Source of the DNA: Nitrosospira multiformis
GTDB taxonomy: Bacteria; Pseudomonadota; Gammaproteobacteria; Burkholderiales; Nitrosomonadaceae
Direction: 5' to 3'
NCBI GenBank assembly: GCA_017306155.1
Contig: JAFKJB010000026.1
Location: 1 to 36,896 of the forward strand
Length of the DNA: 36,896 nucleotides
The first letter of the stretch is position 1; each line of letters opens with the position of its first letter. A model generated the notes under the pieces. The model was not told where the DNA came from, did not search any database, and saw only the letters and a list, made by a program, of their open reading frames with translations. Positions 1 through 36,896 of the stretch are shown here, piece by piece. The position numbers were made by a program, and so were the translations under genes.

Positions 1-240
1 TGGTGTGCTTGGCTTTGGTCCCACCACAACCCCCTAAATTTGCAAGGAAATTGCAGTAATTTTACCAAAAACCGGCAAGTTCAACCACGCGAATTCATCG
101 ATCTATACAATAAAATCAGTAAGTTATTGGATTATTCAGAGCCGACTACCCAGGCCAATTGTTTGGTCAACAGTAAAGGTGCAAAATGGAAACTGGCGAT
201 TGAAACTTGCAATCTCCCTTTGGACTTTATTTTCATAATC

Positions 241-636
241 GTGAAAAAAACAATTTTAGGTTTACTGCTGGGGCTTTTAAGCGCCAGCGCAACGGCCGAA
301 TGGACCTTGATTACCTCAAGCGATGAGCTTGACGTTTATGTAGACGCCGCAACATCTCCCAAAGTAAACAACAAAGCCAAAAATTGGGTATTAAGCAACT
401 ATAAAACCGAGCAGAAAAATGAGCGCTTAAAAAAGTTGTATTGGTCAACCAAAGGCCAGTTTGAATACGACTGTGCAGAAGTAAAGCTCAGGATACTCGC
501 TCTGCTGGAATTTTCCGAACCCATGGGAGGTGGTCAAGTCCTCTATCAGAGGACTGACGTCTCCAATTGGACCCCACTGCCGCCCGAGAGTATTGGATTT
601 ACTCTATGGCAGTCAGCCTGCGGAAAAAAACAATAA
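241..636 (+). CDS. Exported surface-adhesin-E-like protein
   Basis: This encodes a small exported protein of about 131 residues. I place the start at the GTG at 241 because it opens a classical signal peptide (two lysines, then a leucine-rich stretch ending in SASATA before EWTLI). An upstream in-frame ATG at 40 would add 67 residues in front of the signal peptide and is unlikely. The mature part has the layout of the surface-adhesin protein E family (PF16747 type): an N-terminal W, a 'vyvD' strand, a 'vWvL..Y' strand, a central 'yDC' cysteine and a final W..aC cysteine, so one disulfide is likely. In Haemophilus, protein E binds host matrix, but in environmental bacteria the function of such small proteins is unknown. 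No operon partner is visible. The family call is by pattern only. Confidence 0.6.
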   Translation: MKKTILGLLLGLLSASATAEWTLITSSDELDVYVDAATSPKVNNKAKNWVLSNYKTEQKNERLKKLYWSTKGQFEYDCAEVKLRILALLEFSEPMGGGQVLYQRTDVSNWTPLPPESIGFTLWQSACGKKQ

Positions 637-1046
637 AACTCCATAGCGTAGGGTGAAGGGTTTTACTTCCCCCAGAATACGAACCCTTGGTCAATTAACC
701 CCGCATGGCAAAATTTCTCCTCACTTTATGTCGGGAAGCCATTTCAGCCTCAGACGCAAAGACTGGAGTAGAACGACGCCATCACTTGACCTTCGCTCTC
801 CATTTCGGAGTAGCGGCCCTCGAAAGGTTCCTCAATCGGCAGATGCGCGGTTCTGCTTCTCTCTTCGAACACTGGGAATTGTCTACAGATGGATTCGTTT
901 CAGAGGAAATGTGGAAAAAACAAAAATCTGACTACATATGAAGGCTATGTTCGAATCCGAGACTTTCTGCTTTTAGCTAGGCTGTTAATAATCTCAGGAT
1001 TAAAAGCAGGAAATCAAACCACATATCGTCCGTGCAAGGATTGCGC
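637..1046. other. Intergenic region without a supported gene
   Basis: About 410 bases lie between the adhesin-like gene and the phospholipase gene. Two overlapping open frames (653–931 and 705–941) exist on the plus strand, but neither resembles a known protein, and both have a composition rich in R, S and P as expected of chance frames. I see no clear promoter, terminator or RNA gene here. The only functional signal is the AAGGA at 1036–1040 that serves the gene starting at 1047. Confidence 0.4.
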
Positions 1047-1964
1047 ATGAGCGGGATTCGCACACCACGGGTAGGTCTTGTACTAGGCAGTGGCTCTGCC
1101 CGCGGCTGGGCGCATATCGGCGTGATTCGCGCGCTTGAGCAAACGGGTGTTCGGCCGGACCTGGTATGTGGAACATCCATTGGTTCGCTAGTCGGTGCCG
1201 CCTATGCGGCGGGAGAGCTGGATCGCTTCGAGCAATGGGTGCTCGGGTTGGGCCTCAGAGAGGTCATCGCATACATGGACATAGACTTAAACAGTGGGCT
1301 GTTCAAGGGCGAACGGCTGGTGAGCTTCTTCCGCAGCCAGTTCACGGATCGCCCTGTCGAGGACCTGCACATGCCCTTCGCTGCAGTAGCTACCTCACTC
1401 CATACCGGGGCCGAGGTCTGGCTGCGCGAAGGATCGGTCGTTGACGCAGTGCGAGCCTCCATCGCCCTGCCCGGGCTGTTCTCCCCCGTGCTGTGCAAAG
1501 GTTCGGTGCTGGTAGACGGGGGACTCGTCAATCCCGTGCCAGTATCGCTGGCTCGGGCAATGGGATCCGATATCGTCATCGCGGTGGACCTCAGTTCTGA
1601 CGTGCTGGGCCGCCACCTACGGGTGGAACCTCCCCCCGACGCAGCAGCTGGCGATGTTAGCGATTGGATACACAAACTGCAGGATAGCCTCGGAGCGTTC
1701 ATTCCCGCGCATTCTCCCGAGACGCCGAAGATGCCGTCCATGCTGGACGTGCTGGCCTCCAGCATCAATATCATGCAGGTGCGGATTAACCGCAGTCGAA
1801 TGGCGGGTGAACCCCCAGACGTGATAATAGCGCCGCGGCTGGCTCACCTTGGTCTGCTGGATTTTCACCGAGCGAAGGAAGCAATCGAGGAAGGAAAGCA
1901 GGCTGTGGAACGAGTGGCACACAATCTTTCCGCGTTCAACAATCAGATACTGCCGCAATCCTAA
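1047..1964 (+). CDS. Patatin-like phospholipase, RssA/YlbK type
   Basis: This is a 305-residue serine lipid acyl hydrolase of the bacterial patatin-like family. The glycine-rich oxyanion segment GSGSARG is at residues 14–20, the nucleophile elbow GTSIG puts the catalytic Ser at 44, and the DGG motif puts the catalytic Asp at 157, so the Ser–Asp dyad is complete. Length agrees with cytosolic RssA-type proteins of about 300 residues, and there is no signal peptide or C-terminal outer-membrane barrel. I chose the ATG at 1047 over the GTG at 1032 because AAGGA lies six bases before the ATG and would fall inside the longer frame. The physiological substrate is not known; phospholipid acyl chains are the usual inference. 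It stands alone, with a tRNA gene downstream on the other strand. Confidence 0.85.
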   Translation: MSGIRTPRVGLVLGSGSARGWAHIGVIRALEQTGVRPDLVCGTSIGSLVGAAYAAGELDRFEQWVLGLGLREVIAYMDIDLNSGLFKGERLVSFFRSQFTDRPVEDLHMPFAAVATSLHTGAEVWLREGSVVDAVRASIALPGLFSPVLCKGSVLVDGGLVNPVPVSLARAMGSDIVIAVDLSSDVLGRHLRVEPPPDAAAGDVSDWIHKLQDSLGAFIPAHSPETPKMPSMLDVLASSINIMQVRINRSRMAGEPPDVIIAPRLAHLGLLDFHRAKEAIEEGKQAVERVAHNLSAFNNQILPQS

Positions 1965-2211
1965 TTTACGGGGGTATCGTTAAAATGCCAAATTTGAAAA
2001 TTTTTGGAAGCGGAAGATAAGACGCAGCGGAGGGTAGTTCGAGGGGATGGCAGGGTAGGGGACTGGCCGTACGATCGTTTGCTATGGCGCTCCCAGCCAG
2101 CAAACGTTGATAAATTAAGACTTTCAGCCTATTTCATCGCGTCGCAAAGTAACAATATGGTAGCAATAGGCCCACACTTCAATCGCAGTCATTCATAAGC
2201 GCTTGATTTCA

Positions 2212-2287
2212 TGGTAGCGAATCCCAGATTCGAACTGGGGACCAACGGATTATGATTCCGCTGCTCTAACCACTGAGCTAATTCGCC
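2212..2287 (-). tRNA. tRNA-Met (anticodon CAT)
   Basis: The minus strand folds into a complete 76-base tRNA including an encoded CCA. The acceptor stem pairs GGCGAAT with ATTCGCT (one terminal G·T), the D arm carries TAGCTCAG and the T arm carries GTTCGAAT. The anticodon stem is GCGGA/TCCGT around the seven-base loop ATCATAA, giving anticodon CAT. The loop lacks the initiator features (no three G-C pairs in the anticodon stem and a paired 1–72 position), so elongator tRNA-Met is most likely. A tRNA-Ile with lysidine-modified CAT cannot be excluded by eye. Confidence 0.9.
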
Positions 2288-2497
2288 ACGCGTTATATGG
2301 AAGGTCTGGCATTATGCCTTTGCAACACGTTCCTGTCAAGATTCTGAATGCCATCCAAAATTTATCTAGTATATTGATTCAATTGTTAAAATTTAGTCGA
2401 TATAGCTGTTTTTCATAAATCCGCCGAAGCGAAAAACGGACGGACCGGCTTATCCATGCATCTCCCGCGCAGCAGAAAGCGGCTGTATAATGGTTTC

Positions 2498-3667
2498 ATG
2501 AAATTCGATATCGTTATCGTGGGTGGCGGATTGGTTGGGGCAAGCCTCGCGCTTGCCCTCAAGGATGGCGGTCTGAAAATAGCGCTGATCGAATCCCGCC
2601 CCATACCGCCGCTTCCCGCCGATGAGAGCTGGGACAGCAGAGTCTACGCCATCAGTCCGGGCAGCGCCGCATTCCTGCAAAACCTGGGAGTGTGGGATAT
2701 GCTCGACCAGGAGCGTGTGACGCCTGTTTACAGTATGGCGGTCTTTGGCGACGACAGCGCGGCGCGCCTGGATTTCAGCGCCTACAATATCGGTGTCCCC
2801 GAACTGGCTTTCATAGTGGAGAACCGCCAGCTCCAAAACGCCGCCTGGGAGGAGCTCAAACGCCGGGAAAATCAGATCCAGGTTTTTTGTCCCGCGCAAT
2901 GTTCTCTGATGCTCCGCGCCGAGTCTCACGCCGAACTGCATCTCGACGATGGAACTGTCATTCAGACGGGGTTGATCGTCGGGGCGGACGGGGTGAATTC
3001 CTGGGTACGTGAACAAGCCGGTATTGAAGTGGCGCGGCACTCCTACCAACAGATGGGCGTGGTGGCAAACTTCGAGACAGCGCGCCATCATAATAACGTC
3101 GCCCGCCAGTGGTTTCGGCGCGATGGCGTGCTGGCGCTCCTGCCAATGCCCGGCAGGCTGGCGTCCATGGTATGGTCGACAAAGGAAGAAATCGCGCAAA
3201 CGATGCTCGGGCTGCCTGAAGAGGAATTATGCGAGCGCGTCGTCCGGGCCTCGCAACATGTCCTCGGCGAGATGCGGCTCGTTACGCGGCCTGCCGCTTT
3301 TCCCCTGAATTTTGTCCATGTGAAAAAGCTGGCCCAGCCACATCTTGCGCTCATCGGCGATGCAGCGCATGGCATACACCCCCTTGCGGGACAGGGCGTG
3401 AATCTCGGTTTACGCGATGCGCAGGAACTCGCCTCCGTCATTTTCTCGCGCGGACTGCAATCGGATTGCGGGGATTACCTGCTGCTGCGCCGTTATGAGC
3501 GCGCCCGCAAGGAAGACATCCTGGCCATGGAACTGGCTACCGATGGCTTGCAGAAGCTGTTCAGCCATACTCACCCCACACTCATTCGCCTGCGCAATTT
3601 GGGTCTGGAAATCACCAACCAGTTGCCCCTGATAAAAGACCGCTTGATGCAGCAGGCATTGAGTTGA
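2498..3667 (+). CDS. UbiH/UbiF/VisC-family FAD-dependent hydroxylase
   Basis: This is a 389-residue flavoprotein monooxygenase of the ubiquinone-biosynthesis hydroxylase family, which hydroxylates the aromatic ring of ubiquinone precursors using NAD(P)H and oxygen. The N-terminal dinucleotide fold (IVGGGLVGAS) begins at residue 6, the middle DG motif reads GADGVNSWVR, and the GD motif reads LIGDAAHGIHPLAGQG with the aspartate at 288. These are the three FAD signatures of the family. The ATG at 2498 is preferred over 2456 because the flavin fold begins directly after it. Family members hydroxylate different ring positions (UbiH, UbiF, UbiI, UbiM) and I cannot tell which this is. A DsbC-type gene follows 83 bases downstream on the same strand, an arrangement seen in other betaproteobacteria. 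Confidence 0.85.
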   Translation: MKFDIVIVGGGLVGASLALALKDGGLKIALIESRPIPPLPADESWDSRVYAISPGSAAFLQNLGVWDMLDQERVTPVYSMAVFGDDSAARLDFSAYNIGVPELAFIVENRQLQNAAWEELKRRENQIQVFCPAQCSLMLRAESHAELHLDDGTVIQTGLIVGADGVNSWVREQAGIEVARHSYQQMGVVANFETARHHNNVARQWFRRDGVLALLPMPGRLASMVWSTKEEIAQTMLGLPEEELCERVVRASQHVLGEMRLVTRPAAFPLNFVHVKKLAQPHLALIGDAAHGIHPLAGQGVNLGLRDAQELASVIFSRGLQSDCGDYLLLRRYERARKEDILAMELATDGLQKLFSHTHPTLIRLRNLGLEITNQLPLIKDRLMQQALS

Positions 3668-3750
3668 ACCGGCTGATTCGTTTTCCTGTCCATCCACCAG
3701 AACAACTACAGGCCGTCCGGCTGCATCCCACCCCAAACGGAGTAAAGACC

Positions 3751-4470
3751 ATGCGTTCAAAACTCGTTTCTCTCGCTTTGCCTTCTCTATTGCTCTGCTT
3801 CCTTTCCGGCGCATCCGCTGACGAAGCATCCCTGAAAAAAACGATTCAGGCAAATTTTCCCGGAGAGAAGGTCGAAAGCATAAAAAAAACGCCCTATCTC
3901 GGTCTATATGAAGTGGTGGTGGGGGGCGAATTGTTCTATACGGACGACAAGGTTTCGTACCTTTTTTTCGGTCACGTAATTGATCCGAAAACGAAGGAAA
4001 GCCTGACTTCCGAACGCTTGCAGCAGATCAAAGAGGCTCGGCGCATAGATATGGACACTCTTCCCCTGGAGCATGCGATCAAGGCGGTCAAGGGAAATGG
4101 AAAACGCAAGCTTGTCGTTTTCTCCGACCCGAACTGCCCCTTTTGCAAACGTCTGGAAAAGGAACTGGTTAACGTAACGGATGTAACGGTCTATACCCTG
4201 CTTTATCCGGTGCTGAACGGTTCAATCCCGACCGCGACGGCGATATGGTGCTCCGGGGACAGGCTCAAGGCCTGGGAAGATTTCATGCTCAGGAATATTG
4301 CACCCGCCGGCAAGGATTGTGCCGCCCCCATAGACGTGATTCTCAAGGCAGGAAAAGAAAACGATATAAGCGGTACGCCTACCCTGATTTTTGCCAACGG
4401 CTCGGTAACGCCAGGATTGATTCCCGCGGAAACCATAGAAAAGAAACTGAATGCGACCTCCGGGAAATAG
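3751..4470 (+). CDS. dsbC: Thiol:disulfide interchange protein, DsbC family
   Basis: This encodes a 239-residue periplasmic disulfide isomerase. The signal peptide covers about residues 1–22 (ending SGASA). The N-terminal dimerisation domain follows, then a thioredoxin domain with the active site CPFC at residues 129–132 and the cis-proline motif GTPTL near residue 210. Escherichia coli DsbC has CGYC, so the Pro-Phe dipeptide here differs and could shift the redox potential. A second cysteine pair (C in IWCSG and C in KDCAA) is also present as in DsbC, where it forms a structural disulfide. The protein would work with a DsbD-type reductant; DsbA is encoded elsewhere in this window (14715–15362). 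It lies downstream of the UbiH-type gene and converges with mltA. Confidence 0.87.
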   Translation: MRSKLVSLALPSLLLCFLSGASADEASLKKTIQANFPGEKVESIKKTPYLGLYEVVVGGELFYTDDKVSYLFFGHVIDPKTKESLTSERLQQIKEARRIDMDTLPLEHAIKAVKGNGKRKLVVFSDPNCPFCKRLEKELVNVTDVTVYTLLYPVLNGSIPTATAIWCSGDRLKAWEDFMLRNIAPAGKDCAAPIDVILKAGKENDISGTPTLIFANGSVTPGLIPAETIEKKLNATSGK

Positions 4471-4482
4471 ATAAATTGATGA

Positions 4483-4502
4483 CAGGCGCCGGAAAGCGCC
4501 TG
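4483..4502. terminator. Hairpin between convergent dsbC and mltA
   Basis: A perfect seven-base-pair inverted repeat (CAGGCGC, six-base loop, GCGCCTG) sits between the stop codons of the two convergent genes. It has the placement of a bidirectional terminator, but no T-run follows on either strand, so intrinsic termination is uncertain. Confidence 0.4.
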
Positions 4503-4521
4503 CATCCTCCAGTTCGCGGAT

Positions 4522-5715
4522 TTATCTGGAGCTTCCCAGTACTCGCGCGGCAGGCGGAAAGTCCTTGGGCAGATACTCCACCGGCATCAATACCCACATC
4601 CTCCCCCTCTGCTTCATCTTTCCCGCGTTCTCCGCTGCGTCAGGGCCAAATCCCCAGAAAAAATCCGCCCGTACGTTCCCCTTGATTGCGCCGCCGGTAT
4701 CCTGCGCCACCATCAACCGCTGAAGCTGCTCATCGGTATTCGGCCAGGTAGTGGAAAGAAAGACCGGGGCGCCCTGGGGGATCACACGCGGATCCACCGC
4801 AAGGCTTCTTCCAGCCGTGAGAGGCACACCCATGGAGCCGAACGGACCCGCCACCGTACTCGGCAGTTCACGGAAAAAGACGAAGCTTGAATTCTGATGC
4901 AGAATATTCGGTAATTTCCGGGGATTCTTCTGCCCCCAGGCCTTGATTCCCTGCATCGAGGCTCTTTCCAGGGGCAATTCGCCGCGATCTACCAGCAGCT
5001 TCCCGATGGATCTGTACGGGTAGCCGTTTTGATCCGCGTACCCTACCCTCACGATCTCGCCATTTTCAAGCTCCACCCGACCGGAACCCTGAATCTGCAG
5101 AAAAAACAGATCGACCTCGTCATCCACCCAGAGCAGTTCTTTTCCCTGCAGCGCCGCAGGATTGCCGGATATTTCGGCCCGACTATAGAAGGGAACCACC
5201 TTGCGCCCTTCGAGTCGTCCCCGCAACCGCATATTTTTGAGCTGGGGATAGACAGAACTCAGATCCACTATCAGCAGTTCTTCAGGAGTTGTGTAAAGCG
5301 GATAGCGGTAACGGGCGGAAGGCGTACGGCTTCCCTTGAGCAAAGGCTCGTAATAACCGGTGATAAGGCCATTATCGGTCCCATCAGGATTCAATACCTG
5401 ATAGGGAACAAAATAGCTTTCAAAAAACTGGCGCACCGTATCGTCATCCTGTCCTCTCATGGAGTCAGCCTGAATGCAGGCTTCCTGCCATAGGGCCTTT
5501 TTTTTCAAAACGGTGCAGCTTTGGAGGAAAGCATCCAGGGCCGGCACAATCTCGTCATCCTCCCAGCCCTCAACGGCCTCCCAGCCGACGGCTTTGAGCA
5601 CAGGCATGGGCTTGGGTTCCGCCGGTTTCTCCGCGACACGGGGAGTAGGAATGATATTGCAGGCGCCGAGCAACAGTAGCGCGACAACGGTAAGTGTGCG
5701 TAATTGGTCTTTCAT
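4522..5715 (-). CDS. mltA: Membrane-bound lytic murein transglycosylase A (MltA)
   Basis: This 397-residue lipoprotein cleaves the MurNAc–GlcNAc bond of peptidoglycan, forming 1,6-anhydro ends. The lipobox LLGAC places the lipidated cysteine at residue 19, followed by N and I, so outer-membrane sorting is expected. The barrel domain contains the family signature YYEPLLKGSR and the substrate-cleft segment FFLQIQGSGRVEL. The C-terminal 3D domain reads VAQDTGGAIKGNVRADFFWG, which carries the three conserved aspartates, including the catalytic acid region. Length matches the family (about 365–400). It converges with dsbC. The start ATG at 5715 directly precedes the signal peptide; no strong ribosome binding site is seen. 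Confidence 0.92.
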   Translation of the reverse strand: MKDQLRTLTVVALLLLGACNIIPTPRVAEKPAEPKPMPVLKAVGWEAVEGWEDDEIVPALDAFLQSCTVLKKKALWQEACIQADSMRGQDDDTVRQFFESYFVPYQVLNPDGTDNGLITGYYEPLLKGSRTPSARYRYPLYTTPEELLIVDLSSVYPQLKNMRLRGRLEGRKVVPFYSRAEISGNPAALQGKELLWVDDEVDLFFLQIQGSGRVELENGEIVRVGYADQNGYPYRSIGKLLVDRGELPLERASMQGIKAWGQKNPRKLPNILHQNSSFVFFRELPSTVAGPFGSMGVPLTAGRSLAVDPRVIPQGAPVFLSTTWPNTDEQLQRLMVAQDTGGAIKGNVRADFFWGFGPDAAENAGKMKQRGRMWVLMPVEYLPKDFPPAARVLGSSR

Positions 5716-5804
5716 GAAGTTTTGGGTTAAAGTTTCATATTAGAAATCTCTGAACGAGCAATCCTGCTCGCTGCGGCATCAGAGGCTTCCCCTTAATATA
5801 CATC

Positions 5805-5927
5805 ATGGTTGATCCTATGTGGATATTACTGCTTGAAGCCGGAGTAGCGCTGTCGCTACTGATTCTCGTCGTCTGGTGGACGACAAGACCCCAAAAAAAG
5901 GATGAGGATGAAGACAATAAAGAGTAA
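5805..5927 (+). CDS. 40-residue single-span membrane protein, unidentified
   Basis: This is a short open frame that length cut-offs would miss. It has an ATG at 5805 and a TAA at 5925. The product has a hydrophobic segment from about residue 6 to 25 (MWILLLEAGVALSLLILVVW) flanked by an acidic-lysine tail (KKDEDEDNKE), so it looks like one membrane span with a charged cytoplasmic end. A second in-frame ATG at 5817 is possible. The protein-like pattern, with clean hydrophobicity then charge, argues for a real gene, but the ribosome binding site is weak. It is divergent from mltA and upstream of gdhA. I do not recognise a family. Confidence 0.5.
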   Translation: MVDPMWILLLEAGVALSLLILVVWWTTRPQKKDEDEDNKE

Positions 5928-6159
5928 GGACCTCAGGATCCCGGGCTGACAGCTGAAAGATGAAAATGATTTTTGAAAGCCTGTTGCCGGAAAACAAGAT
6001 GCTCGTTGCTTCGATGCCCCCCTCTTTCACATGTTCCGCACCTCCAGCTTTCCATCGCGCAATTCCGAGCATAAATTCAGTGCGATTCCGCCAGTTATTT
6101 GGCAGAATACCTGTCTTGGGGAAATGGCTTGGCACAAGAGGACATAAGGGGAATAAGCA

Positions 6160-7503
6160 ATGAAACATCGCAGTTTCGAGGAATTCTGCGCGTACGTGGC
6201 GGAGCATAATCCGGGACAGCCCGAATATCTCCAGGCAGTGACGGAAGTCATGGAGAGCCTCTGGCCCTTTATTACGAAAAACCCTCGGTATGCGGAACAC
6301 GGCATTCTCGACCGTCTCGTGGAGCCGGAGCGAATAATCATTTTTCGCGTGTCCTGGGTGGATGATCGGGGGGAGGTGAAGGTCAACCGGGGCTACCGCA
6401 TACAGCACAGCTCGTCCATTGGCCCTTATAAGGGCGGCACCCGCTTTCATCCCTCCGTAAATCTTTCCATTCTCAAATTCCTGGCGTTCGAGCAAACGTT
6501 CAAGAACGCGCTTACGACACTTCCCATGGGGGGTGGCAAGGGGGGTGCGGATTTCAATCCCAAGGACCGTAGTCCGGGGGAGGTCATGCGCTTCTGTCAG
6601 GCCTACATGACTGAGCTGTTCCGGCATATCGGCTCGGATGTCGATGTGCCGGCGGGCGATATCGGCGTGGGAGGGCGGGAAGTCGGTTTCATGGCAGGCA
6701 TGATGAAAAAGCTTTCCAATCGTGCTGACTGCGTCTTCACCGGAAAGGGATTGAGTTTCGGCGGATCCCTCATTCGTCCGGAAGCTACCGGCTATGGTAC
6801 CGTCTACTTTGCCGAAGAGATGCTCAAGCAATCAGGACGCTCGCTGGAAGGCATGCGCGTTGCAGTGTCGGGTTCGGGAAACGTGGCGCAATATGCAGTG
6901 GAGAAAGCGATGGCGCTTGGCGCCAAAGTGATAACGGTTTCCGATTCAGACGGCACTGTAGTCGATGAAGAAGGTTTTACTCCCGAAAAGCTCGCTGAAC
7001 TGATGGATGTGAAGAATAAGCGGTATGGCCGCATCAATGCCTACGCAGAGCGTGTGAAAGCCGATTTTATTCCCGGTAAAAGACCGTGGCATGTCCCTGC
7101 AGAGGTCGCGCTGCCCTGCGCCACGCAGAACGAACTGAATGAAGAGGACGCTGCCATGCTTATCAGAAACGGCGTGGTATGCGTGGCAGAGGGCGCCAAC
7201 ATGCCTTCCACTGCGGAGGCGGTAAAGCACTTCGAGCGCAGCGGCGTTCTTTTTGCACCCGGCAAAGCCAGCAATGCCGGCGGCGTCGCCACCTCCGGTC
7301 TGGAAATGAGCCAGAACGCCATGCGTCTTTCCTGGCAGCGGGAAGAAGTGGACGCGCGATTGCTCCAGATCATGCAGGCTATCCACCGCTCCTGCCTGGA
7401 GCACGGACGGCGTGAAGATGGCACCATCAGCTATGTCAACGGGGCGAATGTGGCAGGCTTCGTAAAGGTGGCGGATGCGATGATAGGCCAGGGGGTGATC
7501 TAG
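6160..7503 (+). CDS. gdhA: Glutamate dehydrogenase, NADP-specific type
   Basis: This 447-residue enzyme reductively aminates 2-oxoglutarate with ammonia to give glutamate, a direct entry of ammonium into biomass in an ammonia oxidiser. The substrate-binding region PMGGGKGGADFNPK contains the conserved lysines, and PAGDIGVGGREVGFM contains the catalytic aspartate. The dinucleotide fold VAVSGSGNVAQYAVEKA follows, and the C-terminal segment ANAGGVATSGLEMSQNA is typical of hexameric GdhA, whose usual length is 447. An AGGGGA lies seven bases before the ATG. NADP specificity is inferred from the close GdhA-type match rather than from a single residue. It converges with the aldehyde dehydrogenase gene. 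Confidence 0.93.
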   Translation: MKHRSFEEFCAYVAEHNPGQPEYLQAVTEVMESLWPFITKNPRYAEHGILDRLVEPERIIIFRVSWVDDRGEVKVNRGYRIQHSSSIGPYKGGTRFHPSVNLSILKFLAFEQTFKNALTTLPMGGGKGGADFNPKDRSPGEVMRFCQAYMTELFRHIGSDVDVPAGDIGVGGREVGFMAGMMKKLSNRADCVFTGKGLSFGGSLIRPEATGYGTVYFAEEMLKQSGRSLEGMRVAVSGSGNVAQYAVEKAMALGAKVITVSDSDGTVVDEEGFTPEKLAELMDVKNKRYGRINAYAERVKADFIPGKRPWHVPAEVALPCATQNELNEEDAAMLIRNGVVCVAEGANMPSTAEAVKHFERSGVLFAPGKASNAGGVATSGLEMSQNAMRLSWQREEVDARLLQIMQAIHRSCLEHGRREDGTISYVNGANVAGFVKVADAMIGQGVI

Positions 7504-7613
7504 GGCCTGATCCGGCAGTCCCCGGCTCCCCGTCCCGGTCCGTTTCTTCCTGTTTCAAGGAGAGAGAAGAGAAAACGGGATGAGATCGTGCTGTAGCGGG
7601 GCTTTTTGGGGAG

Positions 7614-8978
7614 TCATCGTACCCATACCGTTTTTACATTAACGAACTCCCGGATACCATGATAGGACAATTCCCTGCCGAATCCGGAGTCCTTGGTTCC
7701 CCCGAAAGGAAGACGTGGATCCGACCTGACCATGCCATTGATAAAGCTGCAACCTGCCTGGATTCGATGCGCCAGTTCCTCGGCGTGTGCGGTATCGCGG
7801 CTCCAGATGCTGGAGCCGAGCCCGAAGCGGGTGTCATTGGCAATGCGGATGGCGTCTTCCTCGTCTGCCGCGCGTATCACGGCCGCCACCGGCCCGAATA
7901 ATTCCTCGTGATAGGCTCTCGTCGCGGCCGTGACGCCATCCAGGATGGACGGGAGATAGAATGCGCCCTCCCCCTCCCCCGGCTCGCACCCGAGAACCCT
8001 CTGTGCGCCCTGTGCAATCGAATCGGTCACTTGTTTATGCAGGTTTTCGCGCAGATCGAGCCGTGCCATGGGACCGATCTGCGTCGCCTCGTGCAGAGGA
8101 TCGCCCATTTTCAGTTCCTTTGTTTTCTTTATGAACAGCGAACCAAATTCATCGGCAATGTCGGTTACAGGAATAATGCGCTTTGCGGCAATGCATGACT
8201 GCCCGCAGTTCTGAAAGCGTGATCTCACCGCAAAGGTAGCGGCAAGTTCCAGATCCGCATCTTTCAGAATGATAAACGCATCCGACCCCCCGAGTTCCAT
8301 CACACACTTCTTCAAATGCTGTCCCGCATGGGAAGCTATTTCCCGGCCGGCCCGCTCGGAGCCAGTAAGCGTCACTGCCTGCACGTGATGGCTGGCGATG
8401 GCCTCACCCACTTCAGACGGTTCTATCATGAGCGTGCTGAAAAGGTGCGGGGGAAAACCGGCATCCTGGAACAGCCGTTCGAGCGCCAGGGCGCACTGCG
8501 GAACATTCGATGCATGTTTCAGCACGCAACCGTTTCCTGCCATGAGTGTGGGAGCGGCGAAGCGGATCACCTGGAAAAAAGGGAAATTCCAGGGCATCAC
8601 GCCCAGGACGACTCCAAGAGGCTCATAGGACACGTAACTTTTGCCGGCGCCGGTCTGAATCATCTCGACCTGCATGAAATGCCCGGCGTGCACTGCGTAG
8701 TAATCACAAGCAAGCGCGCACTTTTCCACCTCTGCGCGGCCTTCGCGCACAGGCTTGCCCATTTCCGCAGCTATAAGGATGGCGTATTCAGCCGCCCGTT
8801 CATGCAAGAGGCTGGCAGCTCTGTGCATAAGCTCCGCACGTTCGGGAAAACTCAGTCGCGCCCACCCGGGCTGGGCCCGATATGTTTGTTCCAGCGCCTC
8901 GGCCAGACGGTTGCGATTCCAGCTCGTATAGGTTTTCAGTGTCTCATTGGTTGCCGGATTCAAACTGATGTATGGCAT
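7614..8978 (-). CDS. Succinate-semialdehyde dehydrogenase-type aldehyde dehydrogenase
   Basis: This 454-residue NAD(P)-dependent aldehyde dehydrogenase oxidises an aldehyde to a carboxylate. The N-terminal 'NPATNE' opening and the length of 454 resemble the shorter succinate-semialdehyde dehydrogenases (YneI/Sad type). The cofactor segment VMPWNFPFFQ, the catalytic glutamate in MELGG and the catalytic cysteine in RFQNCGQSC are all present, and the ending FGGTKDSGFGRELS is typical. Substrate cannot be fixed from sequence; succinate semialdehyde would place it in a GABA or 2-oxoglutarate bypass, which would fit the neighbouring glutamate dehydrogenase and the incomplete TCA cycle of many ammonia oxidisers. 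That link is inference. It is divergent from slt. Confidence 0.87.
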   Translation of the reverse strand: MPYISLNPATNETLKTYTSWNRNRLAEALEQTYRAQPGWARLSFPERAELMHRAASLLHERAAEYAILIAAEMGKPVREGRAEVEKCALACDYYAVHAGHFMQVEMIQTGAGKSYVSYEPLGVVLGVMPWNFPFFQVIRFAAPTLMAGNGCVLKHASNVPQCALALERLFQDAGFPPHLFSTLMIEPSEVGEAIASHHVQAVTLTGSERAGREIASHAGQHLKKCVMELGGSDAFIILKDADLELAATFAVRSRFQNCGQSCIAAKRIIPVTDIADEFGSLFIKKTKELKMGDPLHEATQIGPMARLDLRENLHKQVTDSIAQGAQRVLGCEPGEGEGAFYLPSILDGVTAATRAYHEELFGPVAAVIRAADEEDAIRIANDTRFGLGSSIWSRDTAHAEELAHRIQAGCSFINGMVRSDPRLPFGGTKDSGFGRELSYHGIREFVNVKTVWVR

Positions 8979-9122
8979 GATGTGCTATTCTTAAAACAGA
9001 ACCCGAATAGGAACAGGGCTGGTAAAAGGAAGTAAAGGAAATAAAGGAAAACAGCCTGCAAGTGAACCTGGAGCAGATACGCTCTTCAATTTTTTCCCTC
9101 GATTACTAATGTATAGCAGGTT

Positions 9123-11042
9123 ATGAAGAAACTGTTGATCGGGCTGTTTTTGGCCACAATCTCGACTGCAACGACTGCAACATATGCAGCCGCAAGAAAT
9201 CAGGATTTCCTCGCGCTGAGGCAGGCATATCAGGCGGGCAACGCTGCGCGCGTGAATATGTATGCGCAGCGGCTGCGAGGACATGTGCTTGAGCCTTATG
9301 CAGCTTATTACCAACTGCGACCGCAGCTCTGGAATCCGAAGCTGAGTCCGGAGACTGTCAAGGAGTTTGTTGAGAAATATCACGATAGCCCTCTCAGCGA
9401 CCGCTTGATGGGGGAATGGCTGAAGTTCCTGGGCTGGACCGAGCGATGGGATCTTTTCGTGGAAAACTACCCGCGCATAGTCAACAAGGATGTCGAGCTG
9501 GTCTGCTACTCTTTTCAGCAACGACTGGCGGCAGGCGATCGCACTGTCTATAAGGAGGCATTTCCGTTATGGTTCAATGCGCGCGAGATGCCGCAAAGCT
9601 GTAATCAGACATTCGATGTGATGATTACTGCCGGGACGCTGACCGACGAGGATATCTGGTCAAGGCTGCGCCTTGCGCTCGAATCCGGCAATGTCAGTGC
9701 GGCAAAACGCATCAACGAATACCTGCCCAAAAATCAGGGTCTGAACGAACGCAAGCTGAATGCCGCCACAGAAAATCCTCTTCGCTATCTGGAAAGGCAT
9801 CGGCGCGAGATCAAAACACGCTCCGATCGGGAAATTGCACTTTTCGCCATGGTGCGTCTGCTCCGCAGCGGGCTTGATCAGGCGCATGCTTACTGGCCGC
9901 GGATACGCGACCACTTCGGCGCACCGGATCAGGCGTATTTTCTGGTGCAACTGGCGGACCAGGCGGCCCGGCGGCTGGACCCGCGCGCATTGCAATGGTT
10001 TGGAGAAGCCGCCAGTACGCATAAGTCTGTTCAACTCACCGACGCACAGCTTGGCTGGAAAACGCGTACTGCCTTGCGTGCCGGGGACTGGAATCTCGTG
10101 CTGGATACGATCGAGGCCATGTCGACGGCGGAACAACGAGAGGGGGTCTGGCGTTACTGGAAAGCGCGCGGGTTGAGAGCCAAGGGAAAAATAAAGGAAG
10201 CAAATGCCATCCTTGCACCGTTGAGCAGCGAGCATCATTTTTACGGGCAACTGGCGGAAGAGGAGTTGGGCGTTACCATTGGCGCGCCTGCGGAATCCTT
10301 CAAGCCGACAGCGAAAGAAATTTCCACAATGGAGCAGACACCTGGAATCGCACGGGCACTGGCCTTCTACAGCCTGAATTTGCGTGCGGAGGCAGCCCAG
10401 GAATGGATCTGGGCCGTGCGAAATTTTGATGACCATAAACTGCTGGCAGCTGCGGAAGTCGCCCGCCGCCACGGACACTACGACCGGGCTATCAACACTG
10501 CCGACAAAACCGTGCAGCGTCACGATTTCCACCTGAGGTTCCTTGCACCGCACAGGGATGCAATGCGCAATGTCCTGAAGCAGCAGGAGCTCGACGAAGC
10601 CTGGGTCTACGGCCTCATTCGCCAGGAGAGCCGTTTCATCAGCGATGCCAAGTCCAGCGCCGGCGCCATGGGGTTGATGCAGCTGATGCCTGCCACGGCT
10701 AAATGGGCATCCAAGCAAGTGGGACTGAGAAAGTATCGGCCAAGCCGGGTGACGGAGGTAGACACCAACCTGACGCTCGGCACCTATTATCTGAAGCACG
10801 TGTTGACCCAGTTCGACAATCAGTCACTGGCCTCGGCTGCGTACAATGCCGGACCGAGCCGGGTGTGGCAGTGGCGTGATGAGAAACCCCTGGAAGGTGC
10901 GATTTATGCGGAAACGATCCCCTTCAATGAAACGCGCGATTATGTCAAAAAGGTGATGAGCAACTCCATGTATTATGCCCGCAACTTCGGGCATCAAGTC
11001 AAGGCGCTGAAGCAGCGCCTGGGCATTGTTTCTTCCCGGTAG
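9123..11042 (+). CDS. slt: Soluble lytic murein transglycosylase
   Basis: This 639-residue periplasmic enzyme cleaves peptidoglycan glycan strands exolytically. It has a signal peptide (MKKLLIGLFLATISTATTAT, cut near residue 24), a long alpha-helical superhelix typical of the Slt70 U and L domains, and a C-terminal SLT domain. The catalytic glutamate lies in YGLIRQESRF at residue 502, followed by SSAGAMGLMQLMPATA and the AYNAGPSRV segment. Length agrees with Slt70. It is the first gene of a tight plus-strand cluster with an NDUFA9-like gene 10 bases downstream and cca after that, a gene order conserved in betaproteobacteria. Confidence 0.92.
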   Translation: MKKLLIGLFLATISTATTATYAAARNQDFLALRQAYQAGNAARVNMYAQRLRGHVLEPYAAYYQLRPQLWNPKLSPETVKEFVEKYHDSPLSDRLMGEWLKFLGWTERWDLFVENYPRIVNKDVELVCYSFQQRLAAGDRTVYKEAFPLWFNAREMPQSCNQTFDVMITAGTLTDEDIWSRLRLALESGNVSAAKRINEYLPKNQGLNERKLNAATENPLRYLERHRREIKTRSDREIALFAMVRLLRSGLDQAHAYWPRIRDHFGAPDQAYFLVQLADQAARRLDPRALQWFGEAASTHKSVQLTDAQLGWKTRTALRAGDWNLVLDTIEAMSTAEQREGVWRYWKARGLRAKGKIKEANAILAPLSSEHHFYGQLAEEELGVTIGAPAESFKPTAKEISTMEQTPGIARALAFYSLNLRAEAAQEWIWAVRNFDDHKLLAAAEVARRHGHYDRAINTADKTVQRHDFHLRFLAPHRDAMRNVLKQQELDEAWVYGLIRQESRFISDAKSSAGAMGLMQLMPATAKWASKQVGLRKYRPSRVTEVDTNLTLGTYYLKHVLTQFDNQSLASAAYNAGPSRVWQWRDEKPLEGAIYAETIPFNETRDYVKKVMSNSMYYARNFGHQVKALKQRLGIVSSR

Positions 11043-11052
11043 GTGTCTGACA

Positions 11053-11991
11053 ATGACATTCAGGAATGTCTGCATTTTCGGTGGCAGCGGTTTCGTCGGG
11101 AAGCACCTTGCAAATCTCCTGACCGACCGGGAAATCCACCTGCGCATTCCCACCCGAAACTACGAGCGTGCAAAAGATTTGCTGGTGATACCCACTGCGG
11201 AGCTGATCGAGGCAGATATCCACGATGACAGAGAGCTCGACAGGCTGCTCCGCGACATCGATGCCGTCATCAACCTGGTAGGCGTGCTGCAGGGGAATTT
11301 TCATGACGCCCATGTCGAACTGCCGCAAAAGCTCATTGCGGCCTGCAAGCGCAACGGTGTCACCCGCATACTGCATATGAGCGCCCTGAAAGCCGGGGCT
11401 GGTCAACCAAGCGAGTATTTGCGCTCGAAGGGAGAAGGAGAACAGCTCGTACAGACATCTGGCCTGGATGCTACGGTTTTCAGGCCATCAGTCATATTCG
11501 GTCCGGGCGACGCTTCGATCAACCTGTTTGCCAGGCTGGCACGCCTGCCGGTCTTGCCGCTGGCCTCCCCCCATGCAAAATTCCAGCCCATCTTCGTCGA
11601 GGATGTCGTGCGGGCGTTTGCGCTGAGTCTGGATGAACCGCGTACGTTCGCGCAAAGCTACGACCTGTGTGGACCGAAGTGCTACAGCCTGCGCGAACTG
11701 GTGGAGTATGCGGCGCATGTCACGGGACACGATCCTGCCATCATCGGCCTTGGGGAGACCCTTTCCCATCTCGAAGCAGCCGTCATGGAGATACTGCCCG
11801 GCAAACTGATGAGCGCCGATAATTATTATTCGATGAAGGTCGACAGCGTATGCGATTGCGATAACCCCGAGGCACTGCGGGAAGCCTGGGGAATTCATCC
11901 TACGTCACTTGAAGAGGCGGCACCGGTATATCTGAATCATCAGTTGCCCCAGGAACGTTACAACTATCTGCGGCATTGGTCGGGGCGTTGA
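11053..11991 (+). CDS. NAD(P)-binding protein, complex I NDUFA9-like
   Basis: This 312-residue protein belongs to the atypical short-chain dehydrogenase/NmrA-like group related to the NDUFA9 subunit of respiratory complex I. The Rossmann signature [18 protein letters not shown] is at the N-terminus, and the [11 protein letters not shown] segment supplies a Y-x-x-x-K-like pair. The [11 protein letters not shown] motif is typical of the family. In bacteria the role is unclear; it may bind NADPH structurally or reduce a quinone-like substrate. The ATG at 11053 lies 10 bases after the slt stop, and cca starts 10 bases after this stop, so the three genes are likely co-transcribed. Confidence 0.83.
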
Positions 11992-12001
11992 ATACCGGAG
12001 A

Positions 12002-13243
12002 ATGAAAACGTACCTGGTGGGCGGCTCGGTCCGCGACGAGATACTGGGATTGCCAGTGACGGATCATGATTATGTGGTTGTCGGCGTCTCGCCGGAGGAA
12101 ATGGTGCATCTGGGCTTTCGTCCGGTAGGAAAAGATTTCCCCGTTTTTCTTCACCCGCAAAGCCAGGAACAATATGCGCTGGCGCGCACGGAGCGCAAGG
12201 TTTCGCGCGGCTACAAAGGGTTTGAGGTTTATGCTTCCCCCGAGGTTACATTACAGGAGGATCTGGCGCGCCGTGACCTGACGATAAACGCAATCGCGAA
12301 AGATGAACATGGCAACATCCTCGACCCTTTCGGCGGGGTCGCTGATCTGGAAGCCGGCGTGCTCCGGCATATCGGTCCGGCATTCACTGAAGACCCGGTA
12401 CGGGTCCTGCGTACCGCTCGCTTTGCTGCCCGTTTCGGTTTCCATATCGCGCCCGAAACATTGGCGCTGATGAACGAAATGGTCCATAACGGAGAGGTGG
12501 ACGCCCTGGTGCCGGAGCGGGTTTGGCAGGAGCTTGCACGCGGTTTGATGGAGCACCACCCTTCACGCATGTTTTACGCGCTGCGCGATTGCGGTGCCCT
12601 CACCCGTATCATGCCTGAAGTGGATGCCTTGTTCGGCGTGCCGCAACCACCACAGCATCACCCCGAAATCGATACCGGGGTACACGTGATGATGGTGATC
12701 GACTATGCCGCTTCGAGGAACTATTCCCTGCCGGTCCGGTTTGCCGCACTCACCCACGATCTCGGTAAAGGCACGACTCCTCCGGAAGAATGGCCGCGTC
12801 ATATCGGCCACGAAGCACGCAGCGTCAACCTGGTGCAGGGCTTAAGCGAGCGTATCAAACCCCCTAATGAAGTGCGGGACCTGGCATTACTGGTGGCCCG
12901 CTATCACGGAGACGTGCACCGCGCCGCCGAACTGCGACCTGTCACCCTCGCCAACCTGCTTCAGGGAGTGGACGCCTATCGCAAACCCGGGCGCTTCGAA
13001 GAATTCCTGCAGGCCTGCTCGTGCGATTTCCATGGGCGGCCGGGCTATGGGGCGCGGCCTTATCCCCAGGCCGATCGGCTGCGCGAAGCGTTTCACGCCG
13101 CCAGGAGCGTGGATGCTGGGGCGATTGCCAAAGAGATGGCAAGAAGCGTTTCCGATCCCAGCCGCCTGCCTGTGGCCATTAACACCAGGGTAAGCGAAAC
13201 CCGTATCGCTGAAATCAGAAACCGGCTCGAAAGCCTGGCCTGA
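12002..13243 (+). CDS. cca: Multifunctional CCA tRNA nucleotidyltransferase
   Basis: This 413-residue enzyme adds or repairs the 3'-CCA end of tRNAs. The class II nucleotidyltransferase head reads [20 protein letters not shown], with the metal-binding DHD pair, and [10 protein letters not shown] follows as the ribose/base-selecting motif. The second half carries an HD domain ([13 protein letters not shown]), as in gammaproteobacterial and betaproteobacterial Cca with phosphatase and phosphodiesterase activity. Length matches E. coli Cca (412). It is the third gene of the slt cluster. It converges with msrA. Confidence 0.93.
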
Positions 13244-13290
13244 ATGTCGCTTTCCCTTCGATGACCTGTCCTGAACCGCTAAAATCTGCG

Positions 13291-13305
13291 CCAGGCAAAG
13301 CCTGG
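13291..13305. terminator. Small hairpin between convergent cca and msrA
   Basis: CCAGGC and GCCTGG pair around an AAA loop between the two convergent genes. The stem is only six pairs and has no T-run, so a terminator role is plausible from position but weakly supported. Confidence 0.3.
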
Positions 13306-13340
13306 TCCAGGCTCGCTTATAGCTGAGTCAGCGCTCACAT

Positions 13341-13817
13341 TCACATAGGGCAGTGTCCGGAGATACCACGCTTTTCGAGGTAGCGTTGATGATATTCCTC
13401 AGCGGGATAGAAATCCGAGGCAGGTGTAATTTCAGTCACGACCGGTGCGCGCCAGCGACCGCTTTGGTCCAGTTTTTCCTTCGATGCCCGCGCCGCGCCC
13501 TCCTGTTCAGGGGTATAAAAGAATATGGCGGAGCGATACTGTTTACCCACATCCGGTCCCTGCCGGTTGAGCTTGGTGGGATTATGGCAGTTCCAGAAGA
13601 TGTCAAGCAACTCGTCATAGCTGATCTGCGACGGATCATATTCCACCTGCACTACCTCGGCATGGCCAGTCTTGTCAGTGCATACGTCGCGATAGGACGG
13701 ATTTTTCAGATGCCCCCCGGAGTAACCGCTGATAACCTCCTTTACACCTTCGACGACACGAAAAGCAGCCTCCACTCCCCAAAAGCAGCCTGCTCCAAAA
13801 ATCGCCTTTTCCGTCAT
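13341..13817 (-). CDS. msrA: Peptide-methionine (S)-S-oxide reductase
   Basis: This 158-residue protein reduces the S-diastereomer of methionine sulfoxide in proteins. The catalytic motif [12 protein letters not shown] is at residues 8–19 with the nucleophilic cysteine at 11. The conserved YSGG and GHAE segments follow, and the C-terminal GISGHCPM provides a candidate recycling cysteine. The size is that of the short MsrA form lacking extensions. It lies at the downstream end of the minus-strand argS–dsbA–SDR cluster, separated from the SDR gene by 75 bases. Confidence 0.93.
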
Positions 13818-13892
13818 TGCTGTACCTTCATGTCATGTAAACCAAATCGGCTGACTGGCTACCTCGGTTAAATGGTGCTTCCCCCACGCAAA

Positions 13893-14705
13893 TCAATCGG
13901 GAATCTGATAATTTCCTTTGGAGCCTTTGTGATCCTTGTGGCCCTTGTGATTTATGCGAGGTTTACGCGGTGCATGGGCAAACAGCCAGTCATACAGGAA
14001 ATTGGGAAGCAACCGCAAGACTCGTGCGACAATTGCCATCTGCCACGGTATTACGGCAAACGATTTCTTGTTCTCGATAATGCGGGCGATCCTGCGGGCG
14101 GTGTCATCCGCCGTCAGGATGAAGGGCATGGGGAAAGGATTATCGGCTGTCATGGGGGTTACGACATAGCCGGGGCAAATGGTTATGACGGATAGGCCGC
14201 TTCCGTGCAATTCCACGCGCAGGCTTTCCAGATAGCTGATCGCAGCCGCCTTGGAAGCCGAGTAGGCACCGCTGCCAGGCAAGCCGCGATACCCGGCGAC
14301 ACTTGCGATTCCGACCAGGCTACCCTGCCCGACTGCGCGCATGACCGAAACAAAGGGCTGAAAGAGGTTTACCATGCCGACAACATTCGTGGCGAGAATA
14401 TCCTCAAAAACCTCCTTGTCTTCGGCGCATTCGGTGAGCGTGCCGTGGCTGATGCCCGCGTTGGCGATGACGATATCGGGGCAACCATGACGGACAATAA
14501 AATCTTCTGCGGCAGTCCGCAGGGCGGAAGCATCGCGCACATCGGCGATGTAGAGGGACGCTTCCGTCATCTCCGCCGCAAGGCTCTCCAGTAAATCCGC
14601 CCGCCGCGCAATCAGGCCGAGCGTTGCGCCGCTGCTGGCATAATGGCGCGCCAATGCTCTCCCCAGCCCTGCGGAGGCGCCACTGATAATGACTTTAAGT
14701 GTCAA
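13893..14705 (-). CDS. Short-chain dehydrogenase/reductase
   Basis: This is a 270-residue classical SDR enzyme. The cofactor motif ISGASAGLGRALA is at the N-terminus, NAG sits in the middle (IVIANAGIS), and the catalytic Ser and YSASK (Tyr and Lys) are present, so it should be active on an alcohol or carbonyl substrate that cannot be named. The last ~19 residues (NHKGHKDHKGSK...) do not belong to the fold: they are read from a short DNA repeat (see 13918–13951) that has extended the frame. The gene starts nine bases after the dsbA stop and is likely co-transcribed with it. Confidence 0.85.
   Translation of the reverse strand: MTLKVIISGASAGLGRALARHYASSGATLGLIARRADLLESLAAEMTEASLYIADVRDASALRTAAEDFIVRHGCPDIVIANAGISHGTLTECAEDKEVFEDILATNVVGMVNLFQPFVSVMRAVGQGSLVGIASVAGYRGLPGSGAYSASKAAAISYLESLRVELHGSGLSVITICPGYVVTPMTADNPFPMPFILTADDTARRIARIIENKKSFAVIPWQMAIVARVLRLLPNFLYDWLFAHAPRKPRINHKGHKDHKGSKGNYQIPD
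13918..13951. repeat. Short CCTTGTG-type direct repeat inside SDR 3' end
   Basis: Three imperfect copies of a roughly ten-base CCTTTGTGAT / CCTTGTGG / CCCTTGTGAT unit lie side by side. On the minus strand they encode the HKGHKDHKG tail of the SDR protein. The same kind of repeat is familiar as an intergenic low-complexity element in many bacterial genomes. Confidence 0.6.
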
Positions 14706-14714
14706 CGGAAGAGG

Positions 14715-15362
14715 CTATTTGCGGGTCCGCTCCTTGCGCACTTTCTGTATCAGCTCCTCCATGGTCCGAATGGTATCGTCCGGCGTACTACCCATTCTGC
14801 CGCTCGTGAGATATCTGCCATCCACCGCTATCGCAGGCACGCCGGTAAGGCCATAATCCTTCGAGAAATGCACCGATCTGGATAACTGATTCTGTACCGA
14901 GAACGAATTATAGACATCTATAAATTTCTGACGGTCTATTCCCTGCTTTGCAATCCAGTCGAACAGCACGTCCTCCTTGCCCAGGTCTATCCCGTTTCTG
15001 TGAATGGCATCATAGACCTTATCATGCAACCGATCTTTTTCTCCCAGTGCTTCCAGCGCATAAAATGTTTTTGCGGCCGGCTCCCAGGTTGAACGAAAAA
15101 CCGCCGGAACATAGCGGAAGCTGACATCCTCGGGCTTGTGCCTGAGCCAGGCCTTGATGCGTGGATGCAACTCATAGCAGTGCGGGCAGCCATACCAGAA
15201 AAATTCCATGACTTCTATATTCTTTCCCCCCTCCGTTGGAAAAGGACGGGGCAGGACCTTGTAATCCGTTCCTTCGACGATATCCGCGCCAGCAGTGGAA
15301 ATTGACGGAAAGTTCATCCCGGCCAGCAACAGGAATGCCGTAAGCAGCCGCAGTAAATTCAT
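14715..15362 (-). CDS. dsbA: Thiol:disulfide interchange protein DsbA
   Basis: This 215-residue periplasmic oxidase introduces disulfides into exported proteins. It has a signal peptide (about residues 1–24), a thioredoxin-like fold with the active site CPHC in FFWYGCPHCYELHP near residue 59, an inserted helical domain, and the cis-proline motif GVPAIAV. The CPHC dipeptide is the classical strongly oxidising DsbA form. It sits 82 bases downstream of the SPOR gene and upstream of the SDR gene on the same strand; argS–SPOR–dsbA is a familiar betaproteobacterial order. It would need a DsbB partner encoded elsewhere. Confidence 0.92.
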   Translation of the reverse strand: MNLLRLLTAFLLLAGMNFPSISTAGADIVEGTDYKVLPRPFPTEGGKNIEVMEFFWYGCPHCYELHPRIKAWLRHKPEDVSFRYVPAVFRSTWEPAAKTFYALEALGEKDRLHDKVYDAIHRNGIDLGKEDVLFDWIAKQGIDRQKFIDVYNSFSVQNQLSRSVHFSKDYGLTGVPAIAVDGRYLTSGRMGSTPDDTIRTMEELIQKVRKERTRK

Positions 15363-15444
15363 ATTTTTCTCCTTCAGTTGAACATCCCGAGATTGGTGGA
15401 TCGTTTATCAGCCCCTGTCTTGCTGTTATATTCCCCTATGTTCC

Positions 15445-16059
15445 CTACGCTCCCTCATGCACTCTGACGGGGTTTGTCTGGACACCGTTCTGCTGGAGCG
15501 ACGCGCGAATCCGGTTCATTTCATCCACGTTGGAAAAAGGTCCTACACGTACGCGGTGCCACAGTCCCCTTTGCGGGACCTCGGCAGTCTGGACAGCCGC
15601 TTCTACTCCCAGCATCGCCAGCTTCGCTTTCATATTATCGGCATCATCCGGATTCTGGAATGACCCCGCTTGAAGAAAGTATTTATCCTGAGAGCTTGGC
15701 TGCCTTGCAGCCTGTTTCAGCTGCTGCTCCGTGACAGGTTCCTCGGTGGCGGGAAGAATATTATAAAATTCAAAACGCGGCTTGCCGTCGGACGCTTTCG
15801 CAGTTTTGTCTTCAATGCCAGCTGCCGCTTCCCCTTCTTTTTCAGGCTTATCCGCAGCCTCTCCGTTTGCAGGGCCCTCGGCCACCTTATCCTGAGAGAT
15901 AAAGGGACTGGGTGCCTGGCTCATGTACATCCAGGTACCCATGGCGGTAAGAAGACCCAGGACATAGCCGATAAACATCCCGAAAAAGAGGGTGCCTGTT
16001 TTCTTTCCGGAGTAAAGAGTCGTTTTATAATCTCGATTCAAGTAAGGATGCGTCATCAC
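15445..16059 (-). CDS. SPOR-domain membrane protein, FtsN-like
   Basis: This encodes a bitopic inner-membrane protein of 204 residues. One membrane span lies at about residues 24–46 (FFGMFIGYVLGLLTAMG), followed by an acidic linker rich in E, K and A and a C-terminal SPOR domain from about residue 125 (YFLQAGSFQNPDDADNMKAK to the end). SPOR domains bind denuded glycan strands at the division septum, so a role in cell division or septal peptidoglycan handling is likely, as in FtsN. The GTG at 16059 or the ATG at 16056 could be the start; both overlap the argS stop codon, which indicates translational coupling. Confidence 0.85.
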   Translation of the reverse strand: MMTHPYLNRDYKTTLYSGKKTGTLFFGMFIGYVLGLLTAMGTWMYMSQAPSPFISQDKVAEGPANGEAADKPEKEGEAAAGIEDKTAKASDGKPRFEFYNILPATEEPVTEQQLKQAARQPSSQDKYFLQAGSFQNPDDADNMKAKLAMLGVEAAVQTAEVPQRGLWHRVRVGPFSNVDEMNRIRASLQQNGVQTNPVRVHEGA

Positions 16060-17801
16060 ATTTTTGCCGGCGCGCTCACGCCCAATAGTTTAAGACCGTT
16101 GTTCAATACCTGCCTGACCGCAGCCACAAGCGCCAATCTCGCAAGGCGGACCGCCATCTCCGGCACCAGGAAACGAGTAGAATTATAGTAACTGTGGAAC
16201 TCACCCGCCAGTTCCTTCAAGTAAAAGGCAATCAGGTGAGGAGAGAACTCCCTCGCTGCGGCTTCGACCGTTTCGGGATAGTCGATCAGCTTCTGCAACA
16301 AGGAGAGTTCCGCCGGACTGGTTAATGCAGAGGTATCGGCTGTAACCAGCATGCCGGCATCTTCACTCCACTGTTCCAGCACGCTGCAAACCCGTGCATG
16401 CGCATATTGCACGTAATACACCGGATTATCGGTGCTTTGCGACTTTGCCAGGTCCAGGTCGAAATCGAGATGCTGATCGCTTTTGCGTAATACGTAAAAA
16501 AAGCGCGCCGCATCGGTTCCCACTTCCTGGCGCAACTCCCGCAAGGTGACGAATTCTCCCGCGCGGGTGGACATCGGCACCTTCTTGCCATCACGGTAGA
16601 GTACGGCAAACTGCACCAGGGCAATTTCCAGTTTCCCGGGATCGAGCGCCAATGCCTGAATGGCGCCTTTCACCCGTGAAATGTAGCCGTGATGGTCCGC
16701 GCCCCAGATATCGATCACGCGGTCAAAGCCACGTGAGAATTTGTTGAGGTGATAGGCAATATCAGAGGCAAAATAAGTGAACTGGCCGTTTTCGCGCTGT
16801 ACTACCCTGTCCTTTTCGTCACCGAAATGGGTGGAGCGGAACCATTTGGCGCCATCCTGCTGATACAGGTAATTGCCTTCTTCGAGCAGGTGAACAGCCT
16901 GGGCGACCCCCCCGCTGTCGAATAAGGATTGCTCGGAAAACCAGATGTCGAAGGTGACACCGAATTCCATCAGATCGTTGCGGCAATCCCCCAATTGCTC
17001 GTTCAGAACGAAGTTATGGATGTAGGCATAATCCTGCCCCAGCAGCTTTTTCGCGCTGGCAATCAATCCGTCGAGCGTAGCTTCCGGGTCCGCTTCCGAT
17101 CCGGCCGCAGTATCAAACAGCAACTCCGGCTCATGCACATAACGGCCGGCATGGGCTTTATGAATCAGCCTCGCCATGTCGCGCACATACTCCCCCTGAT
17201 AAGCATTGGGCGGAAAGGCTGATGCGACGCCGTTCAGTTCCAGATAGCGCAGCCAGGTGGAAAGCGCCAGAATATCCATCTGGCGACCGGCATCGTTGAT
17301 GTAATACTCGCGTGTGACCGAATAGCCTGCGGCTGCGAGCACATTGGCAAGGCTTGCGCCAAATGCCGCTCCCCTGCCGTGGCCTACATGCAGCGGACCC
17401 GTGGGATTGGCTGAAACGAATTCAACCTGGATTTTTTCCCCTGCGCCCATGTCGCTGTGACCAAACTTTTCGCCGCTCTCCAGCACATATCGCGAAAACT
17501 GCTGCTTGGCCGAAGTCGTGAGAAACAGGTTGATAAAACCCGCGCCTGCAATTTCCACTTTTTCCAGGTGAGGGGATGCGGCAAGTGCGGTGGCAAGAGA
17601 TTGCGCAATATCGCGTGGCTTTTGACGCAATGGCTTGGCCAGTTGCATCGCCAGGTTGCAGGAATAATCGCCGTGGCTCGACTGCCGCGGGCGGGCAAAT
17701 TCTATATCGAGATTCAGGTCCGCCAACCCCCTGTCATTCAGGGCATTGCGCAGGATATCGGTAAAGTGGGATCTGAAGTCAGGCTGAACAGGGGGAATCA
17801 C
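16056..17801 (-). CDS. argS: Arginine--tRNA ligase
   Basis: This class I synthetase of about 581 residues charges tRNA-Arg. The N-terminal Add-1 domain is followed by the HIGH-like motif in GPLHVGHGRGAAFG and the degenerate KMSKS-like region in GKKVPMSTRAGEF; the C-terminal anticodon-binding domain is the DALR type ending LGVSAPAKM. A longer frame opens with TTG at 17849, but its first codons overlap a TATAAT sequence (minus strand, about 17833–17828). I therefore prefer the GTG at 17801, which gives a start VIPPVQPDFRSH that fits ArgS. It heads the minus-strand cluster with the SPOR gene overlapping its stop. Confidence 0.92.
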   Translation of the reverse strand: MIPPVQPDFRSHFTDILRNALNDRGLADLNLDIEFARPRQSSHGDYSCNLAMQLAKPLRQKPRDIAQSLATALAASPHLEKVEIAGAGFINLFLTTSAKQQFSRYVLESGEKFGHSDMGAGEKIQVEFVSANPTGPLHVGHGRGAAFGASLANVLAAAGYSVTREYYINDAGRQMDILALSTWLRYLELNGVASAFPPNAYQGEYVRDMARLIHKAHAGRYVHEPELLFDTAAGSEADPEATLDGLIASAKKLLGQDYAYIHNFVLNEQLGDCRNDLMEFGVTFDIWFSEQSLFDSGGVAQAVHLLEEGNYLYQQDGAKWFRSTHFGDEKDRVVQRENGQFTYFASDIAYHLNKFSRGFDRVIDIWGADHHGYISRVKGAIQALALDPGKLEIALVQFAVLYRDGKKVPMSTRAGEFVTLRELRQEVGTDAARFFYVLRKSDQHLDFDLDLAKSQSTDNPVYYVQYAHARVCSVLEQWSEDAGMLVTADTSALTSPAELSLLQKLIDYPETVEAAAREFSPHLIAFYLKELAGEFHSYYNSTRFLVPEMAVRLARLALVAAVRQVLNNGLKLLGVSAPAKM

Positions 17802-17896
17802 GACATTCTCGGCTGTTACACAGCCGCTATTATAACGGCCTCCGGCCAAGTTACGCGTGTCAGTTTACGATGGCGGGTGAATAAAGCGCGGCCTTG

Positions 17897-18934
17897 CTAA
17901 AAAACGATCGTCCATCCCGGCTGGTTTGCCTGCTGCCGAGTGTAGGACACACCATGCACCTTCAGGCCGTTCTGGTTCAACAAGGTGATAATACCTCCCT
18001 TGTTGGACAACGCGACCGGAGGCTGAATATCGATCCGAAGCGTCGCGCCCGGCTCGATAGTACCGCTCAGCGGCATTTTCGCTTTCTGCTTGTCAGCCAG
18101 TTGCCAACCCGCCAGAGAAATGGCGCGATCACTTGTGTTCAATATACTGACCCACTCCTTTTCGGGAGATTCGATCGAATTAACCATTGCCGAAACAATA
18201 CGCACCAGTCCATCCGGCAGGGCTTCGGTCGGCTGCGGCGTGATCGGGTCCGGGTTCCTCGGTTCCCCCTCTTCACCTTCGGCCAGCGTATGGCCGGTCC
18301 GGTCATCGGTATGCCAGCTTTGCGACTGAAATTTCAAGAAAACAGCTGTCCACTGCCGCTGGAGAGGAAAATGGAACAGCGCGCCGCCATCCTGCCACAC
18401 GCCGTCATCCTTGATAAAGCTGCCGACATTTCCCTGGTTCATGTGAATATCGTGTATGCCGTTGCCCGGCAGAAAACCAAAGTACTTATCCGCCTTGCTG
18501 CTCTCCGGTCCCCACCTTTCACCGAAGGCGTAAACCAGGGCCTCTTCATCCGCCATCGCGCGCTGCACGACCTGATCGAGCTTCTCGTTCAGGTCATTGT
18601 CGGGACCCGGAAGATCGGGTGGAAGCGGCGTCATCATCCCGGGTTGCAGGAGATTGCCGCGGATCAGATCAAGCGCGCCCGAGCCAGAGTGGGGTGCAAG
18701 CGGGCTAAAGCCGCCGGGAAGCGCCTCTACCATCGAGGTGAGCGGATGGACAAAATAAGGCTTGATATAATACATCAGCTCGGAGGGGGCCAACTGCGAT
18801 CGCACGTTGATTGCAATGCGATAATGGTTTCCAGCCTCATCGACAATATGAATCTGATAGTGGGGGGATGATCCCGAACCTAAACGACGGCCTATTGCCC
18901 TGCCTTTCAGGACACCATAATTATTGAGCGGCAT
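17897..18934 (-). CDS. DUF2278 (YukJ-like) protein with lamin-tail domain
   Basis: This 345-residue protein has two recognisable parts. Residues 1 to about 220 match the DUF2278/YukJ family (opening LNNYGVLKGRAIGRR, and GIHDIHMNQGN in the middle), whose biochemical activity is unknown. From about residue 240 to the end there is a lamin-tail-like Ig domain (WVSILNTSDRAISLAGWQLA), a module often attached to extracellular or nuclease-like proteins. A proline-rich linker (PRNPDPITPQPTEALP) joins them. No signal peptide is evident. It is transcribed alone on the minus strand, with the TIGR03790-type gene 150 bases upstream in the same direction. No function can be assigned. Confidence 0.75.
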   Translation of the reverse strand: MPLNNYGVLKGRAIGRRLGSGSSPHYQIHIVDEAGNHYRIAINVRSQLAPSELMYYIKPYFVHPLTSMVEALPGGFSPLAPHSGSGALDLIRGNLLQPGMMTPLPPDLPGPDNDLNEKLDQVVQRAMADEEALVYAFGERWGPESSKADKYFGFLPGNGIHDIHMNQGNVGSFIKDDGVWQDGGALFHFPLQRQWTAVFLKFQSQSWHTDDRTGHTLAEGEEGEPRNPDPITPQPTEALPDGLVRIVSAMVNSIESPEKEWVSILNTSDRAISLAGWQLADKQKAKMPLSGTIEPGATLRIDIQPPVALSNKGGIITLLNQNGLKVHGVSYTRQQANQPGWTIVF

Positions 18935-19086
18935 ATTCTTCTCCAGATTTATTCAGTGATCTGCTTATTAAGGATAGCTGCAAATCCAGCCGTCCGCTCC
19001 TCGAATACCCTGCTTCGATCGAACCTCTTTATTGCCTATTGCCCTATTGCCATGCGGTCGACCTCTTCATAAGCTTCGATCAGGAT

Positions 19087-20481
19087 TTACCATTTGAACC
19101 GCAGGTAGCCTTCTGTTTGATTGAAATTGAAGCGTAGCCGATTCATGCCGCGCCGGATTGCGAACTGCCTGGGCGATGGCTTGAACGGTCCCGCGGCTGA
19201 AGGGGACTGCTCGATTCGAAGTCGTGTCTCGCGTGGCGAGAAAATGCGTAATTCGAACTGTCCGGTGCGAATCTCCCGCAACTCCGGCGCGAAGGGCTGC
19301 GCGAGCGGTTCCCCTATGAACACCCCCTCTCCCGGCCATGCCACGCTCTTCCAGTAAGCTTCGATGGCGCTGGCGCCAAGTGCATAGTGAAACATGGCAA
19401 TAGCGGGAAAAGGAAATTTCTGCATATGGCTGCAAGGTTCCACCACCGTCCCATAACTTGCCGTGGCTCCGGCCTCAAGCCATTGCAGGCTGCTCATCTG
19501 GCTTGAGCCTGTAAGCTGTCCTCCCCCCGAGGTCAGATGGTCCGCCAGCGCGCCTGGCAGAAAATCCAGCGTATCGAGTTGCGGTACCCGAACCAGTCCC
19601 GTGAAGTAGAATAGAACGTCGTGCCGGTCGGTAATTGCATCCGTCTCAAGAATCTCGATGGGAAAAACGCCGCTCAGTTGCTGTGCAGTCATTTCGAAAT
19701 AATTCGCCCGCACGCTTCGTGCCTTGTCAGAAGTAATGACAAGATAGGCGTGTCCCGCGGGGAAAGTGTGATCGGCCGCCACCCCGCGGTCGATCAGCGA
19801 TTTGACCTGTTCGAAATCGAGCCCCGCCAACATCATCGCCGGCCTCAGCTGATGATCACCGACAGGATGATGACTGGGCGAATTGAAATACGGACTGGCA
19901 GCAGTCGCGCCGCAATTAAAGGAACAATACTTCTCGTCGAATCCAAAAGCCAGCGCAGAGGTCAGCGACATGCAATCCACCCGGTAGGGAAGGGTCCAGG
20001 CGACCGCGTAGGCCTGGACGTGAGCAGGCACCTTCCGGTCTATCTCGGTTTTCAGTTCCTGAAACTCCTCCCGCGACAATGCGGCTCGACCGGGAGAAAA
20101 TCGCAGGTGAATCATATTGGCCGCAGGAATGCCGCGCGCCTTGCGGTAGTACTGTCCAATCTGCACTGAAAGAGGGTCGCTGTCATTGATGATGACGGCG
20201 ACATCGTCAGAGGTAAGGCTGGTTTGAGGCAACTGGATGTGGGTTTCGGCCTTGCCTGTCAACGGAAGCAATGACAGCATGACGAGCGGAGTGGCGGCAA
20301 GGAGCGCACCCCGCATTAGGAGAAAGCCGGATTTGCTGCTGGCGCGCGCTGCGCCCCCCTGGATCAGACCCAGTATCCGCAGCAGCCGGCAGACTGAAAA
20401 GCATCGAGGAAACCAATACCCGCAAAAACGGATCAGAGAGGGATTGTCATTCCTTATTGCATCAATACGTTTCATTCTCAT
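19087..20481 (-). CDS. TIGR03790-family protein, function unknown
   Basis: This product of up to 464 residues matches the TIGR03790 family by its opening segment (VAVIINDSDPLSVQIGQYYR and RGIPAANMIHL), the GLDF and YLVITSD segments, and a tail with a sandwich-like fold. The family is widespread in environmental bacteria and uncharacterised. A hydrophobic stretch near residues 57–76 (MRGALLAATPLVMLSLLPLT) looks like a signal peptide, so the true start may be the ATG at 20316, giving about 409 residues; the longer start at 20481 adds an arginine-rich leader with no clear role. It is divergent from the rhomboid gene. Confidence 0.72.
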   Translation of the reverse strand: MRMKRIDAIRNDNPSLIRFCGYWFPRCFSVCRLLRILGLIQGGAARASSKSGFLLMRGALLAATPLVMLSLLPLTGKAETHIQLPQTSLTSDDVAVIINDSDPLSVQIGQYYRKARGIPAANMIHLRFSPGRAALSREEFQELKTEIDRKVPAHVQAYAVAWTLPYRVDCMSLTSALAFGFDEKYCSFNCGATAASPYFNSPSHHPVGDHQLRPAMMLAGLDFEQVKSLIDRGVAADHTFPAGHAYLVITSDKARSVRANYFEMTAQQLSGVFPIEILETDAITDRHDVLFYFTGLVRVPQLDTLDFLPGALADHLTSGGGQLTGSSQMSSLQWLEAGATASYGTVVEPCSHMQKFPFPAIAMFHYALGASAIEAYWKSVAWPGEGVFIGEPLAQPFAPELREIRTGQFELRIFSPRETRLRIEQSPSAAGPFKPSPRQFAIRRGMNRLRFNFNQTEGYLRFKW

Positions 20482-20518
20482 GCATCATAATCATTCCATA
20501 AGAACAGGTCTACCTTCC

Positions 20519-21646
20519 ATGCTGTCACTCCATGATCTACTTCGCCAACAGGTTCCTGGAGTTCCAGTAACGAAGCTGCTGGTGGCGATCAACCTGCTGA
20601 TCTTTGTAGCCATGCTTGCCAGCGGAGCAGGCTTGTGGCACTCATCCAACAGCGTGCAGCTCGCCTGGGGCGCCAATTTCGGTCCCGCTACCCAGGAGGG
20701 GGAGTGGTGGCGCCTCGGCACCGCCATGTTCCTCCATTTTGGCCTGATCCATCTCACATTGAACCTCTGGGCGCTCTGGGATGCTGGTCAACTGGTTGAG
20801 CGCATGTATGGGCACGCGCGCTTTACCGCCATCTACTTTGCCAGCGGTCTTGCCGGCAATCTGCTCTCGCTGGTGGCACATAAGGGCCTTGCCATCTCCG
20901 GCGGCGCTTCAGGCGCCATTTTCGGCATATATGGCGCCCTCCTGGTATTTCTCTGGCGCGAGCGCGGCAGGCTGCATCCCCGCGAGTTCCGATGGTTTTT
21001 CTGGGGCGCCATGGCTTTTGCGATGGTTAGCCTTGGGCTCGGCCTCGCAATTACCGGCATCGATAACGCTGCTCATGTCGGCGGCTTCGTGAGCGGCCTG
21101 CTCGGTGGAATAATATTCGCGGACCCCGCCGCTGCCGCTATAAACAGAAAAGCTTCTCACGTGTTCGGCCGCGGCCGCCTGGCTGCCATAAGCACCCTTG
21201 CACTGGGCGTCTTCATACTGATCGTCCAGATTCCGCCTCCTGCCTACAAGTGGAGCGAGGAAGTATTGGCGCGCAAGGAAATCGGCAATTTCCTGCGTGA
21301 TGACCTGGCGATCAGCCAGGCCTGGCAGCACATACTCGATGATGCCCGGCGAGGGGGAGTCTCCTTCGACGAACTGGCGGGACGAATCGATACCACTGTT
21401 GGTAATCCCTATGAAGAAAGCTTCGAGCAGCTTTCGGAGCTTCCGCCTGATCCCGCATTGCCTTCCGCCGCTACGATAGAAATGCTGCGACACTACGCTG
21501 AACGCCGCAGGGACGCGTCCCGCGCCTTTGCGGAAGGCCTGCGCACCCACAATCCCGGACAAATTCGCCATGCGCTGGAAATGGCGAGACAACCCCCTCA
21601 GATGCCCGGGCTCTCCTCGCCAACCCCGTCCGCCCTGCCCCACTGA
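20519..21646 (+). CDS. Rhomboid-family intramembrane serine protease
   Basis: This 375-residue membrane protein has six or more predicted spans in the first ~220 residues. The rhomboid motifs are all visible: the WRLGTAMFLHFGLIHLTLN segment, the catalytic serine in GASGAIFG and the catalytic histidine in DNAAHVGGFVSG. The Ser–His dyad is complete, so it should cleave within or near membrane segments. A soluble C-terminal region of about 150 residues follows the last span and has no recognised domain. Substrates are unknown. An in-frame ATG at 20480 is also possible, but neither start has a good ribosome binding site. It converges with the zur-like gene. Confidence 0.85.
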   Translation: MLSLHDLLRQQVPGVPVTKLLVAINLLIFVAMLASGAGLWHSSNSVQLAWGANFGPATQEGEWWRLGTAMFLHFGLIHLTLNLWALWDAGQLVERMYGHARFTAIYFASGLAGNLLSLVAHKGLAISGGASGAIFGIYGALLVFLWRERGRLHPREFRWFFWGAMAFAMVSLGLGLAITGIDNAAHVGGFVSGLLGGIIFADPAAAAINRKASHVFGRGRLAAISTLALGVFILIVQIPPPAYKWSEEVLARKEIGNFLRDDLAISQAWQHILDDARRGGVSFDELAGRIDTTVGNPYEESFEQLSELPPDPALPSAATIEMLRHYAERRRDASRAFAEGLRTHNPGQIRHALEMARQPPQMPGLSSPTPSALPH

Positions 21647-21763
21647 CGCTGCCCGATTCCGCGCCTCGCGAAAATGACACGCGCAAGTCCATGCTATGAC
21701 AGCTGAGTTCGCTGCCTCGGATATCGCGGCATCCGTGTCGGGATATCGCAACTTTGATCGATT

Positions 21764-22141
21764 TCAATGTTTGGGAACGCAATCGCTACATTGCCCATAA
21801 AGAATCAGGTCATATTTCTCGATTATGAAATTGCGGGGCACGTGCAAGTTTTTCTTTTTGATCCTGTCGTGAATATCGAACACCTTGCTGCAGGTACTGC
21901 ACTTGAAGTGATAATGATCATCCAGCTTGGCCATTTCGTAGCGATCCGGTTCACCTGGCAGCTTGACGGGCAGGACGCATCCTTCCGCTACTAAATCCTT
22001 CAATGTCCGGTAAACGGTAGCAATACTCAGAGAAGGTACCGCAACCTTCCCTGCCGTAAGTATTTCCTGCGTCGAAAGCGGCCTTCCCGCCGCTGAAATA
22101 ACGTCAAGAATTGCATCCCGCTGCCGAGTGTTACGTTCCAT
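21764..22141 (-). CDS. zur: Fur-family transcriptional repressor, Zur-like
   Basis: This 125-residue protein is a metal-responsive Fur-family regulator. It has an N-terminal winged helix (recognition helix around SIATVYRTLKDL, residues 39–50) and a C-terminal dimerisation domain with two CxxC pairs (CSTC at 81–84 and CSDC at 118–121) that form the structural zinc site, plus histidines H76 and H78 for the regulatory site. Fur, PerR and Zur are hard to separate by sequence alone; the Zur call comes from the genes it diverges from, which are an All3515-like PEP-CTERM gene, a COG0523/DksA2 remnant and DUF1826, all typical Zur targets. The protein is short because it lacks the N-terminal extension of Fur. 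Confidence 0.78.
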   Translation of the reverse strand: MERNTRQRDAILDVISAAGRPLSTQEILTAGKVAVPSLSIATVYRTLKDLVAEGCVLPVKLPGEPDRYEMAKLDDHYHFKCSTCSKVFDIHDRIKKKNLHVPRNFIIEKYDLILYGQCSDCVPKH

Positions 22142-22251
22142 TAGCCCGCCTCAACAATATCGTCCTATATAGATATTATCCGATTCGCGCCCTCTTAACT
22201 CCTATTATGTCATCAGCAGTCTTGACCGGACACTACTGCTATTGATATATT

Positions 22252-22269
22252 GTTATCATTAATAATAAC
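22252..22269. promoter_or_regulatory. Near-perfect 18-bp palindrome, candidate Zur operator
   Basis: GTTATCATTAATAATAAC reads the same on both strands except for one symmetric pair (positions 22257 and 22264). It lies 18 bases before the PEP-CTERM gene start, in the divergent region shared with the zur-like gene. Size, AT-rich core and GTTAT/ATAAC arms resemble Fur-family (Zur-type) boxes. The assignment to Zur is inference from context. Confidence 0.55.
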
Positions 22270-22287
22270 TGAAGAAAGAGGAGATAG

Positions 22288-23148
22288 ATGAGCCTTGTAT
22301 CGAAAAGCAGTATCCTGGGACTGGTCGCTTTGGCGCTGGCGCCATTCACCTCGTCGGCAGCTTCGAGGCACGATGAGGGAATCGGGTTTTATATCGGCTA
22401 CGATGGATTATCCACATTGACTTCCGGTACGTATGCCGGATTATCCAATCCAAATTCGAACCGCCTGACTCTTTTGCTCGATCACGGCAACCATTTCCAC
22501 GGGATCGGCACATACAGCCACACTGGCCCCGTAACGACGCCCGCCGTTCTGTCAACCAATACCAATAACCATGTTCCCGAAGTTTCTTCAGGAGAGGGCC
22601 CTCTTCCCCTGGCACAGGGGAGTGGATTCTACGCGGGTACATTGCGAACAAGTACTGGAAGTTCGGAATATAGCTACCTCGGCATTGCTTCCATTCAGTC
22701 ACTTGCCAACCATCCCTCAGGCAGCATGGAAGATGTTCTTTTCCAAAGCAGTAATAACCGCTGGTCAGGTCAATTGAATAATGCGGAAATCGGGCTCAGG
22801 CTGGTCGAGAGCACGCCGGGGTTGCATATCGGGACGGAAACAACAAAGGATATTTACAACGGCGGCGATATATTTACTCTAGGGGCGGGCAATGATTTCG
22901 AGTTCAAACCGGTTTACTGGATCAATGCGGCGGCTCCAGCGGGCATTTACTCGGCAACGTTCGAGTTGCTGAACATGAGAACAGGTTCCTCCATCCTGGA
23001 TTCAGGCACGTTCCATTTCGATTTCAACGTTTCGCCTGTACCGGAACCGCGCACCTACGCAATGTTCCTGGCGGGTTTGCTCATGCTGGGTTCGATAGTG
23101 CGAAGGCGGCTACACGCTGATGCGCCCCCTGTTTTTCTTCATAAATAA
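22288..23148 (+). CDS. All3515-like, putatively Zur-repressed PEP-CTERM protein
   Basis: This encodes a 286-residue exported protein. It has a signal peptide (to about residue 24, SSAAS), a body containing a His-rich stretch (LLLDHGNHFHGIGTYSHTG), and a C-terminal PEP-CTERM sorting signal: VPEP at 251–254, a hydrophobic span (YAMFLAGLLMLGSIV) and a basic RRR tail. PEP-CTERM proteins are processed by exosortase and associate with the envelope or exopolysaccharide. The sequence resembles the All3515 group, known as Zur-regulated in cyanobacteria, and the His-rich motif could bind zinc. AGGAG precedes the ATG by a normal distance. Regulation by the neighbouring repressor through the 22252 palindrome is likely. 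Confidence 0.72.
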   Translation: MSLVSKSSILGLVALALAPFTSSAASRHDEGIGFYIGYDGLSTLTSGTYAGLSNPNSNRLTLLLDHGNHFHGIGTYSHTGPVTTPAVLSTNTNNHVPEVSSGEGPLPLAQGSGFYAGTLRTSTGSSEYSYLGIASIQSLANHPSGSMEDVLFQSSNNRWSGQLNNAEIGLRLVESTPGLHIGTETTKDIYNGGDIFTLGAGNDFEFKPVYWINAAAPAGIYSATFELLNMRTGSSILDSGTFHFDFNVSPVPEPRTYAMFLAGLLMLGSIVRRRLHADAPPVFLHK

Positions 23149-23237
23149 AAACTTCATTCTGAGGAAGCACATTCCGAAAGTAGAGCAAACAGGTCTCTGC
23201 ATGAGACTCCATTTGGCTAATTAACCAGCGATCAATC

Positions 23238-23699
23238 ATGACGATAACGGATCAACGCCTGCCGGTCACAGTGCTGTCCGGCTTTCTCGGAGCGGGTAAA
23301 ACCACGTTGCTCAACCACATTCTGGCCAATCGTGAAGGATTGCGCGTGGCAGTAATCGTGAACGATATGAGCGAAATAAACATTGATGCATCGCTGGAGC
23401 AGATGCAGGAAGTAGCCGCAGAACCCGATTTCAATGACCGCGCCAGCAGGGAGGAAAAATTTCTGCTGGAATTCCGTGTGCGGGATCGGGAACGCAACTT
23501 GCTGAGAAAGATCGAGCAGGCGCTTCAACGCATCGAAGACGGAACTTATGGCTGGTGCCAGGAAACAGGCGATCCTATCGGTATTCCCCGTCTACTGGCA
23601 AGGCCGACCGCCAACCTGTGCATCGAGGCCCAGGAACGCCATGAGCTGCTTGAGCGCACCCATGGTGCCGTAGCGCTGGAAGAACCGGGAGGGGTATAG
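23238..23699 (+). CDS. Chimeric COG0523 GTPase N-terminus fused to DksA2-type C-terminus
   Basis: This 153-residue frame joins two unrelated proteins. Residues 1–52 are the start of a COG0523/CobW-family metallochaperone GTPase with its Walker A (GFLGAGKTT, 15–23) and the [13 protein letters not shown] strand. Residues from about 56 onward match the C-terminal two thirds of DksA: the coiled-coil tip with D64, D67 and A69, the [13 protein letters not shown] helix and the zinc-finger region. Only two of the four DksA cysteines remain (C107 and C128; T110 and A131 replace the others), which is the zinc-independent DksA2 type. The GTPase lacks its CxCC motif and most of its domain, and the DksA part lacks the first coiled-coil helix. 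It is probably a deletion scar and non-functional as either protein. Confidence 0.8.
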
Positions 23700-23701
23700 T
23701 A

Positions 23702-24394
23702 ATGGACGTTCCAGCAGCCAAGGCGTCTTTCCTCAATCAAGATCAGGAACCCGGAGCGTACGCATATATCACCTCCGAGCTTGAGGAATTGATACGGATA
23801 TTCCATCCCTTCACCCAGATCGTGATATGCCAGCGAGATGCCAACAACGTTGTCGATCGCTATGTACAACAGGGATTGGCAAATAACCTTTTTGGAAACG
23901 GTTTTCTAACGGTTATCCGTTCTGATGAAAGTCTCGCACCGCATCTTCTGCCCCCGCTTCCTGGCCGAGAAGCAATGATCGATGATGTGCGCTTCATTGC
24001 GGAGCTTTACTCGGATCTAACCGGATGTGATGAAATTGCTCTGCGCCTGGAGGTGCTTGACAAAGCCATGTGCCCCCGCTTTCATGTCGACCGCACGGGT
24101 ATTCGTCTGGTTTGCACCTATCATGGACAGGGGACGGAATGGATCAATGACGAATGGGTCGATCGTGATAAACTTGAACTGGGTTCGCTTGGTTTTTCTG
24201 ACAGGGCTTCCGGTCTGCTTGATGAGAGAACCAGGGTGGAGGCAGCAGCACCCTTCGATATTACCCTTCTCAAAGGGTCTCTATGGCAGGAAAACGCTCA
24301 AGGAGGCGCGATTCATCGTTCTCCCGCCGTCGCCGCAGGTCAATCCCGTGTCCTTCTTGTAATGGATGCAATCTGGGATAGCAACTCCGGCTAA
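23702..24394 (+). CDS. DUF1826-family protein
   Basis: This 230-residue protein matches DUF1826, a family of unknown activity that commonly sits beside COG0523 GTPase and dksA2 genes under Zur control in proteobacteria. Visible blocks include LCPRFHVDRTGIRLVCTYHG-like sequence (residues about 123–142, with the CPRFHVD segment) and a C-terminal HRSPAV segment; conserved Cys and His residues suggest metal or redox chemistry, but no catalytic site is known. The ATG lies two bases after the preceding stop, so translation is probably coupled to the chimeric upstream gene. A tandem heptamer repeat begins just downstream. Expression under zinc limitation is inferred from context. Confidence 0.75.
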   Translation: MDVPAAKASFLNQDQEPGAYAYITSELEELIRIFHPFTQIVICQRDANNVVDRYVQQGLANNLFGNGFLTVIRSDESLAPHLLPPLPGREAMIDDVRFIAELYSDLTGCDEIALRLEVLDKAMCPRFHVDRTGIRLVCTYHGQGTEWINDEWVDRDKLELGSLGFSDRASGLLDERTRVEAAAPFDITLLKGSLWQENAQGGAIHRSPAVAAGQSRVLLVMDAIWDSNSG

Positions 24395-24400
24395 CCTTAT

Positions 24401-24456
24401 CTCTTTCCTCTTTCCTCTTTCCTCTTTCCTCTTTCCTCTTTCCTCTTTCCTCTTTC
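24401..24456. repeat. Tandem heptamer (CTCTTTC) x 8
   Basis: Eight exact, uninterrupted copies of the heptamer CTCTTTC lie seven bases after the DUF1826 stop codon. Perfect identity suggests recent slippage expansion. The tract is purely pyrimidine on the plus strand and is outside any gene. Confidence 0.95.
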
Positions 24457-24814
24457 GGCAACCACATTTTTAACCGCCGGTCTTTATCTCAGTGCTATCG
24501 GTATCAACGCTGCAGGCAAGATATCTTCTGTGGTTATCCTCCCAGCTAATTGTCATGCAACTCGTCTGGCACATCCTTTCTTGACATGCGTAGCTTATAA
24601 ACTAAAGTTAATGGGATAAACAAAATTCAAAGTCAGCAATTATCCGTTCGATCTCGCAAGATAAAAAGAGACACCCAAGTGCGGGAATAAGTTAACTTTG
24701 GGGCAAGCCCGGAGAGATCGTTTTGGAAATTGCAGCTTCTCAAGCAAGCTCGCTTACCCTTAATGCAGGATTGACTGTTTCTTGTAATGGTTGAAATGAA
24801 TCAAGAGGATATAT
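24457..24814. other. Intergenic region before the GMC–DUF1080 gene
   Basis: About 360 bases without a supported gene follow the heptamer tract. A TTGACA occurs at about 24582 but has no well-spaced −10 partner. An AGAGGA close to 24805 acts as ribosome binding site for the gene at 24815. I see no convincing riboswitch or RNA gene. Confidence 0.35.
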
Positions 24815-27529
24815 ATGGCCCAGCCGCTAACTTCTGAATGGACTTCGTTTACCCTGGACAATATGGGGAGGTACCTCTGCAATACCTTGCAGGAAGCATT
24901 TGACAGCACCACACAAACCATTGCCGGCCGCCAACGCGGCTTCGACGTAATCGTTGTCGGCGGGGGAACCTTCGGGGCTGCCATCGCGGAACATCTCTTC
25001 GTAACCGACGCCGGAGGAGACGGTACACGTAGCCGTCGAATCCTCGTGCTGGAAGCTGGACCCTTCGTGCTGCCCGAGCACATGCAGAACATGCCGTTTA
25101 TGGGAGGTGCGCCGGACCTGCGCGTCCCATGGGTAAATCACCCCGCACTCAACTACAGCGGACTGATTTTCGCCATTGGCGGGCGTTCACTGACCTGGGG
25201 CGGCTGGTCGCCTGAATTGCTGGACCTGGAGTGGGCCGCCTGGCCCCAAACAACACGCGATGACCTGCGCACCCGATATTTCGAGCAGTCAAGCGATCAG
25301 ATCGGGGTAACGGCAACGAACGACTTCATTTTCGGCCCGCTTCACACCGCGTTACGCAAGCAACTTCATACTGGCCTCAAAGCGCCCGGTAACGAAACCG
25401 GTTTTTCCTTCGCCGATCTGCCTGATCATCCCGGTGTGCGTTATCATGATTCCACGCTTGGTCCCCTCAACGTCGCACTATTGCGCCAATGGCTGAACCT
25501 TCCTGCCGGAAACAGGGCATCAAAAGCGGAATTGCTTGAGCTGCTCAAACTCGAAGCACCGCTCGCAGTCCAGTCCAGGACTGAATCAGGATTATTTCCA
25601 ACGAACAAATTCAGTGCTGTGCCCGGTCTCATTCGCGCCGCCCGGATCGCAAACCGCGAGGCTGATGGCACGGGTACCATAGCGGACGCGCGCAAGAGAC
25701 TCATGATCGTTCCGGACTGCCATGTACAGGAACTTATCACCGAGACCCAAGCGGACAACTGGGTGCGTGTCACCGGGGTACGCGTCTGGCAAAACGGGGT
25801 GTCCGTGGATATTCCGCTTGCACCGCCGCGGGATGGCGGGCAAAGCGCGGCTATCATTGCGCTCGGGACGGTCGAGACGACACGTGTGGCCCTCACCACA
25901 TTCTGGCAATCGCTCGCCGGACGTGCCGCACAGCGCATGGGTTCAAATCTCATCGCCCATTTGCGCTCGAACCTGACCATTCGTGTGCCGAGGAAAGCCA
26001 TTGAAGCAAACCTGCCCCCCGAACCGTTCAATAACCTCCAATGTTCCGCGCTGTTCGTGAAAGGCAAGGCAGCCAACGGAAATACCTTTCATTTTCAGAT
26101 CACAGCTTCAGGTCTAAGCGAACTTGGTACCGACGCCGAGGCAGAGCTTTTCAAGAAAATTCCAACCCTTGAACATCTGCAGGGCATGCTTCGTGCCAAC
26201 GATAAAACCGTCGTGATCACGATTCGCGGCATCGGGGAGATGAAACCGCGCAACCCGGACAGCTTTGTTGAATTGTCCACGTTCGAGACCGAATTCGGGC
26301 GGCCAAAGGCAGTTGTCCATCTTGGAAACGCAAAAGCAGCACCAGAAGTCTTTCCAGGCAGTAACGAAACAAACATCGACCGGGCCACGTGGGATGAAAT
26401 GGATTCCGTGTCTGACAGGATCGCGCTGATCTTCGCAGGAAATGAGCCATTCGAGATTCTCCCCACCCAATCGAGCGCCATTCCGGTACCGGCGGGAAGC
26501 AGAACACGACGCCTCGCGTTACTGCGCGCATTCAGGAACCGCCGTGACGACCTGGGCACGACGCACCACGACACCGGCACGATGCGCATGGGCGAGGATA
26601 TCGCCGATTCTGTTACCAACGACTTCGGACGCATCCACGATACCACCAACTGCTATATCGCCAGCCCCGCGCTCTTTCCAACGATGGGTTCTCCTAACCC
26701 GATGCTCACTGGTATCGCCCTGTGCCGCCGCACGGCCGACCTGCTCAACAGCAGGGTGCTGCCCGGCTTGGACCCAGTCGTCAGTCCCCAGCCCGAAACG
26801 GGTTTTCGCTCATTATTCGACGGTACGGATAAGACCTTCAAGGACTGGTATCTTGCCGGCCCCGGGGGTGGAGGCATGCTTCATTTGAACGGCGAAATGG
26901 TAAGTTACGGAGATGGCGGGCTGAGACTTTTTTATTACGCCAGGGAAGCCTTCAGCGATTTTACATTGCGCCTCCAGTTCCGCATCTTCGACACTGCGAA
27001 CCATAACAGCGGCGTCTTCGTTCGCTTCCCGCGTCCGACACTTGAGCTTGCCGATGCGCTCAAAACCCGTATCCCGAACGAGCCGTTCTTCGATGCAGGC
27101 AACGCAGCCTGGAGGCCGGTCGTAGCTGGCTTCGAAGTTCAGATCGACGACAATGCGCGCGGCGACTCGGGTAAGGACTTCTATGGAATCCGGCCTGAGC
27201 CGGATGGCCTGTTCAAAAACCGGACCGGTGCCCTATACAAGATTCAAGCCGGCGATCGCGTCTGGCACCTGAACTTCAACGAGCCTGCCCTACAGAATTA
27301 CACTCCGGGGCCCGCGCTTGTTCCTGGTGTCTGGTTCGAATACGAAATCGAGGTGCAGGGCAATAGCTACACGGTTTTTCTGACCAATATCGATACCGGC
27401 GTACGACAGCAGACCACTTCATTTGACAATACCGATGGAGAGCGTGGTCGAGCTCCGGGTTTCATCGGGATACAGGTATATCCCGGCAGTACCCTGGCCT
27501 GGCGGCATATACGCATCAAAACGCCCTGA
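24815..27529 (+). CDS. GMC oxidoreductase fused to DUF1080 (3-keto-glycoside hydrolase-type) domain
   Basis: This is a 904-residue two-domain protein. Residues about 40–645 form a GMC-type flavin oxidoreductase: the FAD fold FDVIVVGGGTFGAAIAEHLF begins at residue 43, IGGRSLTWGGWSPE follows, and the C-terminal half has HHDTGTMRMG (about 581–590) and SPALFPTMGSPNPMLT. Residues about 660–904 form a DUF1080/PF06439 beta-jelly-roll (opening FRSLFDGTDKTFKDWYL, with NHNSGVFVRFPRP and GFEVQIDDNA, ending WRHIRIK). DUF1080 enzymes include hydrolases acting on 3-keto-glycosides, and such substrates arise from flavin-dependent oxidation at C3, so the fusion may perform both steps. No signal peptide is seen. 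A DUF1259 gene follows 61 bases downstream. The catalytic coupling is inference. Confidence 0.82.
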   Translation: MAQPLTSEWTSFTLDNMGRYLCNTLQEAFDSTTQTIAGRQRGFDVIVVGGGTFGAAIAEHLFVTDAGGDGTRSRRILVLEAGPFVLPEHMQNMPFMGGAPDLRVPWVNHPALNYSGLIFAIGGRSLTWGGWSPELLDLEWAAWPQTTRDDLRTRYFEQSSDQIGVTATNDFIFGPLHTALRKQLHTGLKAPGNETGFSFADLPDHPGVRYHDSTLGPLNVALLRQWLNLPAGNRASKAELLELLKLEAPLAVQSRTESGLFPTNKFSAVPGLIRAARIANREADGTGTIADARKRLMIVPDCHVQELITETQADNWVRVTGVRVWQNGVSVDIPLAPPRDGGQSAAIIALGTVETTRVALTTFWQSLAGRAAQRMGSNLIAHLRSNLTIRVPRKAIEANLPPEPFNNLQCSALFVKGKAANGNTFHFQITASGLSELGTDAEAELFKKIPTLEHLQGMLRANDKTVVITIRGIGEMKPRNPDSFVELSTFETEFGRPKAVVHLGNAKAAPEVFPGSNETNIDRATWDEMDSVSDRIALIFAGNEPFEILPTQSSAIPVPAGSRTRRLALLRAFRNRRDDLGTTHHDTGTMRMGEDIADSVTNDFGRIHDTTNCYIASPALFPTMGSPNPMLTGIALCRRTADLLNSRVLPGLDPVVSPQPETGFRSLFDGTDKTFKDWYLAGPGGGGMLHLNGEMVSYGDGGLRLFYYAREAFSDFTLRLQFRIFDTANHNSGVFVRFPRPTLELADALKTRIPNEPFFDAGNAAWRPVVAGFEVQIDDNARGDSGKDFYGIRPEPDGLFKNRTGALYKIQAGDRVWHLNFNEPALQNYTPGPALVPGVWFEYEIEVQGNSYTVFLTNIDTGVRQQTTSFDNTDGERGRAPGFIGIQVYPGSTLAWRHIRIKTP

Positions 27530-27590
27530 AAGCACCATGAAAGGTTCCAAGTGGCCTTGATTGGGCAGAATCAACACAGGAGGAGTCACG

Positions 27591-28512
27591 ATGTCTTATC
27601 CAGGTCTTCTTAGACATTGCCTTATTGCTGCTTCATTGGCGCTCGTCGCCGCGGTCGCTCATGCCGCAGATACTCGAGCCACCCTGGATACAGCCGAGAT
27701 CGAGCGGTTGACAGGGCTCAAGGGAACGTACTCCAAGGAAGAAAACGTTTTCAAAGTGTCCAAACCACGCACTGACGTAAAGATACAGGTAGATAAATGG
27801 CCAATGCCGCCTTTCATGGGCCTGGGCTCATGGGCTGCCTTTGCTCCTGCACAGGACGGCCAGGTTGTAATGATGGGCGATACCGTGCTGTTCGAGGACG
27901 AGGTCAACCCGGCCATAAGCGCGGCTTTCGAAGCGGGACTGGAAGTGACTTGCCTTGCACAATCATTTTTTCTTTGATGAACCCAAAGTGTATTTCATGC
28001 ACATCGGTGGCAGGGGAAGCGCTGCCGAACTTTCGGCCGGGGTAAAGAAGATTTATGACAAAGTCGCTGTAATCCGCGCTGCCCAGCCTGTACCCTCTTC
28101 GCGGTTTCCCAAGACAATCCCCCAGGAGAACAAGATTTCCCCTCAACCTCTGGAACAAATCCTGAGCATGAAAGGGACTTCGAAAGACGGCATGTTTAAA
28201 GTTGTCATCGGTCGCCCCGCCACCATTCATGGGGTATCAGTGGGAAAAGAAATGGGTATAAACACATGGGCGGCGTTTGCGGGCAGCGATAGCGAAGCGG
28301 TCGTGGATGGGGATTTCGTCATGCTTGCCGATGAAATGCAGACTGTCTTGAGAACAATGCGAGAAGGCGACATAAATATTGTGGCGATCCATCAACACAT
28401 GACGCATGACCAGCCACATCACTTATTCATGCACTACTGGGGCAAAGGCAATGCAGCCGATCTGGCAAAAACCATCAGGAAAGCTCTGGATGCACAGGCG
28501 CGTCACAAATAA
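27591..28512 (+). pseudogene. Tandem DUF1259 (LppY/LpqO-like) protein, frameshifted
   Basis: The gene starts at the ATG at 27591 after a strong AGGAGG and encodes a signal peptide (ending AAVAHA) and two tandem DUF1259 units. Unit one runs into a frameshift at about 27950: the frame closes at 27977, while the rest of the protein (LHNHFFFDEPKVYFMHIGG onward) continues in the +1 frame to 28512. One extra T in ACTTGCC explains the change; removing it restores ...LEVTALHNHFF.... Unit two (from about 28155) repeats the pattern with VAIHQHMTHDQPHHLFMHYW. The His-rich HNHFFF and HQHMT blocks suggest metal binding. The function of DUF1259 is unknown. It may be a real pseudogene or a sequencing error. 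Confidence 0.78.
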
Positions 28513-28527
28513 CCGGCAAAAGGCAAT

Positions 28528-30477
28528 CTACGCGTCACTTTGTTTGCCCGTGCGGGTTTTAGTCACTTTGAAATGATCCGGCAACCACTTTACGCCGGAT
28601 AGTACCTGTTCTGCTTGCCGCACCAAGTCGCCTTTCTTGAGCCCATTCAGGCTCCGTGCATGTTGGGGCGAAACCGCTTGCGCCACAATCGTAAGGAGCC
28701 GGTCTTTGCTGACGTGGGACAAATAGCTCTCCCCCGTCGCTTCCCACCAGTCGGCCATGTTCAGATTCAATGCGGTCATGAGCGCAGTGATTTCCTGCGA
28801 CGGTGTGCTTTCTTGCTCCGACACCGTATTGACCGAAACCGCCGTGCAGAAAGCCAGCAGATCCAGTAGGTCTTGCTGCGACTGCTCCAATAGCCACTCG
28901 AACAGAGTCTTGCCGCTCCGCGCTGCCGCATCGATACGCTTCTGCCATTGTCGGCGCTTTTTTGCAAGTGCGGTCGCTGCCTTGCTCTGTTCGATACCCT
29001 CCGCGTCCGGCTTGAGACGGGTTTCCTCGATGCTGATCTGCAGAATAGGATTTGACGTGGAGCCATTTGGGAAAATCTGTACCGCCATCCGGTGCACGAG
29101 GGCGGCGAGCGCAACTTCCGGCCGATCCGTCATGGCCGCCTGCACGGCGGCCGTGCGATGCCCAGTCAGCATGCGGGTCAGCTTTTCCGAATGGACCGGC
29201 TTCTCGCCACTGGCTCCTTCGATCCCTGGGACTTCCCGCTCCCCTGACTCTCCTGGTTCCCTTGATTCCTTTGATTCCTTCGGCTGCTTCCTCATGTCCT
29301 CCTTGCGGATGAGGCCCCGCTCAATGCGGAGCTTGCCTTCGTGGTCGATAGTAGCAATAGCCCCTGCAATTGCAAGATCATCCGGATAAATTTCTTCCAG
29401 CGATTCGGTAAGCCTCGTCAGTTCATCCCGGATGCGACCCGCTTTTTTCTTTTTCTCTGTCGCTTCGTAGGGTTCCCCTGTCCTGCCCCGCTTCTCATCG
29501 GAGGCATCGTATCCGGCTTCGATGGCTTCCAGTTCTGCTTCCAGCGCATCCATCCTGGCCTGCTCCTCCGCAGTCGGCTCACGCCTGACTATCCGCATCT
29601 GCGAGAATTCGGCCCTGTCGGAATAGTCGAAGGTGGTGCGAACCTGCACCCACGCATATCCTTTCTCCTTGAGCTGCTCGACCGCCTGATTGAGTTTTTC
29701 CAAGGCAAGCGATTCGAGCAATTCGGCATCCTGCATATAACCATCGTCCTCCTCCCCGAAAAGATCACGCCGTATCACGCCCCCTGCAGCCTCGTATTCC
29801 TCTACTCCAATGAATCTGGCAAGTGGGCTCGTCCGTATGTTGATCTCGGTTTCGGTGATGAGCCGCCGGAAAGTCGGCCCGTTGCGCTGGTATTCCGGCG
29901 TGTTGTGCCAGAGCCGCTCCTGCAATTCGTGATCATCGGTGAGCGCCAATGCCGTTATCTGCTCGAAGCTCATCTTGTCTTCGGCATACAGTGCGAAAAT
30001 CCTGGGGGAGACCTTGGTCAGTTTCAGGTAACGCCTGACGGTCAGCGGAGAGACGCCAAAGCGGGGGGCAATCTCATCCAGCGCAAATCCCGCATCTATC
30101 AGGGCGCGGTAGGCCATGACGAGATCGGCAGGATGCATGTGCTCCCGCCCACTGTTCTCGGACAGGCTTATTTCCAGCGCCTCTTTGTGCTCGACCACGC
30201 GGCAATCCACCTCATGGTCTTTCGACAGCCGTCCATCGGCTACCAGCAGGTTCAAGGCGGCCAGCCTGCGGCCGCCGGCAATCACTTCATACTTGCCACT
30301 TTTCCTGCCCTTTTTCTGCTGCACGGTAACGACCAGGTTATGGATCAATCCCTGCGAAGCGATCAGGGCGGCCAATTCTTCGATGCCGGTCCCCTGCTTT
30401 TTGCGAACGTTCAGGGGCGAGATGACGAGTTTTTTTATCGGAATGCGGATAAGAGTGGTTTCGATGGTTTCCATCAT
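28528..30477 (-). CDS. ParB-like partition protein, PRTRC-system type
   Basis: This 649-residue protein belongs to the ParB/RepB/Spo0J family. The N-terminal ParB nuclease-like domain carries VISPLNVRKK and the arginine-rich patch GGRRLAAL, followed by ENSGREHMHPADL and a helix-turn-helix (IAPRFGVSPLTVRRYLKL) for parS-like site binding. Its size, about twice chromosomal ParB, and its long C-terminal region match the ParB-type protein of PRTRC plasmid/ICE modules. A low-complexity stretch (KESKESREPGESGE) lies near residue 415. The start at 30477 (tandem ATGs) follows AGGAG; a longer frame to 30537 lacks this. No ParA, PRTRC A–F or replication gene is in the window, so it is an orphan. It is divergent from the mqsRA remnant. 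Confidence 0.82.
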   Translation of the reverse strand: MMETIETTLIRIPIKKLVISPLNVRKKQGTGIEELAALIASQGLIHNLVVTVQQKKGRKSGKYEVIAGGRRLAALNLLVADGRLSKDHEVDCRVVEHKEALEISLSENSGREHMHPADLVMAYRALIDAGFALDEIAPRFGVSPLTVRRYLKLTKVSPRIFALYAEDKMSFEQITALALTDDHELQERLWHNTPEYQRNGPTFRRLITETEINIRTSPLARFIGVEEYEAAGGVIRRDLFGEEDDGYMQDAELLESLALEKLNQAVEQLKEKGYAWVQVRTTFDYSDRAEFSQMRIVRREPTAEEQARMDALEAELEAIEAGYDASDEKRGRTGEPYEATEKKKKAGRIRDELTRLTESLEEIYPDDLAIAGAIATIDHEGKLRIERGLIRKEDMRKQPKESKESREPGESGEREVPGIEGASGEKPVHSEKLTRMLTGHRTAAVQAAMTDRPEVALAALVHRMAVQIFPNGSTSNPILQISIEETRLKPDAEGIEQSKAATALAKKRRQWQKRIDAAARSGKTLFEWLLEQSQQDLLDLLAFCTAVSVNTVSEQESTPSQEITALMTALNLNMADWWEATGESYLSHVSKDRLLTIVAQAVSPQHARSLNGLKKGDLVRQAEQVLSGVKWLPDHFKVTKTRTGKQSDA

Positions 30478-30552
30478 GGTTCTCCTAGAATGCTTAAATA
30501 AAACGGAAAGGAAAAGCCGGGGTATCAGTGTTATCAAGCACCCGCTAAAAAG

Positions 30553-30583
30553 TTGACAATAATAACCTACTAGGTAGTATATT
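30553..30583 (+). promoter_or_regulatory. mqsRA promoter with MqsA-type palindromic operator
   Basis: A TTGACA (30553–30558) is followed by −10 candidates TAGTAT (30575–30580, spacer 16) or TATATT (30578–30583, spacer 19). Between them sits the palindrome ACCT-ACT-AGGT (30565–30575), which has the ACCT(N)AGGT form of the E. coli MqsA operator. Bound antitoxin would cover the promoter. Confidence 0.65.
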
Positions 30584-30587
30584 GCTC

Positions 30588-30806
30588 ATGGAAAAGAGCA
30601 AATCCCATTATGAACTGGACAGAGTCAAAGGCCTGATACGTGCTGGCCACCTGAAAAGTGCCGATTTCTATAAAAGCATGACAAGCAATCAGAATCACAA
30701 GGAATGGCAAGACGTATATCACGGCTAGGCCCCGGAAGGCAGAACAGTTTATTTGAAGTTCATCGTTATCGACAATGTGTTGATACTTTCTTTCAAGGAG
30801 AAATGA
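30588..30806 (+). pseudogene. mqsR: Decayed mqsR toxin (internal deletion and amber codon)
   Basis: MqsR is an mRNA interferase that cuts at GCU/GCA and is neutralised by MqsA. The remnant starts with MEKSKSHYELDRVKGLIRAG, then jumps straight to SADFYKSMTSNQNHKEWQDVY, so about 26 residues of the ~98-residue toxin core are missing in frame. Codon 47 is a TAG (30726–30728), after which the frame continues to read GRTVYLKFIVIDNVLILSFK and ends with TGA at 30806. Both the deletion and the stop should abolish toxicity. The antitoxin starts two bases later and its ribosome binding site (AAGGAG) lies inside the toxin's last codons. Confidence 0.85.
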
Positions 30807-30807
30807 A

Positions 30808-31284
30808 ATGAAATGTGTATTGTGCGGGAAGGGTGAGGCGGCGCTCGATACGCGCGATGTGCCCTTCACTTATAAAGGCCAGAAAACGTTCATCAAAAAT
30901 ATACGGGGAGAATACTGCAGCCACTGCGGGGAGGGCTATTATGGGCCGGAGCACGATGGGAACAGGCTCATGGCCGGACACCGCGAGTTCAGGGAAAAAG
31001 TCGACGCGATGCTGGCCGAACAGGCCACGTTCGTGGAGCAGGTGCGGAAGAAACTTGGACTCGATCAGCGCGAGGCAGGGGAGATTTTTGGTGGCGGCGT
31101 TAACGCCTTTTCCCGCTACGAGACTGCAAAAGTCAGAACGCCGGTCTCTGTCATGCAACTACTCACGCTGCTCGACCGGCACCCAGAGCTCATCGACGAG
31201 ATCAAGGAAAGACGCTATCGGATTGGGGGCATTCATGAGTTCCGTAAGGAATCATCAGCACAACGCGATGAGTTTGCGATGTAG
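30808..31284 (+). CDS. mqsA: MqsA-type antitoxin and transcriptional repressor
   Basis: This 158-residue protein is an intact MqsA. The N-terminal zinc domain has two CxxC pairs (KCVLCGKGE and EYCSHCGEG) and would bind MqsR; the C-terminal Xre-type helix-turn-helix contains REAGEIFGGGVNAFSRYE, nearly identical to the DNA-binding region of E. coli MqsA. The protein is about 27 residues longer than E. coli MqsA (131), with a polar tail. Because the toxin gene upstream is dead, the protein now acts at most as a repressor at the palindrome at 30565–30575 or at other genomic sites. AAGGAG precedes the ATG by seven bases. Confidence 0.9.
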   Translation: MKCVLCGKGEAALDTRDVPFTYKGQKTFIKNIRGEYCSHCGEGYYGPEHDGNRLMAGHREFREKVDAMLAEQATFVEQVRKKLGLDQREAGEIFGGGVNAFSRYETAKVRTPVSVMQLLTLLDRHPELIDEIKERRYRIGGIHEFRKESSAQRDEFAM

Positions 31285-31324
31285 ATTAATGTGTGATGAG
31301 CACAACCTCGGCTGACCGAAAGAA

Positions 31325-31470
31325 TTATCGCATTTTTTCAAGCAAGCACTCATAAGGCGTTTTTCCAACCAAGCTTCCGTGAGGTCTTGATAGTTATAAA
31401 AGGCCTCCCATTCGGCTAACTTGGCATTCAAGTCAACATCATCCTTATAAGTTAACAGCTGGTAGTCGGT
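31325..31470 (-). pseudogene. C-terminal fragment of an IS3/IS481-type transposase, frameshifted
   Basis: The minus strand reads YQLLTYKDDVDLNAKLAEWE and FYNY in one frame, and after a shift near 31385 continues as RPHGSLVGKTPYECLLEKMR to a TAA at 31325. Joined, this is the last ~50 residues of a DDE integrase-like transposase (the 'RPHGSL.GKTPYE' ending is typical). Catalytic residues upstream are absent, so it is inactive debris. Confidence 0.72.
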
Positions 31471-31931
31471 GGATGAGGCCACCGACGAATCCTGCAAGAG
31501 CGACAACCATCACTAGAAATCCCCAGCCCGGTGCCCTGGCTGGTATGGACAAAGTCTCCTGCACGTCTGACCTCCAACGGGATGGGGACAAGCGTCTCAG
31601 GATCGCCTGCCTCATTATTTCCAATCAGCAGGATGTTGTACTTCGCCAGTGGTTCCAGATTTACGGCGAGGGCAATATTCCCCGATTCTTCCTGTGCAGG
31701 AACCGATAATACCTCGCACTCTTCACCTCCTTCCACTTTTAACAGCCGTACTGCAATCGAGTATTCCCGGATCTCTGGCGCGAACAAATCCATTACGATG
31801 TTCAGGGGACCGGCAGGCAGGAGGGAGCAGAACGGCGGATAGGAAGGATGATTCCCATCCGCACCACATAAGCATTGAAGCCCCACGGGGAACACGCCTC
31901 TTTCCGGTGTGCCGATGGCCGCGCTTTGCAT
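31452..31931 (-). CDS. Unidentified open frame, possibly a gene fragment
   Basis: This 159-residue frame has a central part with protein-like composition (LNIVMDLFAPEIREYSIAVR, ALAVNLEPLAKYNILLIG, DPETLVPIPLEV) that suggests beta-strands of an Ig- or cupredoxin-like fold. Its start and end look unnatural (Cys/Gly/Arg-rich), and its end overlaps the transposase fragment, so it is probably a truncated or decayed gene. I cannot name a family. Confidence 0.3.
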   Translation of the reverse strand: MQSAAIGTPERGVFPVGLQCLCGADGNHPSYPPFCSLLPAGPLNIVMDLFAPEIREYSIAVRLLKVEGGEECEVLSVPAQEESGNIALAVNLEPLAKYNILLIGNNEAGDPETLVPIPLEVRRAGDFVHTSQGTGLGISSDGCRSCRIRRWPHPPTTSC

Positions 31932-32180
31932 GTGGCAAGGCTACACATTCGGAGCCAGAACTGATCGCTATCTCCAAATGCCATCTTCACCTTCTTTCAG
32001 GCATGATCCATTAGCATCCAGTCCGAATGCACACTCTATTATTTTACCAGCAAGAATTCTTTCATAATTTTCCCTTTCTCTTTCATTAATCGGCACCGAA
32101 GGACGACCACACGCTTCATAAAATAACTCCCTATAAACTTTATAATAACCTTACCGTGGGTATGATTAATTCCCAGACTA

Positions 32181-32258
32181 GAATCATCCACTGCTTTTCA
32201 TATAGAATAAAGACCATTTTTTGGATAACATTGATCCTTTATTGGAGCAATCGGTATG
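32181..32258 (+). repeat. LysR-promoter repeat, copy 1
   Basis: A 53-base core (32181–32233) matches copy 3 at 51 of 53 positions and copy 2 at 49 of 53. Exactly 75 bases after the core start there is an ATG (32256), as in the other copies, but here it is followed by CGA TGA, so no LysR protein is encoded. The AT-rich centre (ATATAGAATAAAG) may hold a −10 element. Confidence 0.85.
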
Positions 32259-32399
32259 CGATGAAATGAACTTCGAGCAAATTCCGCGTTAGCGTTGACG
32301 GAGGATCATGTATTGCAGGAGCAGCTCTGAACAGCACTTGCGCTGGCTTCCGACAATCTCAAGGTGGAAAAGCGGCAGGAAGAATAGTAAGGCTTCGAT

Positions 32400-32428
32400 G
32401 CTACAGGCCCTCTGTGGGGGCCTGTAGC
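32400..32428. repeat. Perfect 11-bp inverted repeat
   Basis: GCTACAGGCCC and GGGCCTGTAGC pair perfectly around a seven-base loop (TCTGTGG). The stem is very stable, but on the plus strand it is followed by an A-run, and on the minus strand the T-run precedes it, so it is not a standard intrinsic terminator. Confidence 0.8.
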
Positions 32429-32502
32429 AAAAAGGAAGAGATTTTCCCGCGCGGAAAATGGGCTAAAGCCCAACCAGGGACACAGGCAGGATCAAAAAAA
32501 AT

Positions 32503-32588
32503 ACCGCGCCTTTCCCTGTAAAAAGCGCGGTTAATCTCGCTCCCTGAAAGCGCCTGAGTACGTTACTACCAGTAGTGTGACTCAGGCG
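32503..32588. repeat. Two further stem-loops next to the IS5 remnant
   Basis: A CCGCGC/GCGCGG pair spans 32503–32530. Immediately after, CGCCTGAGT (32551–32559) pairs with ACTCAGGCG (32580–32588), and inside it ACTAC pairs with GTAGT around CA, so a 14-bp interrupted hairpin is possible. No coding sequence is recognised here. Confidence 0.65.
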
Positions 32589-32632
32589 ATTATTAATCTA
32601 TGTCTTTGGCATTACCAGGGTCTGTTGACGTT

Positions 32633-32893
32633 TCACACTGATAGCCAGAGGATCATACAGGCCATGGCTACTACACTTTCGTAATTTCTCTTCAGCTTGT
32701 CGAATCGTGATGCTACCGCCCGATAATGCTTCAAGCGGGCAAAGGTGTTTTCCACCAAATGCCGATAACGATACAATCCTCTATCCAGATCCGCATTGCC
32801 TTTGACTGAATTACACTTCCGGGGAATGACTGGCTTTGCTCCTTGCGACTTGATGGTTTCACGGATTCGCGCGCTGTCATAACCCTTGTTCAT
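32633..32893 (-). pseudogene. C-terminal fragment of an IS5-family transposase
   Basis: The 86-residue frame (GYDSARIRETIKSQGAKPVI, LYRYRHLVENTFARLKHYRA and a terminal MACMILWLSV) is the last third of an IS5-type DDE transposase, including the catalytic glutamate region (YRxRHLVENxF). The first two DDE aspartates and the left half are missing. A likely IS terminus (GGGTCTGTTGACGTTTC) lies at 32618–32634, at the end of the transposase frame. The upstream half has been replaced by the sulfotransferase gene, whose stop overlaps this ATG. Confidence 0.82.
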
Positions 32894-33789
32894 GCTTTGT
32901 CAGCAAGCCAGCCTGCGCACTCGAGTCCCAATTCACTGACTGCGCGTGCTTCATATTGAGCTGAATCGTCTGCAGTCAGTGTGTCCATCCAGTGGCCGTT
33001 CACGCCCTTGTTGATAAATACCTTAGCACCCTCATCCCAGAACGCGCCCCCCATCGGTACGCTTTTCGTGGCATTATTTTTCATCCAATCGAATGAACAG
33101 TATTTGATGATGTCAGGCCATCTGGCCTCATTAATGGGAATATCAAGAAAGCGTGCAATCCGGCGCATTTCACCCGACATGTCGCGCTTGAGATCGTTGA
33201 AGTGAATGAACAAAAGATTGGGCAATTCACGGATCCGCCACCAGGAGCGAATATTTTCCCAGAATGGCCAGAAAGGATAGCCGTCCTTCTCCATCCAATC
33301 ACGCCAGCACGTGCGAATATCTACTGGCAACGGCCTGAAAGGCGGACCCACCCGCTCTGGCGTATCGTTTAATGCTGCATACATCGCTTGATTACCATTG
33401 ACGTAATGGTTATACAGACTCCACAGAACATCCCGACCATCGCGGCCGATGTAGATGTATTTTGCTTTCGGCGAATACACCAGCGCATCGACCGGCAAGT
33501 GCGTTTTCAAAAATCTGCGATGTGTCTGCGCTTCCACCAGCGGTAATTTCACTGCCTTGGGCGGTACGCGCAGATCGAGCCACGGCGACATTTCCGCCAC
33601 CGCCAGATCGGGATCGCCGCTGAATAACATCTGCCCCACGATTTGCTGCGTCCAGGTAGTGCCTGATTTGGCATACGTTGCAATAATGATATCGTCGGAT
33701 CGAAACTGAAAATCATTCCAGATCGTTGAATCAAAATGATTGCTATGCAGTTCCCTGGATTTTACCGGCCATGTAATCAGAGTAGACAT
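32890..33789 (-). CDS. PAPS-dependent sulfotransferase
   Basis: This 299-residue protein matches cytosolic-type sulfotransferases that transfer a sulfuryl group from PAPS to an alcohol or amine. The 5'-phosphosulfate loop reads ATYAKSGTTWTQQIV (about residue 37), the 3'-phosphate motif reads YIYIGRDGRDVLWSLYNHY (about residue 109), and a C-terminal NKGVNGHW corresponds to the conserved RKGxxGDW region with two substitutions. The catalytic histidine probably lies in FLKTHLP. The acceptor is unknown. The last residues (WLADKA) run directly into the IS5 fragment, and LADK also resembles the transposase, so the native C-terminus may have been altered. An APS kinase gene 1.5 kb away could supply PAPS. 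Confidence 0.85.
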   Translation of the reverse strand: MSTLITWPVKSRELHSNHFDSTIWNDFQFRSDDIIIATYAKSGTTWTQQIVGQMLFSGDPDLAVAEMSPWLDLRVPPKAVKLPLVEAQTHRRFLKTHLPVDALVYSPKAKYIYIGRDGRDVLWSLYNHYVNGNQAMYAALNDTPERVGPPFRPLPVDIRTCWRDWMEKDGYPFWPFWENIRSWWRIRELPNLLFIHFNDLKRDMSGEMRRIARFLDIPINEARWPDIIKYCSFDWMKNNATKSVPMGGAFWDEGAKVFINKGVNGHWMDTLTADDSAQYEARAVSELGLECAGWLADKA

Positions 33790-34161
33790 ATTAATATCTC
33801 CCTTTAAGTAATAAGCGAGTCATACTGAAAGTTATGTATGACATAAACTGTTAAGAGGTGGCGTATTTTTGATGGTCGATCAAGATCATCAACCCTTTTA
33901 CCAAGGGGTGAATACACTATGGGTAAGGATAAGGTTTCTGAACTATCGCGGAAGAATCGCTCCACCCTGATTCAACGCGAGGCCGAGGTGGACGTGAAGC
34001 ACATGTTGAAGCGCGGGAGCAATGCCGGCGGATCTGGTCGCGTGGGCGAGACGGTTCAGGATCAGCGCCCACTTCCAGAGCTTGCAAATATTGGCCAGCA
34101 ACTGTTCGTCGTTCCAGCCCTCATCCTTCGTCATAATGATTTCCTCTAAATTTCCAGAATG
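33790..34161. other. Intergenic region between sulfotransferase and lysR promoter
   Basis: About 370 bases carry no recognised gene. Opposed open frames at 33919–34149 (plus) and 33943–34134 (minus) overlap each other; neither resembles a known family, and at most one could be real. The minus-strand frame (LANICKLWKWALILNRLAHA) has almost no acidic residues. The AT-rich stretch at 33791–33900 is where the sulfotransferase promoter would lie. Confidence 0.3.
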
Positions 34162-34239
34162 GAATCATCTACTGCTTTTTATATAGAATAAAGACTGTTT
34201 TTTGGATAACATTGCTCTATCAATGGAGCAATTGGAATG
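34162..34239 (+). repeat. LysR-promoter repeat, copy 2 (upstream of intact lysR)
   Basis: The 53-base core (34162–34214) is followed by the lysR ATG at 34237, 75 bases after the core start. This is the only copy in front of an intact gene, so the repeat is best understood as the promoter and operator of this regulator type. It differs from copies 1 and 3 at four core positions each. Confidence 0.88.
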
Positions 34240-35127
34240 GAATTTTTGAATGACATGGCCCTGTTCGTGGAAGTTGTCAAGGCTAAGAGCTTCCGCGGTG
34301 CTGCCGATACTATGGGAATGCCGAACTCAACTCTGTCCCGACGGATCAGTGTATTGGAGAAGGCAATTGGGCTGCGCCTTTTGCATCGCACAACGCGCAA
34401 GATTGAGCTAACCGAGGCTGGTCAGATTTATTACGAGCGCTGCAAGCGCATCGTCGATGAAGCCAGGCTTGCGCATGAACAACTCGGCAAAATGCTCGCA
34501 CAACCCAGCGGAGTGCTACGCGCTTCACTACCTGTGGATTTTACCGTAGCCTACCTGGCGCCTTTGGTCGCCGAATTTGCAAACCTCTATCCCGGCATCA
34601 CTTTTGATTTCGATCTCACATCACGGCGGGTCGATCTGGTGAGCGAGCCTTTCGATGTGGCGATCCGCCTGGGAGAACCAGAGAATTCGCAGCTGATCGC
34701 ACGTCCACTTGCCGTACTCCCTACGTACCTTTACGCTTCACCCCGTTATCTCGACCGCTCGGGAGAACCTGTCGAGCCTGCCGATCTGGAGCACCATGAG
34801 TGTCTGAGCATCCTGAAGACCGGTACGTGGACACTGCACGATGGGACGCACACCCTCAAGGTTTCTATCAGTAGCCGGTTCACGCTCAACAGTGTCGCCA
34901 TGATTCGCCGCCTGGGAGCACTCGATATGGGCGTTATCATGATGCTGGAGGAAATTGTCACCGATGATCTTGCCAGCGGGCGGTTGCGTCGCGTACTGCC
35001 TCAATGGCATGGCGCTCCAGTAACCGTCTATGCCGTCACTGAGACCCGATTGCTGCCTGCAAAGACACAGCGCTTCATCGAGTTCTTACGGGAGCGCCTG
35101 CCACGGGGTTTAAAACACGGGGTTTAA
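34237..35127 (+). CDS. LysR-family transcriptional regulator
   Basis: This 296-residue regulator has an N-terminal winged helix (MALFVEVVKAKSFRGAADTM, SRRISVLEKAIGLRLLHRTT, LTEAGQIYYERC) and a C-terminal periplasmic-binding-type effector domain (GVLRASLPVDFTVAYLAPLV onward). It resembles the large CrgA/DsdC-like subgroup that begins with a 'ALFVEVV..kSF' helix; the effector is unknown. The end of the gene is affected by a 14-bp tandem duplication (35103–35130), which encodes the RGLKHGV tail. Possible targets are the flanking sulfotransferase and cysC genes or itself. Its promoter segment is repeated twice more nearby. Confidence 0.9.
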   Translation: MEFLNDMALFVEVVKAKSFRGAADTMGMPNSTLSRRISVLEKAIGLRLLHRTTRKIELTEAGQIYYERCKRIVDEARLAHEQLGKMLAQPSGVLRASLPVDFTVAYLAPLVAEFANLYPGITFDFDLTSRRVDLVSEPFDVAIRLGEPENSQLIARPLAVLPTYLYASPRYLDRSGEPVEPADLEHHECLSILKTGTWTLHDGTHTLKVSISSRFTLNSVAMIRRLGALDMGVIMMLEEIVTDDLASGRLRRVLPQWHGAPVTVYAVTETRLLPAKTQRFIEFLRERLPRGLKHGV

Positions 35128-35130
35128 AAA
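35103..35130. repeat. 14-bp tandem duplication at the lysR 3' end
   Basis: ACGGGGTTTAAAAC is repeated as ACGGGGTTTAAAAA directly after it. The second copy contains the lysR stop codon and abuts the IS5-like remnant that follows. Confidence 0.85.
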
Positions 35131-35256
35131 GATGCTGAAATTTCCCCTTCCCCTGAAGGCTTCCGGCGCATCTTCTCGCGTTTCGAGAAACTCGATGTGA
35201 TGTTTATCGAATTTCTTCACTTCGCTTTAATCGTTGAAGCTTTCCGTAGTGTAATA
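35131..35256 (+). pseudogene. C-terminal remnant of a second IS5-type transposase
   Basis: Read in the frame starting at 35131 the DNA encodes EGFRRIFSRFEKLDVMFIEF followed by LHFALIVEAFRSV, which has the pattern of the extreme C-terminus of IS5-group transposases ('RIFSRFxKLDxMF...F..ALI'). It lacks a start and runs without its own stop into the 3' end of cysC on the opposite strand. It differs from the fragment at 32633–32893, so it derives from another element. Confidence 0.6.
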
Positions 35257-35270
35257 CGCCCTAGCTTGTT

Positions 35271-35888
35271 TTACGCGACGATACCACGATCATGTAATGA
35301 GCCGATAACCTTGTTAACCGATGCCACTAAAGGCAGGTTTCCTGTATCTACCACCAATTCGGGGTTGTCTGGTTCTTCATACGGGGAAGAAATACCCGTA
35401 AAGTCCTTGATCTCACCTCTTCTTGCACGTTTATACAATCCTTTCACATCCCTTTCTTCACATATTTCCAGTGTGCATCGACAGTATATTTCCAGGAAAT
35501 CGCCTTGGGGAACCAATGAGCGAACCCGTTCGCGATCAGAGCGGAAAGGCGAGATGAGAGCGGTAAGTGTGATTATGCCGGCTTCAAGAAACAGTTTTGC
35601 CATTTCTCCCACTCGTCGAATGTTTTCCGCACGATCTTCAGTGGAAAAACCCAGATCGGAACAAAGTCCATGCCGCACGTTATCTCCATCAAAAACGAAG
35701 GTTCGACAGCCCATTCGGAATAACTGCTCTTCCACTGCGTGGGCCAGCGTGGATTTACCCGCTCCTGAAAGGCCAGTAAACCACAAGATGACACTTGGGT
35801 GACCACTCAGGTCCTTCCGGTGCTCACGAGTTACAGGAGCTTGGTGCCAAAGGACGTTAGCAGGTTGGACTCCATTACTTTTTTGCAT
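35271..35888 (-). CDS. cysC: Adenylyl-sulfate kinase (APS kinase)
   Basis: This product of 205 residues phosphorylates adenylyl sulfate to PAPS, the donor for sulfotransferases and an intermediate of sulfate assimilation. The P-loop reads [14 protein letters not shown], followed by [17 protein letters not shown] and the mobile-lid and APS-binding regions ([34 protein letters not shown]). Length and motifs match stand-alone CysC. I chose the ATG at 35888 over a TTG at 35903 because the AGAGGAAGGA ribosome binding site lies between them. ATP sulfurylase genes are not in the window. Together with the sulfotransferase at 32890–33789 it may serve a sulfation pathway rather than cysteine synthesis. 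Confidence 0.92.
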
Positions 35889-36051
35889 TCCTTCCTCTCT
35901 CAAGAAAAATCAGGGGTTTCAAACAACAGCGGTCTTGAAACGTGATCGTGATTATTCAGACATAGAATTCGGATTTCAGCCACTTTTTGGCTCTTTCGGG
36001 ATTCGAGTCACCATTCGATCAACGTGATGATCTCTTCGAATTTCGACACTG

Positions 36052-36129
36052 GAATCATCCACTGCTTTTTATATAGAATAAAGACCATTTGTTGGATAAC
36101 ATTGCTCCATAATTGCATCAATTAGCATG
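36052..36129 (+). repeat. LysR-promoter repeat, copy 3
   Basis: The core (36052–36104) matches copy 1 at 51 of 53 bases, and again an ATG follows 75 bases after the core start (36127). This ATG begins with the first six LysR codons (MEFLND) before diverging. Confidence 0.88.
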
Positions 36130-36165
36130 GAATTTCTGAATGACCATAGTATGGATATTCAATAG
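36127..36165 (+). pseudogene. Truncated lysR start (MEFLND...)
   Basis: Twelve codons follow the copy 3 promoter: MEFLNDHSMDIQ and a TAG. The first six residues equal the start of the intact LysR at 34237, after which the sequence is unrelated. It is therefore a 5' remnant of a lysR paralogue. Confidence 0.7.
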
Positions 36166-36520
36166 ATACACTTGAAAGGAAAAGAAGTTAATCAGTCATC
36201 ATCTTGCCCTACTCTCCCTGCTCAAAGCTCTCATTCCTGTTTCCAGCCTGACTCACCTTATGCTTCATCTCTGGCCCTTTGCTTCCTCCCAGGCACCTCT
36301 CGCTCCATTGCTGTACGAAGCTTAGAAGAGTTGCACAGCCGGATTGGGCTCCTCCAGTTTCTCCGGTTCCTGGCAGAATTATGATATGCATATATATAAA
36401 ACGCACAAAAACCATTGCTGTTTATTTGTATATCATTGCAACTAAACTTTATTTTATGGATGAGGTCGAATAAGTACCTGTAGAAAAACAGGTATGACTA
36501 ATTCATTTAAATAGGAGGTG

Positions 36521-36574
36521 ATGACATTGGAGACTTCTATTCAGGTAATCAGATATGAGATGTATTCAATCTGA
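36521..36574 (+). CDS. Possible 17-residue leader peptide of amoC
   Basis: The frame MTLETSIQVIRYEMYSI opens with ATG at 36521 and closes with TGA at 36572–36574. The ATG is too close to AGGAGG (36513–36518), but the in-frame TTG at 36527 has ideal spacing of eight bases. The exceptionally strong ribosome binding site is the main evidence; the peptide itself has no known relative. Confidence 0.3.
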   Translation: MTLETSIQVIRYEMYSI

Positions 36575-36586
36575 TTATCATTTCTG

Positions 36587-36631
36587 CCAGTCAAATTTGG
36601 CTGAATCCTTCGACTGGTAGTTTTTGTTCTT
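36587..36631 (+). terminator. Terminator-like hairpin in the amoC leader
   Basis: CCAGTC (36587–36592) pairs with GACTGG (36612–36617), extended by two A-T pairs after a bulge, and TAGTTTTTGTTCTT follows. This has the form of a weak intrinsic terminator or attenuator between a possible leader peptide and amoC. The stem is short and the loop long, so termination efficiency is doubtful. Confidence 0.35.
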
Positions 36632-36680
36632 AATTTTGATACCCCGGTGGGGTTCTTGATTATTTGCAAAAGGAGTTAGC

Positions 36681-36896
36681 GATGTCTGCAATTACACCTG
36701 AGACCATGGCTGTTGGTCGCAAGAGGGAGAGCAGTGCGAGCAGTCCTGCGTACGACATGTCGGAGTGGTATGACTCCAGGTTGTACAAGCTGGGTCTGCT
36801 GCCGATACTGGGAATGGCGGTTTTCTGGGTCTGGTTTCAACGCACCTATGCCTATTCCCACGGGATGGACTCCATGGAACCGGAGTTCGAGCAAGT
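36681..36896 (+). CDS. amoC: Ammonia monooxygenase subunit C, N-terminal part (runs off the window)
   Basis: AmoC is a membrane subunit of the copper enzyme that oxidises ammonia to hydroxylamine, the energy-yielding first step of nitrification. The visible 72 residues contain the characteristic [20 protein letters not shown], the first membrane span (about 40–58, ending [10 protein letters not shown]) and [15 protein letters not shown], a highly conserved AmoC segment. AGGAG precedes the ATG by six bases. The first ~22 residues are polar and variable, as usual in AmoC. Whether this copy heads an amoCAB operon or is one of the stand-alone amoC genes known in Nitrosospira and Nitrosomonas cannot be seen here. 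Confidence 0.92.

Follow-up and report, generated by a model that had tools for sequence, protein, structure and literature searches.

A single open frame in Nitrosospira multiformis joins the start of zigA to most of dksA2, two genes that stand separately in its close relatives, and we consider it likely that this fusion is a recent in-frame deletion scar that cost both parent genes their function. The frame lies in the window, by which we mean the whole stretch of 36,896 nucleotides analysed here, one contig (C35) of the assembled genome. In comparison with each of the three closest relatives in the genus (G005, G006 and G008), the window is missing 1326 bp at this point; because this length amounts to 442 codons, both reading frames are preserved.

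Composition of the fusion gene

The initial annotation had read 23238..23699 (plus strand) as an in-frame chimera of a COG0523 GTPase and a DksA2-type protein, and this reading was borne out by Pfam, NCBIfam and structure alignments. The frame is open over all of its 153 codons, as had been claimed. Residues 1–52 represent the N-terminal end of a ZigA-type COG0523 GTPase, including a Walker A P-loop (GFLGAGKTT, residues 15–23), and the remainder consists, in the same frame, of the last ~99 residues of a two-cysteine DksA2. Three Pfam models matched above their cut-offs, namely cobW (PF02492) over residues 9–56 (E 2.7e-17), DksA_N over residues 49–99 (E 2.5e-16) and zf-dskA_traR over residues 102–136 (E 1.1e-13). 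Among the NCBIfam profiles, positions 1–52 of the ZigA model (NF038288) correspond to fusion residues 8–59, with a score of 90.6 bits that lies below the cut-off of 600, and positions 23–110 of the dksA model (TIGR02420) correspond to residues 48–134, with a score of 117.2 bits that barely exceeds the cut-off of 115.5. The TraR model (TIGR02419) stayed below its cut-off (21.3 against 59.7 bits).

Comparison with solved structures led to the same division. The GTPase part was paired with YjiA, and the DksA part with both Pseudomonas aeruginosa DksA2 (4ijj) and Escherichia coli DksA, residues 54–147 of which (1tjl) align with fusion residues 48–140. This alignment places P63 of the fusion at E. 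coli position 70, so that D64, D67 and A69 correspond to D71, D74 and A76; the DxxDxA motif at the tip of the coiled coil is thus intact, in agreement with the earlier remark that these residues are kept. The same alignment upheld the count of only two cysteines in the DksA part (C107 and C128), the other two E. coli ligand positions being occupied by T110 and A131. One detail needs correction: the DksA part had been described as the C-terminal two thirds of DksA, and it actually comprises ~99 of the 125 residues, or roughly four fifths, of the DksA2 found in relatives. It runs from the tip through the second helix and the globular domain to the C-terminal helix.

With P. aeruginosa DksA2 the fusion therefore shares a two-cysteine globular domain, the DxxDxA tip, the C-terminal helix and a zinc-type locus; unlike that protein, it carries a GTPase fragment in place of approximately the first 26 residues. 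P. aeruginosa DksA2 is described as a two-cysteine protein that is made only under zinc starvation and can stand in for DksA1 (PMC9213440).

At its end, the fusion has GGA where the dksA2 genes of the three close relatives have their TGA stop, which adds three residues. The start codon of the next gene, encoding a DUF1826 protein, lies two bases past the fusion stop (TAG-TA-ATG). An internal ATG at 23403, which would give the DksA part alone, was considered as a start and rejected: it has GGAG three bases upstream, but identical bases are present inside the dksA2 genes of the relatives.

The operon and its counterparts in the genus

The fusion and its surroundings comprise the following features.

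21764..22141, minus strand: Fur-family regulator, Zur-like by context, 125 amino acids, divergent from the operon (PF01475, E 3.2e-20)
22222..22269, plus strand: promoter-like site (22222–22251) followed by the inverted repeat GTTATCATTAATAATAAC (22252–22269), a possible Zur box; pattern matches only
22288..23148, plus strand: PEP-CTERM protein of the all3515 family, first gene of the operon (NF040463, E 8.7e-84)
23238..23699, plus strand: zigA::dksA2 fusion (Pfam, NCBIfam and alignment with relatives)
23238..23391, plus strand: zigA-derived part, residues 1–52 with the Walker motif; codons 1–53 are 96% identical to the ZigA of G008
23392..23397, plus strand: breakpoint interval CGCTGG, ambiguous between zigA and dksA2, with 1 to 6 shared bases
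23398..23699, plus strand: dksA2-derived part, 97% identical to residues 27–125 of the DksA2 of G008
23702..24394, plus strand: DUF1826 protein, next gene (PF08856, E 1.4e-49)

Because a pattern search found no promoter-like site between the PEP-CTERM gene and the fusion, we placed the fusion second in the operon. In the region of the promoter-like site listed above, five such sites were found, compared with a mean of 2.6 (s.d. 1.8) in shuffled sequence. The strict form of the inverted repeat is also found in G005 and G006, and a weaker form in G008; before the remaining eight operons of the genus none was found, and a looser pattern gave one match, in G009, outside the operon start. The best NCBIfam matches of the regulator are to PerR and Fur models and fall below their cut-offs, and the all3515 PEP-CTERM family is named Zur-repressed by NCBI (NF040463). 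Gene content, this one inverted repeat and the NCBI family name together suggest that the operon may be under Zur control. The gene content also resembles that of known Zur-regulated COG0523 clusters: the section on such clusters in Haas et al. 2009 (PMC2770081) names together COG0523 genes with Zur sites, DksA paralogues without the C4 motif and DUF1826, and the word fusion has 0 occurrences in the main text of that paper.

Two further observations concern the sequence downstream of the operon. Directly after the DUF1826 stop, at 24401–24456, stand eight perfect copies of the 7-base unit CTCTTTC, where the three close relatives show no more than a degenerate stretch rich in C and T; the array appears to be an expansion specific to this lineage, and its length may be variable. 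Farther along, a 904-amino-acid frame (24815–27529) combines a GMC-oxidoreductase C-terminal domain with a C-terminal 3-keto-disaccharide hydrolase domain, and it is also present in the three close relatives over the portion compared.

The comparison of the locus with other Nitrosospira genomes that the initial annotation had asked for covered 23 genomes of the genus (G000–G022), the window's own and 22 others. Intact, separate and neighbouring zigA and dksA2 genes occur in 11 of the 22, and the fusion in none. All 11 intact loci have the same arrangement, in which the regulator is divergent from zigA, dksA2 and DUF1826 in that order, and a PEP-CTERM gene lies upstream of zigA in nine of them. 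The ZigA of G005 is identical to that of Nitrosospira multiformis Nl18. In G013 and G021, a second COG0523 gene stands between dksA2 and DUF1826 (L040, 5095–6162, and L039, 5105–5725) and its product is 23–31% identical to ZigA.

Across the genus, the module of regulator, zigA, dksA2 and DUF1826 is nearly all-or-nothing. The regulator was detected in 12 of the 23 genomes (E <= 1e-15), and the same 12 hold zigA (E <= 1e-10), complete in 11 and as a stub in one. Both are missing from the other 11 genomes, which indicates that the module is dispensable in the genus. Two genomes, G010 and G022, have dksA2 without zigA; G022 also has a short DUF1826-like match on a different contig.

The proposed deletion and the conservation of what remains

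Alignment of the window with the three closest relatives gave pieces of 86 to 90% identity that break at about window base 23392; with G006 the first piece ends six bases earlier, the length of the gap being unchanged. The junction in the window reads GATGCATCGCTGGAGCAG. At the corresponding place zigA reads GATGCATCACTTGTAGC in G005 and G008 and GACGCGTCACTTGTAGC in G006, and dksA2 reads ACGCTGGAGCAG in all three. Base 23391 is the last that fits zigA only. In the six-base interval that follows, zigA has CACTTG in the three close relatives, CGCTGG in G019 and one of the two G's in several other genomes. One base is certain to be shared by the two parents, and six would be shared if the parental zigA read as it does in G019 (TCG CTG G).

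Judged by the sequence of the relatives, zigA has lost codons 53–421, about 369 of 421 residues, including CICC, NKVD and the C-terminal part. We take CICC to be the CxCC metal motif, and NKVD the NKxD base motif, of COG0523/ZigA proteins. What the fusion has in common with ZigA-type (G3E) GTPases is their start, the Walker A motif and the same place in the operon as in relatives. From dksA2, about the first 26 of 125 residues are gone, which removes most of the first coiled-coil helix. The absence of the same 1326 bp relative to three of three close relatives, together with the separate genes of the 11 intact loci, substantiates the earlier proposal that the fusion arose by deletion between neighbouring zigA and dksA2 genes.

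We propose that an ancestor with the arrangement of the relatives underwent a single 1326-bp deletion in one Nitrosospira lineage, probably by slipped or short-homology recombination across the 1 to 6 shared bases, and that this event took zigA codons 53–421 together with the spacer and roughly 26 codons from the start of dksA2. Given that nothing upstream appears to be damaged, the fusion would still be transcribed, in second place in the operon, and translated. Its product would presumably lack both the function of a GTPase metallochaperone and that of a normal DksA2; two zinc-sparing functions would then have been lost, and the cell would rely on its zinc-finger DksA. DUF1826 should still be expressed, because an in-frame deletion leaves no premature stop in front of it.

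The codons that remain have changed little. Between the fusion and all three relatives there are 20 synonymous and 2 nonsynonymous fixed differences (8 and 1 in the GTPase part, 12 and 1 in the DksA part), which fall either on the window lineage or on the stem of the relatives. Placement with outgroups, for which a slightly shorter DksA part was used, assigned 2 (GTPase) and 3 (DksA) synonymous and no nonsynonymous differences to the window lineage, and 4 and 3 synonymous and 1 nonsynonymous to the stem of the relatives, leaving the rest unplaced. If half of the 20 synonymous differences belong to the window lineage, a wholly unconstrained branch would be expected to carry ~24–31 nonsynonymous differences, compared with the 2 at most that are seen, and the fusion could have been neutral for at most ~15–27% of the branch (Poisson 95% bound). 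Comparison with the three relatives gave a dN/dS of 0.016–0.044 for the DksA part and 0.025–0.099 for the GTPase part; it is 0.27–0.28 for DUF1826 and 0.17–0.21 for the PEP-CTERM gene.

The fixed differences suggest either that the deletion is recent or that the product is constrained. Between the intact relatives and G019, dN/dS of the DksA part is already as low as 0.044–0.055, indicating that this was a slow gene before the deletion. Because the GTPase stub is approximately as conserved as the DksA part, we favour a recent event over selection on the product, with the reservation that the GTPase side of this comparison comprises only 9 differences. We know of no independent use of such a GTPase fragment.

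Readings of the fusion

A deletion scar is favoured because the fusion was seen in no relative, neither parent protein is left whole, and conservation is about equal in the GTPase fragment and the DksA part. Against it stand the good preservation of the remaining codons, the intact tip motif and globular domain, the passing of the TIGR02420 cut-off and the keeping of the frame, which had a one-in-three chance. The conclusion draws on one genome of the species.

Alternatively, the fusion could be a working, zinc-controlled RNA-polymerase regulator that bears the GTPase fragment as a tolerated or disordered tail, which we regard as unlikely. TraR is described as half of DksA, working in the secondary channel of the polymerase through DxxDxA, and its homologues as acting without ppGpp (PMC6970531, PMC9239242). 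TraR corresponds to the same portion of DksA as the half of DksA2 that the fusion retains (tip, second helix, zinc-free globular domain and C-terminal helix), and D64, D67 and A69 are the equivalents of DksA D71, D74 and A76 in DxxDxA, the motif employed by TraR and its homologues in the region of the active site (PMC9239242). In addition, the DksA part has 13 fixed differences, of which only 1 is nonsynonymous. Yet TraR has ~73 residues and begins at the tip, at its very N-terminus, whereas the fusion has 153 residues with the tip at 64–69, and the 63 residues before D64 would need room in the secondary channel or close to it. In the homologue of phage VHML, an N-terminal extension could be partly responsible for the lower activity, according to a suggestion of the authors (PMC9239242). 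The fusion further differs from TraR in having two cysteines, not four, and in lying in a gene cluster common to its relatives. Selection on the DksA part alone would leave the similar conservation of the GTPase fragment unexplained, and the fusion occurs in no relative.

Predicted structures bear on the same question. AlphaFold2 gave the intact Nl18 DksA2 two helices, 3–33 and 40–76, with a mean pLDDT of 81 in the best model and 62–69 in the other four. For the fusion, mean pLDDT over five models was 47–58 (58 in the best), with residues 1–56 under 50; the model contains a short helix (50–56) before the tip, a helix at 68–101, a globular region and a helix at 129–145, and over residues 61–140 the ten-residue means of pLDDT range from 64 to 86. 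The complete first coiled-coil helix that characterizes DksA2 is absent from the fusion, its codons being missing, and the only helix before the tip is that at 50–56, predicted with low confidence. The low confidence of the GTPase part is in part a lack of data, because the alignment used (A4) contained no GTPase homologues: its 19 rows consist, beside the fusion, of DksA2 only, from 18 of 26 dksA2 loci. Two mixed MAFFT alignments, A1 (34 rows) and A3 (32 rows), wrongly aligned DksA proteins with the GTPase part and were dropped. A Foldseek search with the fusion model returned P. aeruginosa DksA2 (4ijj) and E. coli DksA as the best matches (E 9.4e-6 to 7.4e-5), and the helices and globular region of the model agree in this with a working regulator. 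Against such a regulator, these matches have rmsd values of 8.7–9.7 and TM-scores of 0.37–0.45, and the match to TraR was weak (E 0.61).

By analogy with TraR, which shows that this half suffices, a more specific proposal would be that the chance deletion left the half entire, with a disordered GTPase fragment in front of it, and thereby made a TraR-like factor that zinc limitation induces and that needs no ppGpp to act on RNA polymerase. We regard this as improbable; if true, it would illustrate in nature how half-length relatives of DksA originate.

The fusion is known from one assembled genome only, as it would be if it were an assembly or sequencing artefact and the strain in fact had both genes, an explanation that we judge very improbable from the content of the genome (3.02 Mb in 36 contigs, 98.3% complete, 0.08% contamination). 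No second copy of zigA or dksA2 was found in it. Searching for ZigA elsewhere in the genome at E <= 1e-10 gave no match beyond the 56-residue stub, and no match to the missing part of ZigA turned up on any contig. Among the other three cobW-domain matches, UreG and HypB account for two, both over their NCBIfam cut-offs, and the third (21 bits) lies in what we take to be an AAA-type ATPase, so that no other COG0523 protein was found among the cobW matches. A four-cysteine DksA is kept, over the TIGR02420 cut-off; two further DksA/TraR-type proteins fall below that cut-off, and neither is a DksA2. Moreover, assemblers based on overlaps or k-mers do not readily join sequences across 1 to 6 shared bases, which also counts against an artefact.

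Wider searches returned no other fusion. Among 125 genomes of the family, 18 had any match at E 1e-22 and only the window's own was the fusion; the 399 order and 369 class genomes gave one match each (E 1e-42), again the window's own. The order and class sets were evenly drawn and overlap partly with the others, and diverged fusions scoring worse than E 1e-42 would escape them. In the best 80 of 555 named loci, which included Pseudomonas, Methylophaga and Thioalkalivibrio, both genes are present in 26 and in one frame in none. Within these 26, dksA2 comes just before zigA in 23 and zigA comes first in two (L055 and L056, both Nitrosomonadaceae); L057 has a remote ZigA-like match, which lies on the opposite strand. 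On plasmids, 1285 records had a match; in 129 of these a single place covered at least 80% of the query, and the one of the 129 that was examined (H1) holds a stand-alone DksA-family gene of 132 codons. Among the titles listed in literature searches, none concerned a zigA–dksA fusion. To an old, conserved two-domain family we therefore give practically no credence, as the window's own is the only fusion in the family, order and class genomes searched and none of the 26 two-gene loci is fused.

Because TIGR02420 is just passed, automatic annotation may label the fusion simply as DksA. If the protein were active, it would show that a TraR-like factor can be reached from DksA by a short path. As the scar that we consider it likely to be, it would be gene loss by fusion of an ordinary sort, though seen with unusual clarity, in which a zinc chaperone and a zinc-free DksA have gone in one event from an ammonia oxidiser.
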